64,000 bases of DNA from an uncultured Eubacteriaceae bacterium (GTDB taxonomy: Bacteria; Bacillota; Clostridia; Peptostreptococcales; Anaerovoracaceae). This document shows positions 1 through 64,000 of the stretch, one piece after another. The DNA lies in the NCBI GenBank assembly GCA_903789635.1, contig CAIFEY010000002.1, positions 99,587 to 163,586 on the forward strand, written 5' to 3'. The translations under genes were made by a program, and so were the position numbers. A model generated the notes under the pieces. That model did not search any database. It was not told where the DNA came from and worked only from the letters and a program-made list of their open reading frames with translations. Numbering within the stretch: position 1 is the first letter of the stretch; each line of letters starts with the position of its first letter.

Positions 1-802
1 TGCGCTCGGCCCAGTCCAGGAGCTGGTTTCGGCGGCCGATCGGCATGACGCTTCCGGTCGGGAACTGGTTGGACGGGTTGACGTAGACCGCACAAGGGAC
101 GTTCTCCGGGAGCTTCTCGATCTCGATGCCGTCGCGGCGGACCGGGATCGGGCGGACCGAGTAGCCGCCGTCGCGGAAGATCTTCTGGACCGGCTGGTAG
201 CCTGGATCCTCGGTCGCGATCAGGCGGATCTGCAGCGCGTCCAGGATGCGGACCAGGTGGCCGGTCAGCTGCTGCGTGCCGGCGCTGATGACGATCTGGT
301 CTGGGGTACAGTTCACGCCGCGGGCGTTGTAGACGTAGCGGGAGATCTCCTCACGCAGCATCGGCTCGCCCTGCGGGTCACCCTCCGACAGCAGGAGCGC
401 CGGGTACTCGTTCAGGACATTCGACATGCATTTTTTCCACTTGCTGTAGTTGAAGCTGGAGAGGTCGTAGCGGTAGCGCGGGCGCTGGTTGATGTAGGCC
501 TGGAACGTCTCGCGGCGGGCCTCGGCGGTCGGGCGCACAGACGCGGACGGCTGCTTCAGGTCCTCCGCGTAGTAGCCGGACTGCGGGCGGTTGGAGGCGT
601 AGCCCTCGACGACGAGCTGGTTGTACGCCGCCTGCACCGTCGTGATGCTGATGGACAGCTGCGACGAGAGCTCGCGCAGGGACGGGAGCTTCTCCCCGGC
701 CTGGATGTCACCCCGCTCGATGCCGGACTGGAACCAGCGGAACAACTGTATATACATCGGCTCCTTGGAATTGTGATCGACTTCGATGGATAACAGGTTC
801 AT
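1..802 (-). CDS. MocR/PdxR-type GntR-family regulator with aminotransferase-like domain (truncated by window edge)
   Basis: Minus-strand translation from ATG at 802 reads MNLLSIEVDHNSKEPMYIQLFRWFQSGIERGDIQAGEKLPSLRELSSQLSISITTVQAAYNQLVVEGYASNRPQSGYY..., a GntR wHTH, continuing into a PLP-aminotransferase-like fold (YPALLLSEGDPQGEPMLREEISRYVYNARGV). Missing from the ORF track because it is open at the edge. Confidence 0.88.
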   Translation of the reverse strand, partial: MNLLSIEVDHNSKEPMYIQLFRWFQSGIERGDIQAGEKLPSLRELSSQLSISITTVQAAYNQLVVEGYASNRPQSGYYAEDLKQPSASVRPTAEARRETFQAYINQRPRYRYDLSSFNYSKWKKCMSNVLNEYPALLLSEGDPQGEPMLREEISRYVYNARGVNCTPDQIVISAGTQQLTGHLVRILDALQIRLIATEDPGYQPVQKIFRDGGYSVRPIPVRRDGIEIEKLPENVPCAVYVNPSNQFPTGSVMPIGRRNQLLDWAER

Positions 803-903
803 TTCATCTTACCTCTCATAACTGTAATGGTTAAAATAAATTGTTTTGCATATTTCTATAATAACACTTTGATGCTATCATATCTACAGTAAGAGAAAGA
901 GGA

Positions 904-1539
904 ATGAAGGGAGTTGTTACTATGCAGAATGACAGAAGAGGAAACAAGCTGAACACCATGGTCCTCACGGCGATGATGATGTGTCTGATTCTCGTCTCCA
1001 CCTATTTCTTCAAGATCCCGACGATCGCGACCAAGGGCTACGTCCACCTGGGCGACGCGGCGATCTACCTGGCGGTCATGGTCCTCGGAAAGAAGAACGG
1101 GGCGATCGCTGCAGGCGTAGGCTCCTGCCTGTCCGACCTGCTCGGCGGCTACGCGTACTACGCGCCGTGGACGCTCGGCACCAAGCTCCTGATGGCGCTG
1201 GTAGCGGGCATATTCCTCGACCGTGCGGCCAGGAAGTCCGCGCAGAACAGATCCGCGCAGAATAAGAATGACAATAGGAAAGATAAGAAGCGCCGCGTCC
1301 TGTCGGCGTACGAGATCTTCGGCATGGTCCTGGGCGGCCTCGTGATGGTTGCGGGCTACGCGCTTGCGGCCAAGGTCATGTATGGAACCTGGGCGATCGC
1401 GATCGCCAGCGTCCCGGAGAACGTCGGTCAGTTCGTCGTCGGCATCGTGATCTCGGTGATCATCGCGACGGCGCTGCAGCACACGCCGGCACGCCAGTTC
1501 TTCTCGAGCACGAGCATGACCACGCATCCGGCGGCATAA
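904..1539 (+). CDS. ECF transporter S component
   Basis: Hydrophobic ~200 aa protein; motif KGYVHLGDAAIYLAVMVLGKKNGAIAAGVGSCLSDLLGGYAYYAPWTLGTKLLMA is typical of ECF S components. Confidence 0.82.
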   Translation: MKGVVTMQNDRRGNKLNTMVLTAMMMCLILVSTYFFKIPTIATKGYVHLGDAAIYLAVMVLGKKNGAIAAGVGSCLSDLLGGYAYYAPWTLGTKLLMALVAGIFLDRAARKSAQNRSAQNKNDNRKDKKRRVLSAYEIFGMVLGGLVMVAGYALAAKVMYGTWAIAIASVPENVGQFVVGIVISVIIATALQHTPARQFFSSTSMTTHPAA

Positions 1540-1924
1540 TAAGGCGCAGCACGGAGCGGGAAACTGGTAATCGGCAGGGCAGGCGCGGTGGTCTGCAGGG
1601 GATAAATTTTGTCCCTGCTTGGCACTGCGTACGAATTGCAGGATTAGCGGAATAAGCGAGATAAGCGGGATAAGCAAGACTTCAGAAAATGCGGTTTCCG
1701 GTGTTTCAATCTTCCCGCGGTTGGATAAAAAAGCATATAGGTTGGGGAAAAGAGGCTCTCGAACGGGCCTCTTTTCGGCTGAGTCAGCAGGGGCAGGCAG
1801 TGTCCCTGCGTTTCTGCATATAAGCATTGTATAAGCAGATAAGAGTCGGCAGAAAGAGTAAAGAGTAAATAGAAAGTCAGGGGAAGGCGGCGTTAGGTGC
1901 CGCAGGATCCAGGGGGCATAAGAA

Positions 1925-2596
1925 ATGAGAGAAATAATGAATGGGGTTTCTAAGCAGAGAGGGGTGCTGAACGAGGGCAGCGTTCATGAGCTGGATTACT
2001 TCACGATCGGCTCGTCCATCGGAGGCAACCAGGACTGGTTCACGGATCCGATCATGCGCCTGGGCGGGTGCGCGGCGGAGACCGCGTGCGACAGCTCGAT
2101 CTGGTTCTCCAAGTATTTTGGCAAGGACCTGTATCCGTACGACATCGACGACATCCGCAAGAAGGACTACAAGGCGTTCGGCGCCTCGATGAAGCCGTAC
2201 CTCAGGCCGAGGTTCCGCGGAATCGACCGCCTGAGCATCTACACCGACGGTTTCGGGGCGTTCCTGCGCCGCCACGGTGAAGAGGGAATTAGCATGGAGG
2301 AGTACCCGGGCAGCGCGCCTGCCGACGAGGCGTTCCAGAAGGTCAGGGAGCAGATCGACGCGGGGCTTCCGGTGCCGATGCTGATGCTGAAGCATAAGGA
2401 CCGCAGGTTCGAGGACTACGTCTGGCACTGGTTCATCCTGGCCGGTTACGACGAGGTCACCAGGGCCGTCAAGACCGTGACGTACAGCGAGGCGGAGTGG
2501 GTCGACTTCCCGGCGCTCTGGGACACCGGCTACGAGGAAAAGGGCGGGCTGATCCTGTTCCATCTTTCCGATGGGAATGTCAGCTGTGCTGTATAA
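1925..2596 (+). CDS. putative papain-like / C39-like cysteine peptidase family protein
   Basis: Cys near the N-terminus (GGCAAETACDSSIWF) and later His (YVWHWFILAGYDE) resemble C39-like peptidase layout; family assignment tentative. Confidence 0.45.
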   Translation: MREIMNGVSKQRGVLNEGSVHELDYFTIGSSIGGNQDWFTDPIMRLGGCAAETACDSSIWFSKYFGKDLYPYDIDDIRKKDYKAFGASMKPYLRPRFRGIDRLSIYTDGFGAFLRRHGEEGISMEEYPGSAPADEAFQKVREQIDAGLPVPMLMLKHKDRRFEDYVWHWFILAGYDEVTRAVKTVTYSEAEWVDFPALWDTGYEEKGGLILFHLSDGNVSCAV

Positions 2597-2755
2597 ACTC
2601 CCGTTATGTGTTAAAATAGACGTATATCGACAAAAAACACACGAATAATCAGAACGCAGCTGCTGATGGATTCCTTTATTCAGGAATTCTGGATACTGCA
2701 GGCTTGCTGGAATGCCGAATTGCAGGAGCAGGTGCGGATGACGGGAGGCATGGAC

Positions 2756-3481
2756 ATGGATCCTAGATTAAAGAAGATCATTGACGCGTCGGACAACATC
2801 GTATTCTTCGGAGGCGCAGGCGTCTCCACGGAGAGCGGCGTCCCGGACTTCCGCTCGGAGTCCGGTCTCTACCACGCGAAGCAGAAATACGGGTTTGCCC
2901 CGGAGGTCATGCTGTCGCACAGCTTCTACACCAAGCACCCGAAGGAGTTCTTCCAGTACTATAAGGAGAACCTGATCCACCCGGAGGCGAAGCCGAACGA
3001 CGCGCACCGCGCGCTGGCCCGTCTCGAGGAGGAGGGCAAGCTGAAGGCGATCGTCACGCAGAACATCGACGGTCTGCACCAGGCGGCCGGAAGCAAGACC
3101 GTCTACGAGGTTCACGGCAGCGTCCTGCGCAACTACTGCGAGGACTGCGGTAAATTCTACGACGTGGACTACATCATGGACGAGGATCACTGCAGAGACG
3201 GCGTCCCGTACTGCACTTGCGGCGGAAGGATCAAGCCAGACGTCGTGCTGTACGAGGAGGCGCTCGACGAGAAGCAGATCACCGGCGCGGTAAACGCGAT
3301 CAGCAACGCGGACGTCCTGATCATCGGCGGAACGTCGCTCGTGGTCTACCCGGCGGCGGGCTTTATCAACTACTTCCGCGGCAGCCACCTGGTGCTGATC
3401 AACAAGTCCGAGACGTCGTTCGACGACCGCGCGGACCTGGTCATCCACGACGCGATCGGAAAGGTCATGAAGCTGAACTAG
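2756..3481 (+). CDS. NAD-dependent protein deacylase, SIR2 family
   Basis: GAGVSTESGVPDFRS, TQNIDGLHQAAGS, EVHGS, and zinc-ribbon cysteines CEDCGKF...CTCGGRIKPDVV. Start chosen from GGGAGG RBS; ORF opens at 2666. Confidence 0.93.
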   Translation: MDPRLKKIIDASDNIVFFGGAGVSTESGVPDFRSESGLYHAKQKYGFAPEVMLSHSFYTKHPKEFFQYYKENLIHPEAKPNDAHRALARLEEEGKLKAIVTQNIDGLHQAAGSKTVYEVHGSVLRNYCEDCGKFYDVDYIMDEDHCRDGVPYCTCGGRIKPDVVLYEEALDEKQITGAVNAISNADVLIIGGTSLVVYPAAGFINYFRGSHLVLINKSETSFDDRADLVIHDAIGKVMKLN

Positions 3482-3673
3482 GGACAAAGACACAGCCTGG
3501 ACGGAGTGATAATAAATTGATGTCACATTAATTATCTGATAAGCTGCGGCCGTGTCTAAGGTCGTGTCCTAACCGGTTCATTCCGAGGTCAGGCACGGGC
3601 ACACACGCACAGTGAACGGAAACTGATAAGAAGAATAGAAAACGATTACGAAATAAGGATTTTAGGTAATTAG

Positions 3674-4447
3674 ATGAATATACTACTGGTCAATGATGAC
3701 GGCGCCGAGGCGCGCGGCATCCGGGAGCTGGCGGAGGAACTTTCTCAGGTCAGCACGGTTTACGTCTGCGCTCCGGACCGTCAGCAGAGCGGAAAGAGCC
3801 ATTCCATCACCATCCGCGACCACGTCTTCGTGCAGGAGATCTCGTTCCCGCACGCGGATGCGGCGCTTCAGACGACGGGGACACCGGCGGACTGTGCCAA
3901 GATCGGGCTGCAGTTCTTCAAGGACCGCGGCGTTAAGATGGACATGGTGTTCTCCGGGATCAACCTCGGGAGCAACTTGGGCGTGGACACGCTGTATTCC
4001 GGAACCGTCGGGGCGGCCATGGAGGCCGCGGTCAGCGGGTATCCGGCGGCGGCAGTGTCTGTCAGCGGTCACGAGCCGCAGAATTTTCAGGCGGCCAGGA
4101 CGTTTGCCCGGCGGGCTTTGTCCCTGAAGGACGAGATTCCCAGGGACTCGCTGCTGAACATCAACGTCCCGGACCTTCCGGAAGAGGAGATCCGCGGCAT
4201 GAAGATCACGAGGCTGGGGCACCGCAACTTCCTGGACGGATTCAGGCTCCAGGACGACGGCGGCTATCAGCTGAAAGGAAGCCCGCAGGACTTCACGAGG
4301 GACGACCTTGCGATCGACCTCGCGGCGGTTGCGCAGGGGTATGCATCCGTCACGCCGGTCACATTCGACAGCACGCATTGGGAATGGCTGAAGAAGCTCA
4401 GGACCGAGCGATTCGACGATCAGGCATCTCAGAAGATGGGAAAATAA
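3674..4447 (+). CDS. surE: 5'/3'-nucleotidase SurE
   Basis: N-terminal MNILLVNDDGAEARGIRELA, SGINLGSNLGVDTLYSGTVGAAMEA. Confidence 0.95.
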   Translation: MNILLVNDDGAEARGIRELAEELSQVSTVYVCAPDRQQSGKSHSITIRDHVFVQEISFPHADAALQTTGTPADCAKIGLQFFKDRGVKMDMVFSGINLGSNLGVDTLYSGTVGAAMEAAVSGYPAAAVSVSGHEPQNFQAARTFARRALSLKDEIPRDSLLNINVPDLPEEEIRGMKITRLGHRNFLDGFRLQDDGGYQLKGSPQDFTRDDLAIDLAAVAQGYASVTPVTFDSTHWEWLKKLRTERFDDQASQKMGK

Positions 4448-4601
4448 TTGAATATGCCGGAATGCGGAGAGTTTGTTTAAACTAACCGCAATGATGGGTA
4501 TAAGAACACGGTAACTAAGAATGAATATCGCTAGAAACCATAGAAAACCGGCAGAGATGCCTTGCGCATATGCGCACACAGAGAAAAGGGGTTAATTTTA
4601 T

Positions 4602-5891
4602 ATGAGCAATGAGAAATGGACACATTCGCTGGGTCAGATGACAGACGAGGATGTGGAGACACTCAGAAGCTACTGTAACGGATACAATTATCAGGGGGCG
4701 GGATTCACCTTCCTTGCGAACTATATCTGGCGTCAGGACTACGATCTGAACTGGACGGAGATGGATTCCTACATGATGTTCGAGAACCTCTTCCAGATGG
4801 AGGACGGCAGGACGGCGGGCGTTTTCGCGATGCCGCTGACCAGGACCGGAAAATATGAAAAAGACAGCCTTAGAAAGGTGATTCTGGAAGGCCGGAAGAT
4901 GTTTACGGAGAAGGGCATTCCGTTCTCCGTCAGGCTGATCCCGGGCGCACTGAAGGACATCCTGCAGGAGGCCGTGCCGGAGCTCGAGTTCGAGCATGAC
5001 CGCGACGACGACGAGTACGTCTACGACCGCGACAAGCTCACGACACTCAGCGGGCGCGCGCTCCACAAGAAGAAGAACCACATGAACTATTTCAAGAAGA
5101 CCTACGCGTACGAGGCCAAGCCGCTGACCAAGGACATGCAGGCAGAGATCATCGCCCTGACGGAACTGATCCGAGACGGCAAGGAGCGTTCGGACGACGA
5201 GATGAGGAGTCTGTCGGAGGAGCGTCACGCAATTCAGGAGGTCACCAAGTTCCTGGACAGGGACGACGTGTACACCGTCGGCATCTTCATCGACGGACGC
5301 CTGCAGGCATACGCGATCGGCGAACGCATGAGCGAGGACACCGCCGCAGAGCACTTTGAGAAGGCGAACCTGCAGTTCCGCGGGCTCTACCAGGTGGTAT
5401 GCAGCGAGTTCTGTAAGCAGCTGCCGGAGGAGATCCGGTTCGTCAACCGCGAGGAGGACATGGGACTGCCGAACCTGCGCCATGCCAAGGAGGCCCTGAA
5501 GCCGCACCACATGTCGGAGATGTACAACGCGTGGTTCCCGGAGGACCGCGAGGAGCTCCTGAGCATGGGACTGATCGGCGACCAGCTGGACGAGCGCCTG
5601 GAGGAAGAGAATCAGGCGGAGGCGAAGAGCGAGAAGGAGCCGCAGGTCGCTGCGATGAGCGAGGATCCGCTTCGCACCGCATCGGACAGCGTCACTGCAG
5701 CGGCAAAGGAAACCGTTCCGCAGGAAGCAGCTTCTGCCGGCAGCGCGGCGAATGCTGCGGACACGGGCAATGAAGTCCCGCAGGAATGGACGTTTCGCGA
5801 CCACGACTGCGGAATGCTCGTGCCGGACACGGCCGGAAGCTGCAGCCACTGTGCCGCAGAAGTAAGCTGCCGTCTGGTTCACACGGCTTAG
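4602..5891 (+). CDS. DUF2156 (phosphatidylglycerol lysyltransferase C-terminal-like) protein with low-complexity C-terminal extension
   Basis: Pattern YNYQGAGFTFLANYIWRQDYDLNW...HKKKNHMNYFKKTY...EHFEKANLQFRGLYQVVCSEF...VNREEDMGLPNLRHAKEALKP. Confidence 0.82.
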   Translation: MSNEKWTHSLGQMTDEDVETLRSYCNGYNYQGAGFTFLANYIWRQDYDLNWTEMDSYMMFENLFQMEDGRTAGVFAMPLTRTGKYEKDSLRKVILEGRKMFTEKGIPFSVRLIPGALKDILQEAVPELEFEHDRDDDEYVYDRDKLTTLSGRALHKKKNHMNYFKKTYAYEAKPLTKDMQAEIIALTELIRDGKERSDDEMRSLSEERHAIQEVTKFLDRDDVYTVGIFIDGRLQAYAIGERMSEDTAAEHFEKANLQFRGLYQVVCSEFCKQLPEEIRFVNREEDMGLPNLRHAKEALKPHHMSEMYNAWFPEDREELLSMGLIGDQLDERLEEENQAEAKSEKEPQVAAMSEDPLRTASDSVTAAAKETVPQEAASAGSAANAADTGNEVPQEWTFRDHDCGMLVPDTAGSCSHCAAEVSCRLVHTA

Positions 5892-5997
5892 GCCTGTTAA
5901 GCCCGGCGTGCACGCGGCAGGGAACGGAGACGGTTTTCCGTTCCGCGTACGAACAGAAGGAAATTATCACGCGCGAGTAAGCGCACAGGAGAACAGA

Positions 5998-7305
5998 GTG
6001 AATATCAACATACCGGAATATGTCATGGAAGTGCTGAAGCGGCTTCGTGGCGGCGGGTACGAGGCTTATGTGGTCGGCGGCTGTGTCCGCGACAGCATCC
6101 TCGGCCTTAAGCCTGACGACTGGGATGTCTGTACAGAGGCGGAGCCTGATGAAATGAAGAGTTGTTTCATCGGGCTCCGTTCCGTTGATACGGGGATTCA
6201 GCACGGGACCGTCACCGCCGTCTCGGAGGGGAAGCCGGTCGAGGTGACGACGTACAGGATCGACGGGACGTACAGCGACGGGCGCCACCCGGACGGCGTG
6301 ACGTTTACCAGGAGCCTCAGGGAGGACCTCGCGCGGCGCGATTTCACGATCAACGCGATGGCCTACGACCCCGAGCAGGGGCTGATCGACCCGTTCGGCG
6401 GAAGAGACGACCTGAAGCGGGAGGTCATTCGCTGCGTCGGCGACCCCGATAAGCGGTTTTCCGAGGATGCGCTGAGGATTTTGCGGGCGCTCAGGTTCGC
6501 GTCGAGGCTCGGGTTCGCGATCGAGGACGCGACAGAGCGGGCCGTGCGCGGGATGGCGGAGACCGTCCGCGTCGTCGCGCGCGAGAGGGTCGGCGTCGAG
6601 TTCGTCAAGCTTCTGCTCGGGAAGGACGCCGCGGCGATCCTCTGCAGTTACAGGGAAGAACTGCGGAAAGCGGGGGTCTTCCCGATGGCAGACAAAGCCG
6701 TCCTGGCCCATATCAATGAACTGCCCTGCCGCCCGGCGGAGCGCCTCGCCGTCCTTTTCCCGGAGAATCTGAAGAGGGCGCTCCGAGACCTGCGCTTAGA
6801 CCACCGCACGATCGACCGCAGCGCGGCCATGCAGGAGGCGCTGCAGAATCCTGTGCCTGCCGGCAGTGCAGGTGTCCGCAGGCTGCTGATGAACTTTGGC
6901 GAGGACGCCGCGAGGGGCATGCTGGAGATCCGCAAGGTCTACCCGGACCTGTACTATAAGGAGGCGGAAACGGCCGGAGCGGCGGAGGACGCGGACGGAG
7001 AAGGCCGGTCTGACCAGGCTGGCGGAACACGGGCAGATGGAATACAGGCAGGTGGAACGCCGGAGGACGCGGCAGGAGCGCTCGACGAACTGGAACGCGT
7101 TCTGAAATCCGGTGAGGTCTGGAACCTGAAGCAGCTCGCGGTGACCGGGAAGGACATGATCGAGGTCGGAATCCCGCAGGGCAGGCTGGTCGGAGAGGCG
7201 CTGAAGACTCTTTTGTCACTCGTCATCGACGGGAAGGCGGAAAATAACCGGGAGGAGCTCCGGGAAACGGCGCACAGTCTTTTCTGCACCGGGAATTTAT
7301 GGTAG
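5998..7305 (+). CDS. CCA tRNA nucleotidyltransferase / polyA polymerase family
   Basis: YEAYVVGGCVRDSILGLKPDDWDVCTEAEPDE, RDFTINAMAYDP, DPFGGRDDLKREVIRCVGDPDKRFSEDALRILRALRFASRLGF. GTG start at 5998 preferred over 5908. Confidence 0.93.
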   Translation: MNINIPEYVMEVLKRLRGGGYEAYVVGGCVRDSILGLKPDDWDVCTEAEPDEMKSCFIGLRSVDTGIQHGTVTAVSEGKPVEVTTYRIDGTYSDGRHPDGVTFTRSLREDLARRDFTINAMAYDPEQGLIDPFGGRDDLKREVIRCVGDPDKRFSEDALRILRALRFASRLGFAIEDATERAVRGMAETVRVVARERVGVEFVKLLLGKDAAAILCSYREELRKAGVFPMADKAVLAHINELPCRPAERLAVLFPENLKRALRDLRLDHRTIDRSAAMQEALQNPVPAGSAGVRRLLMNFGEDAARGMLEIRKVYPDLYYKEAETAGAAEDADGEGRSDQAGGTRADGIQAGGTPEDAAGALDELERVLKSGEVWNLKQLAVTGKDMIEVGIPQGRLVGEALKTLLSLVIDGKAENNREELRETAHSLFCTGNLW

Positions 7306-7402
7306 AATAAAACACTAAGAGCAAAGATTTACCCGGCTTGGCGTTCGCAACGCGGCCGAGATCAGAATACTAGACGAATTATGGGAAAAGGACGGTACGA
7401 CT

Positions 7403-9055
7403 ATGGCGGAAACAACCAGACCTAAGAATTTTATCGAGAACATCATCGACGAGGACAACGAGAAGGGAACCTACGGCGGCGAGGTATACACGCGTTTCCC
7501 GCCTGAGCCGAACGGATTCCTGCACATCGGTCATGCCAAGTCGGTCTGCCTGAACTTCGGGCTCGCACAGGAGTACGGCGGAAAGTGCAACCTGCGCTTC
7601 GACGACACCAACCCGACCAAGGAGAACGAGGACTACGTCAAGCAGATCAAGGAAGACGTCCAGTGGCTCGGCTTCGACTGGAACAAGCTGTGCTGGGCAT
7701 CCGACTATTTCGATAAGATGTACGAGGCCGCGGAGGAGCTGATCCGCAAGGGTCTGGCCTACGTCGACGACTCCACGCCGGAGCAGATCAAGGCGGACAG
7801 GGGCACGCTGACGGAGCCGGGAAAGGAGAGCCCGTTCAGAGGACGCACCGTCGATGAGAACCTGCAGCTGTTCCACGAGATGAGGGACGGCAAGTACGGC
7901 GACGGCGAGAAGGTCCTGCGCGCCAAGATCGACATGACCTCCCCGAACCTGAACATGAGAGACCCGATCATCTACAGAATCGCGCACGTCTCCCACCACA
8001 ACACGGGCGACAAGTGGTGCATCTACCCGATGTACGACTTCGCGCACCCGATCGAGGACGCCATCGAGGGAATCACGCATTCCGTCTGCACCCTGGAGTT
8101 CGAGGATCACCGTCCGCTCTACAACTGGGTGCTCGAGAAGGTCGGCTTCTGGCCTAACCCGCCTAAGCAGATCGAGTTCGCCCGCCTGAACCTGACGAAC
8201 ACGATGACGAGCAAGCGCAAGCTGAAGAAGCTCGTCGACGAGGGCCTGGTCGACGGATGGGATGACCCGAGAATGCCGACGATCGCCGGCATCAGGAGGA
8301 GGGGCTTCACCCCGGCCGCGATCCGCGCGTTCTGCGAGGAGATCGGCGTGTCCAAGTCGAACAGTACGGTTGACGTCGGCATGCTGGAGCACTTCGTCCG
8401 CGACGACCTCCAGAACCAGGTCGTCAGCAGGAACGTCGTCGAGAACCCGATCAAGGTCATCATCACGAACTACCCGGAGGGAAAGACGGAGATGCTGCCG
8501 GTCGAGAATAACCGGAACAACCCGAACTTGGGCGAGCGCGAGATCCCGTTCTCCAGGGAGCTGTGGATCGACGGCGACGACTTCATGGAGGTGCCGGTGA
8601 AGAAGTACTTCCGCCTGTTCCCGGGCAACGAGGTCCGCTTCAAGGGCGCGTACTTCGTCAAGTGCGACGAGGTCATCCATAACGAGGACGGATCCATCAA
8701 GGAGCTGCACTGCACGTACGACCCGGAGACCAAGGGCGGAAACAGCAATGACGGGCGCAAGGTGAAGGGCACGATCCACTTTGTCGAAGCCGGAACGGCA
8801 CTGAAGATCCGCATCCGCAACGTGGAGCAGCTGATGAACGTCGACGAGAACGGCGAGTTCACCTTCAACGAGGCATCGATGGGCGAGACGTTCGGCTATG
8901 CGGAGCCGTCGCTGGCAGAGGCTGCGCCGGGAGAGCGCTTCCAGTTCTTCCGCCACGGCTACTACATCGCGGACAGCAAGGAGACGACGGACACCGAGAA
9001 GGTCTTCAACCGCATCGCGAGCCTGAAGAGCTCCTGGAAGCCGGAGAAGAAATAA
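7403..9055 (+). CDS. glnS: glutamine--tRNA ligase
   Basis: [63 protein letters not shown]. Confidence 0.95.
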
Positions 9056-9124
9056 AAACGAAACTTCAATATACAGAGAAATTTCTCCCTGTACGGCCAT
9101 GACGGCCGGAATCACAATGAGAAC

Positions 9125-9156
9125 GAGGCGCGGGCGGTTACGTCCGCGCTCTTTCT
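9125..9156 (+). terminator. intrinsic terminator downstream of glnS
   Basis: GC-rich inverted repeat gaggcgcgggcggttacgtccgcgctc followed by TTTCT. Confidence 0.55.
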
Positions 9157-9279
9157 GGCAAAGGGGGAAGAGTCTCTGGGGAAAGTCCCGCGATTCTGAA
9201 CACTTGGCTGCTGAGCCATACAACATATCAATTGAACGGATCGATACAGACAGAAAAGAAGGGAGACGAAAGGAGACGC

Positions 9280-10005
9280 ATGGAAATGGGAATGAGTGTG
9301 ATGACGGTGGTCATGAAGGCGCTCGCCGGGGTGCTGGTGGGCATCCTGATGGGCAACGGCGCGGTGTACCTCTTCAACCGCATGCCGGCGAAGTGGTTCG
9401 CCGACTACGGGGAGGAGCCCTGCGAGGAGCTGCTGAACCAGGACGGGCAGAGGCTGAAGAGCTATCCGTGGAAGTTCGTGTTCTCTATGCTCTTTGCCGC
9501 CATCGCCGTCTACGGGTTCGCCCGGGACTGGCGCTACGCAATCGCGGTGCTCTGCATCCTCTGGATCCTGCTGGAGATTGCGGTGGGCGACCAGAAATAC
9601 CGGATCATCTCCGACGAGCTCGTGATCCTGCTCGCGGTCAGCAGCATCGGCATGGCGCGCTACGTGAACGGCTGGAAGGATATGCTGATGGGGGCCCTCG
9701 CGGGGTTCCTGATCATGGGCTTCGGCGCGCTGATCGGCAGGATGGCGTACCACAAGCCGGCGGTCGGCGGGGGCGACATCAAGCTCTTCGCGGCAGTCGG
9801 CCTCACGGGCGGCCTGTACGGGATGTTCGCGGTGTTTATCCTGACGGCGCTGCTCTCCGCCGGGCACCTCGTGTACCGGATCGCGCGGCGTACGGCCAGG
9901 AAGGGACAGGCGGTCCCGATGGCGCCGTACGTGTTCGTCTCGGCGCTGATTTACTTCCTCTTCCTGCACGACTACATGGGAATCTGGCTGCAGACGTGGA
10001 TCTAG
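9280..10005 (+). CDS. A24-family prepilin peptidase
   Basis: Polytopic; VGDQKYRIISDELV and AVGGGDIKLFAAVGLTGGLYGMF (GGGDIK Asp motif of A24 peptidases). Confidence 0.82.
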   Translation: MEMGMSVMTVVMKALAGVLVGILMGNGAVYLFNRMPAKWFADYGEEPCEELLNQDGQRLKSYPWKFVFSMLFAAIAVYGFARDWRYAIAVLCILWILLEIAVGDQKYRIISDELVILLAVSSIGMARYVNGWKDMLMGALAGFLIMGFGALIGRMAYHKPAVGGGDIKLFAAVGLTGGLYGMFAVFILTALLSAGHLVYRIARRTARKGQAVPMAPYVFVSALIYFLFLHDYMGIWLQTWI

Positions 10006-10135
10006 TCTGAAAATGGCCGGGGGCGTGGATTTAAGAAACACAGAATAGCCGCATGGGACGTTTTATGATAAAATAAAGAATAGGTTTTTGCGCCCATCAG
10101 GCGGGAAGCCGAGTAAAGTGATAAAGGAAATTAGA

Positions 10136-10435
10136 ATGATTACAGGAAAACAGAGAAGCTATTTAAAGGGGCTGGCGCAGAAGCTGGACCCGACCGTATA
10201 CATCGGCAAGGCCGGGCTGACGGAGACAGTCGTGCGCTCGATCAGCGAGAAGCTCGACGCGTCCGAGCTGGTGAAGGTGAAGATCCAGGAGGGATGCACG
10301 CTGAGCCCTAAGGAGACGTGCCAGAAGCTCTCCGAGGAACTTAACGCCGAGTTCGTGCAGGCGATCGGCCGCAAGTTCGTGCTGTACCGCCAGGCTGCGA
10401 ATAAGGAGAAGAGAAAGATCTTTCTCCCGCGTTAG
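10136..10435 (+). CDS. YhbY-family (CRM domain) RNA-binding protein
   Basis: MITGKQRSYLKGLAQKLDPTVYIGKAGLTE...ELVKVKI...IGRKFVLYRQ. Confidence 0.93.
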   Translation: MITGKQRSYLKGLAQKLDPTVYIGKAGLTETVVRSISEKLDASELVKVKIQEGCTLSPKETCQKLSEELNAEFVQAIGRKFVLYRQAANKEKRKIFLPR

Positions 10436-10550
10436 GGGAACACGGACGACAGAGGTCAGAGAACAGATAATCGAAAATATCAGCGAAAATATTAGATATC
10501 AGATATTAATAACAGAAGGCTCGGAGGCTCGGGCAGGAAGGAATGTGCGC

Positions 10551-11420
10551 ATGACGGTCCGAAATGTGCTCCTGACAATGGAATACGACGGGACGAGGTT
10601 CTGCGGGTGGCAGCGCCAGCCGAACGTCCGGACCGTGCAGGGCCTCCTGGAGGAGACGCTGAGCCGCGTGCTGGGCTTTCCGGTGACGGTCGACGGGACG
10701 AGCCGGACGGATGCGGGCGTGCATGCGCTGGGACAAAGAGCGACGTTTCAGGGAGACTATGGTCTGCCGGTAGAGAAGATTCCGCTGGTCGTCAACCGGA
10801 TCCTGAACGGGCGCACCCCGGCACCCGGGGAGAACAGCGACCTCAGGATCGTCAGCGCGGAGGAGGTTCCGCCGGAATTCCACGCGCGCTACCAGTGCGT
10901 CGGCAAGACGTATGTATACAAGATCTGGAACGCAGAGCAGATGCCGGTCTTTGTCCGCAACTATTACTGTCACACGGAGAGGCCTCTGGACGTCTCCGCG
11001 ATGAGGGACGCGGCCGGGCGGATGGTCGGGGAGCACGATTTCCAGTGCTTCCAGGCGACGGGGTCCAACCCGAGGCTGACGACGGTCCGGACGATATTCG
11101 GCCTGACCGTGAACGCGGCCTCTCTCGCGGCGGGCATCGGCCAGGTCATAGAGATCGAGGTGACCGGCGACGGGTTCCTCTACAACATGGTCAGGATCAT
11201 CGCGGGGACGCTGATCGAGGCGGGCCTGCACAGGATGGACCCGAAAGCGGTGGACGGCATCATCGCCTCCGGCGACCGTCAGAACGCGGGGCCGACGGCG
11301 CCGCCGCAGGGACTGTATTTAAAGGAAATTTACTACGACCCCGCGCGGATGCGCGCGTGTGCGGAAGGGCACGCGGAGGAGCAGGACGCGGATGAGGCGG
11401 AAGAGAGTTTAGAGAAGTAA
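10551..11420 (+). CDS. truA: tRNA pseudouridine(38-40) synthase TruA
   Basis: LTMEYDGTRFCGWQRQPNVRTVQGLLEE, GRTDAGVHA-like SRTDAGVHALGQ, DGFLYNMVRIIAGTLIEAG. Confidence 0.95.
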   Translation: MTVRNVLLTMEYDGTRFCGWQRQPNVRTVQGLLEETLSRVLGFPVTVDGTSRTDAGVHALGQRATFQGDYGLPVEKIPLVVNRILNGRTPAPGENSDLRIVSAEEVPPEFHARYQCVGKTYVYKIWNAEQMPVFVRNYYCHTERPLDVSAMRDAAGRMVGEHDFQCFQATGSNPRLTTVRTIFGLTVNAASLAAGIGQVIEIEVTGDGFLYNMVRIIAGTLIEAGLHRMDPKAVDGIIASGDRQNAGPTAPPQGLYLKEIYYDPARMRACAEGHAEEQDADEAEESLEK

Positions 11421-11441
11421 TCGGCAGGAAATGAGGATAAT

Positions 11442-11939
11442 ATGGCGGATCGTGAATTTATCGACAACAGGATGTCCTGGGATGAATATTTTATGCAGAT
11501 GGCGGAGCTGACCTCCAAGCGGTCGACCTGCCTGCGCCGCTGCGTCGGGGCCGTGATCGTGAAGGACAAGCACGTCATCGCGACCGGCTACAACGGCGCG
11601 CCTAAGGGACTCAAGCACTGCGGCGAGCTGGGCGGCTGCCTGCGAGAGAAGCTGCACGTGCCTTCCGGCCAGCGCCACGAGCTCTGCCGCGCGCTCCACG
11701 CCGAGCAGAACGCGATCATCCAGGCGGCGACGCTGGGTCAGAGCATCGAGGGCGGGACGATCTACATCACGAACAGCCCGTGCAGCATCTGCGCCAAGAT
11801 GATTATCAACGCGGGGCTGAAGAGGATCGTCGTCCGCGAGGGCTACCCGGACGAGCTGTCTAAGGAGATCCTTGAGGAGGCACAGATGGACATCGAGTAC
11901 CTGCCGAAAGAAGAGGTGACGGAACATGGAGATCACTAA
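11442..11939 (+). CDS. dCMP deaminase / ComEB-like cytidine deaminase
   Basis: [75 protein letters not shown]. Confidence 0.92.
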
Positions 11940-13041
11940 GCTGACAGTCCTGCTGCTGTTCGGGCTCTCGTTCCTGATCTCCGCAGCGGCGACACCGGTC
12001 GCGAGGTATATCGCGCCTAAGATCGGTGCCATGGACATCCCTAAGGATTCCCGCAGGATGCACCACCATCCCATCCCGCGCTTCGGCGGCATGGCGATGT
12101 TCCTCGGGACGATCATCCCGCTTTTGATTTTTCAGCACGACAATCCTAAGATGATCGCGGCCGCGATCGGCGGCTGCATGGTCTATGTGCTCGGCGTCTT
12201 TGACGACCTGAAGAACCTGTCCGCCAGGCTGAAATTCGTCATCGAGCTCCTGATCGCTACGCTGATGTACGCGATGGGGCTGCGCATCGAGCTGATCTCC
12301 AACTACTTCGGAGAGGGCAACCTGCGGTTCGGGACGGCGGTCTGCTTCATCGTCACGGTGCTCTGGATCGTGGGCATCACGAACACGATCAACCTCGTGG
12401 ACGGCCTGGACGGCCTCGCCGCGGGCGTCGCGATGATCGCAGCCCTGACGATCGCCTACGTCGCCTATATTCACGGCGACACCTACGGCATGATCCCGGT
12501 CTGCTGCGCGATGATCGCCCTCGCGGGAAGCTGCGCGGGCTTTCTGCCGTACAACTTCTACCCGGCGAGCATCTTCATGGGGGACAGCGGATCGCTGTTC
12601 CTGGGCTTCATGATCGCGTCCATGTCGGTCGTCGGCCCGCTGAAGCGATCCACGTTCATCGCAGTCGTCATCCCGGTCATCGTGCTCGGCGTGCCGATCT
12701 TCGACACGATGTTCGCGATCTTCAGAAGATGGGTCAACCACCGCCCGATCATGGAGGCAGACAAAGGCCACCTGCACCATCACCTGATGGCGTCCGGATT
12801 CGGCCAGAGGCGCGCGGTCCTGATGCTCTACGGGATCAGCGGCATCATGGGAATGGCCGCCGTGCTGATCAGCCGCGAGCTGATCAAGGACGCCGTCGTC
12901 CTGATGTGCATCGCCGCAATCTACCTGTACGTCTTCCTGACGGATCCGAACCAGAAGCTGCCGCACATCAAGGCGGTCGACACCAACCGCGAGGAGAAGC
13001 AGCAGGAACGGCTCGGGAAGCGGGACGGAACCGAACGGTAG
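11926..13041 (+). CDS. MraY/WecA-like glycosyltransferase (undecaprenyl-phosphate GlcNAc-1-phosphate transferase, TagO type)
   Basis: Polytopic; [61 protein letters not shown]. Confidence 0.92.
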
Positions 13042-13216
13042 CGAACGGAATCGAACGGCAGCGCAGCCCAAGTCTAGTGACTTAAGTCATGATTGTAATG
13101 TACATTGATACAAGCAGATGTTGTCTATTGTTTCACAAAGTCCTGAAGAGATTATTAAACGATACTTAAGAGATATTAAGAAAAATTGAATACAACTGTG
13201 ATTGAATAACTATGAA

Positions 13217-13254
13217 CAGCCTGATTTGTTGTTGTACGACAACAAATCAGGCTG
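13217..13254 (+). terminator. strong hairpin terminator (possibly bidirectional)
   Basis: CAGCCTGATTTGTTGT-TGTACG-ACAACAAATCAGGCTG: perfect 16-bp stem followed by TTTCTC. Confidence 0.7.
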
Positions 13255-13489
13255 TTTCTCTGTGAAGAAACTGTGAAGGATACTTAATAACTAAAGAATT
13301 GCTTAAGAATCCCGGTTATAATAGGTGCATATCAAGAGCGAATGCGCGATGCGATATTAATTAGAAAGAATGAAGATGTCCGGCACAGCCAGTCAGGCAG
13401 CGCCGGCCAATATAAACAGTAAGAATGATCGATACAATCAACGATCAAAACGAAAGAAACGATAGGAGTGTTTACTGATGATATCTTGT

Positions 13490-14038
13490 ATGAAAAAAAT
13501 AACCGTTGGCCTGCTGATTGCGGCGTCGATTCTGTTTATGGCAGGATTCGGCATGCAGGCACACGCCGCGTCGTCTAAGATTAACGGTTATGCGGCTTAC
13601 ATGAGGACACAGAACTCCTCCCTGACCACGGCCAAGTCCACCAAACTTGCGAGGACTTACGTGAAGTACGCGAAGGCGTACAATGTCAATGCGAAGGTTC
13701 TGATGGCGATGTCCCAGTGCGAGAGCAGATTCTACGAGCGTGCATACAACCCTGCCGGCTACTATGGCATCATGCAGACGACCGCACAGCTCGGAAGACT
13801 GTACGCAGGCGTATCGTCCAACAAGCTGCTGAAGGCCAAGTACAGCATCAAGACCGGAGCCGCCTACCTGTCCTACAACCTCCGTTACTTCAACGGAAAC
13901 TACACCAAGGCGATCACCGGATACTGCGCGGGCACAGGCGCTGCAGCTGCAGGAGCATCCACGGCACCGGCCAGGCTGCGTCTCGCGATCAAGTCGAACA
14001 TCGACAGCTTCATGGTCCGCAACGGATATTCGAAGTAA
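13490..14038 (+). CDS. secreted lytic transglycosylase-like (SLT domain) protein
   Basis: Signal peptide MKKITVGLLIAASILFMAGFGMQAHAA, then KVLMAMSQCESRFYERAYNPAGYYGIMQTTAQLGR...YLSYNLRYFNGNYTKAITGYCAG. Internal ATG at 13490 or ORF start 13478. Confidence 0.85.
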   Translation: MKKITVGLLIAASILFMAGFGMQAHAASSKINGYAAYMRTQNSSLTTAKSTKLARTYVKYAKAYNVNAKVLMAMSQCESRFYERAYNPAGYYGIMQTTAQLGRLYAGVSSNKLLKAKYSIKTGAAYLSYNLRYFNGNYTKAITGYCAGTGAAAAGASTAPARLRLAIKSNIDSFMVRNGYSK

Positions 14039-14186
14039 GCAGTCAAGATACGATCAATAAGAACGATCAAGAAAATTAAATAAGTCCAATTCATACCGGT
14101 ATCCCCCGCGGGAAGTTTCCTTTTGTACGAGTTTTCCCTTTTCTTTCTTCAAAATGTGAGACGCGGGGGATATGGACCGGGATTAC

Positions 14187-14213
14187 GAGGCTGCTTCGGC
14201 GGCCTCTTTTTTT
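14187..14213 (+). terminator. intrinsic terminator
   Basis: GAGGCTGC-TTCG-GCGGCCTC followed by TTTTTTT. Confidence 0.85.
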
Positions 14214-14272
14214 ATTCTGCCGGTTCGGCGGATCGGATCGATTAATGATCCCAAGGCGCTCGCCGGTTGGGT

Positions 14273-14301
14273 TTGCGATTGCAGGATATAGATGATAAAA
14301 T
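14273..14301 (+). promoter_or_regulatory. putative sigma-A promoter for mtnA leader
   Basis: TTGCGA-17 nt-TAAAAT. Confidence 0.5.
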
Positions 14302-14354
14302 AATATCCACGCAGGCCTTCAATAGATTGCGGACTGCGCACAAAAATGAAATCC

Positions 14355-14400
14355 AGCAGGCGTGGCGGGAGACGTTCGTCTTCCTGCCGGGCTGCTTTTT
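14355..14400 (+). terminator. putative attenuator/terminator hairpin immediately upstream of mtnA
   Basis: AGCAG..GGCGGGAGACG-TT-CGTCTTCCTGCC..GCTGCTTTTT located 25 nt before the GTG start. Confidence 0.5.
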
Positions 14401-14424
14401 GTCATCGAAGGGGAAGTGACGACA

Positions 14425-15525
14425 GTGAATTTTGAGACACTTTCATTCCGCGGCGGAAAACTGGTCATCCTCGACCAGACCCTGCTGCCGAATGAGGAGA
14501 AGTATGTGGAATTGAGGACAAAGGAAGAAGTCTACGACGCAATCAAGCGGCTGATGGTACGCGGGGCGCCTGCGATCGGCGACGCGGCAGGCTACGGCCT
14601 CTACGTCAGTGTCAGGGGCAGTGAGGCCTCTGATCTGGCTGCGTTCCGGGGCGAGGTCCTGGAAACGGCGGAATACCTGAATTCCTCCCGCCCGACTGCG
14701 GTCAACCTGAGCTGGGCGCTGAAGCGCATGCTCTCCCGTCTCGACGCATACATTGCCGATGCGGAGAAGAGCGATGGCAGCGGAACCAGCAGCGAGACGG
14801 CCGATGATAAATCCGGCGTGGAGGGGGCCAAGCAGGCCCTCCTGAGCGAGGCGGACGCGATCTTTAATGAAGACGTCGAATCCTGCCGCCGCATGGGCGA
14901 GCACGGCCTGACGCTCCTGAAGCCGGGCATGGGCATCCTGACGCACTGCAACGCCGGAGCGCTCGCGACGGCGCGCTACGGGACCTGTCTCTCCCCGGTC
15001 TACCTGGGCGAGGAGCAGGGCTACGGCTTCCATGTATTCGCCGACGAGACGAGGCCGCTGCTGCAGGGCGCGCGCCTGACCTCCTGGGAGCTGAAGAAGG
15101 CCGGTGTCGACGTCACGCTGATCTGCGACAACATGGCGGCATCCGCGATGAGGCGCGGCTGGATCGACGCGGTGGTCGTCGGCTGCGACCGGATGGCGGC
15201 GAACGGCGACGGCGCCAATAAGATCGGGACGTTCCAGGTCGCGATCATGGCCAGGGAGTACGGCATCCCGTTCTACATGTTCGTTCCGACCTCGACGATC
15301 GACCTTGAGACCGACAGCGGCGACGACATCGTCATCGAGGAGCGTGACGGCGAGGAGATCTATAAGATGTGGTACGAGAAGCCGATGGCGCCGGAGGGCG
15401 TGAAGACGTTCAACCCGTCCTTTGACGTCACCGACCACAAGTTCATCACTGCCGTCGTGACGGAGAAGGGCATCGCGCGCCCGCCGTACACCGAGAGCCT
15501 CAGGAGACTGGTTCATGAGCTATAA
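14425..15525 (+). CDS. mtnA: S-methyl-5-thioribose-1-phosphate isomerase
   Basis: LVILDQTLLPNEEKYVELRTKEEVYDAIKRLMVRGAPAIGDAAGYG, THCNAGALATARYGT, CDNMAASAMRRGWIDAVVVGCDRMAANGDGANKIGT. Start reassigned from 14362 to GTG at 14425. Confidence 0.95.
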   Translation: MNFETLSFRGGKLVILDQTLLPNEEKYVELRTKEEVYDAIKRLMVRGAPAIGDAAGYGLYVSVRGSEASDLAAFRGEVLETAEYLNSSRPTAVNLSWALKRMLSRLDAYIADAEKSDGSGTSSETADDKSGVEGAKQALLSEADAIFNEDVESCRRMGEHGLTLLKPGMGILTHCNAGALATARYGTCLSPVYLGEEQGYGFHVFADETRPLLQGARLTSWELKKAGVDVTLICDNMAASAMRRGWIDAVVVGCDRMAANGDGANKIGTFQVAIMAREYGIPFYMFVPTSTIDLETDSGDDIVIEERDGEEIYKMWYEKPMAPEGVKTFNPSFDVTDHKFITAVVTEKGIARPPYTESLRRLVHEL

Positions 15526-16336
15526 GGTCAGCCTGCCGGTGTTCGAGGGTCCGTTCGACCTCCTCGTCTACCTGATTGAGAGCGCGGAGATGAGCATCTA
15601 CGACATCCGCATCTCCGAGATCACCGAGCAGTACCTGGCCTACCTGAAACAGATGCGGGATTGGAACATCGAGCTCTCGTCGGAGTTCATGGTGCTCGCG
15701 GCCGAGCTGCTTAGGATCAAGTCGGGCATGCTGCTCCCGGGGGGATCGAAAGAGGAACGGTCCCCCGGCGTCGTGAAGGAGGACCCGCGCGGGGACCTGG
15801 TCCGACAGCTGCTGGAATACAAGCGCTGCCGGGCAGCCGGGAAGGCCCTCCAGGAGCGGGAATGCGCGATGGAGGACGTGTTCACCAAGCCGCAGGAGGA
15901 CATCTCCGTGTACACCTCGCATCCGGACGAGTTCCTCCGCCTGGGCACGCAGGAATTCATCCATACCTTCTCGACCTTCCTGCACCGCAAGAAGCGCCTC
16001 GAGGACACGAGGAAGCGCTACACGACGATGCGCCGCGAGAAGGAGACGATGAGGAGCCGCATGGCGATGATCCGGGACATCTTCCTGAAGACGGACAGCG
16101 GAGACGTGCTGGACTTCCGGCAGCTCCTGCCGTCCAGAAGCCGCATCGACGCGATCGTGAGCTTCCTCGCGGTCCTGCAGATGGTCAGGAGCCAGTACCT
16201 CGACGTCACGCAGTACGGGATCTACGGCACCATCGAGGTATCCGCCGGAAGCCGCCCGCTCGACGGATTCTCACCGGAGCAGGAGGCGGACGAGGCGGAA
16301 GAGACAGAAGACGCAGAAGAGGAGGCGCTGGCGTAG
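15515..16336 (+). CDS. scpA: segregation and condensation protein A
   Basis: VFEGPFDLLVYLIESAEMSIYDIRISEITEQYLAYL, EFMVLAAELLRIKSGMLLP; followed by scpB. Confidence 0.95.
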   Translation: MSYKVSLPVFEGPFDLLVYLIESAEMSIYDIRISEITEQYLAYLKQMRDWNIELSSEFMVLAAELLRIKSGMLLPGGSKEERSPGVVKEDPRGDLVRQLLEYKRCRAAGKALQERECAMEDVFTKPQEDISVYTSHPDEFLRLGTQEFIHTFSTFLHRKKRLEDTRKRYTTMRREKETMRSRMAMIRDIFLKTDSGDVLDFRQLLPSRSRIDAIVSFLAVLQMVRSQYLDVTQYGIYGTIEVSAGSRPLDGFSPEQEADEAEETEDAEEEALA

Positions 16337-16552
16337 CGCGGTGCGTGCGGCATTTGTCTTTCGCCGCCCCGACCAGGCACGTGCCGCGGTCACACCTGGA
16401 TACAGGATACATGCACGCCGGAGCGGTAAACGAGAGCCCCTGCGGACGAACGGTCGCGCGTGGAAATTGAGCGGCTGCAGTTAATCATCAAACATAGTCG
16501 CAGAGAATAGATAACATCGAGAACGAAATGGAAAACGGAAAGGAGCGGCCGC

Positions 16553-17290
16553 ATGACCGGAAGCAGAGAAATCATTAAGTCCGCGCTGGAATCCATGCTG
16601 TACGTCTGGGGCCGGCCGCTGGCCGCGAAGGACGCGGGCAGGGTCTTCGGCCTGTCGGAGCAGGAGACCGTCGAGCTGTTCCTGCAGCTGCAGGCGGAGT
16701 ACGAGAAGCGCGACAGCGGGATCAGGATCCGGAGGATCAGGAACGACTTTCAGTTCATCACCGCGCCGGAGAACGCGGAATTCATCCGCCGCCTCTGCAC
16801 GCCGGTGAAGGAGAAGCGGCTGACGCAGGCCTCGCTCGAGGTCCTCGCGATCATCGCGTACCTGCAGCCGGTGACGCGCGGACGCATCGATCAGATCAGG
16901 GGGATCAAGTGCGACCGCGTCGTCGACGGCCTGGTGGAGAAGGGGTTGGTCGAGAGCCGCGGAAGGTCGGACGGCGTCGGACGCCCGATCCTCTACGGCA
17001 CGACGGACGCGTTCCTCGCCTACATGGGCCTGGAGAGCCTGGACGAGCTCCCGGAGATCTCCGAGGAGGGAATCCTAAGAGAAGAAGCGGCGGACGGAGC
17101 CGCGCAGGACGGAGAACTGCAGGACGGCGCGGACGCTGCGGATAACGTGAAGGAGAACGATCAGCCGGCATACCAGGCAGAGGGAGAATCGCCGGAGAAT
17201 GATCAGCCGGAAGCTCAGGCAGGGGAGAAATCGCCGGAGAGCGATCTGCCGGAGAATCAGGCGTCGGAGAGTCAGAGCGAGCAGAGCTGA
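16553..17290 (+). CDS. scpB: segregation and condensation protein B
   Basis: IKSALESMLYVWGRPLAAKDAGRVF, LTQASLEVLAIIAYLQPVTRGRIDQIRGIKCDRVVDGLVEKGLVESRGRSDGVGRPILYGTTDAFL; repetitive acidic C-terminus. Confidence 0.94.
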   Translation: MTGSREIIKSALESMLYVWGRPLAAKDAGRVFGLSEQETVELFLQLQAEYEKRDSGIRIRRIRNDFQFITAPENAEFIRRLCTPVKEKRLTQASLEVLAIIAYLQPVTRGRIDQIRGIKCDRVVDGLVEKGLVESRGRSDGVGRPILYGTTDAFLAYMGLESLDELPEISEEGILREEAADGAAQDGELQDGADAADNVKENDQPAYQAEGESPENDQPEAQAGEKSPESDLPENQASESQSEQS

Positions 17291-17320
17291 TCTGCCCGAA
17301 GGGATTACAGGGGATTGGAT

Positions 17321-17821
17321 ATGGAAAGACAGAAGAACATCATCATGGTGGGCATGCCGTCGTGCGGGAAGAGCACGATCGGTCTTGCGCTCGCCGAGGC
17401 TTCGGGAAGGGACTTCCTGGACGCCGACGACGTCATCGAACAGATGGAGGGAAGGACGCTGCAGGAGATCATCGACCAGGACGGTAACGCGTACTTCCTG
17501 GAGGCGGAGCGCAGGGCGCTGCTGTCGATCGAGGTCGGCAATACCGTTATCGCTACAGGGGGCAGTGCGGTCTTTGCCGAGGACGCAATCGAAAAGCTGC
17601 GGGAGGACGGAACGGTCGTGTACATCCGGATCCGCGAGGAGACGGTGGAGGAGCGGCTGAACAACCTGGACGAGCGCGGGGTGACCATAGAGGAGGGGCA
17701 GACGCTGGCGGATCTCTACAACCTGAGAACCCCGTATTACGAACGCTGCGCCGACATTACGGTCGACGGCGACGGGCGGGAAATCGCGGCAGTGGTTGCA
17801 GAAATCCGGAAAATGGTGTAG
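17321..17821 (+). CDS. aroK: shikimate kinase
   Basis: IIMVGMPSCGKSTIGLALAEASGRDFLDADDVIEQ, VIATGGSAV, LADLYNLRTPYYERCADITV. Confidence 0.88.
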   Translation: MERQKNIIMVGMPSCGKSTIGLALAEASGRDFLDADDVIEQMEGRTLQEIIDQDGNAYFLEAERRALLSIEVGNTVIATGGSAVFAEDAIEKLREDGTVVYIRIREETVEERLNNLDERGVTIEEGQTLADLYNLRTPYYERCADITVDGDGREIAAVVAEIRKMV

Positions 17822-17840
17822 AGTATAACCCGCTGATAAT

Positions 17841-17869
17841 TTGACAACAGCGCATTGTATCGGTAAAAT
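17841..17869 (+). promoter_or_regulatory. sigma-A promoter of SCIFF operon
   Basis: TTGACA-17 nt-TAAAAT about 40 bp upstream of the SCIFF precursor start. Confidence 0.7.
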
Positions 17870-17908
17870 ATGGATATATATAACTATCAACAGAAAGGCG
17901 TGATTATC

Positions 17909-18052
17909 ATGAAGAGAATTAAGACGATCCAGACGAGAGATCTGCACAAGAGCATTACAGAGGGCGGCTGCGGAGAGTGCCAGACTTCCTGCCAGAGTGC
18001 ATGCAAGACATCTTGCGGCGTAGCTAACCAGAAGTGTGAGAAGAGCCTGTAA
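17909..18052 (+). CDS. scfA: SCIFF (six-cysteine) ranthipeptide precursor
   Basis: MKRIKTIQTRDLHKSITEGGCGECQTSCQSACKTSCGVANQKCEKSL; CGECQTSCQSACKTSC...C matches the conserved SCIFF precursor; start corrected to ATG at 17909. Confidence 0.95.
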   Translation: MKRIKTIQTRDLHKSITEGGCGECQTSCQSACKTSCGVANQKCEKSL

Positions 18053-19476
18053 TGATTCATCAGTACAAGCTGAACGGATATAACATTGTTCTGGACGTAA
18101 ACAGCGGTTCTGTACATTGCGTGGATGATGTCGCTTATGACATCATCCAGCTTTTTTGTGAAGCGAAAGATCACGGGGAACCGGAGGACCGCGTCGCTGT
18201 AAAGGAAAAGATTCTGGCAAAGTACAGCGGCCGCGATGATGTTACGCCTGAGGACATCGACCAGACGATGGCGGATATCGACGAGCTCGAGCAGCAAAAG
18301 AAGCTGTTCAGCGAGGATATCTGGGAGCCGAGCGCGGGGGTCCTGAAGGAACGCCATACGGAAGTGAAGGCATTCTGCCTGCACGTCGCGCACACCTGCA
18401 ACTTAAACTGTGAATACTGCTTCGCGAGCCAGGGAAGATTCCACGGCGACCGCGCGATCATGAGCCTCGAGACGGCCAAGCAGGCCATCGACTGGCTGGT
18501 CGCGAACTCCGGGGATCACTACAACCTGGAGGTCGACTTCTTCGGCGGCGAACCGCTCATGAACTGGGACGTCGTCAAGCAGACCGTCGCGTACGCGAGG
18601 ACCCTGGAGAAGGATCACCACAAGCACTTCCGCTTCACGCTGACGACGAACGGCGTCGGCATCAACGACGAGGTCATCGACTTCACGAATAAGGAGATGA
18701 ACAACGTCGTGCTGAGCCTGGACGGACGTAAGGAGGTCCACGACCGCCTGCGCAAGTTCATCGACGGACGCGGAAGCTACGACGAGATCGTGCCTAAATT
18801 CCAGAAACTGGTAAAGGCCAGGGGCGACAAAGAATACTACATCAGAGGAACGTTCACGCACAACAACGTGGACTTCACGGAGGACCTGTTCCAGATGGCA
18901 GAGCTTGGATTCGACCGCCTGTCCATCGAGCCGGTTGTCTGTTCCCCGGACGAGCCTTACGCGCTGACGGAGGAGGACCTTCCGGAAATCTACCATCAGT
19001 ACGAGATCCTGGCCAACTGGCTGATGGAGAGGGAGAAGGCCGGAAAGCCGGTCGTATTCTACCACTACATGCTGGACTTAGAGGGCGGACCGTGCATCTA
19101 TAAGAGGATCTCCGGATGCGGATCCGGAACCGAGTACTACGCGGTAACGCCTTGGGGAGACCTGTTCCCGTGCCACCAGTTCGTCGGAGACGAGCAGTTC
19201 AAGATGGGCGACATCTGGAACGGCATCACGCGCCAGGACATCAAGGACGACTTCAAGATGTGCAACGTCTACGCTAGGGAAGAGTGCAGAGACTGCTGGG
19301 CGCGCCTGTACTGCTCCGGCGGATGCGCGGCCAATGCGTTCCACGGAACCGGCGACATCAAGGGCGTGTTCGACTACAGCTGCAAGATCTTCAGGAAGCG
19401 CATGGAGTGCGCCGTCATGATCCAGGTCGCTAAGGCACTGGGCGATCTTGAGCCGCAGGCAGAACAACAGAGATAA
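18052..19476 (+). CDS. scfB: thioether cross-link-forming SCIFF peptide maturase (radical SAM, SPASM)
   Basis: CLHVAHTCNLNCEYCFASQGRFHGDRAIMS radical-SAM motif; C-terminal Cys-rich SPASM (CGSGTEYYAVTPWGDLFPCHQFVG...CNVYAREECRDCWARLYCSGGCAANA); TAATG overlap with SCIFF precursor. Confidence 0.96.
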   Translation: MIHQYKLNGYNIVLDVNSGSVHCVDDVAYDIIQLFCEAKDHGEPEDRVAVKEKILAKYSGRDDVTPEDIDQTMADIDELEQQKKLFSEDIWEPSAGVLKERHTEVKAFCLHVAHTCNLNCEYCFASQGRFHGDRAIMSLETAKQAIDWLVANSGDHYNLEVDFFGGEPLMNWDVVKQTVAYARTLEKDHHKHFRFTLTTNGVGINDEVIDFTNKEMNNVVLSLDGRKEVHDRLRKFIDGRGSYDEIVPKFQKLVKARGDKEYYIRGTFTHNNVDFTEDLFQMAELGFDRLSIEPVVCSPDEPYALTEEDLPEIYHQYEILANWLMEREKAGKPVVFYHYMLDLEGGPCIYKRISGCGSGTEYYAVTPWGDLFPCHQFVGDEQFKMGDIWNGITRQDIKDDFKMCNVYAREECRDCWARLYCSGGCAANAFHGTGDIKGVFDYSCKIFRKRMECAVMIQVAKALGDLEPQAEQQR

Positions 19477-19490
19477 ACGAGAATCCTGCA

Positions 19491-19521
19491 GGGGGCGGCG
19501 GAGTGATACCGCAGCCTCCTT
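19491..19521 (+). terminator. putative terminator after SCIFF operon
   Basis: GC-rich imperfect inverted repeat gggggcggcggagtgataccgcagcctcc followed by TTT; weak U-tract. Confidence 0.4.
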
Positions 19522-19541
19522 TAATCTAAGAGGAAGAAACC

Positions 19542-20252
19542 ATGAGAATCAATAAATACATCGCAGAGGCCGGCATCGCGAGCAGAAGGAAGGCCGACGA
19601 GCTGATCCGCCAGGGGAAGGTGAAGGTCAACGGCGCCGTCCTCACGCAGCCGGGCTACGACGTGCAGGACAGCGACGAGGTCGTCGTTGCGGGCACGCCG
19701 ATCGAGCATACCGAGCAGCAGAAGGTCTACTACATGCTGAACAAGCCGGCGGGCTGCGTGACCTCGGTGAAGGACGACAGGGGCAGAATGACCGTCATGG
19801 ACTTCATGCAGGAGGTCGACGAGCGCATCTATCCGGTCGGAAGGCTGGACTATCAGACATCAGGACTGCTGTTCCTGACGAACGACGGCGACTTTGCCTA
19901 CCGCCTGACGCACCCGAAGCACGAGGTCGGCAAGACCTACCTGCTCCGCGCGGAGGGAAGCCTGAACCACCGCCAGCTGCAGCGCCTGAGAAACGGCGTC
20001 GACATCGGCGGATTCCGCACGTCACCGGCCAGGGTCACGGTCCTGAAGTGCAACAAGCATTCCACCGTCCTCGAGATCACGATCCACGAGGGAAAGAACC
20101 GGCAGATCCGCCGCATGCTCGAGGCAGTCGGAAGCCGCGTCATCGACCTGGAGCGCATCTCGTACGGAAACATCGTCCTGGGCCACCTGAAGCCTGGGCG
20201 CTTCCGCAAGCTCAACCCGTCCGAGGTCGCCTACCTGATGCAGAAGGCGTAG
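19542..20252 (+). CDS. pseudouridine synthase (RsuA/RluB family)
   Basis: S4 domain MRINKYIAEAGIASRRKADELIRQGKVKVNG, GRLDYQTSGLLFLTNDGDFAYRLTHPKHEVGKTYL. Confidence 0.94.
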   Translation: MRINKYIAEAGIASRRKADELIRQGKVKVNGAVLTQPGYDVQDSDEVVVAGTPIEHTEQQKVYYMLNKPAGCVTSVKDDRGRMTVMDFMQEVDERIYPVGRLDYQTSGLLFLTNDGDFAYRLTHPKHEVGKTYLLRAEGSLNHRQLQRLRNGVDIGGFRTSPARVTVLKCNKHSTVLEITIHEGKNRQIRRMLEAVGSRVIDLERISYGNIVLGHLKPGRFRKLNPSEVAYLMQKA

Positions 20253-20338
20253 TTTATTTCGGGCGGCAGCAGCGGTAAAATGAAGGCAGGGGCAGATTTC
20301 AATCTGCTCCGCACACGAACGGCAGAAAGGAGGAAGAC

Positions 20339-21580
20339 ATGGAGAAGAAACCATTTACCGTCATCGACGGAGGGCTCTTAGATGAGACAAAATACAGCCC
20401 GGACAGGAAGAAATCCGGCCCTGCCGGCGTCCTGTACATGGACAGAAGCGCGCTGGAGTTCCGTTCCGCCTGGATCACCGACACCCGCCTGATGGGCGTC
20501 GTCTGCCTGGGCATCCAGTGGAGGTTTATCGACGGGCCGAACTACTATTTCCAGCAGTTCTTCTACTTCGATGCCGTCGAGTACGGCTTTGACCGATTCG
20601 ATTACCTGACCGATCCGGACTTCTCCGAGGCGCAGGACATGGAGGCCTCGTACATCGGGGGACTGGGCGGAAACAAGGTGAAGGTCACCGAACGCGAGGC
20701 GGTCCACCTCGTCCAGAAATACGCGCGCTTCAACCGGGAGCACGGCATCGATCTGCCGGAGGGGCAGCCTATGTACCAGTTCCTGCTGATGGCAAAGGAC
20801 AACATGACCAGGATGGAGGCCCGCCTGCTGCTGGAGAAATCCTGCATCACCCCGAGGAGCCGCGTGGAGGCTGCGAATTACTTTTTGATGCGGTACTCGG
20901 ACAGGGACTGGGACGCCGTCTCGACGCTGACCAGCGGGGAGATCAGCCATGATCTGCTCGGCAGCTTCGGCCACATGGGCGTGTTCAGCAACCACACGGA
21001 GAACGACCCGAAGGACGAGAACGTCCTGCACTGCCGGACGATCGTGTCGGAATCGGACGATTCGGACGTCTTCTACCTGCTGCGCAGCAGCTTCCGATTC
21101 ATGGAGAACAGGAAGAAGATCGAGGCGTTCAAGCTCGAGGATAAGATGGAGATCTCCGACCAGGAGGCGTACCTGAACCTCATGCATAAGGAGTACGTCA
21201 TGGTGTTCGACTACGACGGACCTCTGAACACCTTCGGGCGCCAGTCCTCGCACCTGCTGCACCGCGCGATGGTCGTGCAGGAGGACGAGGGCACGTGTTA
21301 CATGCTCTACCGCCCGAACAACGACCACGCGATGAAGAGCGACTTCCATCTCTACGACGATCTGATCGGCATCTACTACCTCGGCAACATCCACCAGCTC
21401 GTGATCGCGAGCAACACGGCGAACGACGCCAAGGCGCTCGAGTTCGACCTCCTGACGTCGCCGATCGCGAGGTTCCTGCGGCTGAAGCAGAACCTGCTGT
21501 TCAGCGAGCCGGTCATGAATAACTTTTTGATGAGCGGGATGGCGGACTTTGAGGACTTCCTGGACCTGATCCGGGAGTAG
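20339..21580 (+). CDS. conserved hypothetical protein
   Basis: 413 aa ORF with RBS aaaggagg; coding bias matches neighbours; no family recognised. Confidence 0.75.
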   Translation: MEKKPFTVIDGGLLDETKYSPDRKKSGPAGVLYMDRSALEFRSAWITDTRLMGVVCLGIQWRFIDGPNYYFQQFFYFDAVEYGFDRFDYLTDPDFSEAQDMEASYIGGLGGNKVKVTEREAVHLVQKYARFNREHGIDLPEGQPMYQFLLMAKDNMTRMEARLLLEKSCITPRSRVEAANYFLMRYSDRDWDAVSTLTSGEISHDLLGSFGHMGVFSNHTENDPKDENVLHCRTIVSESDDSDVFYLLRSSFRFMENRKKIEAFKLEDKMEISDQEAYLNLMHKEYVMVFDYDGPLNTFGRQSSHLLHRAMVVQEDEGTCYMLYRPNNDHAMKSDFHLYDDLIGIYYLGNIHQLVIASNTANDAKALEFDLLTSPIARFLRLKQNLLFSEPVMNNFLMSGMADFEDFLDLIRE

Positions 21581-21660
21581 GGACAAAGCCGACAGCCTGA
21601 AAACCAGGAAGGCTGATGGATAACGGAAAACGGGCCGACGGGCCTGCGGGGAGGTTTGTG

Positions 21661-23019
21661 ATGACGGAGCGTCTGTACAGGGATGATGTATACAAGAGGA
21701 GCTGCAGTGCGGTGGTGACCGGCGTGCGGGAGACCGAACGCGGCACGGCGCTGGAGTTTGACCGGACGGTTTTCTGCCCGGAAGGCGGCGGCCAGGGCTG
21801 TGACGTGGGCGCCGCTGTGCGCGGGGACGGACTTTGCCTGGACGTGGTTGACGTGCAAGAGGAAGGCGGCGCGCTGCTGCATTTTGTTCGCGCGGCCGGG
21901 GCGGGCGAGTGCACGAAAGACACGGAAGACCCGGAAAATCCGGAGTCCGGGGAGCGGACAAAGGCAGACCGGGAAACCGAGAATAGCAATTTGCCGGGGA
22001 TCGCCGCGGGCGACCGGGTGGAGATGAGCATCGACTGGGACGTGCGCGTCGATCACATGCAGAAGCATGCGGGCGAGCATATCCTGTCGGGAGCGTTCCA
22101 CCGGCTGTTCGGGGCGTTCAACCAGGGCTTCCACATGGGTGAGGACTTCATCACGATCGACCTGGCGTTCCGCCCGGAGGGCGAGGTGACGAGGATGACC
22201 GACCTCAGCCGGTTCCCGGAGTATTCCCGCGTCACGTGGGAGATGGCCAGGCAGGCGGAGCAGGAGGCGAACCGCGTGATCCGGGAGGACGCGCCGATCT
22301 CGGTGCGGTATTTTCAGACGCGTGGGGAGGCCGAGGCGATGCCGCTCAGGAAAGCGCTGAACTTCGACGAGGACATCTCGGTGGTCACGGTCGGTGACCC
22401 GGACCGTCCGTATGACTGCTGCCCTTGCTGCGGCACGCATCCCGATTCCGCGGGGCAGGTCGGCATGATCAAGATTTACCGGCTCGAGCAGAACCGCGGG
22501 AAGACCAGAGTCTACTTTGAGGCGGGGCGGCGCGCGTTCGAGAATTACGAGCGACAGTACGACCTGCTGACGGCGCTTGGCGAGCGGCTGTCGGCGGGTG
22601 AGCAGGATCTGATGGAGAAGCTGGTCAGCCTGCAGGAGAAGGAGGACGAGCTGCACAACGAGGTCTACCAGCTGCGTCTGGCGCGCGTGGATGAGGCGGC
22701 GGAGGAGATCCGCGGTGCGATGCGTCCGGGGCTGGTCAGGCGCTATGACGACCTGACGGTGGACGAGCTCCTGCGCGTGCAGAAGAAGCTCCGGAAATCC
22801 ATCAGCGGCGTGATCTTCCTGGTGCAGACCCGCGAGCGGGTCGTTCTTCTCTTGTCCGACGGGGAAGGACCGAAGGGGGACTGTGCCGGGATCGTGCGTG
22901 ACATTGCGCGGCCGCTCGGCGGAAAGGGCGGCGGGAAGCCGACCGGGGCACGTGTGATGTTCGACCGGCCGGAGGCGTTGGAATCGTTCCTGAAGCAGGC
23001 ACAGGCGTTTCTAAACTAG
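21661..23019 (+). CDS. alanyl-tRNA editing protein (AlaX long form with DHHA1 domain)
   Basis: FDRTVFCPEGGGQGCDVG, DHMQKHAGEHILSGAFHRLFG, YDCCPCCGTHPDSAGQVGMIKI, C-terminal GGKGGGKPTGARV (DHHA1). Confidence 0.9.
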   Translation: MTERLYRDDVYKRSCSAVVTGVRETERGTALEFDRTVFCPEGGGQGCDVGAAVRGDGLCLDVVDVQEEGGALLHFVRAAGAGECTKDTEDPENPESGERTKADRETENSNLPGIAAGDRVEMSIDWDVRVDHMQKHAGEHILSGAFHRLFGAFNQGFHMGEDFITIDLAFRPEGEVTRMTDLSRFPEYSRVTWEMARQAEQEANRVIREDAPISVRYFQTRGEAEAMPLRKALNFDEDISVVTVGDPDRPYDCCPCCGTHPDSAGQVGMIKIYRLEQNRGKTRVYFEAGRRAFENYERQYDLLTALGERLSAGEQDLMEKLVSLQEKEDELHNEVYQLRLARVDEAAEEIRGAMRPGLVRRYDDLTVDELLRVQKKLRKSISGVIFLVQTRERVVLLLSDGEGPKGDCAGIVRDIARPLGGKGGGKPTGARVMFDRPEALESFLKQAQAFLN

Positions 23020-23082
23020 ACAATTCAGGACGGTTGTATATTGCGGCTCCCTGAAAATTCTATATAATAGACTACAGTATAA

Positions 23083-23195
23083 TCCTTATCGAGAGCGGCT
23101 GAGGGAATAGGCCCAGTGAAGCCCGGCAACCTGTTGCGGAATAATCGCGCAAGGTGCCAAATCCTACAGGATAGAACCATCCTGAAAGATGAGGA
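23083..23195 (+). promoter_or_regulatory. SAM-I riboswitch (S-box) aptamer
   Basis: tccTTATCGAGAGcGGCTGAGGGAatagGCCCagTGAAGCCCGGCAACC...aaGGTGCcAAATCCTaCAGgataGAAccATCCTGAAAGATGAGGA; P1 TCCTTATC/GATGAGGA. Confidence 0.96.
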
Positions 23196-23209
23196 AAGGT
23201 TTGCATATC

Positions 23210-23243
23210 AATCCTTTTCTCGTGTGGGAAAAGGATTTTTTTA
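23210..23243 (+). terminator. SAM-I riboswitch expression-platform terminator
   Basis: AATCCTTTTC...GAAAAGGATT TTTTT; the GAGGAAAGGTT segment of the aptamer 3' side can pair with its 5' arm as anti-terminator. Confidence 0.85.
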
Positions 23244-23292
23244 TACGATTTATACGAACAGATACATATTGTATTGGAAGGGAGTTAATGCA

Positions 23293-24471
23293 ATGAAGAG
23301 ATTGTTTACCTCTGAGTCTGTAACAGAGGGTCATCCAGATAAAATCTGTGACCAGGTATCGGATGCGATTCTGGACGCGCTGATCGAGCAGGATCCGGAG
23401 AGCCGCGTCGCCTGCGAGACGACGACGACCACGGGCTATGTCATGGTTATGGGAGAAATCAGCACCAAGGGCTACGTCGACATCCCGGCGACGGTCCGCG
23501 GAGTTCTGAAGGACATCGGCTATGACAGGGCCAAGTACGGCTTCGACTGCGAGACATGCGCAGTCCTGTCCGCAATTGATGAGCAGTCCAGCGACATCGC
23601 GATGGGCGTCAACGAGGCCGAGGAGTATAAGGAGTCTTCCGAGAAGGACGACCTGGATAAGATCGGTGCCGGAGACCAGGGAATGATGTTCGGATACGCC
23701 TGCAACGAGACGCCGGAGTATATGCCGATGCCGATCGAGCTGGCGCACAAGCTGGCACGCCGCCTGACTGAGGTCAGAAAGAACAAGACGCTGGATTACC
23801 TGCGCCCGGACGGCAAGACACAGGTCACGGTCGAGTACGACGACGATAAGGTCAAGCGCGTCGACACCGTCCTGATTTCCGCGCAGCACTGCCCGGACGT
23901 CACGCAGGAGCAGATTAAGAAGGACATCATCGAGCACGTCATCAAGCCGATCATCCCGGAAGAGTACCTGGACGAGAAGACGCGCTACATCGTAAACCCG
24001 ACGGGCCGCTTCGTCATCGGCGGACCGCAGGGAGACTCCGGACTGACCGGACGCAAGATCATCGTCGACACCTACGGCGGATACGCGCGCCACGGCGGCG
24101 GTGCATTCTCCGGAAAGGATCCTACTAAGGTCGACCGTTCCGCATGCTACGCGGCGAGATGGGTGGCTAAGAACCTGGTAGCGGCAGGACTCGCTGACCG
24201 CTGCGAGCTGCAGGTCGCATACGCGATCGGCGTCGCTGAGCCGGTTTCCATCGCGGTCAACTCGTTCGGAACGGGCAAGAAGGACGACGAGGAACTCGCA
24301 AAGATCGTAAGGAAGCACTTCGACCTGCGTCCGGGCGCAATCATCCGCGACCTCGACCTGAAGAGACCGATCTACCGCCAGACGGCAGCATACGGCCACT
24401 TCGGAAGAACCGACATCGATGTTCCTTGGGAGCACCTCGACAAGGTCGACGAACTGAAGGCAGAGCTGTAA
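23293..24471 (+). CDS. metK: S-adenosylmethionine synthetase
   Basis: [84 protein letters not shown]. Start corrected to 23293. Confidence 0.97.
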
Positions 24472-24531
24472 GCCAGGTGATGCGGCGATAATACAGGCAG
24501 TCGCATAATTGAAAATCATAATTGAAAATAC

Positions 24532-24561
24532 GGAGCTGTGGAAGACGCAGCTCCTTTTTTT
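24532..24561 (+). terminator. intrinsic terminator after metK
   Basis: GGAGCTG-TGGAAGACG-CAGCTCC followed by TTTTTTT. Confidence 0.88.
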
Positions 24562-24878
24562 CGTGCACCGGGCGCCCGCGTTCAGCCGATCGCGGGGTCG
24601 GCCTCCTGCACGGGCTGCGGCCGCCCAGGTGAGCAGCTCCGGCGGCCTCCGTGCCCGGCGCGTGGATCTTCGCGGCTGCGGCTGTCCAGCCGGGCACTGC
24701 CAGCGACTCTGGTTCCCGGCCTTAGAGTGGATCTGGAAAAATATGGATAAAATATTTTCGGACGCGTATGGGCGTGTATGATAGAATGGTTTCAGGTTTT
24801 ATGAAAAACACAGCGAAGTACAAGGCTTAGGATGAAGTTTCGGCGCGAGTGCCGGAAGAAATAAGGGAGTTTAATATA

Positions 24879-25889
24879 ATGTCAAAGAAAACTGCAATGC
24901 TGCTCGTGCTGATCACGTCGTCGTTCTGGGGGCTGTCCTTCACGGCGTCCAATCTGCTGCTTAGGACGATGGATCCGATCATGATCCTGCAGGTGCGCTG
25001 GACGATCGCGTCGGTGATCTTCGGAGCGATGATCCTCGCGGGAAAGCTGAAGTTCAGCCTCCGCGGACCCGGAGTGAAATTCCTGGTGCTGACGGCGTTC
25101 CTGGAGCCGTGCATCTATTCCATCGGCGAGACGTACGGGCTGCAGCAGATCTCCCCGTCGCTGTGCTCGATCTTTGTCGCGACGATCCCGTGCATGTCGC
25201 TGATCCAGGGTGTACTGTTCTTCCACCGCAAGGCAGGGTGGAAGCGCGTGGCCGCGATACTGCTCGCGTTTACGGGCGTCGGAATCACGGTCGTGTTCGC
25301 GCCGGGATTCCAGGCGGGCGGCCGGGTCGTCGGCTACCTCCTGATGCTGGGCGCGGTCATCGTCGGCGGGCTGTATTCACATTCCAGCTCCCGCGCGAGC
25401 CGGGACTATGACGCCGCATCGATCACGGCGATGATGGCGTTCGAGGGCATGGTCTGGTTCCACCTGATCGGCTTCATCAAGGGCGACGGCCTCAGCGGGT
25501 GGCGGCTGGCGTTCAGCGAGCCGATGAATGCGGCGGCCGTCCTGTTCCTCGGGATCTGCTGCTCGGCGGGCTGCTACCTCGCCTACAACAAGCTCCTTGC
25601 CTACCTCGAGCCGTCCGCGGTGAACAACCTGTCCGGAAGCTCGACGACGGTGATCGGCGTGATCGCGGGAATCCTGCTCGCCGGCGACTCCTGGGGCGTC
25701 TACACGGTCGCGGGCCTCGCGCTGACCCTGCTCGGCGTCTGGCTGACGAGCCGCGACCTGGGGCTGGAGGAGGATCATGCCTCTTCGCCCTTCGCGGCAA
25801 AGATCACCCCTGCCCAGCCAGTCAAGAGCATTGCGGTAAACCCGGCGGCCAAACAGACCAGAGAATCGCGCGACGCCGCCTGCCGCTAA
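24879..25889 (+). CDS. EamA/DMT-family transporter
   Basis: Polytopic; LLVLITSSFWGLSFTASNLLLRTMDPIMILQVRWTIA and second repeat LFLGICCSAGCYLAYNKLLAYLEPSAVNNLSGSSTTVIGVIAGILLAGDSW. Confidence 0.88.
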   Translation: MSKKTAMLLVLITSSFWGLSFTASNLLLRTMDPIMILQVRWTIASVIFGAMILAGKLKFSLRGPGVKFLVLTAFLEPCIYSIGETYGLQQISPSLCSIFVATIPCMSLIQGVLFFHRKAGWKRVAAILLAFTGVGITVVFAPGFQAGGRVVGYLLMLGAVIVGGLYSHSSSRASRDYDAASITAMMAFEGMVWFHLIGFIKGDGLSGWRLAFSEPMNAAAVLFLGICCSAGCYLAYNKLLAYLEPSAVNNLSGSSTTVIGVIAGILLAGDSWGVYTVAGLALTLLGVWLTSRDLGLEEDHASSPFAAKITPAQPVKSIAVNPAAKQTRESRDAACR

Positions 25890-25948
25890 CCCGCCGCCTG
25901 CCGCCGCGCCGGACAAACCGCAATACACTGCAATATAAATGAAAACAC

Positions 25949-25990
25949 GGGACCGCGAAAATTGCCGGGGCAAATTTCGCAGTCCCTTTT
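25949..25990 (+). terminator. intrinsic terminator
   Basis: GGGACcGCGAAAATT...AATTTCGCAGTCCC TTTT. Confidence 0.8.
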
Positions 25991-26247
25991 CATTATTCCT
26001 AGGCAGCCGCGGCGGCATCCTGCCTCGCCCGCGCGCCGGACAGATTGCGTTGGGGAAAAAACTTATATCCTCCCAATAAAACTGTTACCATTAAACATAA
26101 ATTAGTGTATAATTTGTAGGTGATAACTAATACAAGGTAAGAACAATTACCGGAAGCAGCAGATATAAGGGAGCGTTCGCCGCAGTGCGCGGAAGGCACG
26201 AACCGCGCTGGATGCGCAGGCTGCGGATGTTTTATGGGAGGAGAACA

Positions 26248-27600
26248 ATGGGAGTTAAAGTACTGAAGTTTGGTGGATCTTCAGTCGCCGACGGAATTCA
26301 GCTGAGAAAGCTGAGAGAGATCGTCGAGGCAGATCCGGACAGAAAATATGTGGTAGTATCCGCGCCGGGAAAGAGATTCGACGGCGACAACAAGGTCACG
26401 GACCTGCTGTACCTGGTGAAGACGGAGATCGACAACCACATTCCGTACGACCAGGTCTTCCAGGTGATCATCGACCGCTACAGTGCGGTCAAGCTGAACC
26501 TGGGCATCGAGGTCGACCTGAAGAGCCGCTACGAGGAGATCAGAAAGAACATCGAGGCGGGCTGCTCGGTCGACTACCTGGCGAGCCGCGGAGAATATCT
26601 CTCCGCAGTGCTGGTGGCCGCCTATTTTGGTTACGACTTTGTCGACACCGCAGGACTGATTCAGTTCGACTCCCGCGGAAGGCTGCTGCCGGAGGAGACG
26701 AACGAGGCGCTGAAGGCGGAACTCGCCAAGCATGAGCGGGCGGTGCTGCCTGGATTCTACGGCACGCAGAAGGGAACGGACAACGTCCGCGTGTTCTCCA
26801 GGGGAGGCTCGGACGTCACGGGATCCCTGGTCGCACGCGCGGTCGAGGCCGACGTCTACGAGAACTGGACGGACGTCTCCGGACTCCTGATGGCGGACCC
26901 GCGCATCGTCGAGAATCCTAAGCCGATCGACCAGATCACGTACGTCGAGCTGCGCGAGCTGTCCTACATGGGCGCGAGCGTCCTGCACGAGGACGCGGTC
27001 TTCCCGGTCAGGGGCGCCGACATCCCGATCAACATCAGAAATACCAACAAGCCGGACGACCCGGGCACGATGATCACGACCGCGAGGCCGGAGGACACCA
27101 ACCGCATCCTGAGCGGCGTCGCCGGAAACCGCGACTTCACCGTCATCGCGATCTACAAGAACATGCTGAATAAGGAGGTCGGATTCATCCGCCGCGTGCT
27201 GACGATCCTGGAAGACCTGAACGTCAGCTTTGAGCACATCCCGACCGGAATCGACACGGTCTCCGTCGTCATCTCCAACGACGAGCTGCCGGAGGGCAAG
27301 CTGGACGACGTCCTCGAGGCCCTGCAGCGCCAGGTCGAGCCGGACAACATCACCGTCCACGGCGACATCGCGCTGATCGCCGCCGTAGGTATCGGCATGA
27401 GCCGCCGCATGGGAACGTCCGCGCGCCTGTTCACCGCACTCGCCGAGGCCGGCGTCAACATCCGCATGATCGACCAGGGCTCCTCCGAGATCAACATCAT
27501 CGTCGGCGTCGCGAACAAGGACTTCGAGAAGGCCATCCGCGCGATCTACGATGCGTTCAACTCCGACCGCGACGACGTCCTTCAGAAGTCACTGGCATAG
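26248..27600 (+). CDS. aspartate kinase
   Basis: MGVKVLKFGGSSVADGIQL...FSRGGSDVTGSLVA...ENWTDVSGLLMADPRIV plus C-terminal ACT domains. Confidence 0.93.
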   Translation: MGVKVLKFGGSSVADGIQLRKLREIVEADPDRKYVVVSAPGKRFDGDNKVTDLLYLVKTEIDNHIPYDQVFQVIIDRYSAVKLNLGIEVDLKSRYEEIRKNIEAGCSVDYLASRGEYLSAVLVAAYFGYDFVDTAGLIQFDSRGRLLPEETNEALKAELAKHERAVLPGFYGTQKGTDNVRVFSRGGSDVTGSLVARAVEADVYENWTDVSGLLMADPRIVENPKPIDQITYVELRELSYMGASVLHEDAVFPVRGADIPINIRNTNKPDDPGTMITTARPEDTNRILSGVAGNRDFTVIAIYKNMLNKEVGFIRRVLTILEDLNVSFEHIPTGIDTVSVVISNDELPEGKLDDVLEALQRQVEPDNITVHGDIALIAAVGIGMSRRMGTSARLFTALAEAGVNIRMIDQGSSEINIIVGVANKDFEKAIRAIYDAFNSDRDDVLQKSLA

Positions 27601-27661
27601 TCCGGCCTGCGCCGTCCGTCGCGGAAACAACTGGATAAGACAGCGGTTTACCTCCGCTTGC

Positions 27662-27707
27662 GGGGCTGTGAAAGAATGAACGAGCATTTTTTCACAGTCC
27701 CCTTTTC
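27662..27707 (+). terminator. intrinsic terminator after aspartate kinase
   Basis: GGGGCTGTGAAA...TTTCACAGTCCCC TTTTC. Confidence 0.85.
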
Positions 27708-28541
27708 TATGCGCCGGAATTACACGCTGGAATTACGACGCTGCGGCGGTGAAACCGTTATCTCAGCGCCGCCCTGCTGCACCACTTGATCGTGGTAGAG
27801 ACAAGGGCGGCAGTGCGGCAGCGAATTGGCGGCGCGGCAGCGGAGGATGATTGCGGCGCGGAGACGGGGCCATGGTGGGGGAAGATTAGCGTATGCAATA
27901 TCCACTATTTCTGCCAGCGATGACTGCACGGCTGCGATCACCGCGTCCGGATCAACGGGGTATGACGCGTCGGAGTTAGGAATTCTGCCCATTCCCTGCC
28001 AGTTTCCCAACTCGTCAAAAAAAGTTAGGTAAAACGGCGCCGAAAATTCATATTTCCAAAGTCCCGAGGAGGCCGGCGGGTGCCTCCACGGCTTCTGGCA
28101 GAGTACGATTATCGATTCGACCAGTGCGCCCGCCATCATTGACTGCACCGCCGCTGTCATGCTGGTCAACATGTATAATTTGCCGCATAACATAGTCGTA
28201 TTGTCTTCCGCTTTTCAGCGACGGCGGCGGTGTTTCCATCACCCATCGATAAACATCGCCCTCCATATACCCCTATAGGGTATATAGATTCGATCGCCCG
28301 TCGCAGGCGAGTTGGGAATTCGAGCCTATAGGTGCCATTTTCCAACATTTCTGGAGCCTGGTTGGAAAACGACGTCTTATCAAGGAAATTCCCAACTTTC
28401 ATGCCGCCGTTTCAGCTTTCCAGGCGCGTCGTGCGCAGCCGCAGCCCCTCAGCGTCAGCACGCGGGGCAAGTTTCCCTGAACAGCAGCCGGCAGATCAGG
28501 TTCGGTCTCGCTGTTGTCTCTTTTTTTGTCCAGAATTTCGA

Positions 28542-28570
28542 TTGACAAGGAAAACGCGGGAGCGTATACT
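28542..28570 (+). promoter_or_regulatory. sigma-A promoter of marR-ABC operon
   Basis: TTGACA-17 nt-TATACT. Confidence 0.82.
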
Positions 28571-28585
28571 TACCAAGGTTAATAG

Positions 28586-28614
28586 TTAACATTGTTAAGT
28601 ATTAACAGTGTTAA
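28586..28614 (+). promoter_or_regulatory. tandem palindromic operator, probably for the adjacent MarR protein
   Basis: Two near-identical 13-bp palindromes TTAACATTGTTAA (28586-28598) and TTAACAGTGTTAA (28602-28614), 16 bp apart, just downstream of the -10 box. Confidence 0.65.
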
Positions 28615-28699
28615 TCAAATAACGAATGAGAAAGAGAGACGGGCAGCCGCTCACGCCATGACGGCGAGTGCGATGGCCCGGAAGGGAAAAGGAGCAGAG

Positions 28700-29251
28700 A
28701 TGGAAGAGCTTGCACGCGAATTTATTCGTTCCTGCATGCAGTTTCACAAGGTGAAGATGTATGAGCTGGTGCCCGGCCTGAACCGCGGGGAGGCGCGGGT
28801 CATGGGTACGGCTGCGGGGCTGATGGTGAAGAGTCCGACGCACAAGGCACGGGTGTCGGATCTCCTGGACATCACGAGGATGCCGGCTTCCGGCATGTCC
28901 CGGACGCTGCGCGGCCTGGAAAAGAAGGGCCTGATGATACGCATGCAGGACCCGGAGGACCGCCGCGTCACCCTGGTGGAATTCACCGAACAGGGGAAAG
29001 AGAAGTGGCGCGAGGGTGCTGAGGTGCTGAAGGGCTTCTGCAGCGAGCTGATCGCGAGGTTCGGCGAGGACCGGATCCGTGAGATGACCGTGATGCTGGA
29101 CGACCTGTACGAGGTGGCAACCGACCCCTACCGGGAGCAGATGCAGGGCCCCGGCGGAGCCTGCTGCGGCAGCGGCCGCGGAGACAGAAGCGGTAAGAAG
29201 GATAACGAAGAGGAAAGGACGGAAGAATCCGTTCAGGAGGAGCAGAGTTGA
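28700..29251 (+). CDS. MarR-family transcriptional regulator
   Basis: HKARVSDLLDITRMPASGMSRTLRGLEKKGLMIRMQDPEDRRVTLVEFTEQGKEKW wHTH. Start at 28700 chosen from RBS aaaaggagcagagATG; ORF opens at 28592. Confidence 0.88.
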   Translation: MEELAREFIRSCMQFHKVKMYELVPGLNRGEARVMGTAAGLMVKSPTHKARVSDLLDITRMPASGMSRTLRGLEKKGLMIRMQDPEDRRVTLVEFTEQGKEKWREGAEVLKGFCSELIARFGEDRIREMTVMLDDLYEVATDPYREQMQGPGGACCGSGRGDRSGKKDNEEERTEESVQEEQS

Positions 29252-31680
29252 AGTATCTAATCAAAAACTTGAAGCCGTACTGGTTCGTCGTCATCATTCT
29301 GGCGGCGCTGCTGGCGGTGCAGGGATTCTGCGAGATGTCGATGCCGACCTACACGCAGGACATCATCGATACCGGAATCCAGAACCAGGGTGTAGAACAC
29401 ATCCTGCCGACTAAGGTGAAGAAGCAGGAGTACAGCGAGGCACAGATGTTCATGACCAGTGCGGAGAAGAAGGCCTGGAGGAACAGCTACGAGAAGGAGG
29501 GAAACCTCTACGTCCGCAAGGCCTCCGAGAGCAGACTGGACAAGCTGGACAACGACCTGCTGGAGCCGGTCGTCCTGACCTACCAGCTCTCGCATATTTC
29601 GCCGGCGCAGTTTAAGAAGATCGTCAAGCGCCAGCTGAAGGCGGCTGTCGCAGCGCAGAAGAAGGCGATGGCGCAGGCGGCATCCGGACAGATGAGCGCG
29701 GCACAGATCGCCGCGATGCAGCAGGCCGCGCAGACGAACGCATCGAGTGCATCGGCAGCATCGGCCTCTTCACAGACGGATCCGTCCGCGCTGCTGAAGA
29801 AGATCGACTCCATGTCCGTGCAGGAGATCGCGGACGCGGCGAACATGGACGTCCGCGTCTTCCACGCGAAGAACCAGAACGGGACCAGTAAGACGTATGT
29901 CGACATCCGTCAGGCGATGCAGAAGCTGATCGCAAACGGGCAGATGAGCAGTAAGCAGATCGGAGAGATGCAGAAGCAGATCAAGAAGACGATCGACACG
30001 GTCGGCCCTAAGACGCTGCAGTCCATGGGATTCCGCTACGCCTACGAGGCGGAGAAGTCGGCGGGCGTCGATGTGAACGCCAAGCAGACCTCCTACCTTT
30101 GGGCAGAGGGCAGCAGGATGTTCGCGATGGCCCTGATCATGCTGGTCGCAGCAGTCATCGTCTCCTTCCTCGCCGCCAAGGTCGGCGCGGGAGTCGGACG
30201 CGACCTGCGTGACCGCGTGTTCCGGAACGTCATCGGATACTCCAACGCGGAGCTCGACCAGTTCCAGACCTCCTCGCTGATCACGAGGGCGACGAACGAC
30301 GTGCAGCAGGTGCAGATGATCACGACGATGATGCTGCGCATGGTGCTGTACGCGCCGGTCCTCGGCATCTGGGGAATCATCAAGGTCTACCAGACGCATG
30401 CACAGATGAGCTGGGTCATCCTGCTCGGCGTAGCCGTCATCATCGGCTTCATCCTGACGCTGATGGCCATCGCGATGCCGAAGTTCAAGATCATGCAGAA
30501 GCTGGTCGACAAGCTGAACGGCGTATCCCGTGAGATCCTGACCGGACTCATGGTCATCCGCGCGTTCGGACGCCAGCAGAAGGAAGAGGAGCGTTTCGAC
30601 GTCGCCAACACCGACCTGAAGAGGACGCAGCTGTTCACCAACCGCGTCATGACCTTCATGATGCCGTCGATGATGCTGATCATGAACGCCCTGTCGATCC
30701 TGATCACTTGGGTCGCCGCATCCAGAGTAGACTCCGGTACGATGCAGGTCGGAACGATGACCGCGTTTATCACATACGCGATGATCATCGTCTCCGCATT
30801 CATGATCATCACCGCGATGTCCATCATCCTGCCGAGAGCAGGCGTCGCGGCACAGAGAATCGACGAGGTCGCAACCACGGTCTCCTCTATCCAGGATAAG
30901 AAGGACGCAGAGACGCTGACCGGCGGAAACGGCGAGGTCGTCTTCTCCCACGTCGACTTCAAGTATCCGGGCGCGGAGGCGAACGTCCTTACCGACATCG
31001 ACTTCACCGCCGAGCCGGGCAAGGTCACGGCGATCATCGGCGGAACCGGCTCCGGAAAGAGCACGCTGATCAACCTGATCCCGAGGTTCTACGACGTCAC
31101 GGGAGGAAGCGTTATGGTCGACGGAAAGGATATCCGCGACATCACGATGAAGTCCCTGAGAGACGAGATCGGATTCATCCAGCAGAAGGGAATCCTGTTC
31201 TCCGGAACGATCGCGAGCAACATCAGGTTTGGAAACCAGAACGCGACGGACGAGGAAGTCGAGCGCGCGGCATCGATCGCGCAGGCGGAGGACTTCATCG
31301 AGGAGAAGGACGATAAGTACGACAGCTTCATCTCCCAGGGCGGAAACAACGTCTCCGGAGGACAGAAGCAGAGGCTCTCGATCGCGAGAGCGATTGCCAA
31401 GAAGCCGAAGATCCTGGTCTTCGACGACAGCTTCTCCGCTCTGGACATGAAGACGGACGCTAAGCTCCGTGACGTCCTGGAGCAGGAGGAGAAGGACACG
31501 ACACGCATCATCGTCGCACAGAGAATCAGCACGATCCTGCATGCGGACCAGATCCTGGTCATGAATGAGGGAAGGATCGTCGGAAAGGGCACGCATCAGG
31601 AACTGATGAAGTCCTGCGACGTATACCGGCAGATTGCGGAATCGCAGCTGTCTGAGAAGGAACTGGAGGATATGGCATAA
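29248..31680 (+). CDS. ABC exporter half-transporter (TMD-NBD) with long extracytoplasmic insert after TM1
   Basis: Walker A GGTGSGKST, signature VSGGQKQRLSIARA, Walker B ILVFDDSFSALD; ~210 aa Ala/Gln/Ser-rich insert between first and second TM helices. Confidence 0.95.
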   Translation: MKYLIKNLKPYWFVVIILAALLAVQGFCEMSMPTYTQDIIDTGIQNQGVEHILPTKVKKQEYSEAQMFMTSAEKKAWRNSYEKEGNLYVRKASESRLDKLDNDLLEPVVLTYQLSHISPAQFKKIVKRQLKAAVAAQKKAMAQAASGQMSAAQIAAMQQAAQTNASSASAASASSQTDPSALLKKIDSMSVQEIADAANMDVRVFHAKNQNGTSKTYVDIRQAMQKLIANGQMSSKQIGEMQKQIKKTIDTVGPKTLQSMGFRYAYEAEKSAGVDVNAKQTSYLWAEGSRMFAMALIMLVAAVIVSFLAAKVGAGVGRDLRDRVFRNVIGYSNAELDQFQTSSLITRATNDVQQVQMITTMMLRMVLYAPVLGIWGIIKVYQTHAQMSWVILLGVAVIIGFILTLMAIAMPKFKIMQKLVDKLNGVSREILTGLMVIRAFGRQQKEEERFDVANTDLKRTQLFTNRVMTFMMPSMMLIMNALSILITWVAASRVDSGTMQVGTMTAFITYAMIIVSAFMIITAMSIILPRAGVAAQRIDEVATTVSSIQDKKDAETLTGGNGEVVFSHVDFKYPGAEANVLTDIDFTAEPGKVTAIIGGTGSGKSTLINLIPRFYDVTGGSVMVDGKDIRDITMKSLRDEIGFIQQKGILFSGTIASNIRFGNQNATDEEVERAASIAQAEDFIEEKDDKYDSFISQGGNNVSGGQKQRLSIARAIAKKPKILVFDDSFSALDMKTDAKLRDVLEQEEKDTTRIIVAQRISTILHADQILVMNEGRIVGKGTHQELMKSCDVYRQIAESQLSEKELEDMA

Positions 31681-33539
31681 TGGCAGAGAATAACAATCAG
31701 ACGCCGCGCAGACACTCCGGCGGCATGCGTGGACCGCACGGCCCGGGCATGGGCGCGGTGGAAAAACCGAAAAACTTTAAGAAAGCCTTTAAAGATCTGA
31801 TGCTCTACATCGGACACTATAAATTCGGCGTCTTCGCCGTCATGATCCTGGCGGCCGGCTCGACCGTATTCACGGTAGTCGGGCCAAAGATCATGGGACA
31901 CGCGACGACCGAGCTGGCAAACGGCCTGATGAGAAAGGTCGCGGGAACCGGCGGAATCAACTTCGACAAGATCGCGCACATCCTGCTGCTGACCCTGGCA
32001 CTGTACCTGATCAGTGCATTCGTCAGCTTCCTGCAGGGCTGGATCATGACCGGCATCACGCAGAAGGTCGTGTACCAGATGCGCAAGGAGATCGCGGAGA
32101 AGATCAACCGCATGCCGATGAAGTACTTTGAGAGCCGTCCGATCGGCGAGGTCCTGTCCAGGATCACGAACGATGTCGACACGCTCGGCATGGGACTGAA
32201 CCAGAGTATCACGATGATCATCACCGCGGTCGCGACGATCGTCGGCGTCATCATCATGATGCTCACGATCTCCCCGATGATGACCCTGATCGCGGTCGTC
32301 ATGATCCCGGTGTCCGTCATCCTGATGGCCATCGTCATCAAGATGTCGCAGAAATACTTCAAGCAGCAGCAGAACTCCCTGGGCGTCATCAACGGCCAGG
32401 TCGAGGAGAGCTTCTCGGGCCAGCAGGTCATCAAGGCCTTCAACCGCGAGCAGCAGACGATCAACGAGTTCGGAAAGACGAACGACCAGCTGTATACATC
32501 AGCCTGGAAGTCCCAGTTCTTCTCCGGAACGATGATGCCGCTGATGAACTTTGTCGGCTACCTGGGCTACGCGGGCGTCGCCATCGCAGGCGGAATGCTC
32601 GCGATTCGGAACGTCATCGGAATCGGAGACATCCAGGCGTTCATCCAGTACGTCAGAAACCTGACGCAGCCGATGGCGCAGATCTCCCAGGTCATGAACC
32701 AGGTGCAGTCGATGACGGCCGCTTCCGAGCGTGTGTTCCAGCTTCTCCACGAGGAGGAGACGGACCTGCAGGAGGACGCACCGCTTCCGCTCGATACCGT
32801 CAGGGGTGAGGTCGAGTTCGACCACGTCCAGTTCGGTTACCATCCGGAGCAGGTCATCATCCACGATTTCTCGGCAAAGGTCGAGCCTGGACAGATGATC
32901 GCCATCGTCGGCCCGACGGGTGCCGGAAAGACGACGATGGTCAAGCTGCTGATGCGCTTCTACGACGTGAACAAGGGCGAGATACGCCTGGACGGACAGG
33001 ACATCCGCACGTTCAGCCGCCTGGACCTGCGTAAGTACTTCTCCATGGTCCTGCAGGACACCTGGCTGTTCTCCGGAACGATCCGCGAGAATATCCGCTA
33101 CGGACGCCTGGACGCGACTGACGAGGAGGTCGAGGCAGCGGCCAAAGCCGCGCACGCCGATCACTTCATCCGCACGCTGCCGGGAGGCTACGACATGGTG
33201 CTGAATGAAGAGGCGTCGAACATCTCGCAGGGACAAAAACAGCTGCTCACCATAGCAAGGGCCATGCTGGCAGACCGCAGGATCCTGATCCTGGACGAGG
33301 CGACATCCTCCGTCGACACACGTACGGAGCGCCAGATCCAGAGCGCGATGCAGCGCCTGATGGAGGGCAGGACGAGCTTCGTCATCGCCCACCGTCTGTC
33401 GACGATCAAGGACGCGGATCTGATCCTGGTCATGAACCACGGAGACATTGTCGAGCAGGGCACGCACGACGAGCTGCTGGCGAAGAACGGCGCTTACGCC
33501 GACCTATACAACTCGCAGTTCTCCGAGGAAGCCGAATAG
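31680..33539 (+). CDS. ABC exporter half-transporter (partner subunit)
   Basis: Walker A GPTGAGKTT, ISQGQKQLLTIARA, ILILDEATSSVDTRTE; ATG overlaps upstream stop. Confidence 0.96.
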   Translation: MAENNNQTPRRHSGGMRGPHGPGMGAVEKPKNFKKAFKDLMLYIGHYKFGVFAVMILAAGSTVFTVVGPKIMGHATTELANGLMRKVAGTGGINFDKIAHILLLTLALYLISAFVSFLQGWIMTGITQKVVYQMRKEIAEKINRMPMKYFESRPIGEVLSRITNDVDTLGMGLNQSITMIITAVATIVGVIIMMLTISPMMTLIAVVMIPVSVILMAIVIKMSQKYFKQQQNSLGVINGQVEESFSGQQVIKAFNREQQTINEFGKTNDQLYTSAWKSQFFSGTMMPLMNFVGYLGYAGVAIAGGMLAIRNVIGIGDIQAFIQYVRNLTQPMAQISQVMNQVQSMTAASERVFQLLHEEETDLQEDAPLPLDTVRGEVEFDHVQFGYHPEQVIIHDFSAKVEPGQMIAIVGPTGAGKTTMVKLLMRFYDVNKGEIRLDGQDIRTFSRLDLRKYFSMVLQDTWLFSGTIRENIRYGRLDATDEEVEAAAKAAHADHFIRTLPGGYDMVLNEEASNISQGQKQLLTIARAMLADRRILILDEATSSVDTRTERQIQSAMQRLMEGRTSFVIAHRLSTIKDADLILVMNHGDIVEQGTHDELLAKNGAYADLYNSQFSEEAE

Positions 33540-33709
33540 CATTCTGCTGAATACACCGTATATGCGGCATATCACAAATGCCGTATATAATGCAGCGGAG
33601 CAAATTCAAGGCGTTGAAAAATATTGAAACTGCGCAGAGGCAGCGGGAAAAGGCTCAGGCCGCGCGGGGATGACCCGCATAATCCTGCGGTTTATGCGCA
33701 GAAGGGGCG

Positions 33710-33749
33710 GAGGCCGGCAGGGAAATTATTTTCCTGACCGGTCTCTTTT
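33710..33749 (+). terminator. intrinsic terminator
   Basis: GAGGCCGGCAGGGAAA...TTTCCTGACCGGTCTC TTTTG imperfect inverted repeat. Confidence 0.65.
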
Positions 33750-33939
33750 GACAAAAAGGAGACAGGATTGCACGGGGGCTACGTTTTCAACCGCGGGAAA
33801 ATAGTATATAATAGACAATAAAGTCTTATTTTCCCTGTGCGGTTTGTGAAGTCCGCCAGAAAGATGAAAATAGGGAAGGAGGAGGGAGCAAGCCTCCGTC
33901 GGCAATCAGGCTGCGGAAGCGAATCCAAAACAACACTAT

Positions 33940-34557
33940 ATGAAGAAGTTAATTACCATCAGCCGTGAGTACGGAAGCGGCGGAAGAATCATAGGCGGTC
34001 TGGTCGCGAAGGAGATGGGAATTCCCGTTTACGACCGTGAGATCATCGACATGGCGGTTGAGAAGAGCGGCCTGTCCAGAGAGATCATCGAGACGGCGGA
34101 GCTGAGGGCGAAGAACAACTTTTCTTATTCCCTGGCTTCCGCGGTGAATTTCAGCGAGGGAATGTCCGGCGAGACCATTTCCGTCAATGAGAAGCTGTTT
34201 TTGACGCAGTTCGAGATCATCTCCCAGATCGGAAGGACCGGAGAGGGCGTCATCGTCGGACGCTGTGCGGACTACGTCCTGCGCGACGTGCCGGGCGTGA
34301 CCAACGTGTTCGTCCATGCGCGCCTGGAGGACCGCATCGACCGCGCGGTCGAGACCTACGGCGATGATCCGGATAAGGTCAAGACGATCATCCGCACGTA
34401 CGACAGGGCGAGGAAGAACTACTACAACTACCATACTTCCCAGAAGTGGGGCGAGTACGCCAACTACGACCTCTCGATCAACACGAGTCATGTCGACGAG
34501 GAAGAGGCGGCTCACCTGATCGTGGACTATGTGACGCACCGCAACGGCAAGCACTAG
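33940..34557 (+). CDS. cytidylate kinase-like family protein
   Basis: MKKLITISREYGSGGRIIGGLVAKEMGIPVYDREIIDMAVEKSGLS; GRCADYVLRDVPGVTNVFVHARLEDRIDR. Confidence 0.9.
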   Translation: MKKLITISREYGSGGRIIGGLVAKEMGIPVYDREIIDMAVEKSGLSREIIETAELRAKNNFSYSLASAVNFSEGMSGETISVNEKLFLTQFEIISQIGRTGEGVIVGRCADYVLRDVPGVTNVFVHARLEDRIDRAVETYGDDPDKVKTIIRTYDRARKNYYNYHTSQKWGEYANYDLSINTSHVDEEEAAHLIVDYVTHRNGKH

Positions 34558-34622
34558 GGACAGCATAAAGAAGGAGGCGGAGCTTCTCCGGAGCGGGAAG
34601 TCGTCTCGGAAAGGAGATATCC

Positions 34623-34847
34623 ATGAGCAAGAAGGTAAGTACCGGAAAGAAGAACCAGCGGAAAGCAGAGCAGCCTACCGTTCAGGACGCACTGAAGGCG
34701 GCAGGGGCGATCGTCGGCATCGGCATGGTCGCAGGCATCACGCTCGTTCTTGGTATGAACAAGATCATGAAGGAAATCTTTGTCAACGACGACTGGCCGG
34801 ATGAAGAGTGGTCCAGCGACGACTGGGCCGGAGAAGACCTGGACTAG
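34623..34847 (+). CDS. small hypothetical membrane protein with acidic Trp-rich tail
   Basis: 74 aa with RBS ggaaaggagatatccATG; one TM segment (AAGAIVGIGMVAGITLVLGM) and DDWPDEEWSSDDWAGEDLD tail. Confidence 0.65.
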   Translation: MSKKVSTGKKNQRKAEQPTVQDALKAAGAIVGIGMVAGITLVLGMNKIMKEIFVNDDWPDEEWSSDDWAGEDLD

Positions 34848-34920
34848 CATCCAGGCACGCGCACCGCAGCGCAGAAAATAAATACCTCATTCATTAGAGG
34901 AAGAAAGGAATTTTACCAGA

Positions 34921-36870
34921 ATGACAGAACAGAAGGCATCGAAAGGCACGTACTATATCACTACACCGATTTATTATCCGAGCTCCAACCTCCATATCGG
35001 GCACACCTACTGCACCGTTATGGCGGACGCGATGGCCAGGTTCAAGAGACTGAGCGGATACGATGTACGCTTCCAGACCGGAACCGACGAGCACGGACTG
35101 AAGATCATGCAGAAGGCGAAGGAGAAGGGCGTTACCCCGCAGGAATACGTCGACGAGGTCGTCGCCGGCATCAAGGATCTCTGGAACACGATGGAAATCT
35201 CCTACGATGACTTTGTCCGCACGACGCAGCCGCGCCACGTGAAGAGGGTCCAGGAGATCTTCACCAAGATGAACGAGAAGGGCGACATCTACAAGGGCAA
35301 GTACGAGGGCTGGTACTGCACGCCGTGCGAATCCTACTGGACGGAGAGCCAGCTGGTCAACGGCTGCTGCCCGGACTGCGGAAGGCCGGTAGAGTGGGCC
35401 TCCGAGGACGCGTACTTCTTCAAGATGTCCAAGTACCAGGACCGCGTGCTGAAGCTGCTCGAGGATCCGGACTTCCTGAATCCTAAGGAGCGCAGAAACG
35501 AGATGATCGAGTTCGTCAAGCAGGGTCTGGACGACCTGTGCATCTCCCGTTCCTCCTTCGACTGGGGAATCCAGGTTCCGGGAGATCCGAACAGTGTCAT
35601 CTACGTATGGCTCGACGCGCTGACGAACTACATCACGACGCTGGGCTACCCGGACGACACGGAGGACTTCCGCAAGTACTGGCCTGCCGACGTCCACCTG
35701 GTCGGAAAGGAAATCGTACGTTTCCACTCCGTCATCTGGCCGGCAATGCTGATGTCTCTGGACATTCCGGTTCCTAAGCACGTCATGGGACACGGCTGGC
35801 TGCTGATCGACGGCGGCAAAATGAGCAAGTCCAAGGGAAATGTCGTTGACCCGGTATTCCTGATTCACCGCTACGGGGTTGATGCGCTGAAATACTTCCT
35901 GCTCCGCGAGTACACGTTCGGACAGGATGGTGTATACACGAACGAGGTCATGCTGAAGAGGATGAACTACGACCTGGCGAACGACCTCGGAAACCTGCTG
36001 TCCAGGACAGTAGCGATGATCGAGAAGTACTGCGGCAGCATCGTTCCTCCAGCCGGCGCGTTCGACAAGATCGACGAGGACCTGAAGAGCACGGCACTCG
36101 GCGTCGCACCGGCGCTCGAGGCGCACATGAACGACTTCCAGTTCAACCAGGCACTGGAGGATATCTGGGTCCTGGTACGCCGTGCGAATAAGTACATCGA
36201 CGAGAAGATGCCTTGGGTCCTGGCCAAGGATCCGGAGAAGAAGGAGGAACTCGGCACCTGCCTGCACAACCTCGTTGAGGCGCTGCGCATCGTCGCGATC
36301 CTGCTGATTCCGTTCATGCACACGACATCCGAGCGCATGCAGGAGCAGCTGGGCCTCTCCGACGAGGAGATGGCCTGGGAAGGCGCGTTCGAGTTCGAGA
36401 AGGTCGACGGCGAGAAGGTCACCAAGGGCGATCCGCTCTTCCCGCGTCTGGATATCGACAAGGAGCTGAAGGAGCTGAACGAGATCCAGCAGAAGCAGAT
36501 GGCAGAGGCTAAGAAGAAGGCGGACAAGGAAGCCGCCGACGTCAAGCTGAAGCCGGAGATCGAGTTCGAGGACTTCGACAAGGTCGACCTCAGAGTCGGA
36601 ACGATCATGAAGGCGTCCAAGGTTGAGGACGCGGACAAGCTGCTCAGGTTCAGGATCCGCATCGGAAACGAGGAGAGAACGATCCTGTCCGGCGTTGCCG
36701 AGTACTTCAAGCCGGAGGAACTCGTCGGAAAGAAGGTCGTGGTCGTTGCCAACCTGAAGCCGAGAAAGATCAGGGGTGAGGAATCTCAGGGCATGATCAT
36801 CTTCGCCGATACCGGAAAGAGATTTGAACTGGTCACCAGCAGCGCAGATGACGGCTGCAAGGTTAGATAA
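34921..36870 (+). CDS. metG: methionine--tRNA ligase
   Basis: YYITTPIYYPSSNLHIGHTYCTVMADAMARFKRL, GGKMSKSKGN, C-terminal EMAP-like tRNA-binding domain DFDKVDLRVGTIMKASKVEDADKLL. Confidence 0.97.
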   Translation: MTEQKASKGTYYITTPIYYPSSNLHIGHTYCTVMADAMARFKRLSGYDVRFQTGTDEHGLKIMQKAKEKGVTPQEYVDEVVAGIKDLWNTMEISYDDFVRTTQPRHVKRVQEIFTKMNEKGDIYKGKYEGWYCTPCESYWTESQLVNGCCPDCGRPVEWASEDAYFFKMSKYQDRVLKLLEDPDFLNPKERRNEMIEFVKQGLDDLCISRSSFDWGIQVPGDPNSVIYVWLDALTNYITTLGYPDDTEDFRKYWPADVHLVGKEIVRFHSVIWPAMLMSLDIPVPKHVMGHGWLLIDGGKMSKSKGNVVDPVFLIHRYGVDALKYFLLREYTFGQDGVYTNEVMLKRMNYDLANDLGNLLSRTVAMIEKYCGSIVPPAGAFDKIDEDLKSTALGVAPALEAHMNDFQFNQALEDIWVLVRRANKYIDEKMPWVLAKDPEKKEELGTCLHNLVEALRIVAILLIPFMHTTSERMQEQLGLSDEEMAWEGAFEFEKVDGEKVTKGDPLFPRLDIDKELKELNEIQQKQMAEAKKKADKEAADVKLKPEIEFEDFDKVDLRVGTIMKASKVEDADKLLRFRIRIGNEERTILSGVAEYFKPEELVGKKVVVVANLKPRKIRGEESQGMIIFADTGKRFELVTSSADDGCKVR

Positions 36871-36944
36871 CTGTTCCGGGGGCTTTGCCGCCCCCGTTTT
36901 TTTCTTTTTATCGCTTACTGAAACCATGAACCAGGGGAGCTGGG

Positions 36945-37811
36945 ATGAAGAAGATACTGTTTGACGCACACACACATTTAAATGACGAGGATATGACTGA
37001 CGAGGACAGACGGACACTCGCGGAAGAGATCGTGAATGACTCCGAGGTGCTTGGCCTGGTGGACCCGGGCAGCAACCTCGAGAACTCCGAGCAGGCAGTG
37101 CGTGACGCCGCACAGTTCCCGTTCTGTTATGCTGCGGTCGGATACTACCCGAGCGACACTGACGGGCTGAATGAGGAGAACCTCGAGAAGATCAGGAATC
37201 TCGCGGTGCACGGCAGCAAAGTCGTCTGCATCGGGGAGATCGGCCTGGATTTCCACTACGAGGAGGACGTCGACCACGACACGATGCGCTACTGGTTCCG
37301 CCGCCAGATTCAGCTCGCGAACGAGCTGAAGATGCCGATCATGATCCACTCGAGGGACGCGGACCAGGAGACGATGGATATCCTGAAGGAGGAGGGCGCG
37401 TTCTCTAAGGAGCGCCAGTCGTGGTTTCCGAAGCGCCCGGGCCCCGGCGGCGAGATGCTGCCGGACAGCCGCGTGCTGATGCACTGCTTCTCGCAGAGCG
37501 TCGAGATGGCGCGCCAGTACGTGAAGCTCGGCGCAACGATTTCCATCTGCGGTCCGGTCACGTTCAAGAACAACCGGAAGACGCGCGAGGTCGTGAAGGC
37601 GATCCCGATCGAGTTCCTGACGGTCGAGACCGACGCGCCGTACATGGCGCCGGAGCCTAAGCGCGGCAGAAAGAACAAGGCGCCTTACGTGGAGTACACC
37701 TGCCGCAAGGTCGCCGAGCTGAAGGAGATCAGCTACGAGGAGGCCGCGGTGATCACCTGCACGAACGCGCTCCGCTTCTACAACATCACGGACCTGGAGA
37801 TCCAGCGATGA
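36945..37811 (+). CDS. TatD-family metal-dependent hydrolase
   Basis: LFDAHTHLND, CIGEIGLDFHYEEDVDHD, MIHSRDADQETMDIL, VETDAPYMAPEPKRGRKN. Confidence 0.93.
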   Translation: MKKILFDAHTHLNDEDMTDEDRRTLAEEIVNDSEVLGLVDPGSNLENSEQAVRDAAQFPFCYAAVGYYPSDTDGLNEENLEKIRNLAVHGSKVVCIGEIGLDFHYEEDVDHDTMRYWFRRQIQLANELKMPIMIHSRDADQETMDILKEEGAFSKERQSWFPKRPGPGGEMLPDSRVLMHCFSQSVEMARQYVKLGATISICGPVTFKNNRKTREVVKAIPIEFLTVETDAPYMAPEPKRGRKNKAPYVEYTCRKVAELKEISYEEAAVITCTNALRFYNITDLEIQR

Positions 37812-39292
37812 GCCCGTCAGCAAACCAGGGAGCAAGCCAGGGGTCTCAATTAGAGGACAAATTTCGCAGGGCCGTCCACGAGCGCGGCCTGCTGAATCCC
37901 GGAGACCACGTGATCCTCGGGCTCTCCGGCGGGGCGGACTCGATGGCGCTGCTTCTGCTGCTGATGAATCTGCCCGGCATCACCGTGCACCCGGTGCACG
38001 TCAACCACATGATCCGGGGAGAGGACGCGGACAGCGACCAGCAGTTCGTGGAAGAATTCTGCAGAAGGAACGGGCTGGACTGCCGAAGCGTCCGCTTCGA
38101 CTGCGTCGCCGAGGCGAGAATGTCCGGCATGACGGAGGAAGAGGCTGGGCGCGCCAAACGCTACCGCGTCTTCGACGAATTCGCGGAGGAGCTCGTATCC
38201 GACGGCATTGGAAGGGACCGGGTCAAGGTCGCGACCGCCCACCATGCGGACGATCAGGCGGAGACAATCCTGCTGCATCTCCTGAGGGGAAGCGGGACGG
38301 ACGGGCTCGCCGGCATGGCGTATGAGCGGAGGGACGAGCGTGGATTCTCACACATCCGCCCGCTGCTGGACTGCCGGAAGCAGGAGCTCAGGGAGTTCTG
38401 CGGGGAGTGCGGGATCGAGCCGCGCGAGGACCGGACCAACGAGGACCCGTCCTACGGCAGGAACCGGATCCGGCTCGAACTGATTCCGTACCTGGAAGAA
38501 TATAACCCGAGGATCGTCGAGGCGCTGCTCAGGACGGGAGAGAGCGCGCGGGACGACCGCGCATACCTGGAGGAGCAGGCGGGAGAGCTGCTCCGGAAGT
38601 ACGCGTCCGTACGGGACAATCCGGAGGCTGAAGATGGGAAGATAATTTCCATTATGAGAAAGTCGGTTTCCGAGAGCCCGCGCGCGCTGAGGCGCCGCGC
38701 GGTCCGGCTCGCGTTCGAAGCGGCCGGGCTGAAGGAGGATTTCACGGCCCGCCACATCGAGGCGGTCGACGAACTGCTCGCTCAGGAGCGCCCGTCGGCG
38801 GAGGTCGATCTGCCGCACGGGTTCCGTGCGCGGGTCGTCTACGACCGGCTGGAGATTGCTGAATTTCAATCATATCGCCAATCGCAAAAGAACGATGCGG
38901 GAGAGAATCCGGTGCTCGGGACAGTACGGATCCTGCCGGCAGAGAAGATGCCGAAGGGAATTGCCAAGGGGAGCTTTGCCGCCTTCGACCTCGGGAAGCT
39001 GCAGGAGGTATACGGACCGGACGCCGCACAGAAAGTCTGCTGGCGGACCAGGCGTCCGGGCGATTTCCTCGCGATAGTCGGCGGAAGGAAGAAGATTCAG
39101 GATATTTTGATCGACGATAAAGTCCCGAAGAACATGCGGGACAGCGTGCCGATGGCGGCGGTCGGGAGCGAGATCCTGTTCCTGCCCGCGGCCGGCGAGG
39201 GTCGGAAACGTGCAAGATATTCCCATTCTTATGTTTTGGGCGCAGACACAAAAGACATTGTTTTTGTTGAAATAAATGGTCTTATATGGTAG
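37808..39292 (+). CDS. tilS: tRNA(Ile)-lysidine synthetase
   Basis: VILGLSGGADSMALLLLLMNL (PP-loop), HVNHMIRGEDADSDQQFVEEFC, ATAHHADDQAETILLHLLRGSGTDGLAGM. Confidence 0.94.
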   Translation: MSPSANQGASQGSQLEDKFRRAVHERGLLNPGDHVILGLSGGADSMALLLLLMNLPGITVHPVHVNHMIRGEDADSDQQFVEEFCRRNGLDCRSVRFDCVAEARMSGMTEEEAGRAKRYRVFDEFAEELVSDGIGRDRVKVATAHHADDQAETILLHLLRGSGTDGLAGMAYERRDERGFSHIRPLLDCRKQELREFCGECGIEPREDRTNEDPSYGRNRIRLELIPYLEEYNPRIVEALLRTGESARDDRAYLEEQAGELLRKYASVRDNPEAEDGKIISIMRKSVSESPRALRRRAVRLAFEAAGLKEDFTARHIEAVDELLAQERPSAEVDLPHGFRARVVYDRLEIAEFQSYRQSQKNDAGENPVLGTVRILPAEKMPKGIAKGSFAAFDLGKLQEVYGPDAAQKVCWRTRRPGDFLAIVGGRKKIQDILIDDKVPKNMRDSVPMAAVGSEILFLPAAGEGRKRARYSHSYVLGADTKDIVFVEINGLIW

Positions 39293-39431
39293 AATGACAA
39301 CGCAATTTTATGCTGGGATAACAAGGTCTGCGGCGTTTTCCGCACCATTTGGGGTGCAGGTATAGACGATGGCAGCAGCATTACATCTTTTGATATAGAA
39401 AAAAGGGATAATCAAGCGGGAGGATATTGAA

Positions 39432-41627
39432 TTGAAGAAATTCGCCAGAAATCTAGTGATCTACCTGGTCATTTTTGGTATTGTTATGGGCGTGGCATAT
39501 TTTGTCCGCGGCGGAGGCGGATCTCAGCAGGAGGTCGCGCTTTCCACTATGGCTAAGTACCTGAAAAACGGAAAGGTTTCCGAGGTTACGATCAAGAGCA
39601 ACAAGGTCACCGCACAGATCGGAAAGGACAAGTCCGTCTATGCGTATGCCAACAGCGCACTCGAGCTGGAGTGGCTGGAGGAAAAGTACATCTATAATAA
39701 GGTTGATTCCGGAGAGATCGTCCTCAGGGCGAGCGGACCGGATCACGCATCCGCGCTGATGAGTGCACTCCCGACGGTCATCATGGTCGTCGCTCTGGGA
39801 TTCCTGTTCTATATCATGATGAACCAGGGCGGAAACGGGAAGGCGTTCCAGTTCGGAAAGAACCGGGCGCACATGTACAAGGGTGAGGGAAAGAAGATCA
39901 CCTTTGCCGATGTCGCCGGGCTGAAAGAGGAGAAAGAGGAGCTCCAGGAGGTCGTCGACTTCCTGAAGGATCCGCGGAAATATAACCAGGTCGGGGCGCG
40001 AATACCGAAAGGTATCCTGCTCGTCGGCCCTCCGGGAACAGGTAAGACCTACGTTTCCAGGGCTACAGCAGGTGAGGCCGGTGTGCCGTTCTTTACGATT
40101 TCCGGTTCGGACTTTGTCGAAATGTTCGTCGGTGTCGGAGCATCCCGAGTACGTGACCTGTTCGATCAGGCAAAGAAGAATGCGCCGTGCATCATCTTTA
40201 TCGATGAGATCGATGCGGTCGGCCGCAAGAGAGGCGCAGGCCTGGGCGGCGGAAACGACGAGCGCGAGCAGACGCTGAACCAGCTGCTGGTCGAGATGGA
40301 CGGATTCGCGGGCAACTCCGGAATCATCATCCTGGCCGCAACCAACCGTCCGGACATCCTGGACCCGGCGTTGCTGCGTCCTGGACGTTTTGACCGCCAG
40401 ATCACGATCGGCGTTCCTGACGTCAAGGGCAGAGAAGAAATCATCCGCATTCATGCGAAGAATAAACCGCTCTCCGACGAGGTTTCCCCGGAGGTCATCG
40501 CGAGAAGAACGCCTGGCTTCACGCCGGCGGACCTGGAGAACCTGCTGAACGAGGCGGCGCTGATCACGGCCAGAAGAAACGGCCGCTGGATCAGGATGGA
40601 AGAGATCGAGGAAGCCACGACCAAGGTCATGGCGGGACCGGCCAAGAGAAGCCGTGTCATCAGCGACAAGGAGAAGCGCCTGACGGCCTACCACGAGGCG
40701 GGACACGCGATCGTCATGAGGAGCATCCCGGGTTCCGATCCGGTGCATCAGATCACGATCATCCCGAGGGGCCAGGCCGGCGGATTCACGATGTCGCTGC
40801 CTACCGAGGACAAGTACTTCATGACGAGGAACGACATGCTGCATGAGATCATGCACCTGCTGGGAGGCCGTGTCGCGGAGGCGATCTACCTCGACGACAT
40901 CTCGACCGGCGCGTCCAACGATATCGAGCGCGCGACCGCAATCGCACGTTCCATGGTCACCAAGTACGGCTTCAGCGAGAAGCTGGGTCCGATCAACTAC
41001 GCGGACTCCGACGAGCCGTTCCTGGGCAGGGACTTCAGTAAGACCAAGGCTTACTCGGAAGAGGTCGCAAACGAGATCGATGAGGAGGTACGCCGCCTGA
41101 TCGGCGAGGCCTACGCCAAGACCGAGGCTGTCCTGAAGGAGCACTCCGCAGAGATGGAGCGCGTCGCACAGGCACTGATCCGCGTGGAGACCCTGGACGC
41201 CGAGCAGTTCGAGGAACTGTACACCGGCAAGGAAGACGCCGAGAGCATGGAGCGCAAGGTCCGTGAGCACGAGGCCGAGGTTCAGCGTGCGAATAAGGAA
41301 GAGGCGGAGGAATCCAGAAGACTTCGCAAGGCAGAGGAGGAGCGCGCAGCTGAGATGCGCGAGGCCCTGCTGAACGGGGATGAGCTGTCCGATGACCAGG
41401 TCCGTCACCTCGTCGCCGACGAAAACGGCCGCATCATCAACCCGTACGAGAATGGACCTTCACAGCAGGGAGCTGCACAGACCAAGACACACACTGAGGC
41501 GGAAGAAGACAATCCGGCTTCAGAAAATGATAGTATTTCTAATTCCAATGATGAACCGAACGTCGGCGCTGATCAGAATGACGATTCCGCAGGCCAGGAC
41601 GGCAACGGGGGAGTAGACGAGGAGTAA
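39432..41627 (+). CDS. ftsH: ATP-dependent zinc metalloprotease FtsH
   Basis: [49 protein letters not shown] region, [11 protein letters not shown]-terminal TM pair. Confidence 0.97.
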
Positions 41628-41628
41628 T

Positions 41629-43212
41629 ATGAAAATAGCAGTAAATGACTGCCTGAGCCTGGAATGCATGACACCGAGCATCCTGGCGGCCGGCAGACGA
41701 AATGTGGAAAACAGAGTGCGCTCCGTATCAGTCATGGACGCACAGGACCCGGAAACCGCGAAGAAGGAGAACGGAGTGAAGGAGCAGCTGGTGCTGACCT
41801 CCTTCAGCGGAATCGAGGATAAGGAAGAGGTCAGAAGAGACATCGTCACCGCTCTCGGCGACGCAGGTGTCGCGGGTATCGTCGTCTTCCATCAGAAGAA
41901 CGGCCTGACCTCGATCGGCGATTCCGTCGTTCAGGCTGCGGAGAGCACGGGCGTTCCGCTGATCGTCATCCCGGAGACCAACCCGTCGGAATACAGCGAC
42001 ATCATCGAGCAGGTCATGGATAAGATCCGCTACGGCGACAGCTTCAAGAACAGTCTGATCAGCAACACGGTATACCACCTGCTGAACTTCGAGAAACACA
42101 CGAACTTCTACTCAGCACTGAAGGAAGCGGCGCTGAGCAATGACTTCCAGGTTGTCCTCTTATCTAAGGACTTCAACCCGATCCTGACGGTCGAGACGCG
42201 CCAGAAGGTTGCGATCTCCGACGCCATCCGTTCCGGCAAGGAGCGTGACGTCGAGAAGTCCGGCATCTACACGTTCATCGACGTGAACGGCGTCCTGACC
42301 TACTGGGGTCCGATCAACGTGAACGGGGAGGAGTACTACCTGTTCATCGTCGACAACGACGACAACTACTCGGCCGCGGAGATTTCCAAGCTCGCCGAGA
42401 TCATCGAGCTGGCAATGGGCATGTGGAAGTACACGCCGGAGCGCGACGTCAAGGCCGAGTTTATCAAGGCCCTGATCCGCGACAACAAGTCGCTCGCATA
42501 TTCCCTGAAGGACGAGATCGGCCTGGATCCGGAGCACATCCTCTGCGTATTCTACGCGAAGGGCATCGAGAACCAGCAGGGAAACAACATCATCGCGGAC
42601 TTCGAGCAGGAGGAGAACGTCGAGGTCATGCAGATCACCGACTCGGAGGAGACGTACGCGATCATTCTGAATAAGGACGACAGCGATGAGAAGGAGAAGG
42701 TATCCAGAAAGATGGCCTGCCTCGACCTCTTCGACAAGCTGAAGGAGGGAAGCAAGTCCGTCCGCATCTTCCACGCGACCGGAATCAACGGCATCGAGGG
42801 TGCAGGAGACGCGTTCCGCCTGATCAGCGAGACATGGACGTTCGTCGAGAGCGTCTTCCCGTACAAGCGTGTGTTCACCAAGTACGACCTGGCACTGGTC
42901 TCCACCTGCATTCACCTGCAGGTTCAGGGCGGCCACGCGAGAAAGATCTACTCCGATCTGCTGGAGCCGTTCAAGAGAGAGGTCGGCGAGAATAAGGCGC
43001 GCCAGCTCCTCGACACGCTGGAGACCTTCGTCCTCGACGCGGGCATGAACAGCAGCAAGACGAGCGTGTTCATGGGCATCCACACGAACACGGTCCAGTA
43101 CAGACTGAAGAGAATCAACGAGGTTCTCGGTGCAGAGATCACAGGAAACCGTGTCATCCCGGGCCTGACGATCGCCCTCGCCCTCAAGCGCCTCGGCAGA
43201 GTCGTAAAGTAG
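41629..43212 (+). CDS. PucR/CdaR-type helix-turn-helix transcriptional regulator
   Basis: C-terminal LLDTLETFVLDAGMNSSKTSVFMGIHTNTVQYRLKRINEVLG (PucR-type HTH); N-terminal PucR-like domain. Confidence 0.85.
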   Translation: MKIAVNDCLSLECMTPSILAAGRRNVENRVRSVSVMDAQDPETAKKENGVKEQLVLTSFSGIEDKEEVRRDIVTALGDAGVAGIVVFHQKNGLTSIGDSVVQAAESTGVPLIVIPETNPSEYSDIIEQVMDKIRYGDSFKNSLISNTVYHLLNFEKHTNFYSALKEAALSNDFQVVLLSKDFNPILTVETRQKVAISDAIRSGKERDVEKSGIYTFIDVNGVLTYWGPINVNGEEYYLFIVDNDDNYSAAEISKLAEIIELAMGMWKYTPERDVKAEFIKALIRDNKSLAYSLKDEIGLDPEHILCVFYAKGIENQQGNNIIADFEQEENVEVMQITDSEETYAIILNKDDSDEKEKVSRKMACLDLFDKLKEGSKSVRIFHATGINGIEGAGDAFRLISETWTFVESVFPYKRVFTKYDLALVSTCIHLQVQGGHARKIYSDLLEPFKREVGENKARQLLDTLETFVLDAGMNSSKTSVFMGIHTNTVQYRLKRINEVLGAEITGNRVIPGLTIALALKRLGRVVK

Positions 43213-43424
43213 TCTTTTGGTGTCAGACAAAAAATATAGTGGCCATGCAGCAAAGTGTTCTGCTGTACGGCCGCAGGGCTTCTTCCCGGCATTGACGCCG
43301 GAAGATGCATTGAATACAAAGGGCTAAAGATATCATTTTAGGTAAATAACGGAAACTGTTGAAAACGGCGCAGGCGAACTGAGCATCGCGCAGAAGCCGA
43401 GCGCCTGAAAGTGAGAAAAACCCC

Positions 43425-44264
43425 ATGTTATTAGCATTCGATATCGGAAACACGAATACCGTACTCGGCGTTTTTAACGAAGACGGTAAGTTGATCACCA
43501 ACTGGAGAATCGAGACGGATCCGCACAAGAGCGCGGACGAATACGGCATGCTCGTCGTCGACCTGTTCAAGCACGAAGGGCTGAATCCCAACGCGGTGGA
43601 CGACGTCATCATCGCGACGGTAGTGCCGTCCGTGCTGTTCACGATCCGCCACATGGCAGAGAAATACTTCAACAAGAAGGCGATCGTCGTGGAGTCCGGC
43701 ATCAAGACCGGTCTGCTGATCAAGTACGACAACCCGAAGCAGGTCGGCGCAGACAGAATCGTCAACGCCGTCGCGGCGTACAACAAGTACGGCGGCCCGC
43801 TGATCATCATCGACCTCGGAACGGCAACGACATTCTGCGCCGTCTCCGACAAGGCGGAGTACCTCGGCGGAACGATCGCTCCGGGACTGAAGATCTCGTC
43901 CGAGGTCCTGTTCGAGCGCACATCCCAGCTGCCTAAGGTCGAGCTGGAGGATCCGGGTCACACGATCTGCCGCAACACCATCCAGGGAATGCAGTCCGGA
44001 CTGGTGTACGGCCAGATGGGAAGCGTCGAGTTCATCGTCCGCAAGATGAAGGAAGAGCTCGCGCAGGTATGTCCGGACAAGCCGATCCGCGTCATCGCAA
44101 CCGGCGGACTGTCCACCCTGGTTTCCAGCGGCGTCGACTGCATCGATACGGTTGACCGCCGCCTGACCCTTGAGGGACTGCAGATGATTTACAACAAGAA
44201 TCGTCATCACATCCGCCACAAGGACACCAGCAAGTCGTACGACGAGGCGCAGCAGAAGCTGTAG
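43425..44264 (+). CDS. coaX: type III pantothenate kinase
   Basis: MLLAFDIGNTNTVLGVFNEDGKLITNWRI, VGADRIVNAVAAYNKYGGPLIIIDLGTATTFCAV, GGTIAPGL. Confidence 0.95.
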   Translation: MLLAFDIGNTNTVLGVFNEDGKLITNWRIETDPHKSADEYGMLVVDLFKHEGLNPNAVDDVIIATVVPSVLFTIRHMAEKYFNKKAIVVESGIKTGLLIKYDNPKQVGADRIVNAVAAYNKYGGPLIIIDLGTATTFCAVSDKAEYLGGTIAPGLKISSEVLFERTSQLPKVELEDPGHTICRNTIQGMQSGLVYGQMGSVEFIVRKMKEELAQVCPDKPIRVIATGGLSTLVSSGVDCIDTVDRRLTLEGLQMIYNKNRHHIRHKDTSKSYDEAQQKL

Positions 44265-44298
44265 CCGCGATCGGCCGCAGAATACATTCGAATCAAGA

Positions 44299-44325
44299 AG
44301 GGCTGTCACGATGCAGCCCTTTTTC
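44299..44325 (+). terminator. intrinsic terminator after coaX
   Basis: AGGGCTG-TCACGATG-CAGCCCT TTTT. Confidence 0.85.
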
Positions 44326-44350
44326 GTTGACAAAGTAAGTGAGATTGAAC

Positions 44351-45331
44351 ATGTGGAACGATAAGAAACTGCCGCCGATCGGAAGCGTCCAGCCGGAGAA
44401 CCCGTTCTTCCTGGCGCCGATGGCGGGCATCACGGACGCCGTGTTCCGGCGCATCTGCACCGAGATGGGCGCGGCCATGACCTATTCCGAGATGGTCAGC
44501 GCCAAGGGCCTGTACTACGGCGACAAAAAAAACGACGAGCTCCTCTTCTGCTACCCGGAGGAGAAGCACGCGGCGCTGCAGATCTTCGGGCACGAGCCGG
44601 AGATCATCGCGTTCGCGGCGGAGCGCCTGGACGGCCGCCCGAACGAGATCCTGGACATCAACATGGGCTGCCCGGTCCCGAAGGTCTTCAAGAACGGTGA
44701 CGGCAGCGCAATGATGAAGGATCCCGCGCTGATCGAGCAGGTCGTGCACGCGGCCGCGACACACACATCCAAGCCGGTAACGGTGAAGATGCGCATCGGC
44801 GTGAACGACGCGCACATCAACGCGGTGGAGTGCGCGCTCGCCGCGGAAGCGGGCGGCGCGGCCGCCGTCGCGGTCCACGGCAGGACGCGCGAGCAGTACT
44901 ACGCCGGAAAGGCGGACTGGACCGCCATCGCTGCCGTCCGAGATGCCCTGAAGATTCCGGTCATCGCGAACGGCGACGTCACGGACGTGGACAGCGCCCG
45001 CGCGATCATGGAGGAGACTGGATGCGACTACGTCCTGGTCGGCCGCGCCGTCCGTGGAAACCCGTGGATCTTCCGCGACCTCGTGCGCGCCTGGAAGGGC
45101 GAGGACCCGCTTCCGGCGCCTGACCTCGAGGAGAAGAAGCAGATGATCCTGCGCCAGTTCCGCGAGCTCAGCGAGCGAAACGGCTCCTACCGCGCCGTCC
45201 GCCAGATGCGCGGCATCACCGGCTGGTACCTGAAGGGCGCCCCGGGCAGCGCCGCCCTCCGCGGCCGGATCAACCAGATCACCGACCCGGACGAGCTCGT
45301 CCGCGCACTGCAGCAGATCGGCCGGCGCTAG
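44351..45331 (+). CDS. tRNA-dihydrouridine synthase (Dus family)
   Basis: PFFLAPMAGITDAVFRRICTEMGA, DINMGCPVPKVFKNGDGSAMM, VHGRTREQYYAGKADW, VIANGDVTDVDSA. Confidence 0.95.
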   Translation: MWNDKKLPPIGSVQPENPFFLAPMAGITDAVFRRICTEMGAAMTYSEMVSAKGLYYGDKKNDELLFCYPEEKHAALQIFGHEPEIIAFAAERLDGRPNEILDINMGCPVPKVFKNGDGSAMMKDPALIEQVVHAAATHTSKPVTVKMRIGVNDAHINAVECALAAEAGGAAAVAVHGRTREQYYAGKADWTAIAAVRDALKIPVIANGDVTDVDSARAIMEETGCDYVLVGRAVRGNPWIFRDLVRAWKGEDPLPAPDLEEKKQMILRQFRELSERNGSYRAVRQMRGITGWYLKGAPGSAALRGRINQITDPDELVRALQQIGRR

Positions 45332-45424
45332 CCGCCCCAACACCGCCGGCGGTCCCGGCATCGGCCCATCACCCGCATCGGCCTCAGCCCAGACCGCCGA
45401 TCACAACCAAAAACCAAAAAATGG

Positions 45425-45470
45425 CGAGCTCCTCGATCACTGTAAATGATGTGATCGAGAAGCTCGTTTT
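45425..45470 (+). terminator. intrinsic terminator after dus
   Basis: CGAGCT-cc-TCGATCAC...GTGATCGA-ga-AGCTCG TTTT. Confidence 0.75.
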
Positions 45471-45614
45471 GTGTTGCTTATGGATACGCGGCATTCCGCG
45501 CGGTTCACGCCGCATATGCATTTTAGCGCCGCGAATCTTTCCAGACACGCGTGTGTGTGCGTATTAATTAATTAACTTTACGCATCCTTCCGGACCCACG
45601 GGCGCGAGGAGAAC

Positions 45615-46154
45615 TTATTTAAAATACCTGTTCAGCAAGCCCTGGAAAGCAGCTCCATGTCTTGCCTCGTCCTTGCACATCTCGTGAACGGTGTCATGGA
45701 TGGCATCGAGATTCTGCTGTTTAGCGCGAGTAGCGAGATCCTTCTTGCCTGCGCAAGCGCCTCTCTCAGCCTCAACACGCATTTCGAGGTTCTTCTTCGT
45801 GGAGTCTGTGAGTACCTCACCAAGGAGCTCTGCGAACTTGGAAGCATGCTCTGCCTCTTCATGCGCAGCCTGCTGATAATACAGTCCGACCTCCGGATAT
45901 CCCTCACGGAAAGCGACTCTGGACATAGCCAGGTACATGCCGACTTCGGAGCACTCGCCGTTGAAGTTAGCCTGCAGATCCTTGATGATCTCAGGATCTA
46001 CGCCCTGTGCGATGCCGACAACGTGCTGGTCAGCCCATCCTGCACCTTCCTCAACCTTGTTGAATTTGGCTGCAGGAGCTCCGCACTGAGGACATTTCTC
46101 CGGTGGTTCTGGTCCTTCGTAAACGTAACCACAAACTGAACATACCCATTTCAT
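45615..46154 (-). CDS. rubrerythrin with N-terminal rubredoxin domain (reverse rubrerythrin type)
   Basis: [31 protein letters not shown] rubredoxin site at the N-terminus, then ferritin-like [40 protein letters not shown] and DEARHGAAF. Confidence 0.93.
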
Positions 46155-46411
46155 AGTAAACACCTCTTTCTAAAATTAGAACTAACGGCTCTGTGCCGCC
46201 ACTTGTAACACGGATGATGCGGAATGCTCTGAATAATTTAGCTTATAGAACATTACTTATCACCCATAAATATTGTAACACACTTTCCGGCTTTTCTGTG
46301 AATATCTGGTAAATTAATTTTTGTTTCTTATGATATTACTAGGGGTATAAGGATGAAGGTAATTAGATAACAAATCAAATTGATGTGTATTTATCGCATG
46401 GAGGAGAAGAT

Positions 46412-46642
46412 ATGGAACTCAAAGAACGTGTAAACACCGCGCTGGACGAGGTTAGAGAAGTCCTGAAGAGAGACGGCGGAAACCTGGAGCTGGTAGACAT
46501 CACCCCGGAGAAGGTCGTCAAGGTAAGACTGCAGGGCCACTGCATCGGCTGCCCGGGCGCACAGATGACGCTGAGAATGGTTGTTCAGCAGATTCTGCAG
46601 CAGGCAGTTCCGGAAGTCACAGGTGTCGAGGCAGTAGACTAA
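46412..46642 (+). CDS. NifU C-terminal-domain Fe-S scaffold protein
   Basis: RVNTALDEVREVLKRDGGNLELVDITPEKVVKVRLQGHCIGCPGAQMTL (CxxC). Confidence 0.93.
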   Translation: MELKERVNTALDEVREVLKRDGGNLELVDITPEKVVKVRLQGHCIGCPGAQMTLRMVVQQILQQAVPEVTGVEAVD

Positions 46643-46705
46643 TCCGTTCCCGCATCGGGAAGACATTCGAAGAATCGAATCAGCAGGTCCGCAAGGGCCT
46701 TTCAG

Positions 46706-46731
46706 AGGGAGCTGCGTGTCGGCTCCCTTTT
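46706..46731 (+). terminator. intrinsic terminator
   Basis: AGGGAGC-TGCGTGTCG-GCTCCCTTTT. Confidence 0.8.
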
Positions 46732-46942
46732 CAGTGGGCAAAATCCGCCCGCGCTGCAGAATCGACGCAATTGATGCGGCAGGAACCGCTGTTTTATGAT
46801 ACAATAAAAGTTACGGTAATTTCTTTGGGACAAAGCCGCACTTGCGGCAGCAGCCCTCTGCCGCGTCTCAAGCAGAGGTCCCAGCGCGAAACGACGAGAA
46901 CAATACAGCGATTACGAATATAGAAGAAAGGCAGGAGGAGTC

Positions 46943-48403
46943 ATGGCGAGAAAACCGTCGCGGGAAGAACTGAAGAAGGCAGTCGACCGGGTGATCCCGG
47001 AAGCAGAGGCCGTGCTGCAGAAGCTGGTCAGGATCAACAGCGAGCAGAAGCCGCCGGTGACCGCGGAGGACGGCACGGTTTACCCGTTCGGGCAGGGCGT
47101 CGAGGACGCCTACCAGGTCTTCCTCGAGACTGCACGCTCGCTGGGCTTCACGACGGAGGACGCCGATCACTACGGCGGCCACGCGGAGATTGGATCCGGC
47201 AGGGAGGTACTCGGCATTATCGGCCACCTGGACGTCGTGCCGGCGAGCGGAAAGTGGGACTTCGACCCGTTCTCGGGCGAGATCAAGGACGGATTCATGC
47301 TCGGCAGGGGAACGACGGACGACAAAGGCCCCCTGGTCGCCGCATTATACGCGGTCAAGGCGCTGCTGGACGCCGGGTTCGTGCCGGACAGGAAGATCCG
47401 CGTCATCGCCGGACTCGACGAGGAGACGGACTGGGCGGGTCTCGATTACTACCGGAAGAAGTTCAGGGATCCGGACTTCGGCTTCTCCCCGGACAGCGAC
47501 TTCCCGCTCGTCAACGGAGAGATGGGGATCCTGAACTTCGACTTTGCCCGCAAGCTTCACAAGACGATCTCCGACGGCCTGAGGCTCACCAGGCTCGAGG
47601 GCGGCGCGGCCAGAAACATCGTGCCGGATCACGCGAGGGCGCTGCTGAGCGGGCTGAATACAGGCGAGTGGGATGAGATCCGGGAGCAGGCGGAGGCGTT
47701 CGCCGAGGAGACGCATCTCCAGCTGCACGCGAAGAAGACCGGCAAGTCGCTCGAGGTCACGGCAGAGGGTAAGGCCGCCCACGGCTCCGAGCCATCCAAG
47801 GGCCTCAACGCCATCTCGGTGCTGCTGAAGTTCCTGGGCACGCTGGACTTTGTCAGCGACGACATCAATGCGTTACTGGCCTTCTACAACGAACACATCG
47901 GATTCGCCACGGACGGAAGCGGGCTCGGGTGCGCCAGGGCCGGGAAATACGGCGACGACTTGACTTTTAATATCGGTCTGATAAAATTCGACAAGGAAGC
48001 CGTCTCCGTACTCGCGGATATCCGATATCCGATCGGTACCGAGGCGGACGATGTTTATGCGCAGATGACGGAGCACCTGGACGAGTACGGAATCGGGCTG
48101 GTCAAGCGCAGCGACGAGAAGCCGATGTTCGAGCCGGAGGACGGGCCGCTCGCGTCCGCCATGATGGACGCGTACCGCGAATGCACGGGCGACATGAAGG
48201 CCCGCCCTAAGATTCTGGGCGGCGGCACCTACGCCAAGCCGTTCGCGAACATGCTCGCGTTCGGGGCGCTTTTCCCGGGCGACCAGGACCTGATGCACCA
48301 GCCGAACGAGGAGCTCTCGCTCGAGCGCTTCCGCCAGAGCATCGAGATCTACGCGCAGGCGATCATGACGATGGCCGACGCGGAGTTCCAGATCGAGGCG
48401 TAA
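46943..48403 (+). CDS. Sapep/PepV-type Mn(II)-dependent dipeptidase
   Basis: GHLDVVPASGKWDFDPFSGEIKDGFMLGRGTTDDKGPLVAALYAVKAL, GLDEETDWAGLDYYRKKF. Confidence 0.92.
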   Translation: MARKPSREELKKAVDRVIPEAEAVLQKLVRINSEQKPPVTAEDGTVYPFGQGVEDAYQVFLETARSLGFTTEDADHYGGHAEIGSGREVLGIIGHLDVVPASGKWDFDPFSGEIKDGFMLGRGTTDDKGPLVAALYAVKALLDAGFVPDRKIRVIAGLDEETDWAGLDYYRKKFRDPDFGFSPDSDFPLVNGEMGILNFDFARKLHKTISDGLRLTRLEGGAARNIVPDHARALLSGLNTGEWDEIREQAEAFAEETHLQLHAKKTGKSLEVTAEGKAAHGSEPSKGLNAISVLLKFLGTLDFVSDDINALLAFYNEHIGFATDGSGLGCARAGKYGDDLTFNIGLIKFDKEAVSVLADIRYPIGTEADDVYAQMTEHLDEYGIGLVKRSDEKPMFEPEDGPLASAMMDAYRECTGDMKARPKILGGGTYAKPFANMLAFGALFPGDQDLMHQPNEELSLERFRQSIEIYAQAIMTMADAEFQIEA

Positions 48404-48579
48404 CCGTTTCGGCCGTTTCGGGAAACTGCGTTATGGGCAGCAGCGCCCAGGACAAAGATGGCGGCCCGCGTCAGAAACTTTTCTGATGGCCGTCGCTGAT
48501 ATTATAGAAATAATTATAAGATAATAAATTAATCGATAAGGATCAAGATAAAGGTCAGGATAAAGATTAAGGAGACACG

Positions 48580-48999
48580 GTGAGAGAAGTCGTAATCAAC
48601 GGAATAGCAGAGACCGAGGCGTTCGGCCGCAGGCTGGGCGAGGAGGCGCAGCCGGGGGACATCCTGGCGCTGATCGGCGACCTGGGCACGGGCAAGACGA
48701 CCCTGACCAAGTCGATCGCAGCCGGCCTCGGCGTCACGGAGGATATCACGAGCCCGACGTTCACGATCGTGAACGAGTACCACTCCGGCAGGCTGCCGCT
48801 GTACCACTTCGACGTGTACCGGCTCGACTCCGGCGCGGACCTGATCGACATCGGCGCGGAGGAGTACTTTGACGCCGGCGGCGTCTGCATCATCGAGTGG
48901 GCGGACCGCGTCGCGGAGATTCTGCCCGACGATGCCAAGGTGATCTTTATCGAATACGGAGAGAAGGAAGGAGAGCGGCTGTACCAATGTACATTTTAG
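48580..48999 (+). CDS. tsaE: tRNA t6A biosynthesis ATPase TsaE
   Basis: GDILALIGDLGTGKTTLTKSIAAGLGVTEDITSPTFTIVNEYHSGRLPLYHFDVYRL, IIEWADRV. Confidence 0.96.
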   Translation: MREVVINGIAETEAFGRRLGEEAQPGDILALIGDLGTGKTTLTKSIAAGLGVTEDITSPTFTIVNEYHSGRLPLYHFDVYRLDSGADLIDIGAEEYFDAGGVCIIEWADRVAEILPDDAKVIFIEYGEKEGERLYQCTF

Positions 49000-49721
49000 C
49001 GATCGATACTACAGGACCGCTGGGATCGGCGGCTCTGCTGGATTTAGAGACGGAAAAGACAGTGATGAAAATCAGCGCGGAGGAGAAGGGACACCTGAAG
49101 AACCTGATGCCGCTGGTGCAGTCACTGCTCGAGCAGGAGCACGCGGCCCCTGCGGATATCGCCGCGGTCGCGGCATCCGTCGGACCGGGATCCTACACGG
49201 GAATCCGGATCGGCGTGACCTCGGCGCGCGCGTTTGCGCAGGCGCTGAACATCCCGTGCATACGTGTCGGAACCCTGGACATGTTCCGTCAGAAGGCGGA
49301 GGACAGGGACGCCGCAGTGATCTTCAACGCGCGGCGCGGCCAGGTCTACGGCGCGGTTTACAGAAAGGGCGGCGGGGCCGTCATGGAGCCGTGCCCGTGC
49401 ATGCTCGAGGATGTATATAATTGTGTGAAAGAGAACGGGCTGAACCCGGTCTGGTACGGGGACGGAATCGACGCGTATCAAGGCAGTGAACAGTTCGGAA
49501 AGTATTTGGAGGGCGCGGAGTGCGCCGACAAGTCCGAGCGGTATCAGACCGCCGGGATGGCCGTCAGGGAAGCCCTGCGCCTTTACCGCGCGGGGGAGAC
49601 CTGCAGGGTCGAGGAACTTTTGCCTGAGTACATGAGGAAGACGGAGGCCGAGCAGAAACTGCAGGACGGATCCCTGGAACGCGCCAGGGCGGCCAAGCTC
49701 GCCCGCTTCCGCAGCCGATAG
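48987..49721 (+). CDS. tsaB: tRNA t6A biosynthesis protein TsaB
   Basis: MYILAIDTTGPLGSAALLD, AAVAASVGPGSYTGIRIGVTSARAFAQALNIPCIRVGTLD; overlaps tsaE. Confidence 0.95.
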   Translation: MYILAIDTTGPLGSAALLDLETEKTVMKISAEEKGHLKNLMPLVQSLLEQEHAAPADIAAVAASVGPGSYTGIRIGVTSARAFAQALNIPCIRVGTLDMFRQKAEDRDAAVIFNARRGQVYGAVYRKGGGAVMEPCPCMLEDVYNCVKENGLNPVWYGDGIDAYQGSEQFGKYLEGAECADKSERYQTAGMAVREALRLYRAGETCRVEELLPEYMRKTEAEQKLQDGSLERARAAKLARFRSR

Positions 49722-49736
49722 GAGGCAGCAGACAAA

Positions 49737-50270
49737 ATGGATATACACGATATTAAAGACTTAATCGAAGAACTGCAGGACGACCCGGATTTTCAGATCC
49801 AGGAGATGATCCTGAGGAATGCGAAGAGCGGGGACGCCAGGCGCCTAGCCGAGATCGACCGGCAGTGCTTCCCGCAGCCTTATTCCGAGTCGATGCTGAG
49901 CCACGATATCCAGTACGGGGATAATCTGACCCTGCTGACCGCGGTCATCGAGCAGGAGATCGTCGGCTACATCGAGATCATGATCGTTGCGGACGAGTGC
50001 GAGATCCAGCGCGTCGCGGTGCTTCCGGAGTACCGCCGCCGCTACGTCGCCTCCATGCTGATGGACGCGACGCTCCACCTGAGCGAGTCCCTCGGGATCA
50101 AGAGCCACTACCTCGAGGTCCGCGCCGGCAATGAACCCGCGATCAAGCTCTACGAGCACTTCGGGTTCCAGAAGAACGGCGTCAGAAAGAAGTATTACGG
50201 CGACGAGGATGCCGTCCTGATGCTCCGCATCGGCGATCCGCAGCAGTTCGACCCGGATAAGCTCTCGTAG
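49737..50270 (+). CDS. rimI: RimI-like ribosomal-protein-alanine N-acetyltransferase (GNAT)
   Basis: EIQRVAVLPEYRRRYVASMLMDATL...HYLEVRAGNEPAIKLYEHFGFQKNGVRKKYY; between tsaB and tsaD. Confidence 0.9.
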   Translation: MDIHDIKDLIEELQDDPDFQIQEMILRNAKSGDARRLAEIDRQCFPQPYSESMLSHDIQYGDNLTLLTAVIEQEIVGYIEIMIVADECEIQRVAVLPEYRRRYVASMLMDATLHLSESLGIKSHYLEVRAGNEPAIKLYEHFGFQKNGVRKKYYGDEDAVLMLRIGDPQQFDPDKLS

Positions 50271-50328
50271 GCGGCCGGGGATGGCTTTTGCCTCGGACAA
50301 AGAACACATGCGCAAGAAGGAAAGAATC

Positions 50329-51345
50329 ATGCTGAATGAACAATTTATCACCCTGGGAATAGAATCGAGCTGTGACGAGACGTCGATCGCCGTCGTGGCG
50401 GACGGGAGGAAGATCCTGTCGAACGTCATCTCTTCGCAGATCGCCATTCACACCAAGTTCGGCGGCGTCGTGCCGGAGATCGCCTCCCGCCACCACCTGC
50501 AGAACATCAACGCCGTCCTGCAGCAGTCGCTGGACGAGGCGGGCGTCACGCTCTCTGACGTGGACCTGATCGGCGTCACGAACGGGCCCGGGCTCATCGG
50601 CGCTGTCGTGATCGGCGTGGCGACGGCCAAGGCGCTGTCGCTCGCGTCCGGAATCCCGCTGGTCGGCGTCAACCACATGCACGGCCACGTCAGCGCCAAC
50701 TACCTCCAGTACGAGGATTTGAAGCCGCCTTTTTTGGCGCTGATCGTCTCCGGAGGGCACACGAACATCGTCGACGTGACTGACTACAACACCTGCAGGG
50801 TGCTCGGCTCGACGCGTGACGACGCCGCGGGCGAGGCCTACGACAAGGTCGCGCGCGTGATCGGCCTCGGCTACCCGGGCGGTCCCAAGGTCGACAAGGC
50901 GGCTAAGGAGGGAAACCCGGACGCCGTCCAGTTCAAGCGCGTGTACCTGGAGAAGGGAAGCTACGACTTCAGCTTCAGCGGCCTGAAGACGCAGGTCATC
51001 AACTACGTCCACACGGAGAAGATGCGCGGCCATGAGCTGTCGGTTCCGGACATCTCCGCGAGCTTCCAGCAGGCCGTCGTCGACGTCATCGTGGACGAGG
51101 CGGTTTCCGCCGCGGAAGAGCGTCGCGAGGAGAAGCTCGTCATGGCGGGCGGCGTTGCGGCCAATTCCAAGCTCAGGGAGGAGATGCAGAAGGCCTGCGA
51201 TGCGCACGGCATCCGCCTCTACCGGCCGGAGCCGGTGCTCTGCACGGACAACGGCGCGATGATCGCCTCCGCCGCATACTATAAATACAGGAAAAACGGC
51301 GCGGACGGGCTGGACCTGGATGCCTACGCCAATCTGCCGCTGTAG
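50329..51345 (+). CDS. tsaD: tRNA t6A threonylcarbamoyltransferase TsaD
   Basis: ITLGIESSCDETSIAVVADGRKILSNVISSQIAIHTKFGGVVPEIASRHH, NHMHGHV, GGVAANSKLREEM. Start uncertain (50281/50329). Confidence 0.96.
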   Translation: MLNEQFITLGIESSCDETSIAVVADGRKILSNVISSQIAIHTKFGGVVPEIASRHHLQNINAVLQQSLDEAGVTLSDVDLIGVTNGPGLIGAVVIGVATAKALSLASGIPLVGVNHMHGHVSANYLQYEDLKPPFLALIVSGGHTNIVDVTDYNTCRVLGSTRDDAAGEAYDKVARVIGLGYPGGPKVDKAAKEGNPDAVQFKRVYLEKGSYDFSFSGLKTQVINYVHTEKMRGHELSVPDISASFQQAVVDVIVDEAVSAAEERREEKLVMAGGVAANSKLREEMQKACDAHGIRLYRPEPVLCTDNGAMIASAAYYKYRKNGADGLDLDAYANLPL

Positions 51346-51377
51346 ACGATAAGGAAATGGATGTAAAGGAGTAGAGT

Positions 51378-53402
51378 ATGATTGTTTTGTCTGCGACAGA
51401 CATCACAAGGACATATGGGACAGATGTGATCCTGGATCACATCTCTTTTCATGTCAACGAGGGTGACCGGGTCGGCATCGTCGGCGCGAACGGTGCCGGA
51501 AAGACGACGCTCCTGGACATCATCGGCGGCAGGAAGGAACCGGATGAGGGCAGGTATTTTTTGTCCTCTGACGTGACCGTCGGGTATCTGCACCAGAACG
51601 ACACCTTCCAGGACGACTGCACCCTGAGGGAAGAGGTGCATCGGATTTACCACGACTTCGAGGAGGCGGAGAAGGAGATCAACGCCCTGACGCAGCAGAT
51701 CGCGCAGATGGCCGCGGACGGAAAGACGGAGACGCCGGAGTACCGCAGGACCATGGAGCGGTACGGAACGCTGCAGGACAAGTTTGAGCGGGACGGCGGG
51801 TTCTCGTATAAGAGCGAGATGCGCGGCATCCTGAACAGCATGGCGTTCGGGGAGGAGTACTACGACAAGCCGATCTCGTCCCTTTCCGGCGGCGAGCGCA
51901 CGAGGCTCGCGCTGGCCTGCCTTTTGATGAGAAAGCCGGACGTGCTGATGCTCGATGAGCCGACGAACCACCTCGACATCGGGATGCTGAACTGGCTCGA
52001 GCAGTTCCTGCGTAACTACAAGGGCACGGTGATCATGGTCTCGCATGACCGGTACTTCCTGGACCAGCTCTGCACGAGGATCTTTGAGGTCTCGCACCAC
52101 CGCCTGACGTGCTACGACGGAAACTACACCGAGTACGCGCAGAAGAAGAAGCAGCAGAGGGAGTCCGACCTGCGTGCATATAAGAAGCAGCAGGAGGAGA
52201 TCCACCGCCAGGAGGACATGATCCGCCGCTTCAAGGAGCGCGGGACGGAGCACCTGGCCAAGCGCGCGGCTTCCAGGGAGAAGATGCTCGCGCACATGGA
52301 CGTCCTGGAGCCCCCGGATTCTGACGGTCCGTCGCTGAACGTGAACTTTCGCCAGGACTACGAGACGGGCAACGACGTCCTGCTCGGCGAGGACGTCGGC
52401 GAGTCGTTCCGCACCGACGACGGCGTGAGGAGGCTCTTTCAGCACGCGGACTTCGACATCAAGAAGGGCGAGCGGATCTGCATCGTCGGCCCGAACGGGA
52501 TCGGAAAGACGACGCTGCTACGCCTGATGCTTGGCGAGATCCGCCCGACGGAGGGAAAGATCCGGGTCGGCAGGAACGTGAAGTTCGGCTACTATGACCA
52601 GCGTCAGGAACAGCTCCACGACGACAAGACCGTCCTGGAAGAGGTCCACAGCTCGTACCGCCTGTATAAGGAGGGGGAGATCCGAAGCTTCCTGGGCCGG
52701 TTCCTGTTCCGGGGAGACCAGGTCTTCACGCAGGTCGGGTCCCTGTCCGGAGGAGAGAAGGCGCGCCTTGCGCTGCTGAAGCTGATGATGAGCGGCTCTA
52801 ACGTGCTGATGCTCGACGAGCCGACCAACCATCTCGACATCGAGTCGAAGGAGGTGTTCGAGGAGGCCCTGAGGGAGTTCCCGGGCACGATCGTCGCCGT
52901 CTCCCACGACCGTTACTTCCTGAACCAGATCGCGACCAAAATCTACGAGCTTGGGCCGGAGGGAATCACCAAGTACGAGGGCGGCTTCGACTACTACGAG
53001 GAGAAGAAGCAGGAGACCGCGTCCGGCAAGCAGTACCTGAACCAGATGAGAGACCTCGTCGGGGAGGCGGATTCCAAGCGCCGCGAGGCCTTCGGTGCCC
53101 AGCAGGACGGGGGTAACGGCGGTGAGGCAGGGACTTTGTCCGCGCAGCCGCTGTCGTCGGAAGAGGAGCGTGCACAGAAGAAAAAGCGCCAGGCCGAGGA
53201 GCGCAGAAAACAGAGAAAAATTGAACAACTCGAGGCGAGGATATCCGAACTCGAAGAAGAGATTGAGGAAATTCAGAAGCAGATGTGCGACCCGAAGATT
53301 TTGTCGAATTCCAAGAAATTGACAGAGTTGGACAAGAAACAGACGGAGGCGCAGGAAGAGCTGGACCGTTCTTATGACGAGTGGGCCCAGCTAGATGAAT
53401 AA
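51378..53402 (+). CDS. ABC-F family ATP-binding protein
   Basis: Two NBDs: GANGAGKTT / LSGGERTRLALACLL and GPNGIGKTT / LSGGEKARLALLKLM; no TM segments; C-terminal coiled coil. Confidence 0.94.
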   Translation: MIVLSATDITRTYGTDVILDHISFHVNEGDRVGIVGANGAGKTTLLDIIGGRKEPDEGRYFLSSDVTVGYLHQNDTFQDDCTLREEVHRIYHDFEEAEKEINALTQQIAQMAADGKTETPEYRRTMERYGTLQDKFERDGGFSYKSEMRGILNSMAFGEEYYDKPISSLSGGERTRLALACLLMRKPDVLMLDEPTNHLDIGMLNWLEQFLRNYKGTVIMVSHDRYFLDQLCTRIFEVSHHRLTCYDGNYTEYAQKKKQQRESDLRAYKKQQEEIHRQEDMIRRFKERGTEHLAKRAASREKMLAHMDVLEPPDSDGPSLNVNFRQDYETGNDVLLGEDVGESFRTDDGVRRLFQHADFDIKKGERICIVGPNGIGKTTLLRLMLGEIRPTEGKIRVGRNVKFGYYDQRQEQLHDDKTVLEEVHSSYRLYKEGEIRSFLGRFLFRGDQVFTQVGSLSGGEKARLALLKLMMSGSNVLMLDEPTNHLDIESKEVFEEALREFPGTIVAVSHDRYFLNQIATKIYELGPEGITKYEGGFDYYEEKKQETASGKQYLNQMRDLVGEADSKRREAFGAQQDGGNGGEAGTLSAQPLSSEEERAQKKKRQAEERRKQRKIEQLEARISELEEEIEEIQKQMCDPKILSNSKKLTELDKKQTEAQEELDRSYDEWAQLDE

Positions 53403-53446
53403 TCTGACAATGTTTGCTGCATAAGGATAAATTGGCCTGGTTGTGG

Positions 53447-53475
53447 TTGATTCTGGAAAAAATATGGGTTATAAT
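53447..53475 (+). promoter_or_regulatory. sigma-A promoter of acpP
   Basis: TTGATT-17 nt-TATAAT. Confidence 0.7.
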
Positions 53476-53513
53476 GTGTGAAGTATCTAAAGATACTAGA
53501 GGAGGGCGAGACT

Positions 53514-53747
53514 ATGGTTTTTGAGAAAATCAGAGATATCATCGTAGATCAGCTAAGCGTAGATAAGTCAATGGTAACCATGGACACCAACATGACGAAG
53601 GATCTGGAAGCAGATTCGCTCGACGCGGTAGAAATCATCATGGCGATTGAGGAAGATTTCGATATCGAGATTCCAGATGAGGAAGCTGAGAAGTTCCAGG
53701 TTGTCGGCGACTTAGTCAAGTACGTAGAAGCCAGCACAGCGGAATAG
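53514..53747 (+). CDS. acpP: acyl carrier protein
   Basis: [61 protein letters not shown] (DSLD phosphopantetheine site). Confidence 0.96.
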
Positions 53748-53757
53748 ACGATTGGAA

Positions 53758-53784
53758 CCGCCTCGCGCAGGCGGATTTTTTTTC
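53758..53784 (+). terminator. intrinsic terminator after acpP
   Basis: CCGCCT-CGCGC-AGGCGG A TTTTTTTT. Confidence 0.9.
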
Positions 53785-53901
53785 TAATGTATTGTTAAAA
53801 TTTTGTTGATCTAAACGATTAGTTTAAACCAATGAATATTGATATGGCACAGAAAACGCGCGTGAAAACGCCGCAGGGGTCTGCGCCAGAGGGAGGGACA
53901 T

Positions 53902-54576
53902 GTGAGAAATAAGAATTCTAAAATCTCCAACGCAGTCATCAGACGACTGCCAAGATACCGGCGTTATCTGATCGAGCTGAAAAAGAAGGGCGTTGAGAAA
54001 ATTTCTTCTAAGGACTTCAGTGCAATGATCGGATACACCGCTTCACAGATCCGTCAGGACCTGAACAATTTCGGCGATTTCGGTCAGCAGGGCTACGGCT
54101 ACAGCGTAGCGGAGCTGTATAAGGAAATCAGCAAGATTCTGGGACTGGACAGGGACTACACGATGGTTCTGGTCGGTGCCGGAAACCTGGGTCAGGCGAT
54201 CTCCAAGTATGCGGTCAGCCTGATTGAAGAGGGATTCCAGCTCAGCGCTGCATTCGAGATCGATCCGGAGAGAATCGGAAAGACGATCGAGGGAATTCCG
54301 ATTTACGACTACGAGGAAATGGAAGAGTACGTAGAGAAGAACCACATCGACATCGGTGTCATCTGCGTAAACCGCGGAAACGCACAGGAAGTTGCGGATC
54401 GTCTGTCAGCGGCAGGCGCCAAGGGAATCTGGAACTTCGCTCTGGTCGACCTCAAGGTGCCGGACACGGTCGCCCTGGAGTCGGTACACCTCTCCGACAC
54501 GCTCCACTCGCTGGCATACCACATGAACGATATCCGCCAGACGGGCGTCAAGGGCGTAAGCCTGGACGAGGACTAG
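53902..54576 (+). CDS. rex: redox-sensing transcriptional repressor Rex
   Basis: AVIRRLPRYRRYLIELKKKGVEKISSKDFSAMIGYTASQIRQDLNNFGDFGQQGYGYSVAELYKEI, VLVGAGNLGQAI. Confidence 0.96.
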   Translation: MRNKNSKISNAVIRRLPRYRRYLIELKKKGVEKISSKDFSAMIGYTASQIRQDLNNFGDFGQQGYGYSVAELYKEISKILGLDRDYTMVLVGAGNLGQAISKYAVSLIEEGFQLSAAFEIDPERIGKTIEGIPIYDYEEMEEYVEKNHIDIGVICVNRGNAQEVADRLSAAGAKGIWNFALVDLKVPDTVALESVHLSDTLHSLAYHMNDIRQTGVKGVSLDED

Positions 54577-54821
54577 CGCACCGCGCCATTCGCGCATCGT
54601 GCACTGTGCATTCGCGTGCCGTGAATCACACGCAGCGGATACGCGCACTTACGTATTGTTGTGAATTGGAGAAGCCATCGTGAAACAACTGGTAAACGGC
54701 CGGTACAACGACTGGTATTATGAAGAATTCGGGGAATAAATCTCATCTCAACAGATTTATTGATTCATACAATCACATACGATCTCAAAATAATAAAAAC
54801 AAAACAAAATAGAAAAGATAA

Positions 54822-54854
54822 AGGAGCTGTGGTTGTGCAGCTCCTCTATTTTTT
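54822..54854 (+). terminator. intrinsic terminator
   Basis: AGGAGCTG-TGGTTGTG-CAGCTCCT CTATTTTTT. Confidence 0.8.
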
Positions 54855-55002
54855 GCGCCGGCGGCGGGCGGCCCGCAGGCAGGATGAGAAACGGGCGGCC
54901 CGCAGGGACGCCGCGCTCGGAAAACATGGGAAGGCGGGAGGGTTTTCGGAGCGCGGTGCGGTCAGGGAGCGGCGGAGCGGCGAGGGCGCAGGTCGCAGAA
55001 AA

Positions 55003-55045
55003 TAAAAAAACAACCCGCCGCTTCCTTTCGGAAACAGCGGGTTAT
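55003..55045 (-). terminator. terminator of the ferredoxin gene
   Basis: Minus strand: AACCCGCTGTTTCC-GAAA-GGAAGCGGCGGGTTGTTTTTTT. Confidence 0.85.
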
Positions 55046-55075
55046 TCATTTACATTCTGTATGACGTCTGGTCAA

Positions 55076-55249
55076 TTAAGCCTCTGCAGGTGCTCCTACA
55101 GGACATACGCCAGCGCAAGCTCCGCAGCTGATGCACTTGTCCTCATCGATTACGTATGCAGCGTCTCCCTGGGAGATAGCCTCTACCGGGCACTCTGCCT
55201 CGCAAGCTCCGCAGCTGATGCAAGCTCCGTCATTAATCTTATAAGCCAT
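55076..55249 (-). CDS. 2[4Fe-4S] ferredoxin
   Basis: Manual minus-strand translation MAYKINDGACISCGACEAECPVEAISQGDAAYVIDEDKCISCGACAGVCPVGAPAEA*: two CxxCxxCxxxCP clusters. Absent from the ORF track because it is <60 aa. Confidence 0.96.
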   Translation of the reverse strand: MAYKINDGACISCGACEAECPVEAISQGDAAYVIDEDKCISCGACAGVCPVGAPAEA

Positions 55250-55323
55250 TGGTATTACCTCCTTGTAAAAACCCGTTATCTGTGTATACTATGGATTATA
55301 GCAGAAAGGATTGAATTAGTAAA

Positions 55324-56157
55324 GTGAAAGTATATTCTTTAACAGGCCGGAGCGGCACAGGAAAAAGTTATCAGGCCATAAGCATTTGCAAGGCTTTGCG
55401 GATCGACGCCATCATCGATGACGGACTGTTCATCTATAAAAACAGAGTGGAGGCGGGGCACTCCGCGAAGAGGGAGAAGACCAAGGTCGGCGCGATTAAG
55501 GCGGCCGTTTTTGTGCGCCCTGAGCACCGCAGGGAGGTCCGCGACCGCATTAAAGAAATCAATCCTAAGAGTATCCTGATCCTCGGGACGTCGGACGGCA
55601 TGGCGGACAAAATCTGCGAGATGCTGGATCTGCCGCCGGTTTTCCGGCGGATTCACATCGAGGACATCACGACCGAGGCGGAGCGCGAGACGGCCAGGAA
55701 GCAGCGCGACGTCCAGGGCAAGCACGTCATCCCGGCGGCTGCCCCGCAGCTCAAGCGCGACTTTGCCGGCTATTTCTTCAACCCGATGAAGATTATCCGG
55801 GAAGGAAAATTTTTTGTCGCCGGAGCGACCTCGAACACGAACATGGAGAAGACCGTCGTGCGTCCATCGTTCAGCTACCTGGGCGAGTTCTTCATCTCCG
55901 ACACCGTGATCACCGACATCGCGCGCTGCGTGGCCGAGGAGTACGACTGCGTCGCCGAGGTGCGCAAAGTCTACGAGAACGCGGCCGCCGAGGCCCTCTG
56001 CATCTCCGTCACGATCGTCTTCCGCTCGGGCGGGAACATCTTGGAGCAGACCGCCCGCTTCCAGAAGCGCCTCGCCGAGCAGGTGGAGGAGATGACGGCG
56101 TTCATCGTCGAGAAGGTCGACGTCGAGATCGTCGCGGTCGAGGAGCGTACGGCATGA
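55324..56157 (+). CDS. P-loop ATPase with C-terminal Asp23/Gls24-like domain
   Basis: N-terminal VYSLTGRSGTGKSYQAISI (Walker A); C-terminal IARCVAEEYDCVAEVRKVYENAAAEALCISVTIVFRSGGNILEQTARFQKRLAEQVEEMTAFIVEKVDVEIVAVE resembles Asp23/Gls24. Confidence 0.65.
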   Translation: MKVYSLTGRSGTGKSYQAISICKALRIDAIIDDGLFIYKNRVEAGHSAKREKTKVGAIKAAVFVRPEHRREVRDRIKEINPKSILILGTSDGMADKICEMLDLPPVFRRIHIEDITTEAERETARKQRDVQGKHVIPAAAPQLKRDFAGYFFNPMKIIREGKFFVAGATSNTNMEKTVVRPSFSYLGEFFISDTVITDIARCVAEEYDCVAEVRKVYENAAAEALCISVTIVFRSGGNILEQTARFQKRLAEQVEEMTAFIVEKVDVEIVAVEERTA

Positions 56158-57229
56158 CCCGGACAAAATCCACGCCGGATCCGCAGAATCCCGGCCTGAT
56201 GGGCGCTGGGACGGCCGCGGCCGGCGGAAAATCCACGGAAAGCCGCGGGAAAACAGTTGCATCGGGCAGAAAAACAACGGATAAGCGCGGCAAATCCGTT
56301 ACGGAAAACGGTAAATCAGCCGCCGCCCGCGGAAAGTCCGGCAGCGGGCGTGGGAAGTCGAAATTGACGCTCAGCTGGGAGGAGCGCACGAACACGCTGA
56401 CCGTCGAGGGGCTGGAGTGTTTCCGGCTGGAGGACATCCTGACGTGCGGGCAGTGCTTCCGGTGGCGGCGGCTGGATGACGGCGGCTGGGACATCGCGGC
56501 GGGCGGTCATCTGGTGCGGGCGTATGAGGTGCCGGATGACCGGACCGCGGTACGGTTTGTCGGGTGCAGTGTGCAGGAATTTAATGAGTTCTGGTTTAAT
56601 TACTTTGATCTCGGGAGAAACTACAGGCCGCTGCAGCGGAGGCTGATGAAGGGCGATCCGGTCATGCGGAAGGCCGTTCGGTTTGGCGAAGGAATCCGGA
56701 TTCTGCAGCAGGACATCTGGGAGACGATGGTGATGTTCATCATTTCGCAGAACAACAACATCCCGCGGATCCAGGGCTGCGTGGAGCGGCTCTGCCGGCA
56801 GGGAGGTGAGGTGCTTGAGGATTGTTTTTTGTCGGACAGCGAGCTTAAGGGGAGGATCCCGGGGCCGGAGGTGCTGGCAGAGATGACCGCAGAGGACCTC
56901 GCGCCGGTTCGGCTGGGGTACCGGGCCAAGTATCTGGTCCAGACGGCGCGGCGCGTGATGGAATGCGGGCTGCCGGGCTCGTACGAGGAGCTTCTCGCGT
57001 GCAGCGGGATCGGGCCCAAGGTCGCGCAGTGCATCCAGCTGTTCGGGCTGCATGATTTATCCGCGTTCCCGATCGACGTCTGGGTGATGCGGCTGATGCA
57101 CGAGCTCTACGGGCTGGACCCTAAGGAAAAAAACACATGGCCGTCTACGCGGAGGAACACTTCGGCGATCTCGCCGGGTTAGCCCAGCAGTACCTCTTCT
57201 ATTACCGAAGAAGCGGGCTTGAGAGGTAA
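56154..57229 (+). CDS. 8-oxoguanine DNA glycosylase (OGG family, HhH-GPD), split by -1 frameshift at 57128-57134
   Basis: FRLEDILTCGQCFRWRRLDDGGWDIAAGG, IRILQQDIWETMVMFIISQNNNIPRIQGCVERLC, LLACSGIGPKVAQCIQLFGLHDLSAFPIDVWVMRLMHELYG. Frame 0 ends at 57182; the -1 frame continues HMAVYAEEHFGDLAGLAQQYLFYYRRSGLER* to 57229, the expected family C-terminus. Confidence 0.85.
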
Positions 57230-57267
57230 ATTTTGCCTGAAAAACCAAAGAAAAATCGAAATAACAG

Positions 57268-57296
57268 TTGACAAAAAAAGGGCACGGCTCTACAAT
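57268..57296 (+). promoter_or_regulatory. sigma-A promoter of groESL
   Basis: TTGACA-17 nt-TACAAT. Confidence 0.85.
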
Positions 57297-57307
57297 AGAA
57301 ACAGTGA

Positions 57308-57333
57308 TTAGCACTCAGATAAGCGAGTGCTAA
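57308..57333 (+). promoter_or_regulatory. CIRCE element (HrcA operator) with 8-nt spacer
   Basis: TTAGCACTC-AGATAAGC-GAGTGCTAA, perfect 9-bp arms, upstream of groES. Confidence 0.93.
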
Positions 57334-57418
57334 CAAATCCGGAACGGAGGTGCTCAGCATCACGGTGCCGGACATTCATGCGCAAGCAAATTATCATATA
57401 GATCAGGAGGTAAGGAAG

Positions 57419-57700
57419 ATGAGTTTTGGCATCAAACCATTGGGAAGCAGAGTAGTGATCAAGAAGGCAGAGGCTGAGGAGAAGTCCGAGGGGGGAATCA
57501 TCCTGACCAGCTCCGCACAGGAGAAGCCGCAGTACGCGGAGGTCGTAGCCGTTGGCCCGGGAACTAAGGATGAGCCGATGGAAGTCAAGGTTGGTGATAC
57601 GGTCGTATTCGCGAAGTATGCGGGAACCGAGATCAAGTTCGAGGGTGAGGAGTACACCATCATGAAGCAGTCTGACTGCCTCGCCGTAATCGAGAAATAG
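57419..57700 (+). CDS. groES: co-chaperonin GroES
   Basis: [48 protein letters not shown]. Start corrected from 57350. Confidence 0.97.
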
Positions 57701-57728
57701 TACTGCCCGGATGGGCTTTTTTCAATAG

Positions 57729-59396
<1,668 letters not shown>

Positions 59397-59442
59397 TCAC
59401 GCCGGTTCTCGCCAGACGACATATAATAATAGTATATAATGA

Positions 59443-59485
59443 AGAGGATTTCCGGGAGGTTTATTTCCGGAGATCCTCTTTTTTT
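59443..59485 (+). terminator. intrinsic terminator after groEL
   Basis: AGAGGATttCCGG...CCGGagATCCTCT TTTTTT. Confidence 0.85.
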
Positions 59486-59595
59486 GTTTGGGGAATTCCG
59501 GTGCGCGGGGCGGCTCTTCCCCGCGGGCGGTTTTGACTGCAGATACGGCTCGCCCGCCCGCATCGACAACTTCAATTACGCCCCTCCTGTTTTTC

Positions 59596-59624
59596 TTGCT
59601 TTCTTAATCCAATTGGTATAAAAT
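59596..59624 (+). promoter_or_regulatory. putative sigma-A promoter of guaB
   Basis: TTGCTT-17 nt-TAAAAT. Confidence 0.5.
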
Positions 59625-59858
59625 ACTTCTAATCTGTATCCGGTATGCAAGCCGCAAACCGGAATTTAAGCGTATACGCGCGGACGGCACGGCGGGAAAT
59701 CAGTCGGCATCGGGCATCGGAAATTGTGATTCCGGGACCGAAAACCGGGGGAGCGATAATCCCAGGATTCGAAGTGCCGCGGCAGGCGGCGCGCTTCAGA
59801 AAAGAAAGAACATTGTATTGCATTTTGAGTTATTAGATGGAAGGCAGGAGGAGAACAT

Positions 59859-61370
59859 ATGGCACAGTATTTTGATGAACCAAGCAGGACGTTTAACGAG
59901 TATCTGCTCATCCCGGGTTACACATCCAGAGAGTGCGTCCCGGAGAACGTCTCGCTGAAGACACCGATTGTAAAGTTTAAGAAGGGTGAAGAACCGGAAC
60001 TTTCCGCTAACATTCCGCTGGTTTCTGCTGCGATGCAGGCTGTATCCAATGACAAGATGGCTGTTGCACTCGCGAAGGAAGGCGGAATTTCATTTATTTA
60101 CTGTTCCCAGTCCATCGAGGACGAGGCTGCCATGGTTAAGCGTGCCAAGGAGTACAAGGCCGGATTCGTCAGAAGCGACAGCAACCTGCGTCCGGACCAG
60201 ACGATGAAGGACGTTCTCGAGCTGAAGAAGAAGAGCGGCCACTCCACGATCGCGATCACGGAGGACGGAACCGCCGAGGGTAAGATCGTCGGACTCGTCA
60301 CGAGCAGAGACTACCGTGTGAGCCGCATGGATCCGGACACCAAGATCTCCGAGTTCATGACCCCGTTCGAGAAGCTGATCACCGCTGACGTCGGCTGCAC
60401 GCTGAGCGAGGCGAACGACATCCTCTGGGACAACAAGCTGAACGCACTTCCTGTCATCGACGATCAGCAGAGACTCGCATACTTCGTATTCCGCAAGGAC
60501 TACGACAGCCATAAATCCAACCCGAACGAGCTCCTCGACGAGAACAAGCGCTACATCGTCGGAGCAGCAGTCAACACCAGAGACTATGCAGAGCGCATCC
60601 CGGCACTGGTTGATGCTGGTGCAGATGTACTTTGTCTGGACTCCTCCGAGGGATACTCGGTATGGCAGGCAGACGCGCTGAAGTGGACGAGAGACCATTA
60701 CGGAGACAAAGTAAAGCTGGGCGCCGGCAATGTCGTTGATGCTGAGGGCTTCCGCTTCCTGGCCAATGCGGGCGCTGACTTTGTCAAAATCGGAATCGGC
60801 GGCGGATCCATCTGCATCACGCGTGAGCAGAAGGGAATGGGAAGAGGACAGGCTACGGCCGTCATCGACGTCGCAAGGGCGAGAGACGAGTACTTCCGCG
60901 AGACGGGCGTTTATGTTCCTATCTGCTCCGACGGCGGAATTGTATACGATTACCACATGACGCTGGCACTGGCCATGGGCGCCGACTTCATCATGCTCGG
61001 AAGATACTTCGCGAGATTCGACGAGTCCCCGACCAACCGCCTGAACATCAACGGAAACTACGTCAAGGAGTACTGGGGCGAGGGTTCCAACAGAGCCCGC
61101 AACTGGCAGAGATACGACCTCGGCGGAGACGGCGGAAAGATGAAGTTCGAGGAGGGCGTAGATTCCTACGTTCCGTACGCCGGCGGACTGCACGAGAACG
61201 TGACGCTGTCCCTGAACAAGGTGAAGTCCACGATGTGCAACTGCGGCATGACCAACATCCACGACCTGCAGAAGGACGCCAAGCTGACGCTCGTATCCGC
61301 GACCTCCATCGTCGAGGGCGGTGCGCACGACGTCATCCTGCGCGACTCCAGCCAGAATTCCATTCGTTAA
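59859..61370 (+). CDS. guaB: IMP dehydrogenase
   Basis: [34 protein letters not shown] pair, [49 protein letters not shown]. Confidence 0.95.
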
Positions 61371-61396
61371 TTTTTGCAGCATAAAATAGAATGACG

Positions 61397-61435
61397 CGTC
61401 TGCTGAATGACCTTCGGCAGACGTTATCGTTTTTT
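61397..61435 (+). terminator. putative terminator between guaB and guaA
   Basis: CGTCTGCtGAA-tgacc-TTCgGCAGACG followed after 6 nt by T-run. Confidence 0.5.
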
Positions 61436-61462
61436 AGATACTGAGACAGTTTGGAGATTACT

Positions 61463-63004
61463 ATGGAAAAAGAACTGGTTATTGTGCTCGATTTTGGCGG
61501 GCAGTACAATCAGCTGATCGCGAGGCGCGTGCGCGAGTGCAGCGTCTACTGTGAGGTTCACCCGTACACCCTCCCGATCGACAAAATCAAGGAAATGAAC
61601 CCTAAGGGAATCATCCTCACCGGCGGCCCGAACAGCGTCTACGATGAGCATTCCCCGCACTACGATCCGGCCCTGTTCAGCCTCGGTATTCCGATCCTGG
61701 GCATCTGCTACGGCGCGCAGCTGATGGCGTGGTCCCTCGGCGGCAAAGTCGAGACTGCACCGGTCAGCGAGTACGGAAAGACGGAGACGCAGATCGACCG
61801 GAGCGGCCGCCTGTTCGGCAACGTGAGCGAGTCCACGATCACCTGGATGAGCCACACCGACTACATCGCAGAGCCGCCGGAAGGCTTCCGCGTAACCGCA
61901 CACACCGACGTCTGCCCGGTCGCAGCCATGGAGAACGACGAGAAGAAGCTCTACGCCGTTCAGTTCCACCCGGAGGTCACCCACACCGTCGAGGGACAAA
62001 AAATTCTCTCATCATTCGTGTTAGGTCCCTGCGGATGCAGTGCAAGCTGGAAGATGGACGACTTTGTCGACAAAACCATCCTGGAACTCAGAGAAAAGGT
62101 CGGTGCCGGCAAAGCCCTCTGCGCCCTCTCGGGAGGCGTTGACTCTTCCGTAGCCGCCGTCCTGATGTCCAAGGCGATCGGCAAGCAGCTGACCTGCGTA
62201 TTCGTCGACCACGGCCTTCTGCGCAAGGACGAGTCGGAGAGCGTGGAGCGCGTATTCGGACCGGAAGGCCCGTACGACCTGAACTTCATCCGCGTCGACG
62301 CGCACGAGCGCTTCTATAAGAAGCTGAAGGGCGTCACCGAACCGGAGAAGAAGCGCAAGATCATCGGCGAGGAGTTCATCCGCGTGTTCGAGGAAGAGGC
62401 GAAGAAGATCGGCGCCGTCGACTACCTGGTCCAGGGCACGATCTACCCGGACGTCATCGAGAGCGGCCTCGGAAAGTCCGCGACGATCAAGTCCCACCAC
62501 AACGTCGGCGGTCTCCCGGACTACGTCGACTTCAAGGAGATCATCGAGCCGCTGAGAATGCTGTTCAAGGATGAGGTCCGCCGCGCCGGCCTGGAGCTCG
62601 GCATCCCGGAGGATCTCGTCTTCCGTCAGCCGTTCCCTGGCCCAGGCCTCGGTATCCGCATCATCGGCGAGGTCACCCCGGAGAAGGTCAAGATCGTCCA
62701 GGACGCAGACGCCATCTATCGCGAGGAGATCGCCAAAGCCGGCCTCGACCGCCAGATCAACCAGTACTTCGCTGCGCTGACCAACATGCGCTCGGTCGGC
62801 GTCATGGGCGACTTCCGCACGTACGACTACGCCATCGCCCTCCGCGCCGTCGAAACCTCCGACTTCATGACCGCCGAGGCGACCAACCTTCCGTGGGAGG
62901 TCCTCCAGAAGGTCACGAGCAGGATCGTAAACGAGGTCGACCACGTCAACCGCGTGTTCTACGACTGCACGTCTAAGCCGCCGGGGACGATTGAATTTGA
63001 GTAA
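61463..63004 (+). CDS. guaA: GMP synthase (glutamine-hydrolysing)
   Basis: [79 protein letters not shown]. Confidence 0.97.
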
Positions 63005-63510
63005 ACACGTGTGCCCTCAGCTCACTAGTCCTCGCGCTTGACAAGTGTATACACAGAAACACGGGTGCCCGAAGCGCGCTATGGCTTCGCGCTTGACAAG
63101 TGTATACACAGAAACACAGGTGCCATAAGCTCACTAGGTCCTCGCGACTGACAATTCTATGCGCAGAACTCATTGGATTCCGGGAGTTGCACTAAAGAGA
63201 GTGCAACTCCATCGGAATCCTGCGGTCGTTCTGCGCAGAATTGTTACAGTCGCTGTGGAATCGTTCGCTTATGGTACCTGTGTTTTGGTATGTCTTGGAA
63301 GGCGAAGCCGTATGCTGAGGGCACCCGTGTTTTGGTATATCTCGTAAGGCGAAGCAGTGAGCTGATGGAGCCTGTGTTTTTGTATTTTTTGGTTGGCGGG
63401 GGCTAGCGATTGATCGCAACTGGAAGGCGGGGCGAGGCTGTGTGCGAGTGGGAGGCGCCGGGGCGTTATGGCCGCTGGCGCGGGGCAGGGGAGAGGTAGA
63501 ACTCGCTCAG
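63003..63510. repeat. compound inverted-repeat element A (three left units, core hairpin, three 47-nt right units, GC-rich tail)
   Basis: Left units begin AAACACgtGTGCC at 63003, 63057, 63112 (54/55-nt period). Right units begin GGTACC/GGCACC/GGAGCC at 63273, 63320, 63367 (exact 47-nt period) as approximate reverse complements. Confidence 0.82.
63144..63253. repeat. long core hairpin of element A
   Basis: Paired segments: GACTG/CAGTC, AATTCT/AGAATT, GCGCAGAAC/GTTCTGCGC, GGATTCCG/CGGAATCC, GGAGTTGCACT/AGTGCAACTCC with loop AAAGAG. Confidence 0.88.
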
Positions 63511-63514
63511 CGGT

Positions 63515-63765
63515 AAACACGGGCGCCCTCAGCGCGCTAAGTCCTCGCGACAGACAATTCCTTGCTCAGAACTCGTTGGATTTCGTTCTTCGCGGAATTA
63601 TAACTGTCACTGCGGAGTCGCTTGCTTCGGGCACTCGTGTTTTGGATTTTTGTTTGGCGGGGATTCAAGATCGATCGAGGCGATAAAGGAGGTCGGGGGA
63701 TATGAGAGTGAGAAGGCGCGGGGGCGTTATGGCCGCTGGCGCGGGGCTTGTCCGGTGGCGTTTAT
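63515..63765. repeat. compound inverted-repeat element B (shorter paralogous copy of A)
   Basis: AAACACGGGCGCCCTCAGCGCGCTAAGTCCTCGCGACAGACAATTCC...GGAATTATAACTGTCAC...GGGCACTCGTGTTTTGG; shares tail GGGGCGTTATGGCCGCTGGCGCGGGGC with A. Confidence 0.82.
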
Positions 63766-63774
63766 TGTATTTAT

Positions 63775-64000
63775 GGTAGGAACGCGGTCTACGGGTGTCG
63801 ACCGCGTTCCGGGGATTGTCTTTGCCGCCCGGAGGGCGGCAGGGTGGGAGAATGACTCAACCGTGTCGCTGTCGCGACCGGTTTCGCATTCTCCTGGATC
63901 GAGCGGCCGGCCGCTTTTTGCTGGGGTTGCGGGCCGGCCGATGGTAGGAATTGGACGTCGCTGTCGCTTTGGTCCAATTCCCTCGATTGTTTCGGCGCGC
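63775..64000. repeat. array of alternating strong hairpins, truncated by window end
   Basis: GGAACGCGGTC/GACCGCGTTCC (63779-63810); GCCGCCC-GGA-GGGCGGC (63824-63840); GGAGAATG..AACCG.GTCGC-TGTC-GCGAC.CGGTT..CATTCTCC (63847-63894); CGGCCGGCC/GGCCGGCCG (63904-63940); GGAATTGGAC/GTCCAATTCC (63947-63981). Confidence 0.85.

Follow-up and report, generated by a model that had tools for sequence, protein, structure and literature searches.

A composite, non-coding palindromic DNA element that starts in the stop codon of guaA and recurs several dozen times in one bacterial genome

Results

The array at the end of the window

The window, which is the whole stretch of 64,000 nucleotides analysed, corresponds to positions 99587-163586 of contig C2, and its last base is the end of this contig (163586). 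The genome is a draft of 2.64 Mb in 77 contigs with a completeness of 97.9%. The end of the window is one copy of a composite, non-coding palindromic DNA element, one of several dozen that lie dispersed in the intergenic DNA of this Clostridia species (Table 1). It directly follows guaA. The nearest named relative found for GuaA is from Emergencia sp. (82%), which we take to be a genus of the Anaerovoracaceae, and the source of the DNA is presumably a member of this family.

Table 1. Features at the end of the window. Copy numbers refer to the part of the genome that was read base by base.
Feature	Position	Strand	Remarks
guaA (GMP synthase)	61463..63004	+	intact natural C-terminus, compared with relatives; the array begins with the stop TAA (TAA-ACACG)
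nested A-palindrome	63003..63382	.	single 380-nt hairpin; the left arm is present three times (55-nt direct repeats), as is the right arm (47-nt direct repeats)
G-rich spacer GGCGGGG...GATTGATCG...GGCGTTATGGCCGCTGGCGCGGGGC	63386..63499	+	repeat families D6 and D7; repeated at 63647-63747
second A-palindrome	63513..63645	.	shorter; without the central part
G-rich spacer, copy 2	63647..63747	+	
hairpin U1 GGAACGCGGTC/GACCGCGTTCC	63779..63810	+	19 copies
3' flank GATTGT(C), conserved	63813..63819	+	at other loci, unrelated hairpins directly before RATTGTCTTTGCCGC
hairpin U2 GCCGCCC/GGGCGGC	63824..63840	.	GC-only; 24 copies
hairpin U3 GGAGAATG/CATTCTCC	63847..63894	+	inner GTCGC/GCGAC; 18 copies, few with a compensated outer stem
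hairpin U4 GCGGCCGGCC/GGGCCGGCC	63902..63940	.	GC-only; limits approximate; 21 copies
hairpin U5	63942..63990	+	loop GTCGCTGTCGCTTTG; 3' flank TCGATTG; member of a covarying family; 51 copies
hairpin U6, left arm TCGGCGCGCC...	63989..64000	.	truncated where the contig ends; elsewhere in 25 copies, with the AT-rich core coming next

The nested palindrome that begins in the guaA stop codon displays the terminator-like ends AAACACG...CGTGTTT and folds as single-stranded DNA with a z-score of -15.9. It is located upstream of the hairpins described in an earlier note on this DNA and was absent from that note. The three outer stems reported there are present and perfect, with 11 bp in U1 (63779-63789/63800-63810), 8 bp in U3 (63847-63854/63887-63894) and 10 bp in U5 (63947-63956/63972-63981). 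The GC-only hairpins described between them correspond to U2 and U4, and GTCGCTGTCGC does occur twice. The hairpin thought to start at the edge of the window is U6, since copies elsewhere continue with TCGGCGCGCC...GGCGCGCCGA and then with the core. If one mismatch is tolerated, the shared words ATGGTAGGAA and GTCGCTGTCGC do not reach significance by themselves within the window; the sharing of flanks becomes significant only with the genome-wide copies. Compared with 200 shuffled sequences, none of which folded as well, the region 63770-64000 gave a z-score of -7.75 as DNA and of -4.75 as RNA. The sole Rfam match of the window is a SAM (S-box) riboswitch at 23083-23195 (+), with 85.7 bits.

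Copies and architecture in the genome

The last 1.1 kb of the window was used as query against the genome and detected 123 matches on more than 20 contigs; with the sequence found next at other loci as query, there were 76. Base-by-base reading covered about one third of the genome, and the copy totals are therefore lower bounds. In this part, units U1 to U6 are found in the same order as in the window, and the order of the parts is kept at dozens of intergenic loci. The proposal that the three reported hairpins form one class differing only in the stem had to be abandoned: they are three distinct, position-specific units of 18 to 51 copies each. Among them, the stem turns over freely only in U5 (and in a further family, with the loop CTCRGCG), U1 and most copies of U3 keeping the same stem.

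The complete copies on contigs C15, C16 and C47 reveal the anatomy of the element. A stop codon is followed by A-palindromes, often nested, then by G-rich spacers, units U1 to U6, an AT-rich core and further hairpins. The hairpins to the right of the core are in mirrored orientation and include reversed U5 units. The A-palindromes (AAACACGGG...CCCGTGTTT) are represented by 31 full-length copies of a 174-nt unit, whose arms are complementary at 84%. The arrays measure about 1 to 3.8 kb, and the intergenic stretches that hold the element reach 3.8 kb. With genes called by a simple hexamer model, which may have missed some gene ends, the context of the arrays is mostly 3'/3' or tandem and in one case divergent. 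The modules are both tandem and nested, and tandem duplication is evident in the C16 array. A tandem array of a single module was observed on contig C57 (L047:1515-2149), where seven U1-type hairpins are spaced about 101 nt apart. Many A-palindromes and hairpins are present at loci where no core was found.

A coding sequence was considered and rejected: the arrays have no long open frame in common, and the sole short open stretch of the core is broken by single-base differences between copies. On contig C47, a small gene pair recognised by eye as resembling Phd/RelE toxin-antitoxin genes adjoins an array (L034:10210-10810).

Starts in stop codons

At 12 unrelated genes, the array has its exact start within the stop codon, nine times with TAA-ACACGGG or TAA-ACACGTG, once with TGA-ACACGGG and twice with TTAA-CACGGG. 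These genes include guaA and genes that, named from their sequence rather than by family scans, are peptidase T-like, NAD synthase-like, uracil permease-like and LysE-like. Their C-termini look natural. At four further arms, the reading frame continues briefly into the arm. Since stop usage in the same sample is 439 TAA, 275 TAG and 239 TGA, the use of TAA at 11 of the 12 starts is a further bias toward this codon. That arrays begin in stop codons suggests that 3' ends of genes are preferred sites of acquisition; the A-palindrome would then act there as the terminator of the adjoining gene. A target-site duplication of the TNA type (TAA, TGA or TTA before ACACGGG) was rejected because the right ends do not match.

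Variable stems with conserved loops and flanks

The combination of a perfect, variable stem with a conserved loop and flank, noticed earlier in the window, turned out to be a genome-wide rule: the structure is kept while the sequence drifts. Two hairpin families conserve the loop and the flanks (GGT or GGAAG in 5', GATTG in 3') and display stem changes on both sides. GATTG lies within 16 nt in 3' of 17% of the array hairpins on the left side and of 13% on the right side (mirror strand), against a background of about 3%. At the junction RATTGTCTTTGCCGC, different hairpins occupy the same place at different loci.

The alignment of U5 contains 39 distinct copies without gaps. In its 10-bp stem, 95.6% of the cells are paired; seven of the ten pairs show changes on both sides and three never vary. 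Double changes affect 70 cells, versus a mean of 21.1 (sd 5.0) after shuffling, and none of 500 shuffles reached this value. No cell carries a one-sided standard change, i.e. a G-U intermediate. When the partner is slid by one to three columns, pairing drops to 28-61%. The U5 copies are related and the shuffle controls overstate the significance, so that the argument is carried by the slid controls and by the zero count of one-sided changes. The second family (loop CTCRGCG..GCT) comprises 22 hairpins with a stem of at least 6 bp and nine different inner stems, most of them preceded by GGT and followed by GATT; other matches to this loop include four stemless, genic-looking ones.

The AT-rich core

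The core measures about 390-480 nt, and 28 copies align almost without gaps (61 of 10,449 cells) with a mean pairwise identity of 74%. In eight reciprocal nearest pairs, differences amount to 3.1% in the columns that are invariant among the other copies and to 22.6% in the variable columns. This pattern fits purifying selection on individual copies, to which exchange or gene conversion between copies could add, or which these could produce. Such constraint is a hint that the core serves the host or regulation and is not merely copied. In the core the GC content drops to 0.41, and the GC skew is reversed from one side to the other. The U5 units on both sides face the core with their GATT(T) side. 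Near the right end, nearly every copy conserves TTGACA-N17-TTCATAA, which from its sequence could be a promoter. The core was also considered as a structured RNA and rejected: RNAalifold gave only -1.8 kcal/mol with five pairs, and no covarying structure.

Alternatively, the arrays could be functional chromosomal sites, in which the core would be a protein platform with fixed spacing (for the nucleoid, supercoiling or segregation), and the hairpins would be cruciform-forming insulators and bidirectional terminators that shield it from transcription. The nearly gapless alignment, the contrast between the two kinds of columns, the almost complete lack of conserved RNA structure, the reversal of the skew and the U5 units pointing to the core from both sides all argue for such sites. 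However, there is no candidate protein, the copies are not common to relatives although functions of this kind are usually conserved, gene conversion could give the same column pattern, and many A-palindromes and hairpins occur without a core. We consider this explanation rather unlikely.

Pairing at the DNA level

RNA under selection should tolerate G-U pairs on one strand. The pairs of U5, anchored on the loop alone, are 426 Watson-Crick, one G-T, four A-C and 19 other; those of the second family are 148 Watson-Crick, two G-T, four A-C and 14 other. Among 2,485 pairs of the A-palindromes, G-U is found 66 times and A-C 41 times, and wobble types represent 26% of mismatches. For the array hairpins (symmetric scoring, minimum score 9), they represent 32% on the left and 26% on the right, the level expected by chance being 33% (4 of 12 types). 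The control, taken from outside this genome, was the ordinary hairpins of short intergenic regions in two sister species, among which they reach 53%. Because wobble mismatches are not enriched, it appears that pairing is maintained in the DNA itself, or through hairpin-templated repair, and not as RNA. Of the two options left by the earlier note, structured RNA or folded single-stranded DNA, folded DNA is thus the better one, in view of stems without tolerance for wobble, and the RNA reading is unsupported. Covariation by itself is no proof of RNA; the missing wobble pairs argue here for DNA.

A function at the RNA level would take the form of very large 3' UTR terminators, or of a structured non-coding RNA transcribed from the promoter-like sequence of the core. 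Such a function could account for A-palindromes that have their start at stop codons and resemble bidirectional terminators, for the TTGACA-N17-TTCATAA of nearly all core copies and for the good RNA folding energy. Nevertheless, G-U is not in excess over A-C in the stems of U5 and of the A-palindromes, array mismatches are at chance level, the core lacks covarying structure and no curated covariance model of Rfam matches the array or the core. The last result agrees with the statement of the earlier note that the hairpins are assignable to no known family. An RNA function is very unlikely.

Two DNA-level causes remain compatible with the data, namely selection on hairpin extrusion or recognition, and arm-templated repair. 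The latter is documented for inverted repeats, where template switching homogenises the arms and can invert the spacer (PMC8604942, PMC7202029). The conserved loops and flanks argue against templating as the sole cause. This bears on the possibility that the arrays are without function. Palindromes would then arise and become perfect in 3' intergenic DNA through hairpin-templated (quasipalindrome) mutation, slippage and tandem duplication, and drift would account for everything else. The homogenisation of arms fits this possibility, as do nearly perfect Watson-Crick stems in which GT mismatches are about as rare as AC ones, and the tandem duplications of the C16 array and of the C57 units of about 101 nt. 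It agrees poorly with loops, 3' flanks and an order of parts conserved across dozens of loci, with exact starts in stop codons and with a gapless core under strong column-specific constraint, and we regard it as quite unlikely.

Relatives and databases

A DNA search of 60 relatives detected no copy. With a model of the core, 299 other genomes of the family gave nothing except one weak match of 21 bits in G226 (locus L183, contig C67), where the part read contains no array and the match is probably due to chance. The U5 model recovered 100 matches in this genome versus one or two weak ones in relatives, which we read as ordinary GC hairpins. No sequence relative was found among phages (core as query) or plasmids (whole element as query), and no match in IMG/VR (three patterns) or in the named GTDB contigs (one hairpin pattern).

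Samples of two sister species revealed dispersed families of their own. That of G004 is represented by about 30 matches, with an element of up to about 550 nt and GGTGCGAAA/TTTCGCACC hairpins; its loci include L251:6274-7087, L247:17227-17987 and L252:18050-18912, and several of the matches have nearly equal lengths over about 470 nt. The family of G008, partly common to G002, consists of TGCCACATTT/AAATGTGGCA hairpins about 200 nt apart that flank a variable AT-rich core (L223:15876-16880 and L232:3501-4497 in G008; L274 and L276 in G002). At some loci common to both, G002 seems reduced to a single hairpin, whereas G008 carries a pair that encloses the core; the sequences compared suggest recombination between hairpins. 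These families resemble the element of the window in architecture; the sequences are unrelated. In the one sister-species insertion examined (L300), the boundaries do not coincide with hairpins. Neither a target-site duplication nor a precise empty site was found for the element.

Discussion

Comparison with known repeats

REPs are 20-40 bp long, are tagged with GTAG or CGTC and are mostly located downstream of coding regions; CGTC REPs have been reported without a dedicated transposase (PMC3733652). Like REPs and BIMEs, the arrays are species-specific, high-copy intergenic palindromes, mostly located downstream of genes and between convergent or tandem genes and often mosaic, and some U5 copies have the GTAG motif at the 5' foot of the hairpin. 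GTAG is present in U1 and U5 of the window; it is not general in U5, with 10 of 45 copies against 22 of 45 for GAAG. In contrast to REPs, U5 measures about 45 nt within a larger array, units here reach 174-380 nt, and the arrays combine stem variation within a family, a constrained AT-rich core and an exact start in stop codons. The RAYT/Y1_Tnp transposase (PF01797) is absent from the genome, control genomes being positive. The element thus resembles REP/BIME in place, number and species specificity and differs from REPs in three defining features (size, tag and RAYT).

To our knowledge, stem turnover is not part of the description of the BOX elements of Streptococcus pneumoniae. BOX elements are modular intergenic repeats of ordered parts with stem-loop potential (PMC3049150), as here. 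The present element is far larger and contains many distinct hairpins, and a relation in sequence would not be expected. The RUP, Correia and ERIC repeats (MITE-type, mobilised by insertion sequences) are non-coding, palindromic, dispersed and presumed non-autonomous. Our element shares these traits; unlike them, it is a chain of hairpins and not one body with terminal repeats. Inverted ACACGG/CCGTGT ends exist in it; neither a duplication nor a clean empty site was found, and no parent insertion sequence was recognised.

The attC sites of integrons, cited as a precedent in the earlier note, are recognised as a folded single strand with variable sequence and are located at stop codons. The arrays could accordingly be imagined as attC sites of a chromosomal integron, or as a gene-cassette system without integrase, and in outline the likeness holds: the palindromes are species-specific, begin at stop codons and have freely varying stems. 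No integron integrase was found above the cut-off, however. Tyrosine recombinases appear below threshold only (TIGR02249, where the best one scored 58 bits, the cut-off being 265, and skipped profile positions 190-243), and the RYYYAAC...GTTRRRY ends are found in none of 45 U5 copies and in none of 34 A-palindrome left ends. Moreover, the loci are dispersed singly beside housekeeping genes and do not form one cassette array. Membership among attC sites is not supported, and this origin is extremely improbable.

A proposed non-autonomous, mobile element

We tentatively favour a species-specific composite extragenic palindromic element that would work like non-autonomous DNA of the REP/BIME type and be mobile, while granting that this may well prove wrong. 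The hairpins would act in the form of DNA, either extruded or as single strands at replication. A putative enzyme would read the flank, the loop and the hairpin shape rather than the sequence of the stem. Copies and modules could then spread and be shuffled in the manner of REPs and BIMEs. Recombination between the short repeated flanks may add or remove modules, and hairpin-templated repair may keep the arms identical. This reading is favoured by the dozens of dispersed copies with hardly a counterpart in relatives, by stems that change on both sides without a wobble excess, by the different hairpins at one conserved junction, by the tandem and nested modules, by the starts in stop codons, by the mostly 3'/3' or tandem gene context and by the separate families of sister lineages. 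Against it, no mobilising enzyme (Y1_Tnp, RVT_1, or an integron integrase above the cut-off) was found in the draft assembly, neither a target-site duplication nor a precise empty site was found, the boundaries at L300 miss the hairpins, and the constraint on the core points to a role other than copying.

A bolder reading, which we judge unlikely, is that of a new class of mobile or self-copying DNA whose identity would reside in shape, loop and flank. It would enter at stop codons and be copied by a hairpin-reading enzyme, each species of the genus having its own, rapidly diverging version. If the reading favoured above is right, a small bacterial genome may consist to several per cent of DNA that conserves hairpin pairing with a free stem sequence, and the arrays would offer a clean natural test of how cells read single-stranded DNA or cruciform structure. 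Testable predictions follow from the contrast of a core under constraint with stems that turn over freely and with starts placed exactly at stop codons, and the separate families of sister species permit comparative evolution experiments.

A neighbouring recombinase or reverse transcriptase had been proposed as a check. The recombinases are the sub-threshold ones mentioned above; the reverse transcriptase RVT_1 is absent from the assembly, and the group II intron domain V (RF00029) gave only matches with E 0.1-0.6, located outside the arrays. Group IIC introns target hairpins. At the end of contig C15 (L032:9276-9323), a group II intron-like 5' end (group-II-D1D4-4, 25 nt, E 0.61) is located directly after a U5-type hairpin.
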